A stretch of 64,000 bases of DNA from Parerythrobacter aestuarii (GTDB lineage: Bacteria; Pseudomonadota; Alphaproteobacteria; Sphingomonadales; Sphingomonadaceae). The DNA lies in assembly GCF_030140925.1 (NCBI RefSeq), contig NZ_JARBWD010000001.1, positions 2,604,001 to 2,668,000 on the forward strand, read 5' to 3'. Below are positions 1 through 64,000 of this stretch, in pieces. A model generated the notes under the pieces. That model worked only from the letters and a program-made list of their open reading frames with translations, was not told the DNA's origin and did not search any database. Positions within the stretch are counted from its first letter, which is position 1; each line of letters starts with the position of its first letter. Both the position numbers and the translations under genes were made by a program.

Positions 1-752
1 TCGTGCTCGCTGTGCTGATGCTGCGGCTGGAGAAAGAGGTCTACCTGCTGGGCGGCCTACTGGCGACCTATGGTGTACTCAGCGCGATCGCCATTTCCAT
101 GGCCAAGCAAGGCAAGGCCGCCAACATGCTCTCCAGTATCGTCGGCGATTTTTCCGGCATGCCCGATGTCATGAAGCGGCTGGCGCTGGTGCAGTTCTTC
201 AGCTGGTCGGCGCTCTTCATCATGTGGATCAACACCACTCCGGTGGTGACGCAATATGTCTTCGGATCGAGCGACACCGCCAGCGCCGCCTACAATGAAG
301 GCGCGAACTGGGTGAACGTGCTCTTCACGGTCTACAACGGCGTCGCGGCGGTGGCCGCGCTGGCGCTGCTGCCGTGGCTCAGCCGCACCTTTGGGCAGGT
401 CAAGACGCATTCGATCTGCCTGACACTGGGTGCGATCGGCTTCCTGATGTTCTTCTTCGTGCGCGATGCGCAGGCACTGCTGCTGGCCGAGGTCGGCATC
501 GGCATCGCCTGGGCCAGCATCCTTGCCATGCCCTATGCGATCCTCGCGTCGAACCTGCCGCAGGCCAAGCTCGGCATCTACATGGGGCTGTTCAACATCT
601 TCATCGTTGTTCCCCAGCTGCTGGTAGCGACAGTGATGGGCAGCATCATGCTGTGGCTGTTCCCGGGCGAGCCGATCTGGACCATGCTGTTCGCCGCGGC
701 AAGCTGGCTGGTGGCAGCCGCTGCCATGCTCCGGGTGCAGGCTGCGAGCTAG
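1..752 (+). CDS. MFS sugar permease, SUT-like (5' end outside window)
   Basis: This is the C-terminal part of a major facilitator permease; the reading frame is open from the first bases, so the start lies upstream of the window. About 249 residues remain, with roughly six hydrophobic segments. The stretch GIYMGLFNIFIVVPQ near residue 190 recurs almost unchanged in the permease at 1777-3108 (GIYMGIFNLFIVIP), so the two are paralogues. The family resembles the sucrose and maltose SUT carriers used by xanthomonads and sphingomonads. A fructokinase lies just downstream on the other strand, which supports a sugar substrate; the exact sugar is inferred. The protein ends in a plain TAG stop. Confidence 0.85.
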   Translation, partial: VLAVLMLRLEKEVYLLGGLLATYGVLSAIAISMAKQGKAANMLSSIVGDFSGMPDVMKRLALVQFFSWSALFIMWINTTPVVTQYVFGSSDTASAAYNEGANWVNVLFTVYNGVAAVAALALLPWLSRTFGQVKTHSICLTLGAIGFLMFFFVRDAQALLLAEVGIGIAWASILAMPYAILASNLPQAKLGIYMGLFNIFIVVPQLLVATVMGSIMLWLFPGEPIWTMLFAAASWLVAAAAMLRVQAAS

Positions 753-823
753 GTTACTCAATGACCGTTGCGGCGATGGCCGGCAATAGAGGCACTTCCT
801 GCGAACCATTGCAGGAGCAGTCA

Positions 824-1711
824 CTAGGCGAGAGCGCGCTCCGCAACCATCAGCGCTCCGACCGGTCCGGCGCGGTTTGCAAGCTCGGGCCGCCTGATAC
901 GCTCTCGGATGGTCGCTTCGTCCAAATCGGGCAGATAACCCGCCAACAGTTGCGGCACCATCGATCTCGCATGAGCGATCAGTTCGGGCCTGTTTGTCGC
1001 CACGCCGCCGCCGACAAGAATCCGATCGCAGCTCAGCGTCAGGAGAAGGGTCGCAAAGAGCTGCGCGAGGTCAGACGCTACAAACTCCCAGCGTGGATCG
1101 TCCGCAGCCACCTGCGCGGGATCGATACCGAAGCGCGCCGCCAGCGCCGGGCCGCTTACCAATCCTTCTACGCAATCACCGTGAAACGGGCAGTTTCCGG
1201 CAAATACATCATCTCGCGAACGCTTGAGGCGAAGATGACCAATTTCCGGGTGCAATGCGCCAACGATAGGCTTGCCATCGAACAAAATGCCTCCGCCCAG
1301 CCCCGTCCCAATAGTCAGGTAGACCAGCGAGCGACAACCGCGACCGGCGCCATAGGCACATTCGGCCAGCGCCGCTCCGTTGACATCAGTATCAATGGCT
1401 GCCGGGCAATCGAGGTCATTGGCAAGCACCCCGAGCACGTCGAAATTGCTCCAGCCCTGCTTGGGTGTGCGCAGGATATGCCCATAGTCGCTGGCAGTAG
1501 GATCGACGCGAACTGGCCCAAAGCTTGCGATCCCGAAAGCATCGAGAGGCTGCTCTTCGTTCCACTGGGAAAGCACCGACAAACACGCGCCCAGCGTTTC
1601 CGCAGGCGTGGTTGTCGGAAACGTTTCGCAATCGGTGATCATCGACCCGCGACCGCGCACGACGATCGCTTTGGTCCCACCGAGTTCCACCCCTGCAACA
1701 AGCTTCTCCAT
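824..1711 (-). CDS. ROK-family fructokinase
   Basis: This predicted cytoplasmic sugar kinase would phosphorylate fructose with ATP. It has about 295 residues, a normal ROK length. Near the N-terminus VELGGTKA is the ATP phosphate-binding loop. HPEIGHLRLKR followed by GNCPFHGDCVEG is the ROK signature with its Cys/His zinc site. The sequence around these motifs is typical of bacterial fructokinases rather than glucokinases. I chose the ATG at 1711 because the protein then begins directly with the family N-terminus; a GTG at 1738 would add nine residues. It lies between two paralogous sugar permeases, consistent with uptake and phosphorylation of sucrose-derived fructose. Confidence 0.87.
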   Translation of the reverse strand: MEKLVAGVELGGTKAIVVRGRGSMITDCETFPTTTPAETLGACLSVLSQWNEEQPLDAFGIASFGPVRVDPTASDYGHILRTPKQGWSNFDVLGVLANDLDCPAAIDTDVNGAALAECAYGAGRGCRSLVYLTIGTGLGGGILFDGKPIVGALHPEIGHLRLKRSRDDVFAGNCPFHGDCVEGLVSGPALAARFGIDPAQVAADDPRWEFVASDLAQLFATLLLTLSCDRILVGGGVATNRPELIAHARSMVPQLLAGYLPDLDEATIRERIRRPELANRAGPVGALMVAERALA

Positions 1712-1776
1712 GCCGGCACTGTTGGCAGAGGGCTGCACTGCGCGTCCACACGAATTCGTATGGGAGTTGTCAAACC

Positions 1777-3108
1777 ATGATCCCGTCCAAGCCGCGCCTC
1801 TCGCTCTTGCGCATCGTCGAAATGAATATCGGCTTCTTCGGCCTGCAATTCAGTTTCGGGCTGCAACAGGCGAATATGGGACCAATCTACGGCTTCCTTG
1901 GGGCTGAGGAAGCGACAATGCCGCTGTTGTGGCTGGCCGGGCCCGTGACTGGCCTGATCGTCCAGCCCATCGTGGGAGCGATGAGCGATCGGACATCGAC
2001 CAGATACGGGCGACGGACTCCCTATTTCCTGATCGGCGCTGTCATCTGCTCGATCTGCCTGTTCCTGATGCCCTATTCCAGCGCGCTCTGGATGGCGGCG
2101 AGTCTCCTCTGGATCCTGGACGCCGGCAACAATATCACCATGGAGCCGTATCGCGCCTATGTCGCAGACCGCCTCTCGCCTGGGCAGCGCTCGACCGGGT
2201 TCCTTACGCAAAGCGCGTTCACCGGACTGGCGCAGACACTGTCCTACCTGGCGCCCACGCTGCTCACCGCGTTCGTCGCCAAGGATGTGCTGGACGAGAA
2301 TGGCATACCGGTGATCGTCCGCATCGCTTTCGTGATAGGTGCGATCCTGTCGATCTCGACAATCGTCTGGTCGGTCTGGCGGGTGCCTGAACTGCCAATG
2401 ACGACGGACGAAAAGGAACTGCTTCGCGAAAAACCGCTGACGCTCAAGGCAACGATGGCAGAGATCGTTGATGCGATACGCGAAATGCCCAAGCCGATGA
2501 AGCAACTTGCAGTCGCCATGCTGTGCCAGTGGTACGCCATGTTCGCTTACTGGCAGTATGTCACCTTCGCAGTAGGCCGCGCGATCTATGATACGAGCGA
2601 CCCGTCGAGCGCCGCGTTCCGGGATGCGACCCTCACGGCTCAGCAGGCCGGTGCGCTCTACAATTTCATAGCCTTTCTCGGCGCATTGGCGCTTATCCCG
2701 ATAGTGGCTCGACTGGGCGCGCGCTTGGTCCATGCCACCTGCCTTACAGCTTCCGGCATCGCCATGCTGCTGTTGCCAGGGGTCGACACAACCGGGGGCC
2801 TCTTCTTCTTGATGCTGGGTATCGGGATCGGTTGGGCCGGAATGATGGGCAATACCTATGTCATGCTGGCTGACTCGATTCCCCCTGAACGCAACGGCAT
2901 CTACATGGGTATCTTCAACCTGTTTATCGTCATTCCGATGTTGATACAGACCTTGACGATGCCCCTGATTTACAACTCGATTCTGCGCGGCGATCCACGA
3001 AATGTGCTCATGCTGGGTGGTTGCCTGATGATTATGGGAGCATTCGCTACTCTGTTTGTGGATGCCGGACATCGGACGCCGCGCGAACAGACAAGGTCAA
3101 CAGGGTGA
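1777..3108 (+). CDS. MFS sugar permease, SUT-like
   Basis: This 443-residue inner-membrane carrier has about twelve hydrophobic segments. The loop MSDRTSTRYGRRTPY near residue 68 is the conserved MFS loop 2-3 motif in the form found in sucrose permeases of the SUT/GPH-like branch, and NNITMEPYRAYVADRL follows in the position of the family's acidic signature. It is a paralogue of the truncated carrier at the window start. The start ATG at 1777 is 65 bases from the kinase start, so the two genes diverge and may share a regulatory region. The transported sugar is inferred from context. Confidence 0.87.
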   Translation: MIPSKPRLSLLRIVEMNIGFFGLQFSFGLQQANMGPIYGFLGAEEATMPLLWLAGPVTGLIVQPIVGAMSDRTSTRYGRRTPYFLIGAVICSICLFLMPYSSALWMAASLLWILDAGNNITMEPYRAYVADRLSPGQRSTGFLTQSAFTGLAQTLSYLAPTLLTAFVAKDVLDENGIPVIVRIAFVIGAILSISTIVWSVWRVPELPMTTDEKELLREKPLTLKATMAEIVDAIREMPKPMKQLAVAMLCQWYAMFAYWQYVTFAVGRAIYDTSDPSSAAFRDATLTAQQAGALYNFIAFLGALALIPIVARLGARLVHATCLTASGIAMLLLPGVDTTGGLFFLMLGIGIGWAGMMGNTYVMLADSIPPERNGIYMGIFNLFIVIPMLIQTLTMPLIYNSILRGDPRNVLMLGGCLMIMGAFATLFVDAGHRTPREQTRSTG

Positions 3109-3220
3109 TCGCTGCTCCGCAACCAACGAGACATGCCCGCTAAACGGTGCCTGTCTATTGAAGCGCGCATAGCGGGAGCCCTGTGAAGGCCTGCCACTGG
3201 AGACTAGTGCTCGAGGTAGG

Positions 3221-3311
3221 TGGCGGAGCGGGTGGGATTCGAACCCACGATACGGGGTTACCGTATACACACTTTCCAGGCGTGCGCCTTCGACCACTCG
3301 GCCACCGCTCC
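3221..3311 (-). tRNA. tRNA-Ser (anticodon GGA)
   Basis: Read on the minus strand, the 7-bp acceptor stem GGAGCGG/CCGCTCC closes a type II tRNA. The anticodon loop CTGGAAA gives anticodon GGA, which reads UCC and UCU serine codons. A long variable arm with an ATACGG/CCGTAT stem and a T-arm with GGTTCGAATCC are both present, as expected for serine tRNA. The 3' CCA is encoded (TGG at 3221-3223 on the plus strand). No other RNA gene is adjacent. Confidence 0.97.
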
Positions 3312-3419
3312 GTATTTCCTGTTGGCCTACCGCGCTTCGCGCTGCTTGAGGTCAGCAAGAACGCGGCCCTCTAGCCGCCACGACTTGCCGTGGCAAGCGG
3401 GTCTGCCTACCTCTTCGCC

Positions 3420-3824
3420 ATGAAGCGCATTTTCGGCACTCCGATCACCCTCGCTGAGATGGAAACGCTCGGGATTGCAGCACTGGACAAACTCCCGGCT
3501 CCCTTCCGCGAACAGATGGGGGATGTTGTGTTCCTGGTCGAAGACTTCGCCGATAAAGAGACCCTGCGCGAGCTCGGGATCGAGGGCCCGTTCGAGCTTT
3601 CGGGTCTCTATGAAGGCCATGCGCTGACCGAACGCAGTATCGAGATGTCAGGCACGCTGCCAACCCGCATCCGCCTGTTCCGCCGCCCGATCTTCCACGA
3701 ATGGGCGACACGCGGTGACGAGACGCTGGAGCATCTGGTGACGCATGTGGTGGTGCACGAGGTGGGGCATCACTTCGGGCTGAGCGATGCCGACATGCAT
3801 GCGCTGGAGGATGGGGTCCTTTAA
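3420..3824 (+). CDS. Zincin-like metallopeptidase family protein
   Basis: This small cytoplasmic protein of about 134 residues belongs to the DUF1025-type zincin family. The C-terminal third carries HVVVHEVGHHFGLSD, an HExxH zinc-binding helix followed by an acidic stretch, as in minimal zincins. The natural substrate of the family is not established. An ATG at 3420 gives the usual N-terminus MKRIFGTP; a GTG 30 bases upstream would add ten residues with no family support. The stop codon sits directly against a palindromic repeat that begins at 3825. Confidence 0.82.
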   Translation: MKRIFGTPITLAEMETLGIAALDKLPAPFREQMGDVVFLVEDFADKETLRELGIEGPFELSGLYEGHALTERSIEMSGTLPTRIRLFRRPIFHEWATRGDETLEHLVTHVVVHEVGHHFGLSDADMHALEDGVL

Positions 3825-3911
3825 CCCAAGCCCGGTCGGGCTGAGCCTGTCGAAGCCCAGGCGCGGATGTTGCGGCTGCCCTTCGACAGGTTCAGGGCGA
3901 ACGGGGTTGGG
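3825..3911. repeat. Palindromic interspersed repeat, family B copy 1
   Basis: This 87-bp imperfect palindrome has arms GAGCCTGTCGAAG and CTTCGACAGGTTC, with outer ends CCCAAG and GGTTGGG. The arms are nearly identical to those of the copy at 31551-31635 inside hisF, while the central loop differs, as expected for a mobile REP-like element selected for its hairpin. It starts at the base after the upstream stop codon. Confidence 0.85.
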
Positions 3912-3925
3912 AACTGGTTCCAATT

Positions 3926-4010
3926 CGTCATTGCGAGGAGCGCAGCGACGCGGCAATCTAGGGGCGTCTCGCGATCCGCCCTGGATCTCTTCGCTCCGCT
4001 CGCAATGACG
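3926..4010. repeat. Palindromic interspersed repeat, family C
   Basis: This 85-bp element is bounded by a perfect 12-bp inverted repeat, CGTCATTGCGAG (3926-3937) and CTCGCAATGACG (3999-4010). Similar CGTCATTGCGAGGAGCG elements are common dispersed repeats in alphaproteobacteria. It ends only 8 bases before the start codon of the isomerase gene at 4019, so it occupies that gene's upstream region. Confidence 0.8.
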
Positions 4011-4018
4011 GGATTGGT

Positions 4019-5035
4019 ATGATCAAGCACTTCTTCGCCGCCACAGCCGCGCTCGCCCTTCCCTTCTCCTTCCCTGCTGCCGCGCAAGGCGAGCCCGAGG
4101 GGGCGCCCTCACCGGGCCAGATCGTCGATGCTTCGGCGCAGGACGAATGGGTGACCATCGATCCCGAAGACCTGCTAGTGATGACGCTTGCCCCGGATGC
4201 GGAGGGCAACGCGCGCGCAGTCGTGATCCAGTTGATGCCCGCGCCCTTCAGCCAGGGCTGGGTCAGCAACATCCGCACCCTCGCCCGCGCCAAATGGTAT
4301 GACGGGATCAGCGTCAACCGGGTGCAGGACAATTACGTCGTCCAATGGGGCGATCCTAATTACGACAATCCGGAGGCTAGTGGCGAGGCGAAGGCACTGC
4401 CCTCCAGCTTACAAAAAGTTTCAGTTGAAGAATACACGACCGATTATCGGACATCACCTACTCTGAGAGAGCGCTTCTTTGACAAGGTGCAGGAGTATTT
4501 GATCGAGTCGAGTAACATGCTTCGTGGGAAGACCCCCTATCGCGGCGACGCCTATTCGGTTGGGACCCTGAGTGTCTTGGGCTGGCCGGTCGCATATGAG
4601 AGCGGCGAGGTTTGGCCCGTCCATTGCTACGGCATGGTCGGCGTAGGGCGGAACTATTCGCCGGACACCGGCTCTGGCGCGGAGCTCTACACCGTGATCG
4701 GCCATGCGCCGCGGCATCTCGATCGCAATATCGCGCTGGTGGGTCGGGTGATTTCCGGGATGGAGCATTTGTCCTCGCTGCCGCGCGGCAAGGGCGAACT
4801 GGGGTTCTACGCCGATTTCGAGGTCGAAAAGCGCACCCCCATCCTCTCGATCCGCGTCGCCAGTGACCTGCCGGAGGCCGAGCAACCGAGGTTCGAGTAT
4901 CTCTCCACCGAAAGCGAGAGCTTCGCCAGATACGCCGATGCGCGCGCCAACCGCCGCGATCCGTTCTTCATCCATCCCGCCGGCGGGGCCGATATCTGCA
5001 ATATCCCGGTGCCGATCCGCGCAGTGGCAGAGTGA
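4019..5035 (+). CDS. Exported cyclophilin-type peptidyl-prolyl isomerase
   Basis: This 338-residue predicted periplasmic protein starts with a signal peptide (hydrophobic residues 5-19, cleavage near AAAQG). The cyclophilin core is recognisable: WYDGISVNRVQDNYVVQWGD corresponds to the family block with FHR and QGGD, and LDRNIALVGRVISGMEHL matches the C-terminal core. The His of FHR is Asn here and QGGD has become QWGD, while the catalytic-type Arg is kept, so activity may be altered. A divergent insert of about 70 residues separates the two core parts. The start codon is 8 bases from a family C repeat and has no good Shine-Dalgarno sequence. Confidence 0.8.
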   Translation: MIKHFFAATAALALPFSFPAAAQGEPEGAPSPGQIVDASAQDEWVTIDPEDLLVMTLAPDAEGNARAVVIQLMPAPFSQGWVSNIRTLARAKWYDGISVNRVQDNYVVQWGDPNYDNPEASGEAKALPSSLQKVSVEEYTTDYRTSPTLRERFFDKVQEYLIESSNMLRGKTPYRGDAYSVGTLSVLGWPVAYESGEVWPVHCYGMVGVGRNYSPDTGSGAELYTVIGHAPRHLDRNIALVGRVISGMEHLSSLPRGKGELGFYADFEVEKRTPILSIRVASDLPEAEQPRFEYLSTESESFARYADARANRRDPFFIHPAGGADICNIPVPIRAVAE

Positions 5036-5346
5036 GCAACAGTCTTGTCCTGACGACCTCACTCGTCCGCTGGGATGGCGGCACGGCGGCCTATCACCTC
5101 GTCCGCATCGACGGTGAACCCGCCGAGGCGATCGCCATGCATGCGCGAATCGAACGGCTGGAGACCGGCCGACGGCGCGGCTTCGGTTCAGTCAAGGTCA
5201 GCGCGCGCGTGGGCGACACCGAATGGAAGAGCTCGGTCTTCCCTTCGAAGCCCAATGGCTGGATATTGCTGGTCAGCAAGAAGGTGATGCGCGCCGAGGA
5301 TCTTGCCGAAGGCGATCCGGTGAGGTTGGAGCTGGAGCTTCTGTGA
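5032..5346 (+). CDS. DUF1905 domain protein
   Basis: This 104-residue protein spans one DUF1905-type domain, a small beta-rich fold of unknown function often found alone or fused to a YdeI-like domain. Characteristic segments are the central KVSARVGDTEWKSSVFP and the C-terminal GDPVRLELEL. It starts at GTG 5032, and GTGA overlaps the stop of the isomerase gene, indicating translational coupling. No signal peptide is visible. The stop codon is followed at once by a paired-hairpin repeat that may also end transcription. Confidence 0.75.
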   Translation: MSNSLVLTTSLVRWDGGTAAYHLVRIDGEPAEAIAMHARIERLETGRRRGFGSVKVSARVGDTEWKSSVFPSKPNGWILLVSKKVMRAEDLAEGDPVRLELELL

Positions 5347-5415
5347 GTTCCCGCGAAGGCGGGAACCTCGGGACGCCTGGTCGAAACTGCCTGAGGCTCC
5401 CGCTTTCGCGGGAGC
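5347..5415. repeat. Paired-hairpin repeat, family A copy 1
   Basis: Two perfect stem-loops are joined by a short linker: GTTCCCGC/GCGGGAAC (5347-5366) and GCTCCCGC/GCGGGAGC (5396-5415). The same arrangement recurs at 33098, 48886 and 50083. Here it separates the convergent DUF1905 and RelA/SpoT genes. There is no T-run, so a terminator role is possible but not shown. Confidence 0.8.
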
Positions 5416-5424
5416 TCGGGAAGG

Positions 5425-7518
5425 CTAGATCCGCTCGGCCTGCGCCACCGCATCGCTGGCGCGCAGGGCACTCAACATTCGCGTCAGGTGTGCGAGGTCC
5501 TGCACTTCGAGGTCGATCTCGTAACTGGTGAACGGATGATCGAGCTGGGTCTGGTTGAGGCTCGTCACATTGACATGGTTCTTGGCGAAGATCCCCGCCA
5601 TTTCCGCCAGCGTGCCGGGCCGGTCATACAGCGTAACCCGCAGCCGCCCGACCGCGCCATGGCTGCGCTTGCCCCATTGCAGATCGATCCAGTCGTTGTC
5701 GATCCCACTCGCCAGTGTCAGGCAGTCGATGGTGTGGACTTCCACCCCTTCGCCCTGCTTGCGGGTGCCGACGATGCGGTCGCCCGGCACCGGGTGGCAG
5801 CATTCGGCGAGCTTGAAGCCGACCCCGGCGGTGAGGCCACGGATCGAGATCGCTTTTTCGCGCTTGGACCAGTCGGGCTCTTCGTCCTCGAATTCAGCCG
5901 TGCAGCCGGGGACCAGCGCTTCCATCACATCCATGTCGGAGATTTCAGCCGCGCCGATAGCGTAGAAGAGGTCTTCGTCTTCCTCCATCTCCAGCCGTTT
6001 GAGCGCTTCGCGCACGGCCTTCTTGCCGATCTTGGCGGGGACACGGTCGGCAATATCGTCGAACAGCTTCTTGCCCAGTTCGGCAACTTCGGCGCGTTCC
6101 TTCTGCCGCACCGCGCGGCGGATTGAAGCCCGTGCCTTGCCGGTGACGACAAAGCCAAGCCAGCTCATCTGCGGCTCGGCTTCCTTGCCCTTGATGATCT
6201 CGACCACGTCGCCATTGCCCAACACGGTACGCAGCGGCATGTGCTTGCCGTTGATCTTGGCCCCAACTGTCTGCGCCCCCAGGTCGGTATGCACGGCAAA
6301 GGCGAAATCGACCGGGGTTGCGCCCTTGGGCAACTGGAACAGCGCACCCTTGGGGGTGAAGGCAAAAATGCGATCCTGGTAGATCGCCATCCTTGTATGC
6401 TCGAGCAGCTCTTCGGCATCGTGGCTGGCATCGACGATTTCGATCAGGTCGCGCAACCAGCCCACCGAGCCATCGGGTGTGTCGTGTTGTTTGTAGGCCC
6501 AGTGCGCGGCCAGCCCGAATTCATTGCGCTGGTGCATGTCGCGGGTGCGTATCTGCACCTCCACCCGCATGGAATTTTCGTAGATCAGCGACGTATGGAG
6601 CGAGCGATAGCCGTTGTTCTTGGGCGTCGAGATGTAGTCCTTGAAGCGCCCGGGAATGAATTGCCACACCGTGTGCAATACGCCGAGCGCGCGATAGCAG
6701 TCGGCAATGTCATCGGTGATGATGCGGAAAGCGAAGATATCGCTGACCTGTTCGAAGCTGACATGCCGCTCGGCCATCTTGTGCCAGATCGAATAGGGAT
6801 GCTTTTCGCGGCCGGAAACTTCGACTTTCAGACCAGCCTCGGCCAAGGCCTGCTTGATCGCCAGCGCAATCGCATCGACCTGTCCGCCATCCTGTTCGCG
6901 GATCTGCGTGAGCCGGTCGGTGATGGTCTTGTATGCATCAGGCTCGATCTGTTCGAATGCCAGCGCCTGCATCTCGCGCATATATTCGTACATCCCGATC
7001 CGCTCTGCCAGCGGGGCATAGATATCCATCGTCTCGCGCGCGATACGGCGGCGCTTTTCCGGGTTCTTGATGTGATGCAGCGTGCGCATGTTGTGGAGCC
7101 GGTCACCCAGCTTGACCAGCAGCACGCGGATGTCTTCGCTCATCGCCAGCAGGAACTTGCGCAGGTTTTCAGCGGCGCGCTCATTCTCAGGCATCTGCTC
7201 GATCTTGCTGAGCTTGGTCACGCCATCGACCAGTCGGGCAACGTCTTTACCGAAATTGCTCTCGATATCCTCGATTGTCGCCAGCGTATCCTCGACCGTG
7301 TCGTGGAGCAGCGCCGTGATGATCGAATCCTGGTCGAGCTTGAGATCAGTCATCAAGCCGGCGACTTCGACCGGATGGCTGAAATAGGGATCGCCACTGG
7401 CACGCAGCTGGCTGCCATGCTTCTGCACCGTATAGACATAGGCGCGGTTGAGCATCGCCTCGTCGGCGTCAGGGTCATATTCCTTGACCCGTTCAATGAG
7501 TTCGTACTGGCGCAGCAT
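5425..7518 (-). CDS. rsh: Bifunctional (p)ppGpp synthetase/hydrolase, RelA/SpoT family
   Basis: This enzyme makes and breaks the alarmone (p)ppGpp in the stringent response. It has 697 residues, the length of a full long RSH. In order: the HD hydrolase domain (YFSHPVEVAGL, ALLHDTVEDT), the synthetase domain (GREKHPYSIWHKM, YISTPKNNGYRSLHT), a TGS domain (FTPKGALFQLPKGATPVDFA), a conserved Cys/His zinc-type region (ECCHPVPGD) and a C-terminal ACT domain. The hydrolase residues HD are intact, so it should be bifunctional, as is usual for the single RSH of alphaproteobacteria. I chose ATG 7518 (MLRQYELIERV), the family N-terminus. Confidence 0.95.
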   Translation of the reverse strand: MLRQYELIERVKEYDPDADEAMLNRAYVYTVQKHGSQLRASGDPYFSHPVEVAGLMTDLKLDQDSIITALLHDTVEDTLATIEDIESNFGKDVARLVDGVTKLSKIEQMPENERAAENLRKFLLAMSEDIRVLLVKLGDRLHNMRTLHHIKNPEKRRRIARETMDIYAPLAERIGMYEYMREMQALAFEQIEPDAYKTITDRLTQIREQDGGQVDAIALAIKQALAEAGLKVEVSGREKHPYSIWHKMAERHVSFEQVSDIFAFRIITDDIADCYRALGVLHTVWQFIPGRFKDYISTPKNNGYRSLHTSLIYENSMRVEVQIRTRDMHQRNEFGLAAHWAYKQHDTPDGSVGWLRDLIEIVDASHDAEELLEHTRMAIYQDRIFAFTPKGALFQLPKGATPVDFAFAVHTDLGAQTVGAKINGKHMPLRTVLGNGDVVEIIKGKEAEPQMSWLGFVVTGKARASIRRAVRQKERAEVAELGKKLFDDIADRVPAKIGKKAVREALKRLEMEEDEDLFYAIGAAEISDMDVMEALVPGCTAEFEDEEPDWSKREKAISIRGLTAGVGFKLAECCHPVPGDRIVGTRKQGEGVEVHTIDCLTLASGIDNDWIDLQWGKRSHGAVGRLRVTLYDRPGTLAEMAGIFAKNHVNVTSLNQTQLDHPFTSYEIDLEVQDLAHLTRMLSALRASDAVAQAERI

Positions 7519-7643
7519 CTTCCCGGACAAGAATGTGGCGCAAGTGGGGCATATTGCAATGCAAAATGCCTCTTTGGTCCTATCCAACTGCGGAATTGGG
7601 GCTATCGTGCATCATTGCAGGGGTTTGCCAGTGGGGGCGCGAC

Positions 7644-9116
7644 ATGCGGACATCGATTTTGGCTATGGGCCTGGCGGCACTCGTTCTGAGCGGGTGCGGC
7701 ATAAACCAGAAGGCACCATTGACGACGGGACCGCAGATGTGCGGCTTCATCACACATTCGCTTTCGATCCCGATTCCCGATCCCAGCGCGCCCGACCAGC
7801 TTTCGCCCTTTGCCGCTGATATCGAAGCCAGCTTGTCGACCTTCGATGCGCAGCAGCAGGCGAACATGCCTGAAACGGGTCCTGTCCCCGAAGATACTCC
7901 ACTGCCGGAACCGGGAACGCCGCCTGAACCCGCCCCGGAACCGGTCGAACCAGAACCCGCCAACATGCTGTTCCTCTCCGGGGGCAGCGAGCACGGCGCC
8001 TACGGGGCCGGCATCCTCAAGGGATGGGGCGGTGACGGCCAGCTGCCCGATTTCCAGGTCGTGACCGGGATCAGCACCGGCTCGATCCTCTCCAGCTTCG
8101 CTTTCGTCGGCAAGGGCGATTTTGCCGCCGACGGCTACACCATCTCCAGCGAAAGCCAGCTGCTCAACGTTTATAGCAAGCCCAAGAACGGCAAGCCCGA
8201 CATTGGCAATTACATGGACCTCATCAAGAAAGGCGCCTTTGCCAACCTCGATCCACTGCGTAGCCGTATCAAGGGTTTCCTGACCAAGGATTATGTCGCC
8301 GACGGCACTTCGCACACGACCACGGTGATGGCCGAGATCGCCCGACGTCATGCGCAGGGGCGGCGGCTGTATGTCGGCGCGGTAGACATCGATTCCGGCA
8401 TCGGCACCGCTTTCAACATGGGCGACATGGCAACCCGCTATGATACGGCACGGTTGCAGGGTGAGCCGGACAAGATGGAAAAGTGGCTCGATTGCTATGT
8501 CAGTGCCATCATCGCGTCTTCCTCGACACCCATGGCGGCACCGCCCGTGTTTATCGACAACACCATGTATGTCGATGGCGGGGCGCGGTTCGGGCTGTTC
8601 GGCGACACTGTGATCCGGGCCGTGCGGGTTCACTCAAGCAGGGCCGACGAAGAGCATCGCGCGCACGCCGCACCGCGCGTCTATGCGGTACTGAATGGCA
8701 CCATGCAGTTACCTCCCCCGGCCTGCCCCAAGGAGGATCCGTCATTGTGCAATGGCGACCCTCCGGCCTGGCCAAACAACGGCCAGCACAAGGATTGGAA
8801 CATCCTCGAGCTGGCGCTCAAATCCGAACGGGTGCTGGTGAACCAGGTCTATCGTTTCTCCGCCCAGTCGGTCGAAGACGAAGCCTGCAATGGCGGCGGG
8901 TGCTTCAACTTCCTGCGGATCGAGCCTGACATCAGCGAATTCGCCATCGCCCTGCCTGCCCCGCTCAATGCCGGAAACGAAGGCGAGTTGACTTGCCCGC
9001 AATGGACCGCGGTCGATATTGCCACCGACAACCCCATACAGTTCCACAAGCGCTATATGCGGTGCCTGATCCGCTATGGGGAAAGCAAGGTGCAGGAGGC
9101 CGGCTGGGGCAGCTAG
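7644..9116 (+). CDS. Patatin-like phospholipase lipoprotein
   Basis: This predicted membrane-anchored serine acyl hydrolase has 490 residues. The lipobox LVLSGCG sits at residues 13-19. A Pro/Glu-rich linker covers roughly residues 80-110. The patatin domain follows with the oxyanion loop GGSEHGAYGAG, the nucleophile elbow GISTGS and the second catalytic motif VDGGAR. Patatins cleave acyl esters; the substrate here is unknown. The ATG at 7644 places the signal sequence directly at the N-terminus, whereas an open frame 37 codons further upstream has no family support. Its TAG stop overlaps that of the convergent M1 peptidase gene in a shared CTAG. Confidence 0.87.
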   Translation: MRTSILAMGLAALVLSGCGINQKAPLTTGPQMCGFITHSLSIPIPDPSAPDQLSPFAADIEASLSTFDAQQQANMPETGPVPEDTPLPEPGTPPEPAPEPVEPEPANMLFLSGGSEHGAYGAGILKGWGGDGQLPDFQVVTGISTGSILSSFAFVGKGDFAADGYTISSESQLLNVYSKPKNGKPDIGNYMDLIKKGAFANLDPLRSRIKGFLTKDYVADGTSHTTTVMAEIARRHAQGRRLYVGAVDIDSGIGTAFNMGDMATRYDTARLQGEPDKMEKWLDCYVSAIIASSSTPMAAPPVFIDNTMYVDGGARFGLFGDTVIRAVRVHSSRADEEHRAHAAPRVYAVLNGTMQLPPPACPKEDPSLCNGDPPAWPNNGQHKDWNILELALKSERVLVNQVYRFSAQSVEDEACNGGGCFNFLRIEPDISEFAIALPAPLNAGNEGELTCPQWTAVDIATDNPIQFHKRYMRCLIRYGESKVQEAGWGS

Positions 9117-11023
9117 CTCCCCACCACCTTGTCTACGGCACCTTGTGTTACCGCGTGATAGCTGCTGCGGGTCTTGGCATAGACCCGCTTGGCAATCGGC
9201 TGGCCCCAGCTGCCCTGTTCCATCAGCACGGTGAACAGCGGGCGCACGAACTTGGTCCGTCCGACGCGTGACAGGAAAGCATCAGCCTGCGGCACCGCCG
9301 GATCATAGCGATTGCCCAGCGCCAGTTCGAGCCAGAGGAACAGCTCTTCGTTGTTGCCGGTCCGGGACAGGCCCAGCGCGCTGTCGAGCGCGGCCAGCTC
9401 TGCACCGGTGCGGGCCTTGGGAATATTGTCGAGGAAACGCTGCCGCTCGGCCGAGGTCCAGCCGTTGTAGCTGGCCCTGGCCGGCAGGGCACCGGTATCG
9501 GCATAGGCCTTCACCGCCGCGTCGATCTCGGCAAAGACCGTGGCGTCGGGGCGATAGACATTGTCCGGCAGGCCGGGGGCATAGATCCAGTCCTCGAGCT
9601 TGAGCTCTTTCGCGCGGGCTTCATCACCGCCGAGCAGGTTTGCCTTCATGTCGGCAAGTAACATCGCCGAAGTCGCGGGCTGGAACGCGTGCCGGTCGAA
9701 CCAGCTGCGCAGCCAGGCGTCGAATGTCTCGCGTCCGACGGCATGTTCCAGAGTGCGCAGGAACGCCGCCCCCTTGTTGTAGACGATGGCGCTGCCTGCA
9801 CTGTCCGTCCCGATCGGCTGGTGCAGCGCGGTGCCCGGCGCGTCCGTACCAACTTCGGCCAGCGTTTCCTCGATCGCCGCGAAATCGAGCAGAGCCTCCT
9901 GCACTGCGCGCTTCTCGCCGTAGATCTTCTCGACGATGCGGTTCTCGAAATAGGTCGTCACCCCTTCGTTGAGCCAGCTGTCAGTCCAGTTGGCATTGGT
10001 GACGAGATTGCCCGACCAGCTGTGCGCCAGCTCATGCGCGACGAGGCCGGTGAGGCTCTTGTCCCCGGCGATGAAAGTCGGGGTGAGGAAGGTCAGCGTG
10101 GGGTTTTCCATGCCGCCGAACGGGAAGGCGGGAGGCAGCACGATCATGTCATAGCGACCCCAGCGATAGGGGCCGTAGAGTTCCTCGGCAGCCCCGACCA
10201 TCGCTTCGGTATCTTCCAGCTCCTTCGCGGCGGCATCGATCATCGCCGGTTCGGTCCACACGCCCGTGCGCGGGCCGAGCTCGCGGAACACGATGTCGCC
10301 CGCGGCAATGGCGATCAGGTAAGGCGCGACGGGCTTGTCCATGCTGTAGGTGAAGGCACGGCGACCCTCGCCCACATCTTCGGGATCACCGCCCGAAAGG
10401 CCCGACATGACGACCGTCAGTTCCGCCGGAGCGGTGATGCGCGCGTTCCAGGTCTGGCGGATGCCGGGGCTGTCCTGGGTCGGGATCCAGCTGCGGTTGA
10501 GCGTCGCCTGGCCCTGGCTGAGCAGGTAAGGATGCTTGCCCCCGGCGGTCTGTTCCGGGCTGAGCCATTGCAGCGCATCGGCATTGGCGGCGGAATAGGT
10601 GACGGTGATCTGGCGTGGTTCCTCGCTGTCGGAGGCACCGATGGTGACTGACAGCGGAGCGCCGTGCAGTCCTTCGTCACCGCCTTCTCCTTCGATCCGG
10701 TCGCCCAGTTCCCAAGCGAGCGGCTGCCCCTCGGCATCGGTGACGCTTTCGATCTCCAGCCCATCCGTATCGAGGATGACGGTATCGACCCCCGGCCTGG
10801 CAATGATATCCAGCACCGCCTTGCCTGCAACCGCCTTGTTCTCGAAGTCGAGATCGAGACCGAGCGAGACATGGCTGACGCGGGCATCGAGCGGTTTGGC
10901 GAAGCTGTAGACGTCCACCGCGTCCTCGCTGTCGAGGATCGGCGCGACAGCGGGCGCGTCGGAAGGTAGCTCGCCGGAACAGGCGGCAAGCAGGAACAGG
11001 GCAGCAGCGGCAAGAAAGCGCAT
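9113..11023 (-). CDS. M1 family metallopeptidase lipoprotein
   Basis: This 636-residue zinc aminopeptidase should be a lipid-anchored envelope protein: signal peptide with lipobox LLAAC in the first 16 residues. The M1 hallmarks are complete: GGMENPT (substrate exopeptidase motif) and HELAHSWSGNLV with a downstream NEGVTTYFE, giving HExxH-x18-E. The C-terminal helical region is typical of the leukotriene A4 hydrolase-like branch. It probably trims peptides in the periplasm. The start ATG at 11023 lies 35 bases after the stop of the Rieske gene on the same strand, so the two may be cotranscribed. Confidence 0.92.
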   Translation of the reverse strand: MRFLAAAALFLLAACSGELPSDAPAVAPILDSEDAVDVYSFAKPLDARVSHVSLGLDLDFENKAVAGKAVLDIIARPGVDTVILDTDGLEIESVTDAEGQPLAWELGDRIEGEGGDEGLHGAPLSVTIGASDSEEPRQITVTYSAANADALQWLSPEQTAGGKHPYLLSQGQATLNRSWIPTQDSPGIRQTWNARITAPAELTVVMSGLSGGDPEDVGEGRRAFTYSMDKPVAPYLIAIAAGDIVFRELGPRTGVWTEPAMIDAAAKELEDTEAMVGAAEELYGPYRWGRYDMIVLPPAFPFGGMENPTLTFLTPTFIAGDKSLTGLVAHELAHSWSGNLVTNANWTDSWLNEGVTTYFENRIVEKIYGEKRAVQEALLDFAAIEETLAEVGTDAPGTALHQPIGTDSAGSAIVYNKGAAFLRTLEHAVGRETFDAWLRSWFDRHAFQPATSAMLLADMKANLLGGDEARAKELKLEDWIYAPGLPDNVYRPDATVFAEIDAAVKAYADTGALPARASYNGWTSAERQRFLDNIPKARTGAELAALDSALGLSRTGNNEELFLWLELALGNRYDPAVPQADAFLSRVGRTKFVRPLFTVLMEQGSWGQPIAKRVYAKTRSSYHAVTQGAVDKVVGS

Positions 11024-11058
11024 CGGGATACTCCGGGGAGGTCTGTGTCGGGCGCGCG

Positions 11059-11925
11059 TTAGCGCAGGTCGGCGTGAACGACCAGCCGCCCATCTTCGAC
11101 AGCAGTGCGATAGAGCCGCAACGCGCCGCAGCGGCCTCGTTCCTCGCTCCCGCTGGCAAGGTCGAAGCGGTAGCCGTGCCAGGGGCAGGTGATACCACCG
11201 TTGGCATCGGGCTGGGCATCGTCGAGCGGGCCCAGCGCGTGCGGGCAGCGGGCGGCATGGGCAACCCATTGCCCCTGCCAGTGCCGCACCAGCACCCTCG
11301 CCCCGTCGAGCGTCGCTTCGTGCACGCGCGCGTGGTCGAGCTCTGCCTCCGGGCCAAGGTCGACAGCAGAGTTGTCGTCCGTTCCGCGCAGCGCCTTGCG
11401 CTCGTCAAGCGCTTCCTGCCGCCCCAGCATCAGCGCTTCATCCTCGTCATAGAGCGTGGCGTATTGCGCCTGCAGATAGCCAAGGATCATCGCCGCCTGC
11501 TCCTCATGCTCGGGCGGCTGCGGCAGGTAGAAACGGACATCGACCGTGATCCCGCCAGCGTCATTGTCCTTGGCTTGCGTGTGGATCTGCGTCCCCTGTG
11601 CTGGCCCTGCCACAACGGTGGTCGCCCAGTAATGCCGTTCGTTGTCGACCAGCAGCTCGATCAGCTGCTCGCCGCCATTGTTCGGCAGCGCGGTCTTGCA
11701 GCGCCATCCCCAGGTGCCGCTTTCAACCTCTTCGATCGCTGCAAAGGAAGACGGATGAACAAACGGCAAGTGCTCCCAGTCGTGCGCGTTCTCCATCATC
11801 CGGGGCAGGCTAGACGGTATGTCGCGGACATAGTTGCCGAGGTAGTGCAGGTGATCTGTCGCATCGGCAGCGATATTTGTCGGGCGCACTGCGAAACTTG
11901 CGCGCTCTTCAGTCATTGTCTGCAT
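11059..11925 (-). CDS. Rieske 2Fe-2S protein with C-terminal Rieske domain
   Basis: The C-terminal part of this 288-residue protein has a complete Rieske cluster site, CPH then CPWH, spaced as in oxygenase-type Rieske domains. The N-terminal half contains NAHDWEHLPFVH, which resembles the iron-binding region of ring-hydroxylating oxygenase catalytic (SRPBCC) domains. The order is reversed relative to classic oxygenases, where Rieske comes first. Role and substrate are unknown. I chose ATG 11925, which has GGGAG six bases upstream. It precedes the M1 peptidase gene on the same strand. Confidence 0.72.
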   Translation of the reverse strand: MQTMTEERASFAVRPTNIAADATDHLHYLGNYVRDIPSSLPRMMENAHDWEHLPFVHPSSFAAIEEVESGTWGWRCKTALPNNGGEQLIELLVDNERHYWATTVVAGPAQGTQIHTQAKDNDAGGITVDVRFYLPQPPEHEEQAAMILGYLQAQYATLYDEDEALMLGRQEALDERKALRGTDDNSAVDLGPEAELDHARVHEATLDGARVLVRHWQGQWVAHAARCPHALGPLDDAQPDANGGITCPWHGYRFDLASGSEERGRCGALRLYRTAVEDGRLVVHADLR

Positions 11926-12025
11926 ATACTGCTCCCGCACGGGCTTGATCCGAAGCGATCTGGAGCGGGCGCTGTAACCCTGTCCATCTCTGCCTCGCTA
12001 GCCCTAAACAGAACGAAAGGCCCTC

Positions 12026-12919
12026 ATGAAAGCAATATATGTCCTTGCCGCTGCCAGCCTCACTCTTACGCTAGCGGCCTGCCACGGCACCACCGCAGAA
12101 ACCTCCGACCAAGCCCATACGGAGCGCGAGCTTATATTCTTCGACGGCTTCGACAATGGCGAGCTTGATCGCGAAAAGTGGATCGTTGTCGGCACGGATT
12201 TCTGGGTCAATCGGGAGGAGCAGGCCTATCTCGACGATCCTGAAACCATCGTTTTCCGCGATGGTGTCGAAGGTGCAGAGGGTGGCGTGCTGGAGCTGCG
12301 CCCGGTCTATCGCCCCGGCGTGGATCCGCACGAGGACCGCGAAGCCGATTTCGTGTCCGGTCGGCTCGAGTCCAAGGGAAAGTTCGAGACGACATACGGC
12401 CGCGCAGAGGCCCGGATTCGCTTGCCCGATGCGGAAGGTTTCTGGCCGGCGTTCTGGATGCTGGGCAACGGCAAATGGCCGGATACAGGCGAAATCGACA
12501 TCATGGAGTATATCGGCGAGAAGGACTGGACAGCAGTCGCGCTGCACGGTCCGGGCTACTCGGGCGACAATACGCCATTCGTTGACCGCTTCTACTTCCC
12601 GCAGGGTGAGGACGCGACCGGCTGGCATGTCTATGCTGTCGAATGGACGCCGGATATGATCCAGTTCGAGATCGACGGGCGCGTGACCTATCGCGCTACC
12701 CGCAAAATGGTCGAACACCTGAGCGACTGGGCGTTCGACAATCCCAAATACCTCATCCTCAATTCCGCAATCGGCGGAGCCTATCCAGTCAAGAACAATC
12801 GGGTCGAAGAACCCTATTACGGCCTGCCCCAAGCAACTGCCGAGTTGATCAAGCGCGGCGAAGTGGCAATGGAGGTGGACTGGGTGAAGGTTTACGCGCC
12901 GCTCGACGCTGGCGACTGA
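12026..12919 (+). CDS. GH16 family glycoside hydrolase lipoprotein
   Basis: This 297-residue protein is a probable beta-glucan (laminarin-type) hydrolase. A signal peptide with lipobox LAACH covers residues 1-19, so it is lipid-anchored. The catalytic motif GEIDIMEYIG has the GH16 pattern ExDxxE with nucleophile and acid/base glutamates. FWPAFWMLG before it and WHVYAVEWTPD after it are standard GH16 strands. It suggests use of algal or fungal glucans, which fits a marine or plant-associated erythrobacter. Its stop abuts that of the convergent hemF gene with no spacer. Exact specificity (beta-1,3 or mixed-linkage) is inferred. Confidence 0.88.
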   Translation: MKAIYVLAAASLTLTLAACHGTTAETSDQAHTERELIFFDGFDNGELDREKWIVVGTDFWVNREEQAYLDDPETIVFRDGVEGAEGGVLELRPVYRPGVDPHEDREADFVSGRLESKGKFETTYGRAEARIRLPDAEGFWPAFWMLGNGKWPDTGEIDIMEYIGEKDWTAVALHGPGYSGDNTPFVDRFYFPQGEDATGWHVYAVEWTPDMIQFEIDGRVTYRATRKMVEHLSDWAFDNPKYLILNSAIGGAYPVKNNRVEEPYYGLPQATAELIKRGEVAMEVDWVKVYAPLDAGD

Positions 12920-13777
12920 TCAGCTCCACACCGCCTCAGGCGGCAGGCTCATCAGGATGGCATCGATATTGCCGCCGGTCTTGAGGCCGAACAGCGTGCC
13001 GCGGTCGTAAACCAGGTTGAATTCGGCATAGCGTCCGCGCCATTCGAGCTGGGTCTGCTTCTCTTCGGGTGTAAACGGGCTTTCCATCCGGCGGCGGACG
13101 AGCTTCGGGAAGATGTCGAGAAATGCCTTGCCGACATCCTGCGTGAAGGCAAAATTGCGCTCGAACGCGGCGTCGTCCGTGCATTCCAGGTGATCGTAGA
13201 AAATCCCGCCCACGCCGCGATGCACGCCCCTGTGGGGAATATAGAAATAGTCGTCGGCCCATTTCTTGAACCGCTCGTAATAGGTCGGGTTATGCGCCGA
13301 GCATGCGGCGCGGAAGCGGGCATGGAATTCGTCGGTGTCCTCGGCATAGGGGATCGGCGGGTTGAGGTCTGCCCCGCCGCCGAACCAGGCCGCCTGCGTG
13401 GTGAGGAACCGGGTGTTCATGTGCACCGCCGGCACATGCGGGTTGGCCATATGCGCGACGAGGCTGATGCCGGTTGCGGTGAAACCCGGATTCTCTGCGC
13501 TGGCACCATTGACCTGTCCGGCGAATTCCTTGCTGAAATTGCCTTTCACGGTCGAGACATTGACCCCGACCTTCTCGAAAACCTTGCCTTTCATGAGGCC
13601 CTGAACGCCGCCGCCGGGATCGGGATTGCCCTCTTCCTCGCGATCCCATGGAGTGTACTGGAATGCAGCATCCGAGCCCGCCTCGCGCTCGATTGCTTCG
13701 AACTCGGCACAGATCGAATCCCGCAAGGCTTCGAACCATTGTCTCGCGGTGGCGGTTTGGGTTGTCCAGTCAGTCAT
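12920..13777 (-). CDS. hemF: Oxygen-dependent coproporphyrinogen III oxidase
   Basis: HemF converts coproporphyrinogen III to protoporphyrinogen IX in haem and bacteriochlorophyll synthesis, using O2. The 285 residues match the family length. Conserved blocks include the glycine-rich KVGVNVSTVKG, WFGGGADLNPPIPY, FYIPHRGVHRGVGGIFYDHL and the C-terminal RGRYAEFNLVYDRGTLFGL. The ATG at 13777 gives the normal N-terminus; no signal peptide is expected for this soluble enzyme. It diverges from pdeM with about 36 bases between starts. Confidence 0.96.
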   Translation of the reverse strand: MTDWTTQTATARQWFEALRDSICAEFEAIEREAGSDAAFQYTPWDREEEGNPDPGGGVQGLMKGKVFEKVGVNVSTVKGNFSKEFAGQVNGASAENPGFTATGISLVAHMANPHVPAVHMNTRFLTTQAAWFGGGADLNPPIPYAEDTDEFHARFRAACSAHNPTYYERFKKWADDYFYIPHRGVHRGVGGIFYDHLECTDDAAFERNFAFTQDVGKAFLDIFPKLVRRRMESPFTPEEKQTQLEWRGRYAEFNLVYDRGTLFGLKTGGNIDAILMSLPPEAVWS

Positions 13778-13812
13778 GATGCACCCTTGCCAAACCGCAT
13801 GAGTCGCGGCAA

Positions 13813-14526
13813 GTGACCACAATGGTTCCCCTTTCGTTCGCATCCGAAGAATTGCTCCTGACAACCGGCAACGCCCTCTATTGGCCGGCAGAAAGAGCGC
13901 TTTTGGTGGCGGACCTGCACCTGGAGAAGGCCAGCTTCTATGCTCGCCACGGGCAGATGCTGCCACCCTACGACAGTCGCGAAACGCTGGAGCGGGTGGC
14001 CGACGCCGTGAAGGCGACAGGGGCCCGGCGTGTCATTACCCTGGGCGACAATTTCCATGATCGCGAAGGTTCCTCGCGGCTGGAGCCCTATGCTGCCGGG
14101 ATGCTGGAAGCCTTGACCCGGTCGCTCGACTGGGTCTGGATCACCGGCAATCACGATGGCGAGGCCATGCACCGCAGCTTCGGCGGCACTGTTGCTGAAG
14201 AACTGGAGATTGGCGGCATTGTATTGCGGCATGAGGCCCGGCGCGGCGAGACGCGCCCGGAACTATCCGGCCACTACCATCCCAAGCTCCGCGTCCGTGT
14301 GCGCCAGCGTCATGTCAGCCGACCTTGCGCAGTGCGAGCGAGCGGGACGACTTCCGACCGCATGATCCTGCCAGCCTTCGGCACCCTTACCGGCGGCATG
14401 GATGCAGGCGACCCGGCAATCCTGGGGGCACTGCAGCCCTCTGCAGCGATTGATGCGCTGGTCCCGGTCAAGGGCAGGCTCTCGACATTCCCGCTTTGGC
14501 GCGAAGGTGCCACACACGGCATTTAA
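13813..14526 (+). CDS. pdeM: Ligase-associated DNA damage response endonuclease PdeM
   Basis: This metallophosphoesterase of about 237 residues matches the PdeM family, which usually travels with an Lhr-type helicase and an ATP-dependent ligase in a DNA-repair set. The metal-binding motifs are present in order: DLHLEK, GDNFHD, GNHDG and SGHYHPK. None of the usual partner genes is adjacent here. The start may be GTG 13813 or ATG 13822, three codons apart. No Shine-Dalgarno sequence decides between them. Confidence 0.85.
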   Translation: MTTMVPLSFASEELLLTTGNALYWPAERALLVADLHLEKASFYARHGQMLPPYDSRETLERVADAVKATGARRVITLGDNFHDREGSSRLEPYAAGMLEALTRSLDWVWITGNHDGEAMHRSFGGTVAEELEIGGIVLRHEARRGETRPELSGHYHPKLRVRVRQRHVSRPCAVRASGTTSDRMILPAFGTLTGGMDAGDPAILGALQPSAAIDALVPVKGRLSTFPLWREGATHGI

Positions 14527-14550
14527 TTCGCGCCCGGTAACGCAACCCCT

Positions 14551-14579
14551 TTGCGAATCCTTCGCTCACCCCCTACATA
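14551..14579 (+). promoter_or_regulatory. Putative sigma-70 promoter of infC
   Basis: TTGCGA (14551-14556) and TACATA (14574-14579) are separated by exactly 17 bases, a good housekeeping promoter layout. Transcription would begin near 14586 and give a short leader of about 30 bases before the infC start. This is a pattern match only. Confidence 0.5.
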
Positions 14580-14616
14580 GCGCCCAGTTCAAACGGCCAT
14601 TTCAGGAGAATGCCCC

Positions 14617-15159
14617 ATAGCCCGTCCACCACGTCGTTCCATGCAGCCGCCGGTCAAGAGCGGTCCGCGATACGACAATTTCATCCAGTCGCCCAAGGTT
14701 CGCGTCATCGACGACGAAGGGGAGAACCTTGGAGTCATGTACACCAACGAAGCGATCGAGCAGGCCCAGGAGAAGGGCCTGAACCTGGTCGAGGTCTCAC
14801 CCAACGCAGACCCGCCGGTGTGCAAGTTCCTCGATGTCGGCAAGCACCGCTACGAAGCGCAGAAAAAGGCCAACCTGGCGCGCAAGACGCAGAAGACCCA
14901 GGACATCAAGGAAGTGAAGATGCGCCCCAACATCGACACGCATGATTATGACGTGAAGATGCGGAACGTGAACAAGTTCCTGGAGCATGGCGACAAGGTA
15001 AAAGTGACGCTGCGCTTCCGGGGCCGCGAGATGACGCACCAGCAACTGGGCATGAATTTGCTCAATCGCGTGCGTGACGATGTGGAAGAGATCGCCAAGG
15101 TAGAGAGTTTTCCCCGCCTTGAAGGTCGCCAGATGCTGATGGTGCTGGCTCCAAAATAA
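14617..15159 (+). CDS. infC: Translation initiation factor IF-3, probable ATA start
   Basis: IF-3 binds the 30S subunit and rejects non-AUG start codons. The product, about 180 residues, has the N-domain ([17 protein letters not shown]), the linker helix and the C-domain ([18 protein letters not shown]). I place the start at ATA 14617: AGGAG at 14604-14608 stands eight bases before it, the frame reads [11 protein letters not shown] in line with alphaproteobacterial IF-3 N-termini, and the in-frame ATG at 14641 has no ribosome-binding site. Enterobacterial infC starts with AUU, and IF-3 thereby represses its own translation. The same control is inferred here. An ATG at 14610 is out of frame. 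Confidence 0.9.
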
Positions 15160-15318
15160 GTATTACCGCGCGTACTTGCAGCAAAAAGGCTGCAGGGCTG
15201 GCGACTTACATGAATTTGCGATACCGCCGATGCTACGGATATTTGCCGCGGCATCGGCGGTATTTGCGTTGACCATCGATGCCGCTGCATGCACCCCACC
15301 CCCAGCGGAGTCTGCAGC

Positions 15319-16425
15319 ATGCCCAAATCCCCCCGGTTCCCAATTCGCCATTCGTTGGCTGTAGTTGCGCTTGTCGCCTCGCCCATCCCCCTTCACGCAT
15401 CAAGCCAGAGCGAGGCCGTGCTCTTCGCTCCGGCACCGGCGAAGCAGGATATCAGCATCGATTACGGATACTGGGATGCCGCGCTCAAGGAAATCGTCTT
15501 CAAGATGGGCCGATCGGAGCGCAAGGGAGCGCCGAGCGTATCTGCCGGGATAGCCACCCGTTTCGTCTATGGGCATGAGTCCCGGCTTCGGCTGGAAGGC
15601 AACCGGGTGCTGTTTTCTTTCCTGGAGGACGAACAACTGGAAGCGCTGACCGCCTACCGGCAGGACCTGGAGGCCGTCGCAGCGCAAGTCGACCTCACTT
15701 CCCTACCGAGGAATGAGCAATTGGCGTTCTGGCTGAACTTGCACAATGTCGCGGTGATCGAACAGATTTCGCGCAATTATCCCGTCAAGCGACCGGCCAT
15801 GCTGCGGCTCGGGGAGGAACGCGTCCCGCTGGACGAAGCCAAGATCGTTTCCATCGCCGGGGTGATGCTCAGCCCCCGGGATATTCGCATAAAGATCGTC
15901 TATCCCAACTGGCAGGATCCGAAGGTCATCTACGGCTTCTTCCGCGGAGAAATCGGCGGGCCTTCGATCATGCGGGAGGCCTTTACCGGCGAGAATGTCT
16001 CCGACCTGCTCGACGAGGCAGCCGATGAGTTCGTCAACTCCCTGCGGGGGACGGAGAAACGTGGAAAGATCATGCATGTCTCACGGCTCTACGAAGAGGC
16101 TATCCCGTTCTATTTCCCCGACCGCCAGGCCAGCCTGCGGGCCCATCTCATCGCCTACAGCGACGAGGATGTGCGTGGGCTGATCGAGCGAACCCATACG
16201 ATCGAGCCGAGCTTGTGGGAAGAAGACATCTCCGACCTCGCCGGGGCAGAATTCGATCCGCAATATTATCCCAACCCAGTTCCCACCAATGGCCTGGCCC
16301 CCAATATTGCCCGGCTGGTTGGCGAACGGAATGCCAAGCTCGAGCGGATGATCCGCCGGGGCAAGCTGATTGGCAAGGTCACCGTGATCGATATGGAAAA
16401 GGAACGGAAGAAAGAGGTCGAATAG
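15319..16425 (+). CDS. DUF547 domain protein, first of tandem pair
   Basis: This exported protein of about 368 residues has an N-terminal hydrophobic signal region ending near LHASSQ. The DUF547 core is marked by LPRNEQLAFWLNLHNVAVI and by SPRDIRIKIVYPNWQDPKV; the family has no established function. About half of its residues match the next gene. I chose ATG 15319 because it starts the signal peptide; an ATG at 15289 adds ten poorly placed residues. A 90-base block (15880-15969) is nearly identical to the second copy, far above the surrounding similarity. Confidence 0.8.
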   Translation: MPKSPRFPIRHSLAVVALVASPIPLHASSQSEAVLFAPAPAKQDISIDYGYWDAALKEIVFKMGRSERKGAPSVSAGIATRFVYGHESRLRLEGNRVLFSFLEDEQLEALTAYRQDLEAVAAQVDLTSLPRNEQLAFWLNLHNVAVIEQISRNYPVKRPAMLRLGEERVPLDEAKIVSIAGVMLSPRDIRIKIVYPNWQDPKVIYGFFRGEIGGPSIMREAFTGENVSDLLDEAADEFVNSLRGTEKRGKIMHVSRLYEEAIPFYFPDRQASLRAHLIAYSDEDVRGLIERTHTIEPSLWEEDISDLAGAEFDPQYYPNPVPTNGLAPNIARLVGERNAKLERMIRRGKLIGKVTVIDMEKERKKEVE

Positions 16426-16568
16426 GCTGGCGTGCGAAGTCATTGGTCGAGCCCGGCCACAAATTGATCGAACCGCGACCACCTTGCCTGCCGTGTACGG
16501 CTAAGGCATTGTGCAACAAACAGTACGGTCGCCCCAGTATCCCCCTTCTCATTGGAGCTTGTCCCCCG

Positions 16569-17720
16569 ATGCCCCGTAAGATCTTGCTTGCCGCCCTTTC
16601 TGCAGGCGCAGCCCTGTCGCTCATTGCAACCGTACCGGCTTCTGCGCAGAGCGCGGCTTCTGCCAGCGATGCCTCTTTCGCGCAGTTCACGCCCAAGGCG
16701 GATATGACGCAGACCTCGCTCGATTACACGGTATGGGACGAAGCCCTGCGTTATGTCGTGTTTCGCATGGGTCGATCCTCGCGCCAGGCCGCTCCATCCG
16801 TCGAAGTCGGGCTGTCCGGGAGGATCAAACGCGGACATCATTCGCGCTATCGCCTCGAAGGAAACCGGGTGATTTTTTCCTTCCTTGAACAGGACATCAA
16901 GGACTCGTTGCTGGCGTACAAGCAGGATCTGGAAAGCGTTGCCAGCCAGGTCGACATAGCCTCGCTGCCGCGCAACGAGCAGCTGGCCTACTGGATCAAC
17001 CTGCACAACGCTGCGGTCATTGCCGAGCTGGCGCAGCAATATCCGGTCCGCTCGCCCTCGCTGGGCAAGTTCGGGCCCGACAATGTGTCGCTCGACGAAG
17101 CCAAGGTCATTACCGTCAATGGCGTGGCGATGAGCCCGCGCGATATTCGCACAAAGATCGTCTATCCCAACTGGCAGGATCCGAAGGTCATCTACGGCTT
17201 CTTCCGCGGGGAAATCGGCGGGCCTTCGATCCCGGGAGAAGCCTTCACCGCCGCCAATGTCTCGCGCCTGCTGGCGGACAATGCGCGCGAGTTCGTCAAC
17301 AGCTTGCGGGGCGTCGAGAAGATCGGTTCGACCATGCATGTCTCCAAGATCTACGAAGAGGCACGGCCGTTCTACTTCGGCAATTGGGAGGCCGACCTGC
17401 GCGCCCATATCGACAAATATGCCCGCCTGGATGTGGCAGATGTGCTGGAGAAGACGACCCGCAGCGAAGCCTCGCTGTACGAGACCGATATCTCGGACCT
17501 TGCCGGCGGGCAGCGGGAGCCGAGCTACAGCAATATCCAGACCCTCGGCGAAGATGGCATGACCTCGGCCCAGAGCACGCGCGTGCCAAGCTCGGTTGCG
17601 CGGCTGATCCTTGAACATCGCCGCAAGATCAACGAACTGATCCGGCGCAAGGAGCTGACACCGCGGGTTATCGTGATCGACATGAACAGTTCGACCGGCG
17701 AAGGCTACGAAGTCGAGTAA
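16569..17720 (+). CDS. DUF547 domain protein, second of tandem pair
   Basis: This 383-residue paralogue of the previous gene has a clear Sec signal peptide (residues 1-26, cleavage after ASAQ). The DUF547 block LPRNEQLAYWINLHNAAVI and the IKxVYPNWQDPKVIYGFFRG segment are conserved. The C-terminal part ends in IVIDMNS, mirroring TVIDME in the first copy. The 144-base gap between the genes holds no recognisable gene. Function is unknown; tandem duplication suggests related but distinct envelope roles. Confidence 0.82.
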   Translation: MPRKILLAALSAGAALSLIATVPASAQSAASASDASFAQFTPKADMTQTSLDYTVWDEALRYVVFRMGRSSRQAAPSVEVGLSGRIKRGHHSRYRLEGNRVIFSFLEQDIKDSLLAYKQDLESVASQVDIASLPRNEQLAYWINLHNAAVIAELAQQYPVRSPSLGKFGPDNVSLDEAKVITVNGVAMSPRDIRTKIVYPNWQDPKVIYGFFRGEIGGPSIPGEAFTAANVSRLLADNAREFVNSLRGVEKIGSTMHVSKIYEEARPFYFGNWEADLRAHIDKYARLDVADVLEKTTRSEASLYETDISDLAGGQREPSYSNIQTLGEDGMTSAQSTRVPSSVARLILEHRRKINELIRRKELTPRVIVIDMNSSTGEGYEVE

Positions 17721-17793
17721 TCGACACCCGGCCCGCCTGCCCACCTTGCCCTCTGCAGCCTGAACGCTAGGACAAGCCGCAGAGGGGAAGTTT

Positions 17794-19227
17794 GTGACTG
17801 CACAACGGATCGGTCTGATTATCGGCGCACTCGGCCTGCTGGCCGGATTCCTTGCGCCTGTGCCGGGCAGCATGACGCGCGAGGCGCTGATCGTCGCTGG
17901 GCTGGTCGTGCTGATGGCGAGCTGGTGGATGACCGAAGCGATCCCGCTCACGGCCACTGCGTTGATGCCGTTCATCGTCTTGCCGCTGGGCGGTGTGATG
18001 GGTGCCAAGGCGACCGCGAGCGCCTATTACGCGCCTATCCTGTTCCTCTTGCTGGGCGGTGCATTCCTGGCGCTAGCCATCGAGCGGACCGGGCTGCATC
18101 GGCGGCTCAGCCTTGCCATCCTCAAGACGATCGGCAGCGGCGGTGACCAGTCGCGACTGTTGCTCGCCTTCATGGTTAGCGCGGCAGTTCTTTCCATGTT
18201 GATTTCCAACACCTCGACGTCGCTGATCATGATGCCGATGGCGCTGGCAGTCCTGCATGGCGGGGGTGTGCCCTTGGCCTCAAGCAGCGAAGCGGTAGGC
18301 CACAAGGAAGGCCTGGCTGGCGCACTGCCCATGGGCATCGCCTTTGCCGCCAGCATCGGTGGGCTCGGCACCATTGTCGGCTCACCGACAAACGGCATCG
18401 CGGTTGCCTTGCTCGATGAAATGACGGGACTGCGCATCAGCTTTGCCGAATGGATGGCCTATGGCTTGCCGGTTGTAATCGTTGGCGTGCCATTGGCCGC
18501 GTTCCTGATCTCGCGGGTGCAGCGCGTTTCCGCCCACCCTTTCGACGTAAAGGCGGCGCGTGCCACAATCGACGACCACTCTCCATGGTCCAGTGCTGAA
18601 AAGCGCCTGTTGCCGATCATCGCCATCACTTTCTTGCTGTGGATGAGTCAGCGCTGGGTTGCGCCCTACCTGCCGGAGGACAGCTGGACCGACGGCACTA
18701 TCGCCATCCTCGCGTCGCTGGCGCTGTTCCTGCTGCCTGACGGAACCGGGCGGCCCATGCTGAAATGGCAGGAAGCCGATCGTGCACCATGGGGTGTCAT
18801 TATGATGTTTGGCGGCGGGCTGGCGCTGGCAGCAGGCATGCAAGCCTCCGGCCTTGCCGAATGGCTCGGGCAAGCGTTGTTGCCGCTCGATGCACTCCCG
18901 CTGGTGGTGGTCGCAATCGCCATTGTCGCCATGGTCGTGCTGATCACCGAATTCGCCAGCAATGTCGCTACGGCGAGCGGGATCATCCCGGTGGTAGCGA
19001 GCCTGGTGGTGGCACTGGGGGTCGATCCGATCCTGCTCGCCATGCCCGCCGCGCTCGCTGCCAGCTGGGGCTTCATGCTTCCTGCCGGGACCGGGCCCAA
19101 CGCGATCGCATGGTCCACCGGTCACATCCGCATCGAGCGGATGGTCAAGGCCGGAATCCTGCTCGACCTCATCGGCATATTCCTGATCGTTGCACTGGTT
19201 TGGGCAGTGGCCGCAATCCTGGCATAG
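17794..19227 (+). CDS. SLC13/DASS-family sodium-coupled carrier
   Basis: This 477-residue inner-membrane protein has about eleven hydrophobic segments. SNTSTSLIMMPMALA and, in the second half, TEFASNVATASGIIPV form the paired signatures of the divalent anion:sodium symporter family, which take up dicarboxylates, citrate or sulfate. GGLGTIVGSPTNGIA lies between them. The duplicated SNT-type motifs are the sodium and substrate sites in the family. The start is GTG 17794 with GAGGGGAAG upstream. The substrate cannot be told from sequence alone; a C4-dicarboxylate is most common. Confidence 0.87.
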   Translation: MTAQRIGLIIGALGLLAGFLAPVPGSMTREALIVAGLVVLMASWWMTEAIPLTATALMPFIVLPLGGVMGAKATASAYYAPILFLLLGGAFLALAIERTGLHRRLSLAILKTIGSGGDQSRLLLAFMVSAAVLSMLISNTSTSLIMMPMALAVLHGGGVPLASSSEAVGHKEGLAGALPMGIAFAASIGGLGTIVGSPTNGIAVALLDEMTGLRISFAEWMAYGLPVVIVGVPLAAFLISRVQRVSAHPFDVKAARATIDDHSPWSSAEKRLLPIIAITFLLWMSQRWVAPYLPEDSWTDGTIAILASLALFLLPDGTGRPMLKWQEADRAPWGVIMMFGGGLALAAGMQASGLAEWLGQALLPLDALPLVVVAIAIVAMVVLITEFASNVATASGIIPVVASLVVALGVDPILLAMPAALAASWGFMLPAGTGPNAIAWSTGHIRIERMVKAGILLDLIGIFLIVALVWAVAAILA

Positions 19228-19257
19228 CGACATGGGATAATTTCATTTGTAACCGGT

Positions 19258-19406
19258 TGCACGGGTGCCGACGCGGCGGTATTTGCCTGTGCCAGCATTC
19301 AGGCACACCGTGCAGATGCGCTCCTGCGGAGGTTAGGAGCGGGCGGCCCGTGTGCCCATTGGCTCCTGCCTTCCTGGGAGCGTGACACAAGGAAGGTCCA
19401 TCACCG
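19258..19406 (+). promoter_or_regulatory. Structured 5' leader, candidate riboswitch or attenuator
   Basis: The leader can form a 12-bp stem with one bulge between TGCACGGGTGCC (19258-19269) and GGCACACCGTGCA (19302-19314). A second hairpin pairs GCTCCT (19320-19325) with AGGAGC (19335-19340). The same octamer GCTCCTGC recurs at 19362-19369, so AGGAGC could pair either way, a layout typical of switches. A third stem, GCTCC/GGAGC (19362-19366, 19377-19381), precedes the AAGGAAGG ribosome-binding site. The downstream gene is a cystathionine gamma-synthase-family enzyme, so sensing of S-adenosylmethionine or a related compound is a reasonable guess. It does not match a riboswitch consensus I can name with certainty. 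Confidence 0.45.
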
Positions 19407-20726
19407 ATGACCGATGCCGTCGACGCTGTCGATCAGCCCACCCCGCGCCGCAATCCCAAGCCCAAGGTGACCACCATCAACGGTCGCGAGATGAAGCCCA
19501 GCACGCTGATGATGGGCCATGGCTATGACCCGGCGCTGTCCGAAGGCTCGCTCAAGAGCCCGATTTTCCTCACTAGTACTTTCGCGTTCCCGAGCGCCGC
19601 CGACGGCAAGCGTCACTTCGAAGGCATCACCGGAATCCGCCCGGGCGGTGCCGAGGGCCTGGTCTATTCGCGCTTCAACGCACCCAACCAGGAAATCCTC
19701 GAAGACCGTCTCGCCATCTGGGACGGAGCCGAAGAGGCGCTGAGCTTCTCCAGCGGGATGACCGCGATCGCCATCCTGATGCTGGCCGCGTGCAAGGCGG
19801 GCGACGTGATCGTTCATTCCGGCCCGCTCTACGCTGCTTCCGAAGGCTTTGTCGCCAAGATCATGGCCAAATATGGCGTGACCTATGTCGACTTCCCCGC
19901 CGGAGCAACGCCGGCGGAACTCGACGCGGTGATGGCAAAGGCCAAGGCGCAGGCGGAAGCGCAGGGTGGCGAAGTGCCGCTGATCTACCTCGAAAGCCCC
20001 GCCAACCCGACCAACGCGCTGGTCGATGTCGAAGCGGTCAAGGTAGCGCGCGACGCGCATTTCGACGCCGACCGCTGCCCTATCGCCATCGACAACACCT
20101 TCCTCGGCCCGCTGTGGTCGCGCCCCCTCGAGCACGGCGCGGACCTGGTGGTCTATTCGCTGACCAAATATGTCGGCGGCCATTCGGACCTCGTCGCCGG
20201 CAGCGTCTCCGGCAAGAAGCGCTTCATCGATGCCATCCGCGCACTGCGCAACACCATGGGCGGGATCGCCGATCCCAATACCGCGTGGATGCTGTGTCGC
20301 AGCCTCGAGACCGTCGAACTGCGGATGCAGCGCGCGGGCGAGAATGCGGAGAAGGTCTGCGCTTTCCTCAAAAGCCACCCGAAGGTCGCCGGCCTCGGCT
20401 ATCTCGGCATGATCGAGGATGCGCGGCAACAGGACATCTATGACCGGCACTGCCTGGGGGCAGGCTCCACATTCTCGCTGTTCATCAAGGGCGGCGAGGC
20501 CGAATGCTTCCGCTTCCTCGATGCGCTCAAAGTCGCCAAACTCGCAGTCAGCCTCGGCGGGACCGAGACGCTTGCCAGCCATCCGGCCAGCATGACGCAC
20601 CTCTCCGTGCCACAGGCGCGCAAGGATGCGCTGGGCATCACCGACAGCCTGGTGCGCATCAGCATCGGCATCGAGGATCCGGATGATCTCATCGCCGACT
20701 TCGAACAGGCTCTGGCCGCAGTCTGA
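19407..20726 (+). CDS. Cystathionine gamma-synthase family PLP enzyme
   Basis: This 439-residue pyridoxal-phosphate enzyme belongs to the Cys/Met metabolism family (cystathionine synthases and lyases, sulfhydrylases, methionine gamma-lyase). YSRFNAPNQEILEDRLA and SFSSGMTAI are the family's cofactor and substrate segments. SLTKYVGGHSDLVAGS has the Schiff-base lysine near residue 255. SLGGTETLASHPASMTH is the C-terminal substrate motif. The N-terminus is about 30 residues longer than in short family members. Members are hard to tell apart by sequence, so the exact reaction is left open. A structured leader precedes it, which suggests control by sulfur-amino-acid status. Confidence 0.9.
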   Translation: MTDAVDAVDQPTPRRNPKPKVTTINGREMKPSTLMMGHGYDPALSEGSLKSPIFLTSTFAFPSAADGKRHFEGITGIRPGGAEGLVYSRFNAPNQEILEDRLAIWDGAEEALSFSSGMTAIAILMLAACKAGDVIVHSGPLYAASEGFVAKIMAKYGVTYVDFPAGATPAELDAVMAKAKAQAEAQGGEVPLIYLESPANPTNALVDVEAVKVARDAHFDADRCPIAIDNTFLGPLWSRPLEHGADLVVYSLTKYVGGHSDLVAGSVSGKKRFIDAIRALRNTMGGIADPNTAWMLCRSLETVELRMQRAGENAEKVCAFLKSHPKVAGLGYLGMIEDARQQDIYDRHCLGAGSTFSLFIKGGEAECFRFLDALKVAKLAVSLGGTETLASHPASMTHLSVPQARKDALGITDSLVRISIGIEDPDDLIADFEQALAAV

Positions 20727-20880
20727 TTGCCGCTCCTGTCCTATCCCGAGTCGCAATCCCGGTGTAGATGCGACTCGGAAGTGGGCAGACCCGTGGCTCA
20801 ATCCGAGGCCGGTCATGGCTTCATCAATGGCGATCTGATCGGCAAACTGCGGCTGCCCCTCGCGAGAGGGAGGACCGACA

Positions 20881-21378
20881 ATGCAAGACAACGCCATTAT
20901 CCTGATGGGGGCAGGAGGATTGTCCCTGGTCGCCGCCATCGCCTGCTATCTGAAGAACACCGAACGCTTCGTTTTCCCGATCGCGCTGTTATTGATCGGG
21001 GTATTCCTGCTGGCAGCCAATGTCGTGAAGGCGGAGCTTCCCGGCGGGGTCAAGATCGAGCTGCAGAAGCTCGCCGACAATTCGTCGGAAGCGGCAAAGG
21101 CGCTGACTGAAGCATCGCAGAGAAATGGCGAGGCGATTGCCGCGCTGAACGAGTCCATGGCTGCCAGTGAAAGGGCGTTTGCCGCCTATCGCATTGAAGT
21201 GAACAAGCGATTTGCCGCGCTCAACGAACCGGAGGTTCGGCTGCCCCAATCGCAGCAAGTCCTGCAATCACGGCAAGTTGCCGCGAGCAAGATTCGCGAA
21301 GCGCGCAGCGCCAATGAGCTTGCCGTCGACAAGACCAAGATCCTCGAAGAGATGGCGAAGATGGGCGTGGGTAGGTGA
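20881..21378 (+). CDS. Small membrane protein with coiled-coil tail
   Basis: I do not recognise this 165-residue protein. Two hydrophobic segments (about residues 6-23 and 29-48) form a hairpin near the N-terminus. A predicted coiled coil rich in Ala, Glu and Lys follows, and the protein ends in a charged tail. The layout suggests a membrane-anchored scaffold or effector-binding protein. GAGGGAGG lies six bases before the ATG, so the start is well supported. The 154-base gap upstream holds nothing I can name. Confidence 0.62.
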   Translation: MQDNAIILMGAGGLSLVAAIACYLKNTERFVFPIALLLIGVFLLAANVVKAELPGGVKIELQKLADNSSEAAKALTEASQRNGEAIAALNESMAASERAFAAYRIEVNKRFAALNEPEVRLPQSQQVLQSRQVAASKIREARSANELAVDKTKILEEMAKMGVGR

Positions 21379-21417
21379 GGGCTATCGAAATGCGCCGCGC
21401 GGGTGCTAGACAGCCGC

Positions 21418-22245
21418 ATGGCAAATCCTGAACAGAAGCCCATTATCCTCGTCATCGGCGCCGGTGCCGGCATCGGCGGCCATGTTGCTAGACGCTTTGC
21501 CGACGGCGGCTACCACGCGGTGCTGGCCCGGCGTTCCGACGAAGAGGGCCTGCAACGTCTTGTGACGCAAATCGAGGAAGCGGGCGGCAGCGCCAGCGGC
21601 ACGCTGCTCAACGCTAGCGAAGACGGCTCGATCGAAGATCTTGTTGAGCGGGTAGAGCGCGACATCGGCCCAATCGACACTGCGCTCTACAATCTTGGCG
21701 CGCAGATCGGGAATCGCACGCTGAACGATACACCGCACCGCACCTTCGAGCTCGGCTGGCGACTGGGATGCTACGGTGTGTTTCGCCTCGCTCATGCGCT
21801 GTTCCCGGCGATGGTCGAACGCGGAAAGGGCACGCTGCTTGTCACTTCCGCGACGGCCGCTGTGCGCGGCAATGCCGGGCAGCACAGCCATGCCGCCGCG
21901 ATGGGTGGCCGGCGGATGCTGTGCCAGACGCTCAACGCCGAATACGCCCCGCAAGGCGTGCATGTCGCGCATGTCGTGGTCGATGGTTCAGTCGATGCGC
22001 CCGACACGCTGGGCAAGCTGCTCGGCGACAGGTTCGAAGCCTATAAGGCGAGCAAGGGCGAGGACGGCGTGATCGATCCCGCTGCGCTGGCGGAAACCTA
22101 CTGGCACCTGGCCCAGCAGCCGAGGAACTGCTGGACACACGAGCTCGACCTGCGGCCTTTCACCGACACCCCGTGGTGGAACGACAATCCCGATCCGAAG
22201 ATCAATACCGCAGGGCAGCGCCCGCCGGCAGAGCAGGAAGACTAG
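21418..22245 (+). CDS. SDR-like protein with degenerate active site
   Basis: This 275-residue protein has a Rossmann N-terminus, VIGAGAGIGGHVARRF, of the short-chain dehydrogenase family. The usual YxxxK catalytic pair is missing: the aligned stretch reads GQHSHAAAMGGRRML, with His in place of Tyr and Gly in place of Lys. The expected Ser (VTSATAAVRG) is kept. Related SDRs lacking YxxxK are known but poorly characterised, so a reductase role should not be assumed. The start is ATG 21418 (MANPEQKP); five upstream codons are unlikely. Its stop is six bases from the stop of the convergent tyrosinase gene. Confidence 0.72.
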   Translation: MANPEQKPIILVIGAGAGIGGHVARRFADGGYHAVLARRSDEEGLQRLVTQIEEAGGSASGTLLNASEDGSIEDLVERVERDIGPIDTALYNLGAQIGNRTLNDTPHRTFELGWRLGCYGVFRLAHALFPAMVERGKGTLLVTSATAAVRGNAGQHSHAAAMGGRRMLCQTLNAEYAPQGVHVAHVVVDGSVDAPDTLGKLLGDRFEAYKASKGEDGVIDPAALAETYWHLAQQPRNCWTHELDLRPFTDTPWWNDNPDPKINTAGQRPPAEQED

Positions 22246-22251
22246 CCATAC

Positions 22252-23832
22252 CTAGCGGATTTCCAGCGTATAGCTGGGTCGCTCGCCTTCGGTTGCCACG
22301 AACCCTTCCGTCAGCACCCCGGCGGCCTTGTTCACAGGACCATCACCGACGATGCCGTCGCGGGTATGCAGTTCCACAGTGACTTTCTCGGGTTCCAGAC
22401 CTTCGGGAATATAGCTGTCCGCGCTCACCTTCAGCTTGCTCATGCAGTTGGCACAGCCTTCCACATTCCAGCGACTGAGTACGGGTTCGACATCGATCAA
22501 CTCGCGCTTGCCGTCGCGTTCGCCATAAATCGCGATCAGCATCGAACCGCGCACCTTGGACCGGTCAATACCTTCTACGTGCGCAACTTTCGGCGCGGCA
22601 GACGTTGTCATTGCCGCGAGCGAATCGACCGCCTTGGCGGCAGGAGCATCGAGCGATCCCGGGCCGTAGGTATAGCCCATCTGCCCTTCGATATCGATGC
22701 AATCCGCGCTGGTGACAGAGGCTCCACTGGCATCGACAAACGGTAGCAAGGGAGTCTGCAGCGACATCGTCGCGTTACGGTCAGCCCCGGCCGGTGGCGG
22801 ATTGTTCTCGCCATATGTGGCACCGGGATCGTTCGGATCGATGGTGAGGTTCTGGGTCGAACCGCTGCGCTGCTGCCATTTCCAGAACACATAGTCGATG
22901 AAGCAGTGGTGGAAGAAGAACACCGGATCGAGCCCGGCGGTGTTGTTCTCGCCCATGTCGCCATTGGCACCGGCGATGGGAGAGATATTCCCCTGCCCGG
23001 GCACGTCGAAACCGCCGACTGCCAAGTGCATGTAATTGTGCGGGCTTTCCAGCGCCATCACCAGCGATTGCGGGTTGGCGTTGTTGTAAGCGCTCGAGCT
23101 CGTGGTGTTGGAGAACAGCGTGTAGGTGGGTGCCGCAAGGCAGGCGACAAAGCGCTTGTGGATCAGTCCCCATGTGCCGCCGCCAACCACCACCTGGGTG
23201 TTGAGCCACTGCGTGATGTTGTAGTTCAGCTGCGTATTCTGGTCGGCTGCAGTAGGGAACTGCGCATTGTGCGCGGCGGATTCCGACTGCGCCTGCGGCG
23301 TACCGACGAGGCCGGAAAGCGGGTAGCGGACCGTCGCATACCCGGCAGGCTTGGAATACAGGGTCTGCCCGGCAACATCCTGGATCGCATCAGGCAGAGT
23401 GAAAGACCGTATCGGGTTGGGAATTTGCACGCCGTCGAGCGTATAGAACTCGTCTGTCAGGCAGGGGGGCAAGCCAAGAGAGAGGGATTGCTGGCTGGTT
23501 TCATCCCAGAACGGGAGCGTGACATCCTCGCAGCCCGGGATGGAGCGCAGCGCATTCTCCAGGCGCATCATGTAGGCCCGGTGCCAGGTCGGAAACAGGA
23601 CTGTGCCATGCTGGCAATAACCGCCCCACCAGGACGGGTCAGTCGCCCCTTCGCCGGTAAATGGCTCGCCATGATACCCGCCGATTACGAAGAATGAATT
23701 CGGGTCGGTGGCCGGCAGATCCTTGATCCCCTTCCAGGCGCGCATCAGGTTGTCGAGTTCGGTCGTATTGCCATTGTCGAAATCGGCCTGGATATCCCAG
23801 ATAGACCTGCGAACACGGATTGAATTAGTCAT
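22252..23832 (-). CDS. Tyrosinase family copper enzyme
   Basis: This 526-residue type 3 copper protein would oxidise phenols to quinones. The CuA site includes GGYHGEPF and the helix HGTVLFPTWHRAYMMRLE; the CuB site has ESPHNYMHLAVGG and DPVFFFHHCFIDYVFWKWQ. The C-terminal 150 residues form a beta-rich domain, as in plant and bacterial polyphenol oxidases where it can mask the active site. No signal peptide is visible. The ATG at 23832 has GGAGGGG seven bases upstream. It diverges from a gene of unknown function at 24004. Tyrosinases are sporadic in bacteria, so transfer is possible. Confidence 0.9.
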   Translation of the reverse strand: MTNSIRVRRSIWDIQADFDNGNTTELDNLMRAWKGIKDLPATDPNSFFVIGGYHGEPFTGEGATDPSWWGGYCQHGTVLFPTWHRAYMMRLENALRSIPGCEDVTLPFWDETSQQSLSLGLPPCLTDEFYTLDGVQIPNPIRSFTLPDAIQDVAGQTLYSKPAGYATVRYPLSGLVGTPQAQSESAAHNAQFPTAADQNTQLNYNITQWLNTQVVVGGGTWGLIHKRFVACLAAPTYTLFSNTTSSSAYNNANPQSLVMALESPHNYMHLAVGGFDVPGQGNISPIAGANGDMGENNTAGLDPVFFFHHCFIDYVFWKWQQRSGSTQNLTIDPNDPGATYGENNPPPAGADRNATMSLQTPLLPFVDASGASVTSADCIDIEGQMGYTYGPGSLDAPAAKAVDSLAAMTTSAAPKVAHVEGIDRSKVRGSMLIAIYGERDGKRELIDVEPVLSRWNVEGCANCMSKLKVSADSYIPEGLEPEKVTVELHTRDGIVGDGPVNKAAGVLTEGFVATEGERPSYTLEIR

Positions 23833-24003
23833 GGCAACACCCCTCCATTTCGGAAAAACACTCCGAATAAAACTCTGATGACGGACCCATATTTTTGTAA
23901 AATCTGAAATGACCACTAAATATTGCGGTTGTCAATATTCCCGGTTTGCCAAGCATCGAGAATTTTTATATTCACCTGCAGGACCAATCCGGGACATCGA
24001 CTC
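23833..24003. promoter_or_regulatory. AT-rich divergent promoter region
   Basis: This 171-base spacer is markedly richer in A and T than its neighbours and separates the tyrosinase gene from the divergent gene at 24004. For the plus strand, TTGCCA (23946-23951) and TATTCA (23969-23974) are 17 bases apart. On the minus strand TTGACA (23927-23932 reversed) is a good -35 but has no clear partner. Shared control of the two genes is inferred. Confidence 0.45.
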
Positions 24004-24468
24004 ATGCTCGAAGGGCTTTGGACATATCGCAGCTTCTTCAACCGCTACGACCGCGTGGATTCGGATGCCAATGCTGCGCTTGCGCTGCTGTTCGGCGAAG
24101 GCCTGTTGAAGCTGACCCGACTGCAAACCGGCAACTATACGGGCGGCCTGTCTTTCGGCGACGGCCTGGACCTGAATCTCGAATGCAAGATTCTGCGCGA
24201 TAGTGACCCGTTCGAGTTCGCCTGGATCGGGACAGGGCTTGCCGGCAAGCCGACAGAGGGGTGGCGCTATGATTATCGAGGGTATCTTTCGCACCAGTGG
24301 CCAAATGCCATCGACCAGGTGCCGGCACTGGTGGGCACAGTGATCCGGACGCTAGCCCACGGCGACAATGCCCCGGCCGGGGTCACTGCTTCGTTCATCG
24401 CTGTAAAACACCCCGAGCGTGACGATGACGATGTCTCTGCTCCGCGCGCTCCGAGCTTCCTGACATGA
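24004..24468 (+). CDS. Uncharacterised protein divergent from tyrosinase
   Basis: I do not recognise this 154-residue protein. It begins MLEGLWTYRSFFNRYD and alternates hydrophobic and polar residues in a way that suggests a beta-barrel or lipocalin-like fold (repeated LxLxxGxL-type strands around residues 35-60). It has no signal peptide or membrane segment and ends in an acidic tail. Its position back-to-back with the tyrosinase, sharing an AT-rich promoter region, suggests a related role such as substrate binding or copper handling, but that is context only. Confidence 0.6.
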   Translation: MLEGLWTYRSFFNRYDRVDSDANAALALLFGEGLLKLTRLQTGNYTGGLSFGDGLDLNLECKILRDSDPFEFAWIGTGLAGKPTEGWRYDYRGYLSHQWPNAIDQVPALVGTVIRTLAHGDNAPAGVTASFIAVKHPERDDDDVSAPRAPSFLT

Positions 24469-24481
24469 GAGCGGACTGGGC

Positions 24482-24757
24482 GTGAGCGCAAACTGGCACA
24501 GCGTCCGCGCCCGGATCGGCGCAATTACCGCGCTCTTCGCCATGCCCGCCATCATGGCGATGCCGGCCAGCACGGCAACTATCGGTGCTATCCCGCTTTG
24601 TGCTGGCGATGGTGAAACCCGCTACATGCTACAGCCGCCGGACTCGCCGCTGCCCAGGTCTTCAAAACGCGATCAGGGTGACGGTAAATCCATGGCCTGC
24701 GCCCATGTTCCGGTGGTCCGCAAGGCCGGGGACGACCCCGAGGACGAAGCAGGATAG
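24482..24757 (+). CDS. Small exported Cys-containing protein
   Basis: This 91-residue frame starts at GTG 24482, 14 bases after the previous stop, and has an N-terminal hydrophobic stretch (residues 12-34) resembling a signal peptide. It continues with IPLCAGDGETRYM, a pattern seen in small periplasmic proteins near copper or redox genes, and another Cys in ACAHVP. I am not sure it is expressed; it could be a remnant. Closeness to the previous gene suggests one transcript. Confidence 0.45.
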   Translation: MSANWHSVRARIGAITALFAMPAIMAMPASTATIGAIPLCAGDGETRYMLQPPDSPLPRSSKRDQGDGKSMACAHVPVVRKAGDDPEDEAG

Positions 24758-24801
24758 CTTCCTGTCCCTGGCCCACCCCTGCTATCAGGCAGGCGGTGGA
24801 T

Positions 24802-25335
24802 TCATCCCTTCCACTCGCGACGTTCTTCGGCTGCTTTAAGCACTTCGTAGGAAAGCTGCAGTTTCTGGAACTCGTCTGCGGCCTCCTTGTCACCTGGCTT
24901 GACGTCGGGGTGCACGGCCTTGGCTTTGACACGGTAGGCCTTCTTGATCGCGGCGAAATCGGCGTCGGCATCCAGCCCGAGCACTTCAAGCGCGCGCATT
25001 TCATCGGCGGAGCGGCTGCCGTCGCCGCTGCCGGCCCAGCCATAATGCTGCGCCTCGGCATAGCCAGCGCTTTCGGCCTGCTCACTCTTGGCCCGGGCGG
25101 CTTTCTCCGCCTTGTCGAGCCCTTCGAAATAGTCCCACTTGGAATTGTATTCGGCGGCGTGCTTCTGGCAAAAATACCACCGCTCCGGGCTGTTTGGTGC
25201 CTTTGGCGCGGGGCAATCGCCCGGTTCTTCGCACCCATGCCGATCGCAAATACGCACGCTGGTCGCCTCGCGCGAGCCGCCATAGGGCCGCCAGCGGGGG
25301 AAGCCCCAATCGTCAGACCGACGCGCCTTAGGCAT
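24802..25335 (-). CDS. J-domain protein with N-terminal Cys/His cluster
   Basis: This 177-residue protein has a C-terminal J domain: ALEVLGLDADADFAAIKKAY, then the HPD motif in VHPDVKPGDKE, ending at YEVLKAAEERR. The J domain recruits and stimulates DnaK. The N-terminal half has a cluster of Cys and His (CDRHGCEEPGDCPAP, FCQKHAAEYN) that looks like a small metal site. A short helical linker joins the parts. It is a specialised co-chaperone rather than DnaJ, which has the J domain first. The start is ATG 25335. Confidence 0.82.
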   Translation of the reverse strand: MPKARRSDDWGFPRWRPYGGSREATSVRICDRHGCEEPGDCPAPKAPNSPERWYFCQKHAAEYNSKWDYFEGLDKAEKAARAKSEQAESAGYAEAQHYGWAGSGDGSRSADEMRALEVLGLDADADFAAIKKAYRVKAKAVHPDVKPGDKEAADEFQKLQLSYEVLKAAEERREWKG

Positions 25336-25503
25336 CGAGGAGGTTACATGCAGTTGGTCGGGCGATCATGACAGCCAATCTAGGGAGTATTGAGAGAGAT
25401 GGAAAGTTCGGGAACCAGTTGCACAGTGAAATGTTGCATTGCAACAGAGTGTTTACCCCCGCCCGCTAGTGGGCACGCCAGACCAATCGACGAAAGCGCC
25501 CCC

Positions 25504-25656
25504 ATGTTCCAAGACATGAGCAAACAACTGAGCTTTTCCGCAACCGTTTCGGTGCTGACCATGGCGCTGTTCGCGATGGCAGCGGGCCAGCAGGTTATCT
25601 CGGTCGAGCGCGCTCAGGCGCAGGCTCCGCTCGGGATATCGGCTTTCGCTCGCTAG
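25504..25656 (+). CDS. Small membrane-anchored or exported protein
   Basis: This 50-residue frame has one hydrophobic segment (about residues 13-32, FSATVSVLTMALFAMAAG) after a polar start and a short tail ending GISAFAR. Such miniproteins are frequent in sphingomonads, but I recognise no family. ATG 25504 or ATG 25516 could be the start. The hairpin that follows could end its transcript. Confidence 0.4.
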   Translation: MFQDMSKQLSFSATVSVLTMALFAMAAGQQVISVERAQAQAPLGISAFAR

Positions 25657-25663
25657 GCGTCGG

Positions 25664-25686
25664 CCTGCCCCCGCCCATCGGGCAGG
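25664..25686. terminator. Hairpin between convergent genes
   Basis: CCTGCCC (25664-25670) and GGGCAGG (25680-25686) form a perfect 7-bp stem around a 9-base loop. It lies between the small plus-strand gene and the end of pal, so it could terminate both. There is no T-run, so this is tentative. Confidence 0.4.
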
Positions 25687-25706
25687 GGCACACCCTATTC
25701 CACCAG

Positions 25707-26222
25707 TCAGTCGATAACAACGGAGACCGCGCGGCGGTTCTGCGCCCATGCGCCTTCGTTCGAACCAAGCGCGACCGGACGTTCCTTGCCGTAGCTGACG
25801 ACCGAGATGCGGCTGGCATCAATGCCCAAGCTGACCAGGTAGTTCTTGGCCGCATTGGCCCGGCGTTCACCCAGCGCGAGGTTGTATTCACGTGTGCCGC
25901 GTTCGTCGCAGTGCCCTTCGATGGTGATCGTCACATTGGGATATTGCGACAGGTACTGTGCCTGCGTCTGCAAGGCGGCGGCATCGGCGCTGTCGATATT
26001 GTAGCGATCGGTATCGAAATAGATGATGTTCTGCCCGTTGACGCCGCGCACGAAGTGCTCCTGCGTGCCGATCGCCGGGCCGGTGGGGACAGTCGGGCCA
26101 GGTGTCGGGGTCGTCGTGACCGGGCCCGGATCGGGCGGCAGGTCTTCAGGGGCGCTGGTCTTGCAGGCGGACAGCGCGAGGGCGCCGGCCAGCAGGGTGA
26201 CAGAAGCGATATGAGCATTCAT
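25707..26222 (-). CDS. pal: Peptidoglycan-associated lipoprotein Pal
   Basis: Pal anchors the outer membrane to peptidoglycan and is the end point of the Tol-Pal system used for envelope constriction at division. The product is 171 residues: lipobox LALSACK (cysteine at residue 20), a Pro/Thr-rich linker, and an OmpA-like peptidoglycan-binding domain with IYFDTDRYNID, TIEGHCDERGTREYNLALGE and the RRAVSVVI end. It follows tolB in the ybgC-tolQRAB-pal order. The start is ATG 26222 with GAGGAG upstream. Confidence 0.96.
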   Translation of the reverse strand: MNAHIASVTLLAGALALSACKTSAPEDLPPDPGPVTTTPTPGPTVPTGPAIGTQEHFVRGVNGQNIIYFDTDRYNIDSADAAALQTQAQYLSQYPNVTITIEGHCDERGTREYNLALGERRANAAKNYLVSLGIDASRISVVSYGKERPVALGSNEGAWAQNRRAVSVVID

Positions 26223-26272
26223 CAGGCGTCTCCTCAGTGAGAGAATCGAGTGCGGAGCGACCCGCTTCGATT

Positions 26273-26284
26273 TGTTATATAACA
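26273..26284. promoter_or_regulatory. Perfect palindrome in tolB-pal spacer
   Basis: TGTTATATAACA is a perfect 12-bp palindrome in the 65-base gap between tolB and pal, in otherwise GC-rich sequence. Read on the minus strand it includes a TATAAC that could serve as a -10 box for a pal-specific promoter. Internal promoters before pal are known in other bacteria. No matching -35 is obvious. Confidence 0.35.
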
Positions 26285-26287
26285 CAT

Positions 26288-27685
26288 TTATGGCAGGATC
26301 GGTCCCCATGCAGGGTCCGAGGCATCGACGGGGGTGTTGAGGCGGCGCAGGTTCTCGCCGGTCAGGTCGACCTGGTAGAGCGCGGTATCGCCGCTGTTTC
26401 GCTCGGTGCGGAAGAACTGGATGATGCGTCCGTTGGGTGCCCAGGTCGGGGCTTCATCCTGCCAGCCATTCGATAGCGTGCGAAAACCGCGTCCGTTGGG
26501 GCTGATCACTGCAATATTGAAGTCGCCGGCGATGTGCGTGAACGCGATCTGGTCGCCGCGCGGGCTCCATTCCGGTGTCGCCGCGCGTCCTCCGAAGAAG
26601 CTGATGCGGCGCTGGCTCGAACCGTCGGCGTTCATGACGTAGAGTTGCTGGCTGCCCGAACGGTCGCTCTCGAACACGATCTGGCCGCCGTCGGGCGAAT
26701 AGGATCCGCCGATGTCGATCCCCGGCTCGTTGGTCAGCCGAACGCTCGGCCCGCCCGCCGCACTGACGCGGTAGATGTCGGTGTTGCCGTTAACGGCCAT
26801 GGAATAGAGGATCCACTTGCCGTCCGGGCTCCAGCGCGGGGCGAAAGTGGGATTGGTGCTCTGCGTCACCAGCTGCTGCTGACCGGTGCCGATGTCGTAG
26901 ATGTAGATGCGCGGGTTGCCGTCGACATAGCTGAGATACAGTAACCGGCGATAATCGGGTGAGTAACGCGGGGTGAGCGCAGTGGCGCGTCCGGTGGTGA
27001 TGAAGCGATGGTTGGCCCCGTCGCTATCCATGATCGCCAGCCGCTTGGTGCGGTTATCCTTGGGCCCGGTCTCAGCGATGTAAGCGATGCGGCTGTCGAA
27101 AAACGGGCTTTCCCCGGTAAGCCGCGAATAGACCAGGTCGGAGCACTTGTGCGCCGCCCGGCGCCAGTCTGCCGGCGGGACGACCCAGCCGCTGCGCACC
27201 AGCTCTTCGCGCAGGGCCATGTCGTAGAGGTAGCAGCCGACGATCAGGTTCCCGTCGCCGCGCGCCCGGACATAGCCATGCACCAGCATTTCCGCGCCGC
27301 GATTGGACCATGTCGCCCACTGCGGATCGGTGATCTGCGGATAGGTCGGCTTGGGCAGGCTGTCGGGCCCGGTCGGTTCGAACAGGCCGTTATTGCGCAG
27401 ATTGCTGGTGATGATGCGGGCCAGCTCCACTCCCAAGGCAGAGGTGCCGCTGGCATTGGCAGCGGTCGGCACGTCGCGATCGGCGGCGAAGGCCGGGATA
27501 GCGATGCCGAGATCGTCGAGATTGCCTTCGAAAGAGACCGAAACTGACAGGCCGCCTTCGTCGTCTCCTTCATCGGCAATATCCTCGACTGCGGCAGTGG
27601 TTGGCGGTGCGGAACCAAGATCTTCATTCTGCGCGAACGCCGGTGCGGCGATCACAATACTCGCAATGATCGCGAGGGTTCTCAT
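26288..27685 (-). CDS. tolB: Tol-Pal system protein TolB
   Basis: TolB is the periplasmic beta-propeller that links Pal to the inner-membrane TolQRA complex. The 465 residues start with a Sec signal peptide (cleavage after AFAQ near residue 18). The N-terminal domain is followed by repeated propeller blades with the motif WSPDGKWILYS, YSPDGGQIVFESDR and WSPRGDQIAFT. An acidic stretch (EDIADEGDDEGG) follows the signal peptide. The stop is about 65 bases before pal, and the start overlaps the end of tolA by four bases. Confidence 0.96.
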   Translation of the reverse strand: MRTLAIIASIVIAAPAFAQNEDLGSAPPTTAAVEDIADEGDDEGGLSVSVSFEGNLDDLGIAIPAFAADRDVPTAANASGTSALGVELARIITSNLRNNGLFEPTGPDSLPKPTYPQITDPQWATWSNRGAEMLVHGYVRARGDGNLIVGCYLYDMALREELVRSGWVVPPADWRRAAHKCSDLVYSRLTGESPFFDSRIAYIAETGPKDNRTKRLAIMDSDGANHRFITTGRATALTPRYSPDYRRLLYLSYVDGNPRIYIYDIGTGQQQLVTQSTNPTFAPRWSPDGKWILYSMAVNGNTDIYRVSAAGGPSVRLTNEPGIDIGGSYSPDGGQIVFESDRSGSQQLYVMNADGSSQRRISFFGGRAATPEWSPRGDQIAFTHIAGDFNIAVISPNGRGFRTLSNGWQDEAPTWAPNGRIIQFFRTERNSGDTALYQVDLTGENLRRLNTPVDASDPAWGPILP

Positions 27686-28443
27686 TGTGACAATCTCCAA
27701 TCCAGGTCAGCCGTGACGACTTTCCAAGCGTTATAATATTCATCGGGCAAATCGAACGGGGCAGCCCGTTGCACAGCACGGATAGCCAGTTCCTTGTGGC
27801 GCTCTGCTTGGGCACGGTTGATGTCGTTCACGCCCTTTTGATCAACCACTACCGGACGTCCTGCCAGAGAACCGTCGGGGTTCAGGCGAAACCTGACATA
27901 ACTGACTATCTTTTCGACTTCCGGGCCACTCGGCGGTTGCCAGTGCGGCTTGATCTGGCGGCCTATCGCTTGTCCAATCGAAGCCTTGGCGCTGGCACCG
28001 ATCTGCGAGGCGGGCAGGCGGGTCTCTTCGGTCGTCGTACTGGCACCGGAACCGGGCAGGAAATCGGCCCCGATCTGGCTGCCGCGCGGGGTCGCTGTCG
28101 GCCTGGGCGTAGGTCGGCTGGTAGGGCGCGTCACCGGCTGCGGCCTGGGCCGGGCGGCCTGCGTCGGGCGCGGCTGGGGCGAGACGACGCGCGGTTGTTC
28201 GGGCGCGGGTTCGGGCAAGGGAGCGAGCTCGGGCGCAATCGCAGCGCGGCTCTCGGACACCAGCTCGGGTGCTTCGGCCTGCAGCCCGACCTCCTCCGCC
28301 AGGCTCACTGTGACTTTTTGGACCGGCTCGAACACCGGTGCACTGCGGACCTGGACCAGCAGCGCCACCACCAACAGCAAGTGCAATACAACCGCGACCC
28401 CGAGACCGAGGCCTTCTTCGCGGCGGAGGGCGAGTGCTGTCAT
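27682..28443 (-). CDS. tolA: TolA-like energy transducer
   Basis: TolA couples the TolQR motor to the outer-membrane side. The 253-residue protein has one N-terminal transmembrane helix (residues 13-33), then a long Pro/Arg/Thr-rich linker (repeats such as RPTSRPTPRPTATPR) and a C-terminal domain (IKPHWQPPSGPEVEKIVSYV, DEYYNAWKVVTADL) of the TonB/TolA type. In alphaproteobacteria the linker replaces the long helical coiled coil of E. coli TolA. Position between tolR and tolB fixes the identity. Function is inferred from family and order. Confidence 0.9.
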   Translation of the reverse strand: MTALALRREEGLGLGVAVVLHLLLVVALLVQVRSAPVFEPVQKVTVSLAEEVGLQAEAPELVSESRAAIAPELAPLPEPAPEQPRVVSPQPRPTQAARPRPQPVTRPTSRPTPRPTATPRGSQIGADFLPGSGASTTTEETRLPASQIGASAKASIGQAIGRQIKPHWQPPSGPEVEKIVSYVRFRLNPDGSLAGRPVVVDQKGVNDINRAQAERHKELAIRAVQRAAPFDLPDEYYNAWKVVTADLDWRLSQ

Positions 28444-28453
28444 CTTGCCGGTG

Positions 28454-29609
<1,156 letters not shown>

Positions 29610-29613
<4 letters not shown>

Positions 29614-30068
29614 GCGGGGATTTCCTCGGTAAGAACGGTCTGGAAGGCCTGGCGCCAGGCCTCGGGCTGGCGGCGCGGCCGACCATCGGGCGCGACGAAG
29701 CCGACCCGGAATGTCGCTTCGGTCAGCAATTCGTCTGCGCGATAGGCGCGCTGGTGCATCACAACGCTCGCTGCCTTGATCTGAGTGCACCGTGTATGAA
29801 TGACGACATCGTCGTCGAGCTTGGCCGGGCGGAAATACTTCAGCGTCAGGTCGGCCACGGCATAGGCCCCCTCCCCTGCTTCGATTGCCTCGCGCTGGTC
29901 GATCTCCAAAATTCGCAGCACGTCGGATCGCGCGCGCTCGAACCAGCGCAGGTAGTTGGCGTGGTAGGTAATGCCCGACAGGTCGGTATCCTCGTAATAG
30001 ACCCGCACCGCGTAGAGGTGCACGGGTCCGTCGAAGACACCGCCGGGAGGATTGGGGAGTGCTGCCAT
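29610..30068 (-). CDS. ybgC: YbgC-type acyl-CoA thioesterase
   Basis: This 152-residue hot-dog-fold thioesterase begins most tol-pal operons. VYYEDTDLSGITYHANYLRWFERAR carries the catalytic Asp and the family signature. Family members hydrolyse short-chain and hydroxyaryl acyl-CoA; the role in the Tol system is not settled. Its stop overlaps the tolQ start. About 90 bases separate it from the HIT gene, so it may be read from its own promoter or from the upstream his transcript. Confidence 0.93.
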
Positions 30069-30156
30069 AATTCCGCAAACGCCTTTAGCGGAGGCGTGAG
30101 TCGCCTAGCAAGCGGGAACGACGGAGCGAGTCAGACGTGCGACGAAATCGGGCTGA

Positions 30157-30543
30157 CTACTTCCAATGCTTGCAGATCATCGGCCCCAGCGGTTCACCGC
30201 CGAAGATGTGGACATGCAGGTGCGGTACTTCCTGGTGCCCGTGACCGCCAATATTGGCCATCAGGCGATAGCCGGGCTCGACCAGCCCCTTGCGTCTCGC
30301 CACTTCCCCTACCGCGCGGACGAAACCGGCGATTTCCTCGGCGCTGGCATGGGCGGAGAAATCGTCCCAGCTGACATAGTGGCCCTTGGGGATCACCAGC
30401 GTGTGGATTTCGGCCTGCGGGTTGATATCCTCGAAGGCATGGGCCCACTCGTCGTCATAGACCCGGGTCGAAGGGATCTCCCCGCGCAGGATCTTGGCGA
30501 AGATGTTGCTGTCGTCATAGGGCTTGGTGGCATCGATCGGCAT
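30157..30543 (-). CDS. HIT family nucleotide-binding protein
   Basis: This 128-residue protein has the HIT motif HLHVHIFGG at the C-terminus; the middle His is the nucleotidyl-enzyme nucleophile in the family. DDEWAHAFEDINPQAEIHTLVIPK is the conserved N-terminal part. HIT proteins hydrolyse phosphoramidates and dinucleotides. Its ATG overlaps the TAA of hisE by one base (TAATG), so it is the last gene of the his run. Similar HIT genes sit after hisE in many alphaproteobacteria. Confidence 0.9.
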   Translation of the reverse strand: MPIDATKPYDDSNIFAKILRGEIPSTRVYDDEWAHAFEDINPQAEIHTLVIPKGHYVSWDDFSAHASAEEIAGFVRAVGEVARRKGLVEPGYRLMANIGGHGHQEVPHLHVHIFGGEPLGPMICKHWK

Positions 30544-30857
30544 TACTCGCTCCTGCTCGCTTTTTCCTCCAGGCCGGACACGCCTTCGCGGCGGTCGAGT
30601 TCGCCCAGCACATCGGCCAGCGACACCCCGCGGGCGTTGAGCAGCACCAGCAGGTGGAACAGCACATCGGCCGCTTCGCCGGTCAATTCCTCGGCCGAGC
30701 CGGTCAGCGCGGCGATCACGGCTTCGGTGGCTTCCTCGCCCAGCTTCTGCGCGATCTTGCCCAGCCCCTTGGCGTGGAGCTTCGCCACATAGCTGCTGGC
30801 AGGATCGGCCGAACGGCGCGCGGCAATGGTGCTTTCGAGGCGTTGGAGAGTGTCCAT
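30543..30857 (-). CDS. hisE: Phosphoribosyl-ATP pyrophosphohydrolase HisE
   Basis: HisE removes pyrophosphate from phosphoribosyl-ATP, the second step of histidine synthesis. The 104-residue all-helical protein has GKIAQKLGEEATEAVIAAL and GEAADVLFHLLVLL, the family's acidic magnesium-binding helices. It is encoded apart from HisI, as is usual in alphaproteobacteria. About 40 bases upstream lies a PEP-CTERM miniprotein gene. No signal peptide. Confidence 0.94.
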   Translation of the reverse strand: MDTLQRLESTIAARRSADPASSYVAKLHAKGLGKIAQKLGEEATEAVIAALTGSAEELTGEAADVLFHLLVLLNARGVSLADVLGELDRREGVSGLEEKASRSE

Positions 30858-30898
30858 GCCGCGAGCAATGCGGGCAGCGGCGGCCCGGCGTCAAGCGG

Positions 30899-31084
30899 TC
30901 AATCCGCGTCAGAGCGATCTTCCGGGCGTTTCCGCCTGCGCCCAAGGCCAAACCTACCGACCAGCACGCCGGTCACGCCAAGCGCGAACAGCGCCCAGTT
31001 GGATGGTTCTGGCACACTCGTGCCGCCCGCAGCCACGGCTGGGGCGCCGGCGACGAGCAGCACGGCGGCGATCATGCGGTCCAT
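30899..31084 (-). CDS. PEP-CTERM miniprotein
   Basis: This 61-residue protein is almost only sorting signals: an N-terminal signal peptide (residues 3-18), a short linker, then VPEPSNWALFALGVTGVLVG followed by RFGLGRRRKR. That is the PEP-CTERM pattern: Pro-Glu-Pro, hydrophobic helix, Arg cluster. Such signals are recognised by exosortase. There is almost no mature domain left. No exosortase gene is in the window, so its processing cannot be judged here. It lies between hisF and hisE on the same strand. Confidence 0.72.
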   Translation of the reverse strand: MDRMIAAVLLVAGAPAVAAGGTSVPEPSNWALFALGVTGVLVGRFGLGRRRKRPEDRSDAD

Positions 31085-31193
31085 GGGTTTGGTTAAGCAA
31101 GCTATGGGCCACTATCGCGGCATCCGCAGAACTCTGCCAAATCCATGGTTAACCAACTGTAACCGCATGTAAATGCTGTAATTTATCCCGACA

Positions 31194-32039
31194 CTATATG
31201 CGGGCAGGCAGTCCGGCGGTGCGCAACGCGTCATGCGCCTCGGCAATGGTGTGGGTGCCGAAATGGAAGATCGAAGCTGCCAGCACGGCGCTGGCATGGC
31301 CTTCGGTCACGCCTTCGACGAGATGCTGCAAGGTGCCGACCCCGCCGCTCGCGATCACCGGTACGGAAACGCTGTCGGCGATGGTGCGGGTCAGCAGCAG
31401 GTCATAGCCGGCCTGCGTCCCGTCGCCATCCATGCTGGTGACGAGCAATTCGCCTGCACCCAGATCCGCGACCTGCTCGGCGAATTCGATGGCGTCGATC
31501 CCGGTGGGTTTGCGCCCTCCGTGGGTAAATATCTCCCAGCGGCAATTCCCCCCAACCGTTCGGGCTGAGCCTGTCGAAGCCCAGCCACCACGTTTCGCCT
31601 GCCCTTCGACAGGCTCAGGGCGAACGGAGGTTGGGACTCGTCTGGCATCGACACTCGCGACCACGCACTGGCTGCCGAACTTTTCCGCGATCTCGCGCAC
31701 CAGCTCGGGCCGGGCCACCGCCGCGCTGTTGATCGCGACCTTGTCCGCGCCTGCCAGCAGCAGCGCGCGGGCATCCTCGACGCTGCGCACCCCGCCGCCG
31801 ACGGTCAGCGGCATGAAGCACACTTCTGCCGTGCGCCGGACGATATCGAGCAGCGTCCCGCGCCCTTCATGGCTGGCGGAAATATCGAGGAAACACAGCT
31901 CGTCCGCCCCCACCGCATCATAGGCCCGCGCCTGCTCGACCGGGTCGCCCGCATCCTTCAGATCGACAAAGTTGACGCCCTTGACCACGCGGCCATCGGC
32001 GACGTCGAGACAGGGAATGACGCGGATCCGGACGGTCAT
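31194..32039 (-). CDS. hisF: Imidazole glycerol phosphate synthase HisF with in-frame repeat insert
   Basis: HisF is the cyclase subunit that, with HisH, makes imidazole glycerol phosphate and AICAR. The barrel is intact: [17 protein letters not shown] with the first catalytic Asp, VVASVDARR with the second, [13 protein letters not shown] and [13 protein letters not shown]. The 281 residues exceed the usual 250-256. The extra 25-30 residues (about 135-165, containing RPEPVEGQ and STGSART) come from a family B palindromic repeat in the loop just after the second catalytic Asp. The frame stays open, so the enzyme is probably still made. The start is ATG 32039. Confidence 0.93.
31551..31635. repeat. 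Palindromic interspersed repeat, family B copy 2, inside hisF
   Basis: This 85-bp element has arms GAGCCTGTCGAAG and CTTCGACAGGCTC and outer ends CCCAACC and GGTTGGG. The arms match the copy at 3825-3911 almost base for base, while the central loop differs. It sits in frame in hisF and is translated on the minus strand as a peptide containing RPEPVEGQ and STGSART. Comparable in-frame repeat insertions are known as Rickettsia palindromic elements. Confidence 0.87.
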
Positions 32040-32368
32040 GTCATTAGACCGAGATAAATCATTCGCAGACTGGCACCGCTCATCAACACGCTCATCAGGA
32101 AAAGGATCGCCGCGATTGCCCAATAATCGGGCTCTCCGCGATGGCCTACAAAGCCACGGATTTCCATTTTTCCCACCTTGCGCCCATGCCAGATTCCCAC
32201 TGCAGGAATGCCCGCGAAGGCAAAGAACGCAAGGCCCGGCAGCAGAGAATTGTCGAAGGCTTCCTTCCACACAACCATTCCGAGAAGCCAGATTGCAAAA
32301 AACACCGTGCCGATGACGCCAAACGTGAGGATCAGCCTTTCAGCCTTGGCGTTCGCCTGAATAATCAC
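32036..32368 (-). CDS. Small membrane protein inside the his operon
   Basis: I do not recognise this 110-residue protein. It has three hydrophobic segments (about residues 14-33, 41-60 and 83-104) and a charged loop with [12 protein letters not shown] between the second and third. Its stop overlaps the hisF start (ATGA) and its start overlaps the end of hisA, so it is translationally coupled on both sides. That placement between hisA and hisF argues it is a real gene. A role in histidine metabolism is not implied by sequence. Confidence 0.7.
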
Positions 32369-33093
32369 GCTCTCGCCCCCATCGCTATCGCCGCAGCCAA
32401 GTCCAGCCGACCCTCGTAGAGCGCGCGCCCGGTAATCACGCCTTCAATCCCCTCATGCGCGTGCAGCGAGAGGACGTGGATGTCGTCCAGCCCCTTGACC
32501 CCGCCGCTGGCGATCACGGGGATATCGACCTGCCGCGCCAGCTCGACCGTGGCGTCGATATTGCAGCCCTTGAGCATCCCGTCGCGGCCGATATCGGTGA
32601 ACAGCAGCGCGGCAACGCCCGCATCCTCGAACCGGCGGGCAAGATCGACCACCGGCACATCGGACACTTCGGCCCAGCCTTCGGTCGCGACCATGCCGTC
32701 CTTGGCATCGACTGCCACGACGATCCCGCCTTCATAAGCGCGCGCCATGTCCTTGACGAACTCGGGGTCCTTGAGCGCAGCCGAACCCATCACAATCCGC
32801 GCAACGCCGAGGTCGAACCAGCCCTCGACCGCTTCGCGCGTGCGGATGCCGCCGCCCAGCTGGACGTAGCCGGGGAAGGCTTCGACGATGGCTTCCACCG
32901 CTTCGCGGTTTTCCGCCCGCCCGGCGAAGCTGCCGTCGAGATCGACCACATGCAGGTGCTCCGCCCCCGCGTCCGCGAACAGCGTGGCCTGTGCGGCGGG
33001 GTTGTCGCCGTAGACGGTGGCGCGGTCCATATCGCCCTCGGCGAGGCGCACTACCTCGCCGCCCTTTAGGTCGATGGCAGGGAAGATGATCAT
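32365..33093 (-). CDS. hisA: ProFAR isomerase HisA
   Basis: HisA isomerises ProFAR in histidine synthesis. The 242-residue beta-alpha barrel has the family start MIIFPAIDLKGGEVVRL with the catalytic Asp, VQLGGGIRTREAVEGW, FTDIGRDGMLKGCN with the second catalytic Asp, and VIASGGVKGLDDI. ATG 33093 is the normal start. A family A paired-hairpin repeat fills the gap to hisH. The stop overlaps the start of the following membrane-protein gene. Confidence 0.96.
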   Translation of the reverse strand: MIIFPAIDLKGGEVVRLAEGDMDRATVYGDNPAAQATLFADAGAEHLHVVDLDGSFAGRAENREAVEAIVEAFPGYVQLGGGIRTREAVEGWFDLGVARIVMGSAALKDPEFVKDMARAYEGGIVVAVDAKDGMVATEGWAEVSDVPVVDLARRFEDAGVAALLFTDIGRDGMLKGCNIDATVELARQVDIPVIASGGVKGLDDIHVLSLHAHEGIEGVITGRALYEGRLDLAAAIAMGARA

Positions 33094-33097
33094 GGGC

Positions 33098-33178
33098 GAG
33101 CGCTCCAGCGAAGGCGGGAGCCTCCGTCCGCAGGCAGTACCCTGGTGGCCTGAGGCCCCAGCCTTCGCTGGGGCTCGC
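33098..33178. repeat. Paired-hairpin repeat, family A copy 2
   Basis: GCTCCAGC..GGCGGGAGC at the left and CCCCAGC/GCTGGGG at the right repeat the A-family arrangement. The left arm here is imperfect and the right arm is exact. It sits between hisA and hisH within one operon. Confidence 0.75.
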
Positions 33179-33187
33179 AATTTGCAA

Positions 33188-33817
33188 CTACACCCGCCAT
33201 TCGAGGAACCTCTCCAACAGCCCCAGCCCATAGGCCTGGCTCTTCTCCGGGTGGAACTGCACGCCGACGATATTGTCGCGCGCGACCGCTGCGACCAGCC
33301 CGCCGCCGTGATCGGTCATGGCAAGGATGTCGTGCCCGTCATCGGCGTGGAAATGATAGGAATGGAGGAAATAGGCCTCGCCTTCCTCCACCAGCGCGTG
33401 ACCCCTCGCATGGGGGGTGAGCGCAACATCGTTCCAGCCCATATGCGGGACCTTTACGCTCGGATCGGTCGGCTCGATCAACCGCACTTCACCCGGCACC
33501 CAGTCGAGCCCCGGCGTCTCCGCATGCTCCAGCCCGCGCGTGGCCAGCAATTGCATCCCCACACAGATACCGAGGAACGGCACGCCGCCCAGCAGCACGC
33601 GCTCTTCCAGCGCGTCGACCATGCCTTCGATGCTACGCAGGCCTTCCGCGCACGCCTTGAACGAGCCGACACCCGGCAGCACCACGCGATCCGCCTTGCG
33701 GACGAGGTCAGGATTGTGGGTGACCTTCACGCCATGCGCACCCGCAGCTTTCAATGCGTTGTGAACTGAATGCAGGTTGCCCGCGCCGTAGTCGATCAGC
33801 GCGATCCTCTCAGCCAC
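33188..33817 (-). CDS. hisH: Imidazole glycerol phosphate synthase glutaminase HisH
   Basis: HisH releases ammonia from glutamine and channels it to HisF. The 209 residues include [15 protein letters not shown], the oxyanion segment VLPGVGSF, the nucleophile elbow GICVGMQLL with the catalytic Cys, and VQFHPEKSQ with the His-Glu pair. The start is GTG 33817, which overlaps the end of hisB by eight bases. The triad is intact. Confidence 0.95.
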
Positions 33818-34403
33818 CCAGCTGGCCTTTCGTCGAAGGGATCGCCCCGCCCTTGCGCGGATCGGTCTCCACCGCCTGCCGCATCGCCCGGGCGAAACCC
33901 TTGTAGATGCTCTCGCAGATATGGTGGTTGTTGGAGCCGTAGAGCAACTCGACATGCAGCGTGATGCCGCAGGCCTGCGCGACGGAATGGAACCAGTGCT
34001 CGATCAGCTCGGTGTCCCATTCGCCGAGCTTTTCTTGCGTGAAGCCGGCTTTCCATACGATATAGGGCCGCCCGGAGATATCCAGCGCCACCCGCGCCAG
34101 CGTCTCGTCCATCGGCGAATAGGCGGTGCCGTAGCGACCGATCCCGCCCTTGTCGCCGAGCGCTTCGTTCAGCGCCTGGCCGAGCGCGATGGCGCTGTCT
34201 TCAGTGGTGTGATGCTGGTCGACATGCAAATCGCCGTCGACCTTCATGGTGACGTCGATCAGCGAATGCTTGGAAAACTGCTCGACCATGTGGTCGAGGA
34301 AGCCGATTCCGGTGGAAACGTCATATTTTCCGGTCCCGTCGAGGTTCACCTCGATCAGGATCTTCGTTTCTGCGGTATTGCGTTCGATTCTGCCGGTTCG
34401 CAT
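33810..34403 (-). CDS. hisB: Imidazoleglycerol-phosphate dehydratase HisB
   Basis: HisB dehydrates imidazole glycerol phosphate using manganese. The 197-residue protein is the single-domain form without the phosphatase part. Conserved metal sites are [33 protein letters not shown] and [19 protein letters not shown] with EHWFHS before it. It is the first gene of the minus-strand his run and diverges from the sspB-like gene with 82 bases between, where a shared regulatory region is likely. Confidence 0.96.
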
Positions 34404-34485
34404 GGGCGCGGGCTATAGCTTTCAGTGGCGGATAGGCAAGCATTCTGCGCTTGACCGCAGCCCCGGCTGTCGCCACCTAGGCGCC

Positions 34486-34974
34486 ATGAGCGAGGACACC
34501 CCCGACAGTCTCATTCCCTACGACGAGATCGTACAGGAAGCCCTGCGCGCCGTGGTTGGCCGCGTGCTGGGGGAAATCCAGCAAGGCGGCGGCGAATTGC
34601 CTGGCAGCCACCACTTCTACATTACCTTCAAGACCGGTGCGCCCGAAGTCTCGATCCCGCCGCATCTTTCCGAGCGATTCCCTGACGAGATGACCATCGT
34701 CCTGCAGAACAAGTTCTGGGACCTCGAAGTGACCGACCAGGGCTTTTCCGTCGGCCTCAGCTTCAACCAGGTGCCCGCGCACCTGCAGATCCCGTTTTCC
34801 GCCATTACCGCCTTCGTCGATCCGGCAGTTGATTTCGGGCTGCAGTTCCAGGCCACTGTCGCCGACATGGCACCGGAAGTGCATGAAGACCCGGAAAACG
34901 ACGAGACCCCCAATGGCGATGGGGATGGTGACGGATCCAATGTCGTGACGGTCGATTTCGGCCGCAAGAAGTAA
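34486..34974 (+). CDS. sspB: SspB-like ClpXP adaptor protein
   Basis: This 162-residue protein matches the alphaproteobacterial SspB type, which delivers ssrA-tagged and other substrates to ClpXP. The N-terminal folded part carries YDEIVQEALRAVVG and the beta core HHFYITFKTGAPEVSIPPHL, with VGLSFNQVPAHLQIPFSAI. The C-terminal tail is acidic and disordered (NDETPNGDGDGDG) and ends in VVTVDFGRKK, which in the family docks ClpX. The start is ATG 34486. Its stop overlaps the next gene's start. Confidence 0.87.
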   Translation: MSEDTPDSLIPYDEIVQEALRAVVGRVLGEIQQGGGELPGSHHFYITFKTGAPEVSIPPHLSERFPDEMTIVLQNKFWDLEVTDQGFSVGLSFNQVPAHLQIPFSAITAFVDPAVDFGLQFQATVADMAPEVHEDPENDETPNGDGDGDGSNVVTVDFGRKK

Positions 34975-35345
34975 TGGCCCGGCGCAAGCGTCTCCCTGCC
35001 AAGACCGATGCTGCCAAAGAGGGTAATGCTCCCGACCCGGCAACCAACCTCATCATGGCGGATATCGCTCTGCGTGCCGGCAGCTACCTCCTTCGTAGCG
35101 CGGTCGAACGCAGCATGCTGCGGGGTCGCTATGGCAAGGATGTCGCCAAGGACGTGCTGCAGAACCGGAGCGTGAAGCAAAATCTCGCCGCTTTCGCTGC
35201 AGCGAAGGTCGCCACACGTTCTGTCCCCGGTGCAGCCATCGTGGGCGGCGGGATCGCGCTAAAGAAGCTGTTCGATCTCAGCCAGCAACGCCGCCTGCGC
35301 CTCAGCGGCCAGAAGGCTGAAAAGGAACAGGCTGGCGAAGACTAA
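34974..35345 (+). CDS. Conserved small protein downstream of sspB
   Basis: I do not recognise a function. The 123-residue basic protein starts MARRKRLPAK and has an alanine-rich helical middle (LAAFAAAKVATRSVPGAAIVGGGIALKKL) that could touch a membrane. Similar proteins accompany sspB-like genes in sphingomonads. TAATG joins it to the previous gene with a one-base overlap, indicating coupled translation. Confidence rests on that coupling. Confidence 0.7.
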   Translation: MARRKRLPAKTDAAKEGNAPDPATNLIMADIALRAGSYLLRSAVERSMLRGRYGKDVAKDVLQNRSVKQNLAAFAAAKVATRSVPGAAIVGGGIALKKLFDLSQQRRLRLSGQKAEKEQAGED

Positions 35346-35391
35346 GCCTTCAAGGCTTGATTTCTCGCTGCCGAGCGGTGCAAAGGCCCCC

Positions 35392-36045
35392 ATGGCCGCA
35401 CGTACTCCCCACGACCAGTCCGATGCCCTCAACCGCCGCGGGCTCCTGTTTATCCTCTCTTCGCCCTCCGGCGCAGGCAAGACCACGATCAGCCACATGT
35501 TGTTGGGCGCAGACGACGCCATCCAGCTCTCCGTCTCCGCCACCACCCGCCCGCCGCGCGCGGGCGAAATCGACGGCATCGACTATCACTTCGTCAGCAA
35601 CGCAAAGTTCGACGAAATGATCGAGAAGGATGATTTCTACGAATGGGCCGAAGTCTTCGGCAATCGTTATGGCACGCCAAAGGGCTATATCCGTAAGGGC
35701 CTGAAGGAAGGGCAGGACTTCCTGTTCGATATCGACTGGCAGGGCACCCAGCAGCTGAAGCAGAAAGATGACCAGGATGTCGTCACCGTCTTTATCCTGC
35801 CGCCGAGCCTCGACGAACTGCGCCACCGGCTGGAAACCCGCGCCACTGACAGCGAAGACGTGATCGACCGGCGGATGGATCGCGCCCGGGGCGAGATCAG
35901 CCACTGGGCGGAATATGACTATGTCGTGATCAACGACGACGTCGATGCCTGTTTCGTCAAGGTGCGCGAGATCCTGCACGCTGAACGCATGAAACGGACG
36001 CGGCAGACCGGGCTGATCCCGTTCGTGCGCGGGTTGATGAGCTAG
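35392..36045 (+). CDS. gmk: Guanylate kinase
   Basis: Gmk phosphorylates GMP to GDP with ATP. The 217 residues have the P-loop SSPSGAGKTTI, the GMP-binding block SVSATTRPPRAGEIDGIDYHF and EWAEVFGNRYGTPKGYI, and the lid region RMDRARGEISHWAEYDYVVIND. The short N-terminal extension before the P-loop is common. The start is ATG 35392. Gmk sits near rpoZ or rsh in some alphaproteobacteria but not here. Confidence 0.95.
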   Translation: MAARTPHDQSDALNRRGLLFILSSPSGAGKTTISHMLLGADDAIQLSVSATTRPPRAGEIDGIDYHFVSNAKFDEMIEKDDFYEWAEVFGNRYGTPKGYIRKGLKEGQDFLFDIDWQGTQQLKQKDDQDVVTVFILPPSLDELRHRLETRATDSEDVIDRRMDRARGEISHWAEYDYVVINDDVDACFVKVREILHAERMKRTRQTGLIPFVRGLMS

Positions 36046-36059
36046 CCTGCGTCCGTGGG

Positions 36060-38360
36060 CTAAGCAGTCATGGCCGTGGCGTTGCCGGCCTCTGTCCACA
36101 CTCGCAATTGCTCGGCCGACATCGGCCGGCTCAACAGGAAGCCCTGGATGCTCCGGCATCCTTCGCGGCGCAGGATTTCCAGCTGCTGCTCGTCTTCCAC
36201 GCCTTCAGCCAGCGTTTCCATTCCCAGCGCCTCTGCCAGCGTAGTGATCGCCCGGATGATTGCGTGCCCGTTTTCGCCGCTGGCAAGGTCGGTGACGAAG
36301 CTGCGGTCGATCTTGACCTTGTCGAACGGGAAAGAGCGCAAGTAGCTGAGCGAGGAATAGCCCGTGCCGAAATCGTCGAGCGCGATACGCACGCCCAGAT
36401 TGCGCAGCTGGTGCAGGATCGCCATGGTCTTCTCGACTTGGGCGATGAAGATGCTCTCCGTGATCTCCAGCTCGAGCCGGTTGGGCGCGATGCCCGACGA
36501 GGCAATGGCATTGAGGATCTTCGACACCAGTTCAGGCGAGCTGAATTGCTTGGGCGAGATGTTGACCGCCACCGCGAGGTCTTCGTCCCACTGGCTGGCC
36601 TGATGGCAAGCCTCGCGGATGACCCATTCCCCGATCGGCAGGATCAGCCCGGTCTCCTCGGCCAGCGGAATGAAGTCCACAGGAGAGACCAAGCCCTTGA
36701 CCGGATGATTCCAGCGGATCAGCGCTTCGAAACCTTTGAGCCGTTCTTCGGTCAGGCTGTAGAGCGGCTGGAAGTAGAGTTCGAATTCGCCTTCGCTGAT
36801 GGCCTTGCGGAGGTCGAGTTCCATCTGCCGGCGCAGGCGAGCCTGCTCGTCGAGCGAAGGCTCGAAGAAGTGATAGCAGGACTTGCCTTCATGCTTCGCC
36901 CGGTACAGCGCCAGGTCGGCATGCTTCATCAGCGTGACGCCGTCCGCGCCATCGGCAGGCGCGATCGCGATGCCGAGGCTGGCCGAGCAGTCCGCCTTCT
37001 GCCCTTCGATTTCGATATCGCGCATGAAGCAGGACTGGACCGTGCGAGCGATCGTGTTGAGATCGTCATCCGGGGCGATCCCGTCGATCAATATCGCAAA
37101 CTCGTCACCGCCCAGCCGGGCGATGGTCGCATCCGCCAGGTCTTCGCGCAGGAAGTCGGCCACGTTCTTCAGCAAGGCGTCGCCCGCCGGATGGCCTAAG
37201 GTGTCGTTGACGACCTTGAAATCGTCGAGGTCGGCATAGACCACCATGACCTGCCCCTCGCCCTTGCGCCGCGCCATGGACAGCGTCAGTTGCTCAACGA
37301 ACAGCTTGCGATTGGGCAGGTTGGTCAGCCCGTCATGCAGGCCGACATGGACGATTTCCTTCTCGCGCTCGTCGATCGCTTCGATCATGGCGTTGAAGCT
37401 TCCGGCCAGGCGGCCGATCTCGTCGTCGGTGTCGACAGTGACTTCGACCCGCTCGCCGGCGCTGACGAGCCGGGTTGCTTCGTCGAGCTTGCGCAGCGGC
37501 GCAGTCATGGTTTTGGCGACACGCCAGCTGAGCGCTACCACCAGCAGCAATCCGGCGACGGCCAGCGCTGCCAGCAGCCAGCGTATGCCGGAGTATTCGG
37601 CCAGTGCGCGGGTCAGCGAATGCTTCAGCACCAGTTGCGGGCTGAGGTCTTCCTGCAGCGATGGCAGTTCCGACACGCGATAGAGCATGCGCTCGCCCTC
37701 GGCCCGTTCGAACACTGCGCCAAGGGGCGCGTCAGCGATGGTCGCCGGCAGGCTGGCGCGGCGCAGGACCGAAGCGTCGAGATCGATCGCAGCAAGCTCC
37801 ACCAGGCGTGCCAGTGCTGCCTCGTCGAGCGGCTGCGTCACGACCAGCCAGCCAACCAGGTCGGGCACTTCGATCGGCGATGCAGCGGCCAGCGCGAGCT
37901 GGTCTCCCTGCATGATGACGCCGTACTTCCGGCCTTCGTCGAGGGCGCTCCACAGGCCCATCGGGTTAGGCATGGCATCGCCGGTAGAACCGGTAAGCGA
38001 GGCATCGTAGCCAACAACGAAAGCGGCGCTGCTGCCCGAACGCTCGCGCAGGCTATCCAGAGCGCTGGAAATGGTCGGACGGTCGTTGGTAGCTACCGCT
38101 TCACGAAAGCCGAAATCGCGCGAAAGGACGTCGGTCGAGCTGCGCATCTGGCGCGCGCGCAGGTCGAGTATCTCATCGAACACCCGCGCATTGGCGGCCA
38201 GGTCGCGCGTCGTGGCATTCTCTGCGAAACGACCAATGCCCTGCCCGACAATAACCATGATCGTAGCGAGCACGACGGCAAACAGCGCTGCGTAGAGCGC
38301 TGCCATGCGCAGCTTCAGCGAGCCGAAGCGCAGCATGTCGATGCGACCGATGGCCGTCAC
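36060..38360 (-). CDS. Membrane GGDEF-EAL cyclic-di-GMP enzyme with HAMP
   Basis: This 766-residue protein senses something outside the cytoplasmic membrane and handles cyclic di-GMP. Order: transmembrane helix (about 20-42), a periplasmic domain of about 215 residues, a second helix (260-280), HAMP (284-336), GGDEF (RLGGDEF at 415-421, active-site motif intact) and EAL (FEALIRWNHP at 544-553 and DFGTGYSSL). Both catalytic motifs look intact. The start GTG 38360 overlaps the end of the cupredoxin gene (GTGA), so they are coupled. The ligand of the sensor domain is unknown. Confidence 0.92.
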   Translation of the reverse strand: MTAIGRIDMLRFGSLKLRMAALYAALFAVVLATIMVIVGQGIGRFAENATTRDLAANARVFDEILDLRARQMRSSTDVLSRDFGFREAVATNDRPTISSALDSLRERSGSSAAFVVGYDASLTGSTGDAMPNPMGLWSALDEGRKYGVIMQGDQLALAAASPIEVPDLVGWLVVTQPLDEAALARLVELAAIDLDASVLRRASLPATIADAPLGAVFERAEGERMLYRVSELPSLQEDLSPQLVLKHSLTRALAEYSGIRWLLAALAVAGLLLVVALSWRVAKTMTAPLRKLDEATRLVSAGERVEVTVDTDDEIGRLAGSFNAMIEAIDEREKEIVHVGLHDGLTNLPNRKLFVEQLTLSMARRKGEGQVMVVYADLDDFKVVNDTLGHPAGDALLKNVADFLREDLADATIARLGGDEFAILIDGIAPDDDLNTIARTVQSCFMRDIEIEGQKADCSASLGIAIAPADGADGVTLMKHADLALYRAKHEGKSCYHFFEPSLDEQARLRRQMELDLRKAISEGEFELYFQPLYSLTEERLKGFEALIRWNHPVKGLVSPVDFIPLAEETGLILPIGEWVIREACHQASQWDEDLAVAVNISPKQFSSPELVSKILNAIASSGIAPNRLELEITESIFIAQVEKTMAILHQLRNLGVRIALDDFGTGYSSLSYLRSFPFDKVKIDRSFVTDLASGENGHAIIRAITTLAEALGMETLAEGVEDEQQLEILRREGCRSIQGFLLSRPMSAEQLRVWTEAGNATAMTA

Positions 38361-38968
38361 CGCAATTTCACCTTGTACTTGCGCGACAGGCCGCCATCGA
38401 GCGAAACGGTGTAGCGCACTTCATTGCCCGGTGCCCTTAGGCGCGGATGCCAGATTGTGACGGTAGCACTGCCGCCGGGCACTGCGGAGATGTTGGCGAT
38501 ACCATTGCCATTGGTCTTGGCCGCATAGGGCGTGTCCACCACCCGGACATAACCGCGCATGTTGTCATGGATATTGCAGCCAAGCGCGGCCGAACCGGCG
38601 ACGTCGAAACGCTGGGCCCGGGTCTGGTCGCGGCCATAAAGATCGATCTCGAAGCGAGCGATCTTGGAGAAGCTGTAGATGCTGTGACGAACCCGGTCGA
38701 GATTGGGAAACGCTACGGTCGAACCCTTGGCCACGATCAGCGTGCCGGGCGTGAACTGCAGGTTCTTCTGCGCCATCGCGGCGCGCCAGGGAAAGCCTGA
38801 GGGAGACCTTGCGCCCCCTGCCGGGGTGATTTCCACGACGGCATCGCGGATCGGCAAGCCACGCTCGTCGACGACCTGTACACGCGCAGAACCATTGCCG
38901 GCCGCAAGCAGGTGCGCGGCAGGAACAGCGAGGCCTAGGCATGCCAGGAAGATCGCGAGCAGTCTCAC
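38357..38968 (-). CDS. Cupredoxin-like exported protein (methylamine utilisation type)
   Basis: This predicted periplasmic protein of about 203 residues has a signal peptide (VRLLAIFLACLGLAVPAAH). The C-terminal part is a blue-copper-like fold: FPNLDRVRHSIYSFS offers one His ligand, and GCNIHDNMRGYV offers Cys, His and Met, the type 1 copper set. Family members are called methylamine utilisation protein though that role is unproven here. The start is uncertain: GTG 38968 begins the signal peptide, while TTG 39013 extends the frame. It is coupled to the GGDEF-EAL gene downstream. Confidence 0.72.
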   Translation of the reverse strand: MRLLAIFLACLGLAVPAAHLLAAGNGSARVQVVDERGLPIRDAVVEITPAGGARSPSGFPWRAAMAQKNLQFTPGTLIVAKGSTVAFPNLDRVRHSIYSFSKIARFEIDLYGRDQTRAQRFDVAGSAALGCNIHDNMRGYVRVVDTPYAAKTNGNGIANISAVPGGSATVTIWHPRLRAPGNEVRYTVSLDGGLSRKYKVKLR

Positions 38969-39055
38969 GACCGTGGCAATTAGGAGAGAAACCTTAATGA
39001 ACCCCTCAGACAAGGCGAATGGGTGGAATTAGCGCGGCCTTAACCATGCGATCCT

Positions 39056-39976
39056 ATGTCGCTGAGAATGAAGCGAGTTCCAGCCCTTGCCATCATGACC
39101 ATCGGCCTTGCGTTCGGCCCGGTGGCTGCCTTCGCGCAGGACAGCGATGTCAGCTCTCCAGTGGAGAGTGAGAAGACCGTATTTGAAGGCGGGAAACTGC
39201 TGCTGACCAATGCCGTCAGCTCTGTGGAAGGTGCCAGCGGAGGCGGCATCGCCACCTGGGCCACGATCGGCGGGCTCGAAACCAACAGCGGGATCGGGCT
39301 GACCGGCCATGTGACGTTGATCGAGTTGCCCGACTACGGTTGGCAGAGCCACGGCATCGCCCTCGGCATCGGCAACCGGGTCGAGCTCTCCTACGCCAGG
39401 CAGAATTTCGACACCCGCGATGTGGGTGCGGCGCTCGGTCTCGGTCAGGGCTTCACATTCAATCAGGACGTATTCGGGGCCAAGGTCCGTCTCGCGGGCG
39501 ACCTCGTGTATGGCGATCCGCTGGTCCCGCAGATCAGTGTCGGTGTCCAGCATAAGCGCAGCCGCGATGCGGCGATCGTGCAGGCGGTCGGGGCGGACAG
39601 CGCCAATGGCACCGATGTCTTCGTCAGCGCATCCAAGCTGTTCCTGTCGCACAGCGTCCTTGCCTCGGCGACACTTCGCTACACATCCGGGAACCAGGGC
39701 GGCCTGCTCGGCTTCGGCAATGTCACTGACGACGACCGCGAGTTGCAGTTCGAAGGCTCGATCGCCTACCAGCTCTCGCGCCGGGCCGTGATCGGAGCAG
39801 AGTTTCGCAGCAAGCCAGACAATCTCGGGCTCGGCGAGGACGACTGGATGGATGTCTTCGCCGCCTATGCCGTGAGCGACAACATCACGCTGACGGCGGC
39901 CTATGCCGACCTCGGCTCCATCGCTACTTTCGACAACCAGCGCGGCGGCTTCCTTTCCGCCCAGATCGCATTCTGA
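39056..39976 (+). CDS. DUF3034 family outer-membrane-like protein
   Basis: This 306-residue protein belongs to DUF3034. It has a Sec signal peptide (cleavage after AFAQ near residue 27), then beta strands alternating hydrophobic and polar residues (VTLIELPDYGWQSHGIALGI, AYAVSDNITLTAAYADLG) and ends in Phe (LSAQIAF), all suggesting an outer-membrane barrel. Function is unknown. It precedes a truncated globin and diverges from the cupredoxin and GGDEF-EAL genes. A start at residue 5 (39068) is also possible. Confidence 0.82.
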   Translation: MSLRMKRVPALAIMTIGLAFGPVAAFAQDSDVSSPVESEKTVFEGGKLLLTNAVSSVEGASGGGIATWATIGGLETNSGIGLTGHVTLIELPDYGWQSHGIALGIGNRVELSYARQNFDTRDVGAALGLGQGFTFNQDVFGAKVRLAGDLVYGDPLVPQISVGVQHKRSRDAAIVQAVGADSANGTDVFVSASKLFLSHSVLASATLRYTSGNQGGLLGFGNVTDDDRELQFEGSIAYQLSRRAVIGAEFRSKPDNLGLGEDDWMDVFAAYAVSDNITLTAAYADLGSIATFDNQRGGFLSAQIAF

Positions 39977-40011
39977 TCGCGCGTCCGGCCACGACACCAG
40001 GATCCAGCTCC

Positions 40012-40539
40012 ATGTTCCTCCTCCCCCTCGCTTTGCTTGCCATGCAGGAAACCCCGCCGCCAGACATCGACTGGGACAAGGAATTCGGGGTCGAGGAAGA
40101 AGTCCGCGACCCGGAGACCGGCGAACTCCCTGTCGATCCTTACGAACAGAGCAATGCCAATGCCGGGGCCAGGCAGTTCTCCGGCACGAAGATGGCGGAG
40201 CTGTTCGGCGGGCAGGATGGCATCCGCCGCATTGCCGAACGCACGGTTGACCTCTCCCGCGAAGACCCGCGCATCGCGGAAATCTTCGTCGCGCATGACA
40301 TGGTGCGGTTGAAGCGAACCCTGTTCGAACAGTTCTGCTACATCCTCAACGCCGGATGCGACTACACCGGCCGCGACATGGCGAAGGCGCATGACGGCAT
40401 GGGCGTGGAAAAGCGCGACCTCAATGCGCTGGTCGAGAACCTGCAGCAGGCCATGCGCGAAGAAGGCATACCCTTCGCCGCCCAGAACCGCTTCCTTGCC
40501 AAGCTGGCCCCGATGTCGAAGGACGTTGTCACGCGCTAG
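40012..40539 (+). CDS. Group 1 truncated haemoglobin-like exported protein
   Basis: This 175-residue protein has a short hydrophobic N-terminus (residues 1-10) and then a 2-on-2 globin core: IAEIFVAHDMVRLKRTLFEQ, FCYILNAGCDYTGRDM and KAHDGMGVEKRDLNALVENL. The HDGM segment aligns with the proximal-His region of group 1 globins. Members bind O2, NO or CO. It follows the DUF3034 gene by 35 bases, probably in one transcript. Whether it is exported is unsure, since the N-terminus is a weak signal. Confidence 0.78.
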   Translation: MFLLPLALLAMQETPPPDIDWDKEFGVEEEVRDPETGELPVDPYEQSNANAGARQFSGTKMAELFGGQDGIRRIAERTVDLSREDPRIAEIFVAHDMVRLKRTLFEQFCYILNAGCDYTGRDMAKAHDGMGVEKRDLNALVENLQQAMREEGIPFAAQNRFLAKLAPMSKDVVTR

Positions 40540-40676
40540 CTTGCCTGTGGTCCCGTCATCGACCAACGGGTTCGATCCGTCGGTTGCATCAGGACTTGAT
40601 AAACCACCTCAAGCAAGATGACTTTATCGCTTCGGCTGCTATGGCCATCCATAAGGCACGCGAGAGAGGATAAGCC

Positions 40677-41735
40677 GTGAGGTCGCCAGATACATTGCCG
40701 GAAACAGGTCACGCTACGAGTGAGGTCACGCCGGAAAGCTTCGATCCACGCCGGCTCGCGCGCGAGCTGAAGCCGTTCTACGAACCCCGTACAGCGCGCA
40801 GCTGGATCGAGCTGGCGATCACGCTTGTGCCCTTCATTGCCGTGTTCGGTACAATCTTGTTCGCCATAGATGCAGGCTATTGGATCGCGCTACTTCTGGC
40901 ACCTATCGCCGGGCTGCTCTTGCTGCGGCTGTTCATTATCCAGCACGATTGCGGCCACGGTGCGTTCATGCGCCGCCGCGGGATCAACGACTGGCTGGGG
41001 CGCGCACTCGGCGTGCTCACGCTGACGCCATATGATTGCTGGCGCCGCAGCCACGCGCTGCACCACGCCGCCACCGGAAATCTCGATGCCCGCGGGTTTG
41101 GCGATGTCGATACGCTGACAGTGCGCGAGTATCTGGAAGGCAGCCGCTGGCAGCGGATATTTTATCGCACCTACCGGCATCCGGTGGTGCTGCTGGGCCT
41201 GGGCCCGGCCTACCTGTTCCTGCTCCGCCACCGCCTGCCGATCGGGCTCATGACCGCGGGCAAGGAATACTGGATCAGCGCCATGGCGACCAATGCCGTG
41301 ATCGCCACGATCCTCGGCGGGCTCATCTGGGCCTTCGGTATCGGTGCCGTGTCGGCAGTGTTTTTCCCGGTGTTGCTGACAGCTGCCAGCATGGGAGTTT
41401 GGTTGTTCTACATCCAGCACCAGTTCGAAGACGCGCATTGGGACCAGCGCGAGGATTGGGAATTCCATGAAGCAGCCCTCGCGGGCAGCAGTTACCTCGA
41501 CCTGCCGGCACCGCTCCGTTGGTTCACCGGCAATATCGGGATCCACCACATCCACCACCTGGCCAGCCGAATCCCGTTCTACCGCTTGCCGGAAGCGCTG
41601 CGGGCGCACCCGCGCCTGGCCGAGCTCAACCGCTTCACAATGCGCCAGACCTTCAAGCCCTTGGCGCTCGCGCTGTGGGACGAACAACAACGCAAGCTGG
41701 TGACTTTCCGCGAGGCGAAGCGGCTGGCTGCCTAG
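40677..41735 (+). CDS. Fatty acid desaturase
   Basis: This 352-residue membrane di-iron enzyme puts a double bond into acyl chains. The three histidine boxes are HDCGHGAF, HALHHA and HHIHHL, all complete. Four or so transmembrane segments separate them. It has a plain N-terminus without signal peptide. The start is GTG 40677; GAGAGGATAA lies a few bases before it. A strong terminator follows. The position of the introduced bond (delta-9 or delta-12 type) cannot be read from the sequence. Confidence 0.92.
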   Translation: MRSPDTLPETGHATSEVTPESFDPRRLARELKPFYEPRTARSWIELAITLVPFIAVFGTILFAIDAGYWIALLLAPIAGLLLLRLFIIQHDCGHGAFMRRRGINDWLGRALGVLTLTPYDCWRRSHALHHAATGNLDARGFGDVDTLTVREYLEGSRWQRIFYRTYRHPVVLLGLGPAYLFLLRHRLPIGLMTAGKEYWISAMATNAVIATILGGLIWAFGIGAVSAVFFPVLLTAASMGVWLFYIQHQFEDAHWDQREDWEFHEAALAGSSYLDLPAPLRWFTGNIGIHHIHHLASRIPFYRLPEALRAHPRLAELNRFTMRQTFKPLALALWDEQQRKLVTFREAKRLAA

Positions 41736-41757
41736 CAGCTACAATCATGAGCAAACG

Positions 41758-41795
41758 AAAAAGGCCGCCGGATTGCTCCTGCGGCCTTTCTTGTT
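41758..41795. terminator. Bidirectional intrinsic terminator
   Basis: AAAGGCCGC (41760-41768) and GCGGCCTTT (41781-41789) make a perfect 9-bp stem around a 12-base loop, with A residues before it and T residues after it. It lies between the convergent desaturase and SDR genes and should terminate both. Confidence 0.85.
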
Positions 41796-41813
41796 CTTGC
41801 AGCCCCCTTGGAA

Positions 41814-42623
41814 CTACCTGCCCGACGGATCGACGAAGTTCCCTGCCCCGACATTGGCGTTCACTACACCTCCGTCGATCGCCAGCGTGGTGCCAACAAC
41901 ATAGTCACCGGCACGGCTGAGCAGGTAAATCGCACCTGCCGCCATATCTTCGGTCACGCCAACACGGCCGGATGGAATACCGCGAGCCGATGCTTCCGGA
42001 TTGTCGCGCGCGGCGCGGTTCATGGCGCTGGGGAAAGCGCCCGGGCCGATGCCGTTGACGACGATATTGTCGCGCACCAGCTCGGCCGCCATCCGGCGGG
42101 TCAGGTGGATGAGACCGGCCTTGGACGCCTGGTAAGGGTAGGTCGGCCACGGGTTCGATTTCATGCCATCGATACTGGCGATCATCAGCACCTTGGCCGG
42201 ACGCTCGGGCGTCGCTGCCGCCTTGAGCAGCGGGTAGAGCTTCTGGGTCAGGAAGAACGGCGTCTTCACGTTGAGGTCCATCGTCCGGTCCCAGCCTGCC
42301 TCAGTGAACTCGGCAAAGGGCTCGCCCCAGGCCGCACCGGCATTGTTGACCAGCAGGTCGAGCTTGTCCTCACGGCTGGCGATCTCGTCAGCCAGCTGCT
42401 GGATGCCTTCGACCTGGCTCAAGTCTCCAGTCAGGCCAATGACCTTGTCACCCAGTTCGGCGGCTGTCTCGTCAACCTGTTCCTTCTTGCGGGCAACGAT
42501 GTAGACACGTTCGCAGCCGGCTTCGAGCAAGCCCTCGACGATCATCTTGCCGATGCCGCGCGAACCACCCGTTACCAGCGCGACGCGGCCTTGCAGACCG
42601 AACAGGTCCTGTAGGTTCATCAT
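41814..42623 (-). CDS. Short-chain dehydrogenase/reductase
   Basis: This 269-residue SDR has the Rossmann motif TGGSRGIGKMIV, NNAGAAWGEPFA and the active site YPYQASKAGL with YxxxK. ASIDGM supplies the Ser. It is probably a 3-hydroxyacyl or alcohol dehydrogenase acting with the two upstream acyl-CoA dehydrogenases, whose gene ends 15 bases before it. Start ATG 42623 or 42620 is a matter of one codon; GGGAGAG is five to eight bases upstream. Confidence 0.9.
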   Translation of the reverse strand: MMNLQDLFGLQGRVALVTGGSRGIGKMIVEGLLEAGCERVYIVARKKEQVDETAAELGDKVIGLTGDLSQVEGIQQLADEIASREDKLDLLVNNAGAAWGEPFAEFTEAGWDRTMDLNVKTPFFLTQKLYPLLKAAATPERPAKVLMIASIDGMKSNPWPTYPYQASKAGLIHLTRRMAAELVRDNIVVNGIGPGAFPSAMNRAARDNPEASARGIPSGRVGVTEDMAAGAIYLLSRAGDYVVGTTLAIDGGVVNANVGAGNFVDPSGR

Positions 42624-42637
42624 AATTTCTCTCCCGC

Positions 42638-43777
42638 TCAGTATCCGCTGAGCTCGGCCACGCGGTTGGCGTGGTAATAAGCGTCACCGAGGAACTCCTG
42701 CAGCGCGCGGTCGCGCTTCATGTAGAGCCCGATGTCGTATTCGTCGGTCATGCCGATCCCGCCGTGCATCTGCACGCCTTCGCGAACGGCAAGCCCGGCG
42801 GTGGTGGCAACCTTGGCCTTGGCAACCGACGCCATCAGCGAGGCCTGCTCGCTGCCGGCATCGAGCAGCTGCTGGGCCTTGATGGTGGCGGCACGGGCAA
42901 TCTCGACTTCGGAATAAAGATGCGCGGCGCGGTGCTGCAGCGCCTGGAACTCGCCGATGACCTTGCCGAACTGCTTGCGCTGCTTGATGTAGTCGACAGT
43001 CATGTCCATCGCCCCGCGCGCGACACCAACGCCTTCGCTGGCGCTGCCAACACGGCCAGCATCGAGCATGGCATTGAGCACGGCGCGGCCATTGTCGACT
43101 TCACCGATCACGGCATCGCCGTCGAGCTCGACCCCGTCGAACTTCGTATGCGTTGCCATCGAGCTGTCGACCAGCCGCACCGCAGCGTGGCTCATGTTGG
43201 CAGCGTCCTTGGGCACGGCGAACAGGGTGATGCCATCTTCGTCGCTGTCCGAGCCTGAGGTGCGCGCGGCAACCACCAGCATGTCGGCGCTGCCGCCGTA
43301 GACCACGAAGTCCTTCTGGCCGCTGAGTTTGAAACCGTTACCTGAACGTTCGGCCCGGCACTGAATGCTTTCGGGCCGATGCTTGGGGCCTTCGTCGATG
43401 GCGACCGCGAACACGCTCTTGCCTTCGACCAGGCCAGGCAAATAGCGGCCGCGCATATCGTCGCTGCTATGCTTGAGCGCGGTGGCGGCGAGAACCGAGG
43501 AGGTGAGGAAAGGCGACGGCGTGAGGTTACGCCCGATCTCCTCCAGCACGATCCCGGCTTCGACATGGCCCATGCCCATGCCGCCATCGTCCTCGCCGAC
43601 GAGGATGCCGGTGAAGCCCATTTCGCCGAACTGTTCCCACAGCCCGTGACCGAAGCCGTCCTTGCAATCGCGGTCACGCCAGTGGCGCAGCTGCTTCGCG
43701 ATGCTACCTTCCTCGGCCATGAACTGGCTGGCGGTCTCGGCCAGCATCGCCTGATCGTCGTCGTGATACAGTGGCAT
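42638..43777 (-). CDS. Acyl-CoA dehydrogenase, second of adjacent pair
   Basis: This 379-residue flavoenzyme introduces an alpha-beta double bond into acyl-CoA. MHGGIGMTDEYDIGLYMKRD near the C-terminus is the family signature. Its start is 3 bases after the stop of a second acyl-CoA dehydrogenase gene. Pairs like this commonly make one heteromeric enzyme, as in steroid side-chain degradation, in which only one subunit keeps the catalytic base. The substrate is not identifiable from sequence. Confidence 0.88.
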   Translation of the reverse strand: MPLYHDDDQAMLAETASQFMAEEGSIAKQLRHWRDRDCKDGFGHGLWEQFGEMGFTGILVGEDDGGMGMGHVEAGIVLEEIGRNLTPSPFLTSSVLAATALKHSSDDMRGRYLPGLVEGKSVFAVAIDEGPKHRPESIQCRAERSGNGFKLSGQKDFVVYGGSADMLVVAARTSGSDSDEDGITLFAVPKDAANMSHAAVRLVDSSMATHTKFDGVELDGDAVIGEVDNGRAVLNAMLDAGRVGSASEGVGVARGAMDMTVDYIKQRKQFGKVIGEFQALQHRAAHLYSEVEIARAATIKAQQLLDAGSEQASLMASVAKAKVATTAGLAVREGVQMHGGIGMTDEYDIGLYMKRDRALQEFLGDAYYHANRVAELSGY

Positions 43778-43780
43778 GGA

Positions 43781-44959
43781 TCAGGCTCCCGGCAGTTCGA
43801 GGATGCGTTTGGAAATGACGTTGAGCATGACTTCGCTCGTTCCGCCTTCGATCGAGTTGGCCTTGGTGCGCAGCCAGTTGCGCGCAGGCTTGCCGCCCTC
43901 GGTCTCGTCGCTGTCCCACTCCAGTGCGCGGCTGCCGCCAGCGCTCATGATCAGCTCGTTGCGGGTCTTGTTGAGCTCGGTCCCGGCGTATTTCATCATG
44001 TTCGGCTGCGCGGGGTGCGCCTTGCCGACCTTGATTTCGTCGAGGAACTTCTCGCTCATCGCGGTGAAGGCCAGCGCGTCGACATCGAACATCGCGATCT
44101 CGGCGCGCAGCACCGGGTCGAGCGTCGTGTGGCGGCTCATCGCCGCGCCCAGCGACGTGGCGCGATCACCACCGCCGGTAGCGGAAATCATCTCGCGCTC
44201 ATGCCCGAGCAGGTACTTGGCAACATCCCACCCGCGGTTGATCTCGCCGACGTAGCCGGGAATGTCTTCGCCATAGCTCTTTGGCACTGTCACATCGTCG
44301 AAGAAGGTTTCGCAGAACGGGCTGTTGCCGCTGATCAGCAGGATCGGCTTGGTCGACACGCCGGTGCTGGCCATGTCGTAGAGCATAAAGGTAATGCCCT
44401 GGTACTTGTTGGCCTTGTCTGTGCGGACGAGGCAGAAAATCCAGTCGGCCTTGTCGGCATAGGAGGTCCAGATCTTCTGGCCGTTGACCACCCAGTGGTC
44501 GCCCTTGTCTTCGCCGAAGGTCTGCAGGGAAACAAGGTCCGAACCAGAACCTGGCTCCGAATAGCCCTGGCACCAGCGGATTTCACCGCGGGCGATTTCG
44601 TTGAGGAAGCGCTGCTTCTGGCCTTCGGTGCCGAAGTGGAGCAGCGCCGGGCCGAGCATCCAGATGCCGAAGCTGGAGAGCGGCGGACGCGCATTGATCG
44701 CCGCCATTTCCTCGCGCAGGACCTTGGCCTCTGCCGGGCTCAGGCCCGCGCCACCATATTCCTTGGGCCATGCGGGAACGGTGTAGCCCTTCTCCACGCA
44801 GGCTTCGAACCACGCCTTCTGCGCGTCGCTCTTGAAGGTGGCGTTGCGTCCACCCCAGTAGATATCGTCTTCGTCGCGCACCGGCTCGCGCATTTCGGCG
44901 GGGCAGTTCGCCTCCAGCCAGGCGCGGGTTTCGCTGCGGAAAGTCTCAAGATCGGACAT
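43781..44959 (-). CDS. Acyl-CoA dehydrogenase, first of adjacent pair
   Basis: This 392-residue acyl-CoA dehydrogenase has RWCQGYSEPGSGSDLVSLQT (the FAD and substrate loop), GDHWVVNGQKIWTSYAD and the C-terminal signature EGGTSEVMLNVISKRIL. The start is ATG 44959, and frame extensions upstream have no family support. Together with the next gene it probably forms a heteromer. It diverges from the SDR at 45156; a palindrome-like motif lies 28 bases before the start. Confidence 0.9.
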   Translation of the reverse strand: MSDLETFRSETRAWLEANCPAEMREPVRDEDDIYWGGRNATFKSDAQKAWFEACVEKGYTVPAWPKEYGGAGLSPAEAKVLREEMAAINARPPLSSFGIWMLGPALLHFGTEGQKQRFLNEIARGEIRWCQGYSEPGSGSDLVSLQTFGEDKGDHWVVNGQKIWTSYADKADWIFCLVRTDKANKYQGITFMLYDMASTGVSTKPILLISGNSPFCETFFDDVTVPKSYGEDIPGYVGEINRGWDVAKYLLGHEREMISATGGGDRATSLGAAMSRHTTLDPVLRAEIAMFDVDALAFTAMSEKFLDEIKVGKAHPAQPNMMKYAGTELNKTRNELIMSAGGSRALEWDSDETEGGKPARNWLRTKANSIEGGTSEVMLNVISKRILELPGA

Positions 44960-44986
44960 GTTCCGACTCCTCTCATCGTCTCGAAC

Positions 44987-45003
44987 TTGACGCTTACGGT
45001 AAG
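44987..45003. promoter_or_regulatory. Operator-like motif in divergent spacer
   Basis: TTGACG (44987-44992) is followed by the near palindrome CTTACGGTAAG (44993-45003), whose arms CTTAC/GTAAG surround one base. It lies in the 196-base spacer between the acyl-CoA dehydrogenase operon and the divergent SDR. The sequence resembles sites of MerR-family regulators of acyl-CoA metabolism, from memory only. Confidence 0.3.
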
Positions 45004-45155
45004 GGGATTCGTACCCATGCTGCAAGCACCGTTTGTCCGCTCCGCCTTGCCGTAGCGTCAGGCCATGAGAGCCATCATACCGCGTTGACGAATACTCTCA
45101 TCGGCCTAAGCTGGTTGCAAAATGAAATGGGCCAAAAGGCAAGGGAGAGATGGAG

Positions 45156-46013
45156 ATGCGATTCTCCGGCAAGACCGTAGTCATCACAGGCGCGGCATCG
45201 GGCATTGGCCTGGAAAGCACCCGCTTGTTCGCCAGCGAGGGCGCGACGGTGTTTGCCGCCGACATCAACGACGAAGCTGGAAAATTGCTCGAAGCCGAGA
45301 TCAAGGGCGATGTGCGGTACCAGCATTGCGATGTCTGCTCGACCGAGCAAATCAAGGCGCTGATGGACCGGGCCGCCGAGGAAACCGGCGGCATCGACGT
45401 GGTGTTCAACAATGCCGGGGCCGGCGGCGCGCGCGAGAAAATATTCGAGATCGAGCCTGCCGACTGGGATCGGACGATGGACTTGCTGCTGCGCTCGGTC
45501 GCTTTCGGCATCCGCTATGCCGTCCCGCATATGCAGGACCGCAAGGGCGCGAGCATCGTCAACGTATCGAGCGTCGCTGCTGTCGGTCCGGGTTACTCCC
45601 CCACCGCCTATGCCGTCGCCAAGGCGGGCGTGCTGCACCTGACCAAGATGGCGGCGGCAGACCTTGCCCAGTTCGGCATCCGTGTGAACGCAATCCAGCC
45701 CGGCTTCATCAACACCAACATCTTCACGTCCTCGCTGGAAATCCCCGACGAGGCGAAGGAGATGGCGAAAGGTGTGATCGCGCAGATGAGCTCCAACGCC
45801 CAGCCGGTCCAGCGCGGTGGCCAGCCGCGCGACATTGCCGAGGCCTGCGCCTATCTCGCCAGCGAAGCCGCCGGATTCGTCACCGGCACTTCGCTGATCG
45901 TCGATGGCGGCATTACAATCGGCCCGCGCGAGAGCTGGGACCCTGAAGCCCCTGGCGCATTCGAAGCACTGATCCAGATGGAGGAAGCCGCCAAGCAGGC
46001 TGCCGGCGAATGA
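45156..46013 (+). CDS. Short-chain dehydrogenase/reductase
   Basis: This SDR of about 285 residues has TGAASGIGLESTRLF, NNAGAGGAREKI and the active site YSPTAYAVAKAGVLHL with Tyr and Lys at the YxxxK positions. VNVSSVAAVG supplies the Ser. I chose ATG 45156, since AAGGGAG lies eight bases upstream; ATG 45150 is only two bases away from it. ATGA overlaps the next gene. It probably oxidises a hydroxyacyl or steroid-like substrate in the same pathway as the neighbouring dehydrogenases, by context. Confidence 0.88.
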   Translation: MRFSGKTVVITGAASGIGLESTRLFASEGATVFAADINDEAGKLLEAEIKGDVRYQHCDVCSTEQIKALMDRAAEETGGIDVVFNNAGAGGAREKIFEIEPADWDRTMDLLLRSVAFGIRYAVPHMQDRKGASIVNVSSVAAVGPGYSPTAYAVAKAGVLHLTKMAAADLAQFGIRVNAIQPGFINTNIFTSSLEIPDEAKEMAKGVIAQMSSNAQPVQRGGQPRDIAEACAYLASEAAGFVTGTSLIVDGGITIGPRESWDPEAPGAFEALIQMEEAAKQAAGE

Positions 46014-47446
46014 GCCTTCTCTCCGGCCCGCTGCCCATGCGCCTGAAAATCGTGCACGGCTTCGGAGCGGTGGCTTTTGGCGTGAAGGATACCGGGTTCA
46101 GCTTCTTCCTGCTGCTGTTCTACAATCAGGTGCTGGGCATGGATGCGCGGCTCGCCAGCGCCGCGCTGCTGGTAGCGCTGCTGGTCGATGCCGTCATCGA
46201 TCCGCTGATCGGCAACCTGTCGGACCGGACCTATACTCGTTGGGGCAGGCGGCTGCCTTGGCTCTATGCCGCCCCCATCCCGCTTGCGTTCCTGTGGGTG
46301 GTTCTATGGACCCCGCATGGTGCCAGCCCGCCTTCGTTCTGGGACCTGTTGTGGGTAGCGGTCGGCGTGCGCATCCTGCTTTCCGCTTGTGAGGTTCCTT
46401 CTGTCAGCCTGCTGCCAGAGATTACCGCCGATTATGACGAGCGCACCACGCTGTTCCGCTATCGCTACTTGTCGGGCTGGTGCGGCGGAATCCTGATGAT
46501 GGCGCTCGCCTATACGGTGTTCATGCCGGGGCAGGAGGGCCTCTTGCAGGCCGAAGGATACTTCTGGTTCGGCCTGTTTGGCGCGGTTCTGATGACAGTA
46601 TCGGTGATGGGGTCAGCGCTGGGGCAGCATCGCCTTGTTGCGCATTTGCCCGAGCACAAGCCCGAACCGTTTACTTTCAAGGGCGCGTTTTCCGAAATTT
46701 TCGATGCGTTCTCAGAGAAGGCCTTCCTCATTTTCGCGGCAGGCGGGCTCGCCGCATACATCAGCCAGGGCATGACCTTTTCGATGACGAATTACATGAA
46801 CCTGTTCGTGTGGCAGTTCGAAGGCATCGCCCTGCGCGCCTATCCGGCGATCCTGTTCCTGTCCGTCGTCGCCATGTTCTTCATAGTGGGGCCTATGCAC
46901 CGCCGGTTCGGCAAGCCGCGCAGCGCCGCCTACAGCGCCTACGGCGCGCTGGTCTTCACGGCCACCCCCTACCTGCTGTTCGTCGCAGGGGTATGGCCGG
47001 ACGCCGGGACGACGGCATCCACTCTGCTGGTCTATGCCTTCCTGCTGTTTGCCAACACGCTGGGGATCGTAGTGATGATCTCCGCCTCTTCCATGATCGC
47101 GGAGATTGTCGAACTCTACCAGCAACGCGGCGGCAAGCGGGCCGAGGGCGCATTCTATTCCGGCAACTGGCTGGTGCAGAAATGCGCGACGGGTGCAGGC
47201 ATTTTCCTGACCGGACAGATCATCGCGTTGTCGCAGCTCTCGACCGATGCTGCGCCGGGGACGGTGCCCAAGCAAGTGCTGGACGAGCTGGTGCTGTGGT
47301 ATGCTGCCGGGATTGCGGTTCTGGCGGTCATCACGGCCTATTGGCTGGCCCGTTTCCCTATCGACCGCCACGATCACGAGGCCCGGCTGGAGATATTGAA
47401 CGATGCCGCAAGGGGCGATCCCGATGCGCATGCGATAACGCCCTAG
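46010..47446 (+). CDS. GPH-family MFS transporter
   Basis: This 478-residue carrier has about twelve hydrophobic segments. [20 protein letters not shown] followed by [12 protein letters not shown] is the MelB-type signature of the glycoside-pentoside-hexuronide:cation symporters. [18 protein letters not shown] is the second one. It overlaps the SDR stop by four bases, which ties it to this pathway. The substrate is open: in sphingomonads such carriers often sit next to acyl-CoA gene sets. Confidence 0.88.
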
Positions 47447-47538
47447 CAGGCAAGAAATTCTACCCTTGGCGCGCCCGCTATGCTCTGCCACGGTCGCGCC
47501 AACAGAATCGAGAGACGAAGAAAGAGAGAGGCAACCCC

Positions 47539-48876
47539 ATGGATTTCGAACCCACTGAACGCCAGGTCTATTGGCGCGATCGCGTCCGCAACTTTATCGA
47601 GGATCATATCCGCCCAGCGGTGCCGACTTACAAGGCGCAGGATGCCGAAGGGGATCGCTGGAAGGTCATCCCGGTGGTCGAGGAACTCAAGGCCAAGGCC
47701 AAGGCCGAAGGCATCTGGAACCTTTTCATGCCGCCGCGCAACGACGGGCACCACCATGTCGACGAGACCTATGAGTTCGAAGGCCCGGGCCTGACCAACC
47801 TCGAATATGCGCTCTGCGCCGAGGAAATGGGCCGCATCGGCTTTGCTTCCGAAGTCTTCAACTGCTCTGCCCCCGACACCGGCAACATGGAAGTGTTCCA
47901 CCGCTACGGTACGCGTGAGCAAAAGGACAAGTGGCTGACCCCGATCATGAACGGCGAGATCCGCTCCGCCTTCCTCATGACCGAGCCGTTCACCGCTTCG
48001 TCGGACGCCACCAATATCGAAACCCGCATCGACCGCGATGGCGACGAATATGTCATCAATGGCCGCAAGTGGTGGTCCTCCGGCCTCGGCGATCCGCGTT
48101 GCAAGGTCGCCATCGTCATGGGCAAGACCGATTTCAGCGCCGGTCGCCATGCCGCGCAGTCGATGCTGCTGATGCCGCTGGAGGATACCCCCGGCGTCAA
48201 CATCATCCGCCATCTGCCGGTGTTCGGCTATGACGATGCCCCGCATGGCCACATGGAAGTCGAGATGAAGGACGTACGCGTCCCCGTCACCAACATGCTG
48301 CTGGGCGAAGGTCGCGGGTTCGAGATCGCGCAGGGGCGCCTGGGCCCGGGCCGCATCCACCACTGCATGCGCACAATCGGCGTGGCCGAAGAAGCGCTGC
48401 ACAAGATGTGCAAGCGGCTGCAGGAACGCGAGGCGTTCGGCAAGCCGATATACAAGCATTCGGTGTGGGAAGAGCGCGTTGCCCGCGCCCGGATCGACAT
48501 CGACATGACCCGCCTGCTCTGCCTCAAGGCTGCCGACATGATGGACAAGGTCGGCAACAAGTCGGCCAAGCAGGAAATCGCCATGATCAAGGTGCAGGCC
48601 CCCAACATGGCGCTGCGGATCATCGACGATGCGATCCAGGCCCATGGCGGCGGCGGCGTGTCCGAGGACTATGGCCTCGCCAGCGCCTATGCCCACCAGC
48701 GCACGCTGCGTCTGGCTGACGGCCCTGACGAAGTCCACGCCCGCTCGATCGCGCGGATGGAATTCGCCAAGCACCTGCCCGAGGCTGGCCCGACCGCCAA
48801 CGCTCTGCGCGATGGCAAGGCTCCGGTCACCGGCAATGACAGCCTGAGCTCCGGCGACATGGGCGCGACGCGGTAA
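47539..48876 (+). CDS. Acyl-CoA dehydrogenase, ACAD10/11 type
   Basis: This 445-residue protein has [20 protein letters not shown] (FAD/substrate loop), [14 protein letters not shown] and [21 protein letters not shown] at the C-terminus. The length and these blocks fit the ACAD10/11-like branch, which is linked to a phosphotransferase domain in animals; here that partner is a separate gene two genes downstream. A start ATG at 47539 gives the standard N-terminus MDFEPTERQ. It follows the GPH carrier by 92 bases. Confidence 0.9.
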
Positions 48877-48885
48877 ATCACAGAT

Positions 48886-48966
48886 GGTGACCCCCAGCGA
48901 AGGCTGAGGCTCACCATCGACCATGCACCAAGCTGCACGAGGTCCCAGCCTGCGCTGGGACTCACA
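48886..48966. repeat. Paired-hairpin repeat, family A copy 3
   Basis: TGACCCCCAGCGAAGG..CTGAGGCTCA and TCCCAGC/GCTGGGA repeat the two-hairpin A arrangement, here with imperfect left arms and an exact right arm. It lies between the acyl-CoA dehydrogenase and alcohol dehydrogenase genes. Confidence 0.7.
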
Positions 48967-48983
48967 CTGATGAGAGGAACAGA

Positions 48984-50072
48984 ATGGCCAAAGCAGCTAT
49001 CCTTGAGAAACCCGGCGAAGGTCTCGTCATCGGCGACATCGAAGTCGCCGATCCCGCCCCGCATGAAGTGCTGATCGACACCAAGGCTTGCGGGCTTTGT
49101 CATTCGGACCTGCACTTTATCGATGGTGCCTATCCACATCCCCTGCCCGCCATTCCCGGGCACGAAGCGGCCGGCGTGGTGCGCGCAGTGGGGAGCGAAG
49201 TGAAGACAGTGAAGCCGGGCGACCATGTCGTCTCCTGCCTCAGTGCCTTCTGCGGCCATTGCGAGTTCTGCGTGACCGGGCGCATGGCGCTGTGCATGGG
49301 GGCCGACACTCGCCGCGCCCCGGATGCCACCCCGCGCCTCGTCCGCGCCGACGGTTCGCCGGTCAACCAGATGCTCAACCTCTCGGCCTTCTCCGAGCAG
49401 ATGCTGATCCACGAGCATGCCTGCGTCGCCATCGACAAGGACATGCCGCTCGACCGCGCCGCGGTGATCGGCTGTGCGGTCACCACCGGGGCCGGGACAA
49501 TCTTCAACGCCGCCAAGGTCACGCCGGGCGAAACCGTGCTGGTGGTCGGCTGCGGCGGGGTCGGCCTCGCTGCCATTAACGCCGCGCGGATTGCCGGCGC
49601 GGGCAAGGTCATCGCCGCCGATCCGCTCCCCGAGAAGCGCGAGCTGGCCAAGGTGTTGGGTGCCACCCACACCGTCGATGCGCTGGCCGGCGACGCTGCC
49701 CAGCAGATCATCGAGATTTCGGGTGGCGGTGTTCACTACGGCATCGAAGCTGTGGGTCGCCAGGCCTCTGCAGATCTTGCCGTTGCTGCGTTGCGGCGCG
49801 GCGGCACTGCGATCATCCTCGGCATGATGCCGCTGGACTGCAAGGTCGGCCTCAGCGCCATGGACCTGCTTTCAGGCAAGCGGCTGCAAGGCGCAATCAT
49901 GGGCTACAACCACTTCCCGGTCGACCTGCCTCGCCTCGTCGATTTCTACATGCGCGGCCTGCTCGATCTCGACACCATCATCGCCGAGCGTATCCCGCTG
50001 GAAGACATCAACAAGGGCTTCGACAAGATGCGCGAGGGTCATTCGGCGCGCAGCGTGGTGGTGTTCGACTAG
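48984..50072 (+). CDS. Zinc-dependent alcohol dehydrogenase
   Basis: This 362-residue medium-chain dehydrogenase has the catalytic zinc residues in CGLCHSDLHF and GHEAAGVV, the structural zinc cluster CGHCEFCVTGRMALC and the Rossmann motif GCGGVGLAAINAA. It probably oxidises an alcohol to an aldehyde in the acyl-CoA pathway. GAGAGGAACAG is just upstream of the ATG. It is between the ACAD10-type gene and the phosphotransferase gene, all co-directional. Confidence 0.92.
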   Translation: MAKAAILEKPGEGLVIGDIEVADPAPHEVLIDTKACGLCHSDLHFIDGAYPHPLPAIPGHEAAGVVRAVGSEVKTVKPGDHVVSCLSAFCGHCEFCVTGRMALCMGADTRRAPDATPRLVRADGSPVNQMLNLSAFSEQMLIHEHACVAIDKDMPLDRAAVIGCAVTTGAGTIFNAAKVTPGETVLVVGCGGVGLAAINAARIAGAGKVIAADPLPEKRELAKVLGATHTVDALAGDAAQQIIEISGGGVHYGIEAVGRQASADLAVAALRRGGTAIILGMMPLDCKVGLSAMDLLSGKRLQGAIMGYNHFPVDLPRLVDFYMRGLLDLDTIIAERIPLEDINKGFDKMREGHSARSVVVFD

Positions 50073-50082
50073 TTATCGGTGA

Positions 50083-50157
50083 GTTCCTGCGCAGGCAGGA
50101 ACCTCATGCCGCAGGCGCGGCGACAATTTGAGGGAGGCCCCAGCCTTCGCTGGGGAG
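50083..50157. repeat. Paired-hairpin repeat, family A copy 4
   Basis: GTTCCTGC/GCAGGAAC (50083-50102) and CCCCAGC/GCTGGGG (50138-50155) are two exact stems with a linker. It lies between the alcohol dehydrogenase and the phosphotransferase and ends six bases before the latter's ATG. Confidence 0.75.
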
Positions 50158-50162
50158 CAGGT

Positions 50163-51242
50163 ATGGAAAGCATCGATTTCGACAAGGAAATGGTCGGCAC
50201 CATCGAAGTGCCCGAAGCCGACCAGCTCAACCTCGATAACCTCACCGCGTGGTTCGAAGCCAATGTCGATGGTTATGCAGGCCCGTTGAGCTATTCCAAG
50301 TTCAAGGGAGGCCAGTCGAACCCGACCTACCGGATCGACACCCCCGGTGCTTCCTACGTGCTGCGCCGCCAGCCCTTCGGCAAGCTGCTGCCCAGCGCGC
50401 ATGCGGTGGACCGCGAATACAAGGCGATGACGGGGCTCTATCCCACAGGCTTCCCGGTCCCGCGCACCTATGGCCTGTGCGAGGACCCTGACGTTATCGG
50501 CTCCAAGTTCTTCGTCATGAGCATGGCAGATGGGCGGTCCCTGTGGAACGGCGCGCTGCCCGGCGTGGCGAAGGAAGACCGCCGCGAAATCTATTATTCG
50601 ATGATCGACACCATGGCCGACCTGCACCTGCAGAAGCCCGGCGAGATCGGCCTCGGCGACTTCGGCAAGCCCGATGATTACTGCGCGCGCCAGATCAGCC
50701 GCTGGACCAAGCAGTACAAACTCTCCGAAACCGAGCACCAGCCCAAGATGGAACGGTTGATTGAGTGGCTGCCCGAGACGATCCCGCCGCAGCATGAAAG
50801 CTCGGTCGTCCATGGCGACTACCGGCTCGACAATATGATATTCCACAAGACCGAGAACCGCGTTATCGCAGTGCTCGACTGGGAGCTGTCGACGCTGGGC
50901 GATCCGATCGCGGACTTCAGCTATCTGATGCTAAACTGGAAGAACGAGAGCGACGGGCGCGCGGGCCTTGCCAGCCTCGACCTCGAGGAGCTCGGCATCC
51001 CGACCATGCAGGAGGCGGTCGACCGCTATGTTGCGCGCACGGGCTATCCGGTGCCGCCGATGGACTGGTATTTCGGCTATAATTTGTTCCGCCTCGCGGG
51101 GATCATGCAGGGGATCAAGAAGCGCGTGATCGACGGCACCGCCTCATCCGCCCATGCCAAGTCGATGAGCGAGCGCGTGACCCCGCTGATCGAGCGCGCC
51201 TATGACTTCGCATTGGCGGCAGGGATGCCGGAGAAGGGCTGA
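50163..51242 (+). CDS. ACAD10-type phosphotransferase family protein
   Basis: This 359-residue kinase-like protein has the aminoglycoside-phosphotransferase catalytic loop VVHGDYRLDNMIF and VLDWELSTLGDPIADF. QSNPTYRIDTPGASYVLRRQP is the glycine-rich loop equivalent. It matches the domain fused to acyl-CoA dehydrogenase in mammalian ACAD10/11, which phosphorylates 4-hydroxy acyl-CoA before dehydrogenation; here the two parts are separate genes. That suggests this cluster degrades 4-hydroxy acids or lactones, which is an inference. It is not an antibiotic-resistance enzyme by context. Confidence 0.87.
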   Translation: MESIDFDKEMVGTIEVPEADQLNLDNLTAWFEANVDGYAGPLSYSKFKGGQSNPTYRIDTPGASYVLRRQPFGKLLPSAHAVDREYKAMTGLYPTGFPVPRTYGLCEDPDVIGSKFFVMSMADGRSLWNGALPGVAKEDRREIYYSMIDTMADLHLQKPGEIGLGDFGKPDDYCARQISRWTKQYKLSETEHQPKMERLIEWLPETIPPQHESSVVHGDYRLDNMIFHKTENRVIAVLDWELSTLGDPIADFSYLMLNWKNESDGRAGLASLDLEELGIPTMQEAVDRYVARTGYPVPPMDWYFGYNLFRLAGIMQGIKKRVIDGTASSAHAKSMSERVTPLIERAYDFALAAGMPEKG

Positions 51243-51423
51243 CGGCGGCGGAATTTGCGCTGTCCTACACGGGCGGCTTTATGCCATCGCTGGCGGCATG
51301 ATCGTCAGGCCGCCCCTCCTCCCGTCGCGCGTGCACCCTAAAGGGGGCCGGGGGGCTACCCCTAGCCTGACCTGTCAAGCGATCCCATTTTCTTATGTTT
51401 TTCAGATACTTGAAATGATCTCT

Positions 51424-51446
51424 GAAGTTGACACAGTGTCAACTTC
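51424..51446. promoter_or_regulatory. Perfect 23-base operator-like palindrome
   Basis: GAAGTTGACAC (51424-51434) and GTGTCAACTTC (51436-51446) are exact inverse complements around one base. It lies in the 229-base space where two genes converge, which is rare for an operator. CTGACCTG (51367-51374) and CAGGTCAG (51468-51475) form an outer inverted repeat around it. A terminator role is unlikely without a T-run. The rest of the space shows no gene. Confidence 0.6.
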
Positions 51447-51471
51447 GTCAAGCAAGTGTCAAGCTGGCAGG

Positions 51472-53802
51472 TCAGAATTCACGCAGCCAGCGCACCACCA
51501 CACCACGGTCACTCGGCATATCGGCATAGTGCCCCGGATCGCGGCGATAGAAAGCGCTGGCGGAGAGGTCGCCACCCCACGCATAGCCGCGCCAGGCCAG
51601 CTCACCCATGATCTCGCGCCCCTCCGGCGCAAGGGTTATGCGGCGCATGCCGAAGCCAGCGGTCTCGGTGGCATAGTCATAGCTGACCGGCAGGTTCAGA
51701 TTGAGCCCGCCGCGCTCGACCCTCAAGGGTTGCGAGAGTCTGAAACCCAGCGTGTCGCCCGGCTGGAACAGGCCCTGCCGCACGAGATCGGCTGACCACG
51801 CGCTGCTGGCCAGGGTCGATCCCTGCGCCACCATCCCGCCCAGCCGTGCCCGTGTGTAGCCCCCTCGGGCATTGACCCCGGCCCACCAGCCGGGTGCAAG
51901 GTCGACGCCGAGCGAAGTCTCGAGAAACAGGCTGTCGGCTCCGCTGGCCCCGAAAGCATCGTGGAAATATCCGCCGAGGATCGTGCGCTCTTCCTGCAGC
52001 CAGTCGATCCCAAGCGTCGCCTGCACCGGCCCGAACCGCCGGTCGGCAGCAAGGCCGAGCGTGGCGATGCCATAGCGTTCCCGCTCGCGTGACAGCAGGT
52101 CGACCCCGTGCCGCTGTGCGCCGAGCAAGGCGTCGCCGCTCGATACCGTCAGCGTCAGCGCCATTTCGCCAATCCGGTGGCGCAAGGCCAGCGAAGCCGT
52201 ATCGGCGCGCAGGAACCCGGTATCGCCGGAGACATCGGCGGCGACCATGAAGGCCGGCTGCCGCCGCCCCTGCAGATGCGCGGCAATCCCGCTCGCGCTT
52301 TGCGAAAAGGCCATGCCGAGCTGCAAGTCTGGCGCGAGCCGCGCGGCCATTTGCCCGGCGAGGACGCGCGCCTGCTCGGCCTCCTGCCCGCCCAGCGTCA
52401 GTAGTGCTGCCTTCGTGCCCAGCCCGGCATCCTCCACTGTAAACGCCATTGAAAGCTGGCCATTGCCGACCGACAGGCCACGCACGCCTTGCTGCACGGC
52501 AGCTTCCAGCCGCGGCGCAACCGCCGCCCCGCGCAGACGGCTGGCGATGTCATAGCTATAGGCGCGATCATACTTGTCGAGCAGGACCGAGCGGACCGAT
52601 CCCTTGCCCAGCGCATCGCCCATCGCGGCCGAGCCGGTGCCGGTATCGTCGCGCATCGACAGCCCGCCCTTGCTGCCGGGAATGGTGGTGGTGCCCTGCG
52701 GTGCGAAGGCTTCGCCAATATCGAGGATGCCTCGACCGAAGATCGCATCGGTCCCGGTAGCACCCGCTTCGCGCGCGGTATCGAGCAGGATCTCGACGAT
52801 CTCCGCTCCGGTCAGGTTGGGGAAAGCCTGCGCCAGCAACGCGACGGCCCCTGCCACTTGCGGAGCAGAAAAGCTGGTGCCGGAAAACAGCGTCACGAAC
52901 TGATTGCCATTGGCATCGGTCTGCACGTCGAGCACCCCGTCGCGATAGGTGCAGCAGATCAGCTCGCCCCGGGCAGAAAGGAACGAGGCGGCGTCGCTCC
53001 CGGCCCGGTTGCTGAAGCTGGAAAAGTCGCCGTTGGGGTCGACCGAACCCACGATAATGACGTTGCTGCCACCCGCCTGCAGGACCGCACGAGCCAGCCC
53101 GCCGGGATCGCTTGCCGCATCGTTTCCGGCGGCCACGACGATCACAACCCCCGCCGCTGCAGCATTGGCGACCGCATCGAGCAGGGCCTGCGAGGCAGAG
53201 TTCCCGCCGAGGCTGATGTTGATTACCGCCGCGCCATTGGCCACGGCCCGGTCGATCCCGATGGCGATGTCCCGGTCGAAGAACAGGCAACCGGTGAGCG
53301 CGCCGTCGTTTGCCGGGGTGCAGCTGCCGGGGCGGTCGGCGCGCAACACCAACAGGCTGGCATCGAAAGCGATCCCCATGATGCCGGTATCATCGCGCGC
53401 AGCGGCAGCCACCATGGCGACGTTAGTACCATGGTCGTCCACCGCTTCGATATCGGCATTGCCGGCGAGGTCGCCGGACTGCGGATGGATTCGCCCGTCG
53501 AATTCAGGACTGTCGGTATCGATGCCGGTATCGATGACCGCGATGACCTGGCCTTCGCCGGTGAAGCCGTCTTCCCAGGCGATGATGGCACCATGAAATT
53601 CCGGTCCATCCGAGCGGCGATACTCCTCGGTGTCGAAGTTGGTGGTCGGCGTGGGCGTTGGTGTGGGGGTTGGTGTCGGGGTCGGCCCCGGCGTGCTGAC
53701 CGCGCCACCACCGGTGCCGCCGCCACAGGCCGCCAGCGCGAGGCAGATACCGAGCCCAAGCGTGTGCAACGCCAGTACTCGCCCGCTCGTCGATGAAGCC
53801 AT
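51472..53802 (-). CDS. S8 serine protease with lipobox and autotransporter-like barrel
   Basis: This 776-residue subtilase has a signal peptide with lipobox LAAC (Cys26), a Thr-Pro repeat (residues 38-53), then a subtilisin domain: Asp91 in [13 protein letters not shown], His124 in DHGTNVA, the oxyanion Asn227 in AAGND and Ser310 in [11 protein letters not shown]. The last 280 residues alternate in barrel-like strands and end in WLREF, with a final aromatic residue as in autotransporters. A lipid anchor and a barrel are an odd mix. The substrate is unknown. It is convergent with the phosphotransferase gene. Confidence 0.83.
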
Positions 53803-53959
53803 GAACTGCCCTTCCCCGTCTGGATCGCCCTGCGCCCGTTATTGCACAGATGGAAACTACTGCCAGACCAAATCCTTCACCTTCCAATGCCGCTTGCCCT
53901 CCCACGGCCTGCCCGCTAGCAGCCAGCGCCAAGCAATGACTGGACGACGGAAGCAAACA

Positions 53960-54778
53960 ATGAGCGATCTGCAAGCCATTATCGAGCAGGCCTGGGATAA
54001 CCGGGCCGATGTGACTCCGGATAGCAAGGATGTGGTGGAGGCCGTCGAAGCTGCGATCGCCATGCTCGACAATGGTAGCGCGCGGGTCGCGTCGCTCAAT
54101 GGCGACGGCAAGTGGGAAGTCCACCAGTGGCTCAAGAAAGCGGTGCTCCTTTCCTTCCGCCTGCGCGACAATGTCGTGGTGGAAGGCGCAGTCGGTGCGC
54201 CGGCCTTCGACAAGGTGCCGAGCAAGTTCGAAGGCTGGGACGATGCCCGCTTCCGCGAAGCCGGTTTCCGTGTCGTGCCGGGGGCCATCGCCCGCCGCGG
54301 CAGCCATATCGGCAAGGGCGTGGTGCTGATGCCGAGCTTCGTCAACATCGGTGCCTATGTCGGCGATGGTACCATGATCGACACCTGGGCCAGCGTCGGC
54401 AGCTGCGCGCAGGTCGGCACAAACTGCCACATCTCCGCAGGTGCCGGGATCGGCGGCGTGCTGGAGCCGTTGCAGGCCAATCCGACCATCATTGGCGACA
54501 ATTGCTTCATCGGGGCGCGTTCGGAAATTGTCGAAGGCGTGATCGTCGGTGAAGGCTGCGTGGTGGCGATGGGTGTCTTCATTACCCAGTCGACCAAGAT
54601 CGTCTATCGCGAGACGGGCGAAGTGATCCGCGGGCACATCCCGCCTTATTCAGTGGTGGTGCCGGGCTCGATGCCGGGCAAGGAGGGCGGTCCGGGCCTC
54701 GCCTGCGCAGTAATCGTCAAAACCGTCGATGCGCAGACCCGCGAGAAGACCGGCATCAATGAATTGCTCCGCGACTGA
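53960..54778 (+). CDS. dapD: Tetrahydrodipicolinate N-succinyltransferase DapD
   Basis: DapD makes the succinylated intermediate of lysine and meso-diaminopimelate synthesis. The 272-residue protein has the N-terminal helical domain, then a left-handed beta helix of hexapeptide repeats: [39 protein letters not shown] and [20 protein letters not shown]. The C-terminal [19 protein letters not shown] fits the family. ATG 53960 begins MSDLQAIIE. Confidence 0.96.
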
Positions 54779-54840
54779 GGAACGGGTATCTTCCGCCGGC
54801 GTTGAGAGGTGAACCACTCGACGCAGTAATGGAGGGTAGC

Positions 54841-54999
54841 ATGTCCACTCAGGATCCCGACGGCACAATCCACATCGAAGACGACGAAGCGACCGGCGCG
54901 GTGAAGACCGGCGCGATGCGCTGGGTTCTCGGCATCAGCCTGCTGCTGGCGATTATCGCCATGTCGGCAGTGTGGATCATCCCTGCGCTGACGAACTAG
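54841..54999 (+). CDS. Small single-pass membrane protein
   Basis: This 52-residue protein has an acidic N-terminus (QDPDGTIHIEDDEATG) and one hydrophobic segment at residues 27-49 (MRWVLGISLLLAIIAMSAVWII). GGAGGG lies two to eight bases before the ATG at 54841, so translation is likely. No function is known. Related short proteins follow dapD in some sphingomonads, from memory. Confidence 0.65.
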   Translation: MSTQDPDGTIHIEDDEATGAVKTGAMRWVLGISLLLAIIAMSAVWIIPALTN

Positions 55000-55002
55000 G
55001 TG

Positions 55003-56265
55003 CTAGCGTTCCTCGCCGGCGGGATATTCGTACGGTGGAACATCCCGCATTGCATCGCTGGCCGCTTCAGCTTCTCGCAGCACGCGCAGCATGTTGCGCG
55101 AAGCGATCTTTTCCAGCTCCTGCTGGCTGTAACCGCGCCTTGCCAACTCGGTAAATAACGCGGGGTAGCCCGACACGTCTTCCGCCCCGACCGGGCCTGA
55201 GGGCATCCCGTCATAATCGCCGCCGATACCGATGGCATCAATACCGGCGATCTTGCGAACATGGTCGATGTGGTCGGCCCAGTCGGACACGACCGATTGC
55301 GGCAGCGGATTGGCCTCGTCCCAGGCCTTCAGCCGGCTGGCGACCTCATCGGGCTGCCCTTGCCACAGCGCCTTGAGCCGGGCCTCTTCAGCCGCACGAT
55401 TGGCATTCCATTGCCGCGCCCCTTCGTTGAGGAATCCCGGCAGGCCAACCACCATCACGATTCCGCCATTGTCCTTCAGCCGCGCCAGCACGCTGTCCGG
55501 CACATTGCGGGCATGACCATTGATCGCCCGCGCACCGGAATGACTGAAGATGACCGGCGCGCGCGCCACGTCGAGCGCATCATGCATCACCTTCTCGCTG
55601 ACATGGCTAAGGTCGACCAGCATGCCGATCCGGTTCATCTCGCGCACCAGGTCCTTGCCGAACGCCGTCAGCCCGCCGTTCCTGGGCTCGTCGGTAGCGC
55701 TATCGGCCCAACTCAAGGTCTTCGAATGCGTCAGCGTCATATAACGCGCACCCATGGCATACATCTGCCGCAGCACGGCGAGGCTCTCACCAATCGAATG
55801 GCCACCTTCCATGCCCATGAGTGAAGCGATCTTGCCCGCCGCCAAGGCCCGTTCGACATCATCGGCGTCGAGCGCCAGAACCAGGTCGTCGGGATAGCGC
55901 GCAATCAGGCGCTTGGTCACGTCGATCTGCTCGATGGTTGCCTGGACTGCCTCGGGTTCGTCAAGCGAGGCGCTGACATAGACCGACCAGAACTGTGCCC
56001 CGACCTTGCCCTGCCGCAAGCGCGCGAGATCGGTGTGCATGACCCGCGATCCATCCGGATTGCCGGTGTCGGTCGTATCCTCGAAATCGAAGTCGGCGAT
56101 GACATTGCCGAACCGCCCGCGCAGCTGGATCGGCACGTCGTTGTGACCGTCCCATACGGGCGCTGCTTCGAGCGCTGCGGCGGCAATCTCCTCAGGCGTC
56201 TGAGCGGCCAGCGGAGCGGCAGCGGTAGCGGTAGCGAGCAGAACGGCAATGGCGATCGACTTCAT
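55003..56265 (-). CDS. M19 membrane dipeptidase
   Basis: This 420-residue zinc dipeptidase has a signal peptide (cleavage after PLAAQ near residue 21). The zinc ligands lie in WDGHNDVP, MEGGHS, TLTHSKTLSW and LSHVSEKVM, and GIGGDYDGMPSG is the C-terminal signature of renal dipeptidase-like enzymes. It should cleave dipeptides in the periplasm. The stop is 3 bases after the previous small gene's stop on the opposite strand. The start is ATG 56265. Confidence 0.92.
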   Translation of the reverse strand: MKSIAIAVLLATATAAAPLAAQTPEEIAAAALEAAPVWDGHNDVPIQLRGRFGNVIADFDFEDTTDTGNPDGSRVMHTDLARLRQGKVGAQFWSVYVSASLDEPEAVQATIEQIDVTKRLIARYPDDLVLALDADDVERALAAGKIASLMGMEGGHSIGESLAVLRQMYAMGARYMTLTHSKTLSWADSATDEPRNGGLTAFGKDLVREMNRIGMLVDLSHVSEKVMHDALDVARAPVIFSHSGARAINGHARNVPDSVLARLKDNGGIVMVVGLPGFLNEGARQWNANRAAEEARLKALWQGQPDEVASRLKAWDEANPLPQSVVSDWADHIDHVRKIAGIDAIGIGGDYDGMPSGPVGAEDVSGYPALFTELARRGYSQQELEKIASRNMLRVLREAEAASDAMRDVPPYEYPAGEER

Positions 56266-56331
56266 GGGATTACTCCGTGACAAGACCCGTTGCCGCAGCC
56301 TAGCTGGAGCAAGGCAACTGGCAAGAGGCAT

Positions 56332-56769
56332 ATGACGACAGCGCTGGACCTGATCGACACGCTCGCAATGCAGCCGCATCCCGAGGGCGGATGGTATGCG
56401 GAAACCTGGCGCGCTCCGGCGGCAGAAGGCGAACGATCAGCATCGACCGCGATCCACTTCCTGCTCGAGGCCGGGCAAAGCTCGCATTGGCACAGGATCG
56501 ATGCAGCAGAGATCTGGCTCTGGCATGCAGGCGATCCGCTGCTGCTCTCCGTCAGCGAGACCGATCTCGGTCCGCCTGATACGATACATCTCGGTGGCGA
56601 TGTTCTGGCCGGACAGTCGGTACAATTCGTCATCCCGCCGCATTGGTGGCAGGCAGCCCGCCCATCCGAAGGCGAGCATGGCTATGTGCTGGTTTCCTGC
56701 GTGGTCGCTCCAGCATTCGAGTTCGATGGCTTCGAGCTTGCCCCACCGGGATGGGAGCCGGGCGAATGA
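56332..56769 (+). CDS. DUF985 cupin-fold protein
   Basis: This 145-residue protein has the DUF985 signature: HPEGGWYAETWRA, then AIHFLLEAGQSSHWHRIDAAEIWLWHAG with the cupin His residues, and VIPPHWWQAARP. Such proteins bind a metal or a sugar-like ligand; function is unsettled. ATG 56332 begins MTTALDLID. Its last four bases overlap the start of the DoxX-like gene (ATGA). Confidence 0.85.
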   Translation: MTTALDLIDTLAMQPHPEGGWYAETWRAPAAEGERSASTAIHFLLEAGQSSHWHRIDAAEIWLWHAGDPLLLSVSETDLGPPDTIHLGGDVLAGQSVQFVIPPHWWQAARPSEGEHGYVLVSCVVAPAFEFDGFELAPPGWEPGE

Positions 56770-57176
56770 TCCGCGCGGCATTTCGTTGGTTGCTGGCAGT
56801 GTTCTACGCTGCCGCAGGTTATTTCCACCTCGCTAACCCCGAACCGTTTCTCACCATCACACCCGAATGGGTGCCATGGCCCGCAGCGGTCATCTGGTGG
56901 ACAGGAATTGCGGAGATCGCCGGTGCCGTGGGCCTGGCGCAGCCCTTTTCAGCGCCCCTGAAGCGCTACGCAGCCATTGGGCTGGCGCTCTATGCCGTCT
57001 GCGTCTTTCCGGCCAACATCAACCACTTTGCAATGGATCTGGCGCGCAAAGATAGCGGCGCGGGGCTTGTCTATCATATCCCCCGCATGGTGGCCCAGCC
57101 GATCATCGTGTGGCTGGCCTTGTGGGCGGGCGAAGTGCTCGATTGGCCTTTCGCCCGCCGCACGAAGTCGACTTAG
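56766..57176 (+). CDS. DoxX-like small membrane protein
   Basis: This 136-residue protein has four hydrophobic segments (about 5-20, 38-58, 67-83, 105-122) and resembles the DoxX/DoxD-like family: AAGYFHLANPEPFLTITP near the N-terminus and WTGIAEIAGAVGLAQP in the middle. Members are thought to be quinone-linked or redox related. It is coupled to the cupin gene. Its TAG stop overlaps the end of the SWIB gene on the other strand. Confidence 0.8.
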   Translation: MIRAAFRWLLAVFYAAAGYFHLANPEPFLTITPEWVPWPAAVIWWTGIAEIAGAVGLAQPFSAPLKRYAAIGLALYAVCVFPANINHFAMDLARKDSGAGLVYHIPRMVAQPIIVWLALWAGEVLDWPFARRTKST

Positions 57177-57415
57177 CTGAGGTGCTTGGAAACCGCAGCA
57201 GTCATCTTGAACATGGAGATCTGCGCATTGCCGATCACCGCGCCGAGCTTGGCATCGGGATTGATCTGGCGCTTGTCCTTGCTGTCCTGGAGGCCGTTGG
57301 CCTTGATGTATTCCCAGACCTTCGACGTCACCTGAGCGCGGGTCATCGGACCCTTGCCGGTAACGGCTTCGAGTGCCGGGGTGAGATTCACCGGCTTTTG
57401 CAGTGCGTTAGCCAT
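57173..57415 (-). CDS. SWIB/MDM2 domain protein
   Basis: This 80-residue protein is a single SWIB domain: MTRAQVTSKVWEYIKANGLQ, then INPDAKLGAVIG and MFKMTAAVSKHL. The fold is best known from eukaryotic chromatin remodellers, and bacteria have small stand-alone or topoisomerase-linked versions. Its role in bacteria is not established; DNA association is inferred. GGAAAGGAAAATACC lies just upstream of the ATG at 57415. Confidence 0.9.
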   Translation of the reverse strand: MANALQKPVNLTPALEAVTGKGPMTRAQVTSKVWEYIKANGLQDSKDKRQINPDAKLGAVIGNAQISMFKMTAAVSKHLS

Positions 57416-57445
57416 GGTATTTTCCTTTCCTTAGGCTATGCGAAA

Positions 57446-58030
57446 TCAAAGTTCGAAATCGTCGTCATCTTCGTCCCAGTCTTCCTCGTCGGAAGGCTGG
57501 TAGGTGGCAGTGAGGACAGAGGCGGCGATGACGTGGCCGTCCATTTCCCCAAGCAGTTGTTCGCGCGTGGCCCCGGGCATCAGAGTCAGCGGAAGGTCCA
57601 GCGCAAACAGCTGGAATACAAAAGTGTGAGCCGGGCCATCCTTCGGCAAGGCGGGCAGCATCCATTCGGAATTGCCAAGGCTGTTCTTGCCTACTCGTGG
57701 CGGAACTTCGCCCTCGAGCAGCTTGCCCTTCTGGCCTGGCAGGCCCCACACCAGCCAGTGACATGCCGGGTCATCGGTAGTGGCATCTTCGACCACAATC
57801 GCAAGTTCCTGCGTCCCGGGTGGCGGCGCAGTCCATTCGAGTGGCGGCGCGACGGCATCTTCTTCATCTGCGGTAAAGCAGGGATCGAGTTCGCCCCCCG
57901 GCCCGAAGGCCGGACTGCTCAGTTTCAGGCCGCCCCGGTCCATCGCCTTGTCCGAACCCGCACGGCCCAACATCAGCCCGGAATGGGGCGGGCAATCAGC
58001 AGGCAATACGGATTTTAGCCAATCGGCCAT
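57446..58030 (-). CDS. YbhB/YbcL family (PEBP-like) protein
   Basis: This 194-residue protein is a phosphatidylethanolamine-binding-like protein. LELSIVVEDATTDDPACHWLV-type sequence around residue 80 reads ELAIVVEDATTDDP, then CHWLVWGLPG; DGPAHTFVFQLFALD follows. The DPxxCHW arrangement is the anion-binding site of the family. It ends in an acidic tail (DEEDWDEDDDDF), unusual for the family. Bacterial members have no settled function. Confidence 0.87.
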   Translation of the reverse strand: MADWLKSVLPADCPPHSGLMLGRAGSDKAMDRGGLKLSSPAFGPGGELDPCFTADEEDAVAPPLEWTAPPPGTQELAIVVEDATTDDPACHWLVWGLPGQKGKLLEGEVPPRVGKNSLGNSEWMLPALPKDGPAHTFVFQLFALDLPLTLMPGATREQLLGEMDGHVIAASVLTATYQPSDEEDWDEDDDDFEL

Positions 58031-58233
58031 GAAATTCTCTCTCCTTGGCTCTTGGTGCTAGGCCCTAAGGCGGGGCTTGGCGAGGGAGCAGGCGGCGAGT
58101 TTTCCCCAGCTAGCGCCTGATTTGCCCCCGATTTCGGGCCAAATTGCCCCTTGCTCAGCCGGGGTTCAGCACTATTCCTGCTTCTCCCGGTCCGGGGAGG
58201 CTACGGTCGCACAGCCTGAGGGAGCAGAAATTT

Positions 58234-59658
58234 ATGTCGTTTGGTCGCACGAGCTTGTCCATGATCCTGGCGGTTGCGCTGTCTGCCTGTGGTGGCGGAG
58301 GCGGTGGCAACGGTGGTGGAAACACGGGCGGCGGGACCGGCGGTGGTGGCACCGGCAATGCGCAATGCTCGCTTTCAGCCAGGCAGGATTGGGTGTTTTC
58401 CCAGATCGACGAGTTCTACCTGTTCCCCAACCTGGTCGCGACCAACGTGAACAAGGCGAACTACACCAATGTACAGGACTATATCGACGCGCTGGTGAAG
58501 CCTGCGCGCGACCAGTCGCGCGATCGCTTCTTCACTTACATCACGTCGATCACGGAAGAGAATGCCCTGATCAGTTCCGGATCGAGCGCAGGCTTCGGTA
58601 TTCGCCTGGCCTATGACACCACCAACAATCGCGTGTTCGTGATCGAAGCCTTCGAAAATGCACCGGCTTTCCCGCAAGGGTTCGACCGGGGCGTCGAGCT
58701 TATCACGATCGAGGGCCAGAGTGTCGCCAACCTGATGGCATCCGGCGGACCACAGGCAGTGATCGACGCGCTCGGCCCCAGCGATCCCGGGGTCACCCGG
58801 TCTTTCACCATTCGTGACACCAACGGCCTCGACCGCGATGTCTCTGTGACCAAGGCCGATTATTCGCTCGACCCCATCTCGGATCGTTATGGCGTGAAGA
58901 TCCTCAATGATGGCGGCAAGCAGGTTGGATATATCAACCTGCGGACATTCATTGTCGATTCTGCCGGACCGCAGCTGCGCACCGCGATCCAGCAGTTCAA
59001 GGACCAGGGCATCACCGAGATCATCCTCGACTTGCGCTATAATGGCGGCGGGCTGGTGTCGGTTGCCGAATTGCTGGGTGACTTGCTGGGCGGCGACAAG
59101 GTTGGGCAGGTGTTCAGTCGCACCACGTTCCGTGCGTCGCTTTCCGCCAATAACGATACCGAGCTGTTCGAGACGCAGCCGCAGGCTATTGGCGCAACCA
59201 AGATCGCCTTTATCGGGCGCGGGGGCACCGCGTCGGCCAGCGAACTCGTCGCTAACAGCTTCATACCCTACCTCGGTAACAACACCGCGCTGATCGGAGC
59301 CGACACCTTCGGCAAGCCGGTCGGCCAGATCGCCCGCGATCTCGACGCGTGTGACGATCGCTTGCGCGTGGTCGCGTTCCAGACCGAGAACAGCGACGGC
59401 CAGGGCGAATACTATACCGGCCTCGCCAGCGTGTTTCCACAAACGTGTCGAGCCAGCGATGACATTTTCACCCAGCTCGGCGAAGCCAATGAGGATTCCA
59501 TCGCCAAGGCGCTTGATTTCCTTGCCGGTCGCGCCTGCACACCGATTTCCGCAGAGAGTCCGAAAGGCCAAACGGCCCAGCGCGTCGCCCCGGAAAGGGA
59601 ATTGATGAGACCGCGGCGCCCGACTGCGGCCCAGTTCCGTATTCCAGGCCTGTTCTGA
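58234..59658 (+). CDS. S41 family peptidase lipoprotein
   Basis: This 474-residue serine protease has a signal peptide with lipobox LSAC and a Gly-rich linker (residues 19-40). A PDZ-like section runs to about residue 240. The S41 catalytic part has YINLRTFIV, DLRYNGGGLVSVAELLG, FIGRGGTASASELVANSF with the Ser nucleophile and GADTFGKPVGQ with the Lys. It processes or degrades envelope proteins. ATG 58234 with GGGAGCAG upstream starts the signal peptide. Confidence 0.9.
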   Translation: MSFGRTSLSMILAVALSACGGGGGGNGGGNTGGGTGGGGTGNAQCSLSARQDWVFSQIDEFYLFPNLVATNVNKANYTNVQDYIDALVKPARDQSRDRFFTYITSITEENALISSGSSAGFGIRLAYDTTNNRVFVIEAFENAPAFPQGFDRGVELITIEGQSVANLMASGGPQAVIDALGPSDPGVTRSFTIRDTNGLDRDVSVTKADYSLDPISDRYGVKILNDGGKQVGYINLRTFIVDSAGPQLRTAIQQFKDQGITEIILDLRYNGGGLVSVAELLGDLLGGDKVGQVFSRTTFRASLSANNDTELFETQPQAIGATKIAFIGRGGTASASELVANSFIPYLGNNTALIGADTFGKPVGQIARDLDACDDRLRVVAFQTENSDGQGEYYTGLASVFPQTCRASDDIFTQLGEANEDSIAKALDFLAGRACTPISAESPKGQTAQRVAPERELMRPRRPTAAQFRIPGLF

Positions 59659-59665
59659 GCGCGAC

Positions 59666-59998
59666 ATGGTTGAGCACCGCTACACGACATTCGCCGAGTT
59701 CTGGCCGTTCTACCTGCGTGAGCACAGCAAGAAGCAAACCCGCGCCCTGCACTACCTGGGAACGACAATAGTCGTGGCCGTGGCGATCTATGCCGTGGCT
59801 TCGCAGAGCTGGCTCTGGCTCGCAGCGATGCCGCTGGCCGGGTATTTTTTCGCCTGGCTGGCACATTTCATCGTGGAGAAGAATCGACCGGCCACCTTCA
59901 CCTACCCGCTGTGGAGCCTTGCGGCGGATTTCCGCATGTGGGGCCTGTGGCTTACTGGTCGGCTCGGCCCGGAACTGGATCGGGCCGGGGTCCGCTAG
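59666..59998 (+). CDS. DUF962 (Mpo1-like) membrane protein
   Basis: This 110-residue protein matches the DUF962/Mpo1-like family: FWPFYLREHSKKQTRALHYLG, then two hydrophobic segments (about 32-48 and 50-68) and WLAHFIVEKNRPATFTYPLW. Mpo1 in yeast is a dioxygenase of sphingolipid alpha-oxidation that uses iron; bacterial homologues occur in sphingolipid makers such as sphingomonads, which fits this genome. The start is 8 bases after the S41 stop. Confidence 0.87.
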   Translation: MVEHRYTTFAEFWPFYLREHSKKQTRALHYLGTTIVVAVAIYAVASQSWLWLAAMPLAGYFFAWLAHFIVEKNRPATFTYPLWSLAADFRMWGLWLTGRLGPELDRAGVR

Positions 59999-60429
59999 CT
60001 CTCTTCCGGACCCGTGAATGGCTGGCGATCCGTATGGGCGCAGCCAAATCTCTGCTCCGCGCCAATTTGTAGCGTTACTGTGTAAGGGTAAGTCCGGTCG
60101 CTCATCCCGTCGGAGCAGTCTCCCGGGGTCACCGTCATATCGAAGGTCTCGCCTGCGAGCACGCCTGAGAAACCCAACCCGCCCTGGCCGGTAAACCTCT
60201 CGATCCTGATCGTCGTCCCCTCGATATTCTCAGGGGTGGTGTAGGTCAGCTCCTTGTCCTTGATCTCGCCGCCCCAGAACGGCTCCGTCCCGCCAAAAAT
60301 GATGACCTCATCCGGTGCGATGCCGGTAAAACCCTCCGGCCTGGTATCGGGGGCGCTGCTGGCCCCGGTGCCTTGCTGGCAAGCCGTCAGCAAAAGGCCG
60401 GAGGCCAAGACAATGCTTCTAAGACCCAT
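59995..60429 (-). CDS. Lipoprotein with COG3650-like domain
   Basis: This 144-residue lipoprotein has lipobox LLTACQ (Cys17) and one domain with EPFWGGEIKDKELTYTTPENI and FDMTVTPGDCSDGMSDRTYPY. Two Cys residues (about 115 and 135) may form a disulfide. It resembles the COG3650 predicted membrane proteins, whose function is unknown. The start is ATG 60429. It converges with the Mpo1-like gene, overlapping its end by four bases. Confidence 0.75.
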   Translation of the reverse strand: MGLRSIVLASGLLLTACQQGTGASSAPDTRPEGFTGIAPDEVIIFGGTEPFWGGEIKDKELTYTTPENIEGTTIRIERFTGQGGLGFSGVLAGETFDMTVTPGDCSDGMSDRTYPYTVTLQIGAEQRFGCAHTDRQPFTGPEES

Positions 60430-60433
60430 GAGA

Positions 60434-60841
60434 TCAGCCCGGATTGGTCTCGAATGCGATTGCCCCTGCCAAATCGACCCAGTGCTGCTTGCTTTTGGTC
60501 CACAGGTGCATCGCCGGGGTAAAGCTGCTGGTGTCATCGAGGGTGCCCACCTTGATGAAGATCAGTCCGGGAGCGACTGCCACCCGGCTGAATAGCGGTG
60601 ATCCGCAATTGGGGCAAAAGTCGCGCAGCACTGCTTCGCCGCTTTCGCCCTTGTCGTCATAGGTCTTGAATTCGCCTTCGATGGTCAGCGCTGCTTCGGG
60701 CACGCCGATGATGGTCGAAAACGCCGAACCCGACTGGCGCTGGCAGTTCTTGCAGTGGCAATTGACCTGCATTGCGACATCGCCGTCCACTTCGTAGCGA
60801 ACCTGCCCGCACAAGCAGCCACCGGTCATCTTCTCACTCAT
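60434..60841 (-). CDS. GFA family zinc protein
   Basis: This 135-residue protein belongs to the glutathione-dependent formaldehyde-activating (GFA/CENP-V) family. The zinc cysteines are GGCLCGQVRYE, NCHCKNCQRQSG and DFCPNCGSPLF. The family name is historic; members are found in several pathways and few have known reactions. The start ATG 60841 overlaps the end of the upstream membrane gene. It shares its type with the gene at 62201. Confidence 0.9.
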   Translation of the reverse strand: MSEKMTGGCLCGQVRYEVDGDVAMQVNCHCKNCQRQSGSAFSTIIGVPEAALTIEGEFKTYDDKGESGEAVLRDFCPNCGSPLFSRVAVAPGLIFIKVGTLDDTSSFTPAMHLWTKSKQHWVDLAGAIAFETNPG

Positions 60842-61197
60842 GAGACTTCTCCCGTTCCATTCGATTTTCGCGCCGGACCCAGCAGGAACGCGAGGAAACC
60901 GGCAGTGAAGAACATGTCGCCGACGAGAATCCCGGCAATCATCTTGTCGCCGCCCTCTGCCAAGGCACCGGGCATCAGCAAGGCGACCATGCAGGCCTTG
61001 CCGAACACCCCCGCCCACAAGACCGGGGCCAGCCGCAGGGGCTCACGCGCAACGAGCGCGTAGACAATGCCGAAGGCGAACACCAGCAAGGCAGTGGCCT
61101 GGTTGACCGTCTTCGCAGCCGGATCGATGAAACCGCCAAGCCCGACCAGCAGGTTGAACGCAGCCGCTGTCCAGAAAAACGTTTTCCAGCCTTTCAT
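60838..61197 (-). CDS. Small four-helix membrane protein
   Basis: I do not recognise this 119-residue protein. Four hydrophobic segments (about 6-22, 33-50, 58-75 and 86-105) make it an integral membrane protein with a positively charged C-terminus. It overlaps both neighbours: the GFA gene at one end, the alpha/beta hydrolase gene at the other (ATGA), so the three genes probably form one transcript. Confidence 0.72.
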   Translation of the reverse strand: MKGWKTFFWTAAAFNLLVGLGGFIDPAAKTVNQATALLVFAFGIVYALVAREPLRLAPVLWAGVFGKACMVALLMPGALAEGGDKMIAGILVGDMFFTAGFLAFLLGPARKSNGTGEVS

Positions 61198-62108
61198 ACA
61201 GCCCTCGCCCTGGTGATGAACTGCGCCGTTTGCTCCAGCGCCTGGTTGGCTTCCGGCATCGGCAGCAACATCCAGACATGGCACATCCCGGCATATTCGT
61301 GATATTCGAAGTCTTTCTTGCCAAGCGCTCGCAGCTTGCCGGCAAGATGTCGTCCGTCGACCAACAGGATATCGCTCGTGCCTGAGAAGATGGCCATCGG
61401 CGGTAGCCCTTCGTGATCGCCGAACAACGGACTGAGGCGGGGATCGTCGAGCGCGAGACCACCGCCATAGGCTTCGCCGCAGGCGCGCAGACCCACCTGA
61501 GCCAGCATCTTGTCCTTGTCTTCGATCTCGGCCTGGCCCTCGGCGGTGGCTGTTGCATCAAGCCATGGCGACCAGAGCACCAGCGACGCTGGCATGTCGC
61601 CACCGTCCGCCTTCAGCATCTGCGCCAACGCGAGGCTCATACCACCACCCGCGCTGTCGCCCATAACCGTGGTATTGGCCGCACCGTGAAGTTGGGTAAC
61701 TTCGCCATAAAGTGCGCGCATCGCTGCCAGCACTTCGGGTGCCTTGTGCTCGGGCGCGAGCGGGTAAACCGGGACCGTGGCTGAGGCCCCCAGCCGCTCG
61801 CACAGCTTGCAGACTGTCTCGAAGTGCAACCCGGCGACATCGAGCACATAGCCGCCGCCATGCAGGTATAGCAGGTGCGGCGCACCCGCCGCTGCGCCAC
61901 CCTTGGGAGTAATGGTCACGACCGGATAGCCGCGTGTCGCGTCTTCGACGATATCGAAGCGCTTGTGCCATTTTGCCTTGGGTCGCTGCGGCTTCTGCCG
62001 ACGTGCCTTGGCAAGGCGCTGTTCCATCCGTTCGGGCTCGGCAAAGAAGCTCTTGATGCCGAACAGTGGCAGCGCAAGGTTTATCAGTCGCGCTCTCAGG
62101 CTTGCCAT
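61194..62108 (-). CDS. Alpha/beta hydrolase, HSL-type esterase
   Basis: This 304-residue enzyme has the oxyanion motif LYLHGGGYVLD, the nucleophile motif GDSAGGGMSL with the Ser, and the typical Asp and His region near the C-terminus (SDILLVDG, YAGMCHVW). This is the hormone-sensitive lipase branch of esterases acting on short-chain esters. ATG 62108 has GGGAGGATTCC upstream. It diverges from the GFA gene at 62201. Confidence 0.88.
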   Translation of the reverse strand: MASLRARLINLALPLFGIKSFFAEPERMEQRLAKARRQKPQRPKAKWHKRFDIVEDATRGYPVVTITPKGGAAAGAPHLLYLHGGGYVLDVAGLHFETVCKLCERLGASATVPVYPLAPEHKAPEVLAAMRALYGEVTQLHGAANTTVMGDSAGGGMSLALAQMLKADGGDMPASLVLWSPWLDATATAEGQAEIEDKDKMLAQVGLRACGEAYGGGLALDDPRLSPLFGDHEGLPPMAIFSGTSDILLVDGRHLAGKLRALGKKDFEYHEYAGMCHVWMLLPMPEANQALEQTAQFITRARAV

Positions 62109-62200
62109 TGGAATCCTCCCCCGGATGTCGCGATATCTCTAGACCGAGTGCAAGCCGGCGGTCTAGCCTGCGCTGCAAACCAGCAAGGAAGAGAAGCGAT

Positions 62201-62638
62201 ATGTCCGACCGGATCAAAGGAAAATGCCTGTGCGGCAGCGTGACCATTGCGCTCGATCAGACCCGGCCCGGGGTCGATGTCTGCCATTGCTCGATGTGCC
62301 GACAATGGAGCGGCGGCCCGTTCCTCTCGCTGCGCAGCGTCCAGCCCGAAGCCATGGATATCGGCGGCCGCGAGCATGTTTCGATCTATGCCTCGTCCGA
62401 CTGGGCGGAGCGGGCCTTCTGTTCGAAATGCGGCAGCAATTTGTGGTACCATTGCAAGCCCGGCGGACACTTCAGCTTCCTCGCCGGCCTGTTCGACCTG
62501 CCCGAAGGCTACGCCATGCTCGAACAGATCTTCATCGACGAGAAGCCGCCGTACTACACCTTCGCCGACGATACGCCGACCATGACCGGGGCGGAAGTGA
62601 TCGCCGAAGCGGAAGCGGCGGGCCATACGTTCGACTAG
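62201..62638 (+). CDS. GFA family zinc protein
   Basis: This 145-residue member of the GFA family has GKCLCGSVTIA, CHCSMCRQWSGG and FCSKCGSNLWYH. Its middle and C-terminal parts differ from the gene at 60434, so the two are distant paralogues. The reaction is unknown. AAGGAAGAG lies close before the ATG at 62201. Its TAG stop overlaps the end of the convergent MpaB-like gene in a shared CTAG. Confidence 0.9.
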   Translation: MSDRIKGKCLCGSVTIALDQTRPGVDVCHCSMCRQWSGGPFLSLRSVQPEAMDIGGREHVSIYASSDWAERAFCSKCGSNLWYHCKPGGHFSFLAGLFDLPEGYAMLEQIFIDEKPPYYTFADDTPTMTGAEVIAEAEAAGHTFD

Positions 62639-63546
62639 GCCAGCGCCTCGCCTCGAGTTGCGGACAAAATCTGCTCCTGCCGCGCGGACGAAAGCCAGGC
62701 GAAATTGCCCGGCAACCCCATCCGCTCGGCCGCCTGCCACGCCGGCATGTCCTTGCTGCGGGCCTTGTCGGCAAGCTTGCCCATGAGGCGCAGGGCCAGC
62801 CGATCGCCCATGGTAAGGTCGAACTCCGGCCCAAGCTCCATCCGCTCGCGCACCTTTTGCGGCAAGAGCGATACCGAGGCGCGCGCCAGTGACCGGTGCA
62901 GGACCTTGGGCACGGTCGGAGCGGCCTTGCGCGACATGATGATGTCGAGGAATTCGCGGTTGATCGGATGCGCTTCAAACCGCGGATATAGACGATCAAG
63001 CATGGCGAAGAAATCGGCGTCACTGGTGAGCGGATGCTCGACGCCATAGAGCCGGGCAACTGCCTCGCCGTCGCGATAGTAGCTGGCCCGGTCCGCCGCG
63101 CTCACCGGGCTGACGAAGCGGTGATAGGCTTCAAGAAATCCATATCCTGCCGTCGCACTCACCCAGTCCAGCAGTTCGGGATCGAGCGCGCGATACGCCT
63201 CTCCCTTGGGTGTTTCTCCCGCCACCTTGCGGTGCATGCGGTTGACCCCGCCGATAATCCGCCGGGCAGTGCTCTGCGGTCCGAACACGCCCACCAGTGC
63301 AGCCACGCCAGTCCGCTGCGAACGACCGATCGGATCGACCTTGTAGATCGAATGGTCCCACACGCCCGACCGGATCCTCGCATCGGCGAATTCGAACAGC
63401 ACGGCGGCCACCCCACCAATGGCCAGTGCAATCGGGTTCTTGAACACCCGCCACTGCATCGATCCGGGCGGCACCAGCGAGGGCTCGCCCACAGGTGCGG
63501 TGAAATCGACGCGATAGGCGGATGGCAGGTCGTCCGGCAGTTTCAT
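62635..63546 (-). CDS. Oxygenase MpaB family (DUF2236) protein
   Basis: This 303-residue protein matches the MpaB-like oxygenase family: WRVFKNPIALAIGGVAAVLF, VWDHSIYKVDPIGRSQRTG and RIIGGVNRMHRKVAG with HR near residue 105. Members include latex-clearing and sesquiterpene-ring opening oxygenases with haem-like or iron cofactors. The substrate cannot be read here. The start is ATG 63546, which overlaps the end of the upstream thioesterase-like gene. Confidence 0.83.
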   Translation of the reverse strand: MKLPDDLPSAYRVDFTAPVGEPSLVPPGSMQWRVFKNPIALAIGGVAAVLFEFADARIRSGVWDHSIYKVDPIGRSQRTGVAALVGVFGPQSTARRIIGGVNRMHRKVAGETPKGEAYRALDPELLDWVSATAGYGFLEAYHRFVSPVSAADRASYYRDGEAVARLYGVEHPLTSDADFFAMLDRLYPRFEAHPINREFLDIIMSRKAAPTVPKVLHRSLARASVSLLPQKVRERMELGPEFDLTMGDRLALRLMGKLADKARSKDMPAWQAAERMGLPGNFAWLSSARQEQILSATRGEALA

Positions 63547-63986
63547 TCGGGCTTCTTCCAGCCATGGCTGAGCATCTTCACCGTGACCCGCCCGGTGGCG
63601 ACATGCATGCCATCGGCGTCGTGCATCGGGAACTCGGCGACATAGCCCGAGCTGCCCTTGCGCTCGAGATCGGCCAGCATCGCCTCGATCTGCTCTTCCT
63701 CGAGCGTGAACTCGGCCGTCACGTCGCTCGCGGCGGACTTGTGGAAGTCGACATAGATGTCCTTGATGATCGGGAAGAAGCGGGTGGTGTCGAGCACGGC
63801 GATCCCGGGGACTGCCGCCACCGCTTCCGCCAGCACGGTATAGGCACCGAGATACATCACGTTGACGTGGTTCTCATTGCCTGCCAGCGGCATCATCAGC
63901 CTGGCATAGCCGCGCCGTTCTTCCAGCCGAGTCATCCCCGTCCGCTCGACGAACTCTACCCGATACTTGGGAACTGCCCCGGCCAT
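63543..63986 (-). CDS. Hot-dog thioesterase-like protein (DUF4442)
   Basis: This 147-residue protein has the hot-dog fold of DUF4442: RLEERRGYARLMMPLAGNENHVNVMYLGA read across residues 20-50, and ADGMHVATGRVTVKML at the C-terminus. The helix after HVNVMYLGAYTVLAEAVA is the family helix. It is related to PaaI-like thioesterases, but its substrate is unknown. Its stop overlaps the MpaB-like gene, so they are coupled. ATG 63986 is 14 bases from the window end. Confidence 0.8.
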   Translation of the reverse strand: MAGAVPKYRVEFVERTGMTRLEERRGYARLMMPLAGNENHVNVMYLGAYTVLAEAVAAVPGIAVLDTTRFFPIIKDIYVDFHKSAASDVTAEFTLEEEQIEAMLADLERKGSSGYVAEFPMHDADGMHVATGRVTVKMLSHGWKKPE

Positions 63987-64000
63987 ACCTACACCTCTCT

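Follow-up and report, generated by a model that had tools for sequence, protein, structure and literature searches.

A conserved, structured mRNA leader precedes an enzyme gene of the cystathionine gamma-synthase family in the window, the 64,000-nucleotide stretch of the Parerythrobacter aestuarii contig analyzed here. Comparisons among relatives strongly support the leader as a real cis-regulatory element, and masking of the Shine-Dalgarno (SD) sequence is the best-supported mechanism by which it might control translation. The leader was found neither in Rfam 15 nor in the open PMC literature searched, and its best reading is an orphan translational control RNA. Its interest lies in being a regulatory RNA with good comparative backing that serves a single enzyme, presumably of methionine/cysteine metabolism. 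The features of the locus are as follows.

19257-19283, plus strand: probable promoter, TTGCAC (19257-19262) and GGTATT (19278-19283), placed by analogy with relatives
About 19302-19396, plus strand: conserved leader element (P1, internal loop, P2, linker, P3, SD)
19302-19313, plus strand: 5' side of P1, the outer variable stem (partner-swap energies, innermost-pair variation)
19314-19318, plus strand: conserved internal-loop segment on the 5' side, AGATG here and AGANG in the consensus (alignment A1, per-position information)
19319-19341, plus strand: P2 hairpin, stem 19319-19326/19334-19341 with the SD-like loop CGGAGGT (RNA CGGAGGU) at 19327-19333 (covariation, partner-swap test)
19342-19345, plus strand: 3' side of the internal loop, GGCG (alignment A1)
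19346-19356, plus strand: 3' side of P1 (same evidence as the 5' side)
19362-19381, plus strand: P3 hairpin, stem 19362-19368/19375-19381 with the loop CCTTCC (RNA CCUUCC) at 19369-19374 (covariation, partner-swap test)
19390-19396, plus strand: SD, AGGAAGG (GGAAG bias, loop:SD complementarity)
19407-20726, plus strand: PLP-dependent cystathionine gamma-synthase family gene (NCBIfam NF005455, PRK07049)

The assignment of the downstream gene to the cystathionine gamma-synthase family, already made in a preliminary description of this DNA, was borne out by a score of 673.1 bits against NF005455 (cut-off, 504). The genome encodes four strong members of PF01053, including this one. Because the other three score best as other named enzymes (methionine gamma-lyase, O-succinylhomoserine sulfhydrylase, and cystathionine beta-lyase, the second with a score under that model's cut-off), the window gene appears to encode an additional enzyme. 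Upstream of the leader is a DASS-type symporter gene that ends at 19227. An ORF elsewhere in the window, on the minus strand at 22252-23916, presumably encodes a tyrosinase, as judged from a motif in its translation.

Scans against Rfam 15, permissive ones included, matched no family to the leader. The window leader had no match, nor did the leaders of 20 relatives scanned at an E value of ≤5 (a single chance CRISPR-repeat match aside) or of 11 relatives scanned at the gathering threshold, and chance matches to isrO, TtnuCD16, and CRISPR-DR32 were discarded, all being far under threshold. The SAM/SAH riboswitch families did not reach the gathering threshold either, in agreement with the preliminary description, which could not identify the leader as a SAM-II, SAM-V, or SAH riboswitch. 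The pseudoknots of SAM-II, SAM-V, and SAM/SAH riboswitches mask the SD. According to two papers (PMC6061858 and PMC10516623), these three classes precede genes of the methionine pathway and regulate at the level of translation, and SAM-V is an H-type pseudoknot. The window leader shares with them its methionine-pathway setting and its proposed translational action but has an extra P1/P2 domain and no Rfam 15 match. The metXZ candidate RNA of beta-proteobacteria, a leader for which alternative structures have been proposed and which precedes genes of homocysteine synthesis, is terminator based in its published description (PMC4239095) and belongs to another class and other genes, a distinction drawn from that description rather than from an alignment. 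The same survey reports no SAM_alpha riboswitch in the order to which the window organism belongs. The open PMC papers searched yielded no description of the leader or of the repeat origin considered below.

A DNA search with window positions 19228-19480 gave matches at an E value of ≤0.01 in 137 of 249 family genomes, many of them partial. With a covariance model built from 74 leaders, 160 of 397 family genomes matched at an E value of ≤0.01, and 125 of the 397, each with one copy, contained a strong match (E ≤ 8.7e-9); the window genome likewise has a single strong match. The next-best matches (4.5e-7 and weaker) were mostly REP-like double hairpins among those inspected. Weak matches elsewhere (≤36.5 bits) were rejected as leaders, since most of those inspected were double hairpins of this kind, and several of them matched on either strand; one weak match, L122, was not of this kind. 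A class-wide sample of 385 genomes added just two further strong matches, both within the same family. We do not extend the leader beyond the family: outside it, 3 of those 385 genomes matched at an E value of ≤0.01, which is about chance level.

The leader is tied to its gene. The motif was present in all 80 loci fetched by protein (the best 80 of 543 relatives), and by script it lay directly 5' of a PRK07049-type gene on the same strand in 224 of 229 partly redundant loci. The five remaining loci (L138, L205, L227, L241, and L267) do match the covariance model, so it was the placement rule of the script that failed there. The regions upstream of 39 orthologs chosen for lacking a strong match contained none at an E value of ≤1; the L323 region lies inside the gene. 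When presence of the leader is mapped onto a tree of 65 orthologs, at least six changes are required, four of them forced by well-supported branches, which fits gain and repeated loss, or transfer, better than a single late gain. Nor is the leader a mark of the Erythrobacteraceae only, as it is also present in scattered other lineages. In six leaderless orthologs (L291, L293, L300, L301, L302, and L313), GGTTAC is closely followed by AACCATG at the start codon; this arrangement might represent an operator, or else a promoter from which a leaderless transcript starts.

On the evidence of aligned relatives, P1, P2, and P3 covary. Across 74 distinct leaders and 23 named pairs, 97.7% of cells are paired, and nine pairs are altered on both sides. 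Double-sided changes numbered 76 cells, compared with 19 on average for shuffles and a maximum of 19 for slid structures, a control biased toward a structure derived from these same sequences. Pairs in P2 and in P3 each vary among U-A, C-G, U-G, and G-C in these leaders; the innermost P1 pair occurs as G-C, C-G, A-U, U-A, and U-G and is unpaired in 9 of the 74. A less alignment-dependent assay compared the duplex energy of each stem within species with that obtained after partners were exchanged between species. P2 was more stable with its own partner than with swapped partners (−8.34 versus −6.32; z = −16.1), as was P3 (−8.74 versus −7.62; z = −11.4), and for neither stem was any of 200 swapped sets equally stable. 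P1 followed suit, at −16.4 kcal/mol compared with −14.2 for swapped partners (the lowest of 20 swapped means being −14.7) and −14.3 with its 3' side reversed. This stem is variable: its own partner ranked in the best 5% for only 19 of 161 leaders, and about one-third of swapped partners were, on average, equally or more stable.

The preliminary description had envisaged a switch built on mutually exclusive hairpins, one state of which would have the arms of P2 base-paired to those of P3. Its raw observations hold, as the octamer GCTCCTGC occurs at both 19320-19327 and 19362-19369 and AGGAGC is present at 19335-19340. P2 pairs with P3 in the minimum free energy (MFE) fold of the window species, and the cross-hairpin was the MFE form of 33 of 146 folded leaders, compared with 86 that formed both local hairpins and 27 that folded otherwise. 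Cross-pairing is not maintained across relatives, however; P2 5':P3 3' and P2 3':P3 5' scored slightly worse with partners from the same species than with exchanged ones (z = +1.8 and +3.0). This looks like a by-product of the similarity between the two stems in the window species, and we give a cross-pairing switch very little credence.

A further proposed component, a 12-bp bulged stem at 19258-19314, is indeed the MFE structure of that interval (−29.8 kcal/mol; z = −2.8; 3 of 200 shuffles equally stable) but does not belong to the conserved element and has no conserved sequence in relatives. It also overlaps the probable promoter. In 54 of 146 leaders, the best promoter-like pair places its −10 hexamer 44 to 48 nt upstream of the GGAGG loop, and in several relatives the pair reads TTGAAA-15 nt-GATAAT. 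Between 75 and 26 nt upstream of that loop, no position holds more than 0.28 bits of information; the values rise thereafter. A sigma-70-type promoter scan of 19100-19500 gave no match, and because the scan used for the relatives chose a different, weak site in the window, we infer the promoter and a transcription start near 19290 by analogy. If that start is right, the 5' arm of the 12-bp stem would not be transcribed. Folding energies by themselves are weak evidence here: 19228-19420 modestly beats shuffles (z = −1.96; 6 of 200), and 19291-19420 is unremarkable (z = −1.17; 24 of 200). What stands of the earlier proposal is a covarying structured leader before an enzyme gene. Its anatomy does not, and the coordinates move to about 19302-19396; the covariation check it had called for supports P1, P2, and P3 but not the P2/P3 cross-pairs.

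The loops of P2 and P3 are nearly invariant, while the stems drift. In P2, GGAGGU stays constant even where the remaining loop bases change (L171, L172, L212, L263, and L270), and the complementarity between the two loops is invariant in alignment A1. The 3' side of the internal loop is GGNG in most leaders and another sequence in some lineages. Several leaders (L033, L106, L166, L168-L170, L233, L254, and L266) have an additional GC-rich hairpin separating P3 and the SD, and the lineages with this hairpin mostly have a stronger SD (GGGAGG or AGGAGG).

The SD of the window gene, 8 nt past the P3 stem, is perfectly complementary to 19369-19375, which comprises the P3 loop and one base beyond it. 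Among 64 target genes, 35 had GGAAG in the SD window, whereas among 281 other predicted genes of the same loci only 4 did; these counts take the first ATG of long ORFs as a crude start and come from related orthologs rather than independent events. It was found in the SD of 129 of 161 unique leaders and in 1 of the 26 leaderless orthologs with an assignable start (of 38 leaderless). Loop and SD shared a Watson-Crick run of at least 5 in 86% of the 161 leaders, compared with 15% when SD windows were shuffled. Because loop and SD barely vary, the covariation for this pairing comes from one series: L074 combines the loop CCUUCC with the SD GAGGAAG, L028 combines CCUUCC with GAGGAGG, and L089 combines CCUCCC with GAGGAGG. 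The series, in its presumed order, suggests compensation through a G-U intermediate. Among other leaders with CCUCCC, L273 pairs better with its own loop and L275 equally well, and for L280, L272, and L281 (the last two mis-split by the script) CCUUCC would be the better partner. Where the spacer between P3 and the SD is 28 nt or longer, the loop is kept but a 5-nt run was seen in just 4 of 15 scored leaders, and several of these long-spacer leaders have the extra hairpin ahead of a stronger SD. L267 is ambiguous: its loop, CCUGCC, breaks the P2-loop pairing and mismatches the likely SD, and a complement, GCAGGC, lies at the usual distance with the start codon further on. Such exceptions make a second partner for the P3 loop worth considering. 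The natural candidate may be the GGAGG of the P2 loop, which can form five pairs with CUUCC.

These patterns point to a cis-acting mRNA leader that probably controls translation of the PRK07049-type enzyme, the P3 loop hiding the SD and the P2 loop perhaps releasing it. In one state, the P3 loop would pair with the SD as an H-type pseudoknot and keep ribosomes out; in the other, the GGAGG of the P2 loop would pair with the same CUUCC loop and free the SD. The choice between them would depend on a signal received by the P1/P2 domain, in which the internal loop is conserved. A terminator mechanism was set aside, since no terminator-like site was found for the leader.

The signal could be a small molecule from the metabolism of sulfur or of PLP, bound directly by the P1/P2 domain. 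Such a metabolite riboswitch would be a special case of SD masking, and we consider it a serious possibility, albeit one about which we are somewhat doubtful. The leader has the expected appearance, being conserved and covarying, lying upstream of a metabolic enzyme gene, and having conserved unpaired nucleotides in the internal loop and the P2 loop, but with one strong match per genome there is no regulon to point to a ligand. Near-invariant, short exposed loops on drifting stems might instead be the landing site of a trans-acting factor, such as a protein that binds RNA or a small antisense RNA that pairs with the exposed GGAGG or CCUUCC loop. CsrA binds GGA loops. A search for it (PF02599) found no member in any of 40 relatives, the window genome included, so CsrA control was rejected. 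We regard a trans-acting factor as unlikely overall. Another potential mechanism is a short upstream frame that ends in UAG directly after GGAGGU (MRSCGG-stop in the window) and would act by attenuation. UAG is in this frame in 158 of 161 leaders, and an in-frame ATG, GTG, or TTG is present in 120, compared with 42 and 35 for the other frames. Yet only 85 of the 161 have ATG and 41 have no in-frame start at all, the presumed start is often AGG or AAG, three leaders have TGA for TGC, and the TCC codon changes residue. With start codons often missing and residues changing, we rejected the frame as the main mechanism and think attenuation highly improbable.

P2 and P3 resemble the arms of REP dimers present in the window genome, which suggests that the leader may be a domesticated repeat. 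Among its weaker matches in other genomes, the covariance model picked up double hairpins that read GCTCCTGCGAAGGCAGGAGC ... GCTCCTGCCTTCGCAGGAGC. The window genome contains 25 exact CCYGCCTTCGCRGG arms, compared with none for the reversed control, and 10 of the 25 form five minus/plus pairs 50 to 54 bases apart, similar to the CGTC-type REP dimers of PMC3733652. The P2 and P3 octamers are 42 bases apart and ordered as in a REP dimer. The leader has the same order of two inverted hairpins as the head-to-head dimers of CGTC-type REPs described in PMC3733652, and P3 carries a CCTGCCTTC core; unlike those dimers, it is single copy and conserved in position, with enlarged loops and no CGTC tag. 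In place of the tag, AGANGCG precedes P2 in most leaders and a GCGTG-like sequence follows P3, as read by eye and uncounted. CGTC-type REP dimers occur without dedicated transposase genes, according to the same paper, and we found no PF01797 transposase gene in the window genome. The leader itself showed no multi-copy dispersal, either there or among the 125 family genomes with a strong match.

Scored against a REP-arm profile, P3 had a median of 10.8 bits, which 0.04% of 5,000 random hairpins equaled, and reversed P2 had 3.3 bits (0.3% of random hairpins as high), compared with an average of 27.6 for true arms. This null was designed after the resemblance was noticed, true arms score far higher, and there is no CGTC tag, so a REP origin is a lead rather than a result. 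We tentatively outline a scenario, possible though on the unlikely side, in which a head-to-head REP dimer, a mobile palindrome, was captured in a forerunner of the family and its loops were opened into an SD mimic and an SD mask, yielding an RNA switch kept in about one-third of the sampled family genomes. If true, it would show how a dispersed palindrome can become a regulator. In the window, REP arms with up to two mismatches numbered nine, compared with 5.6 expected, so that single arms are near chance; three REP-dimer-like inverted hairpin pairs lie at 5350-5412, 33105-33171, and 50086-50153.
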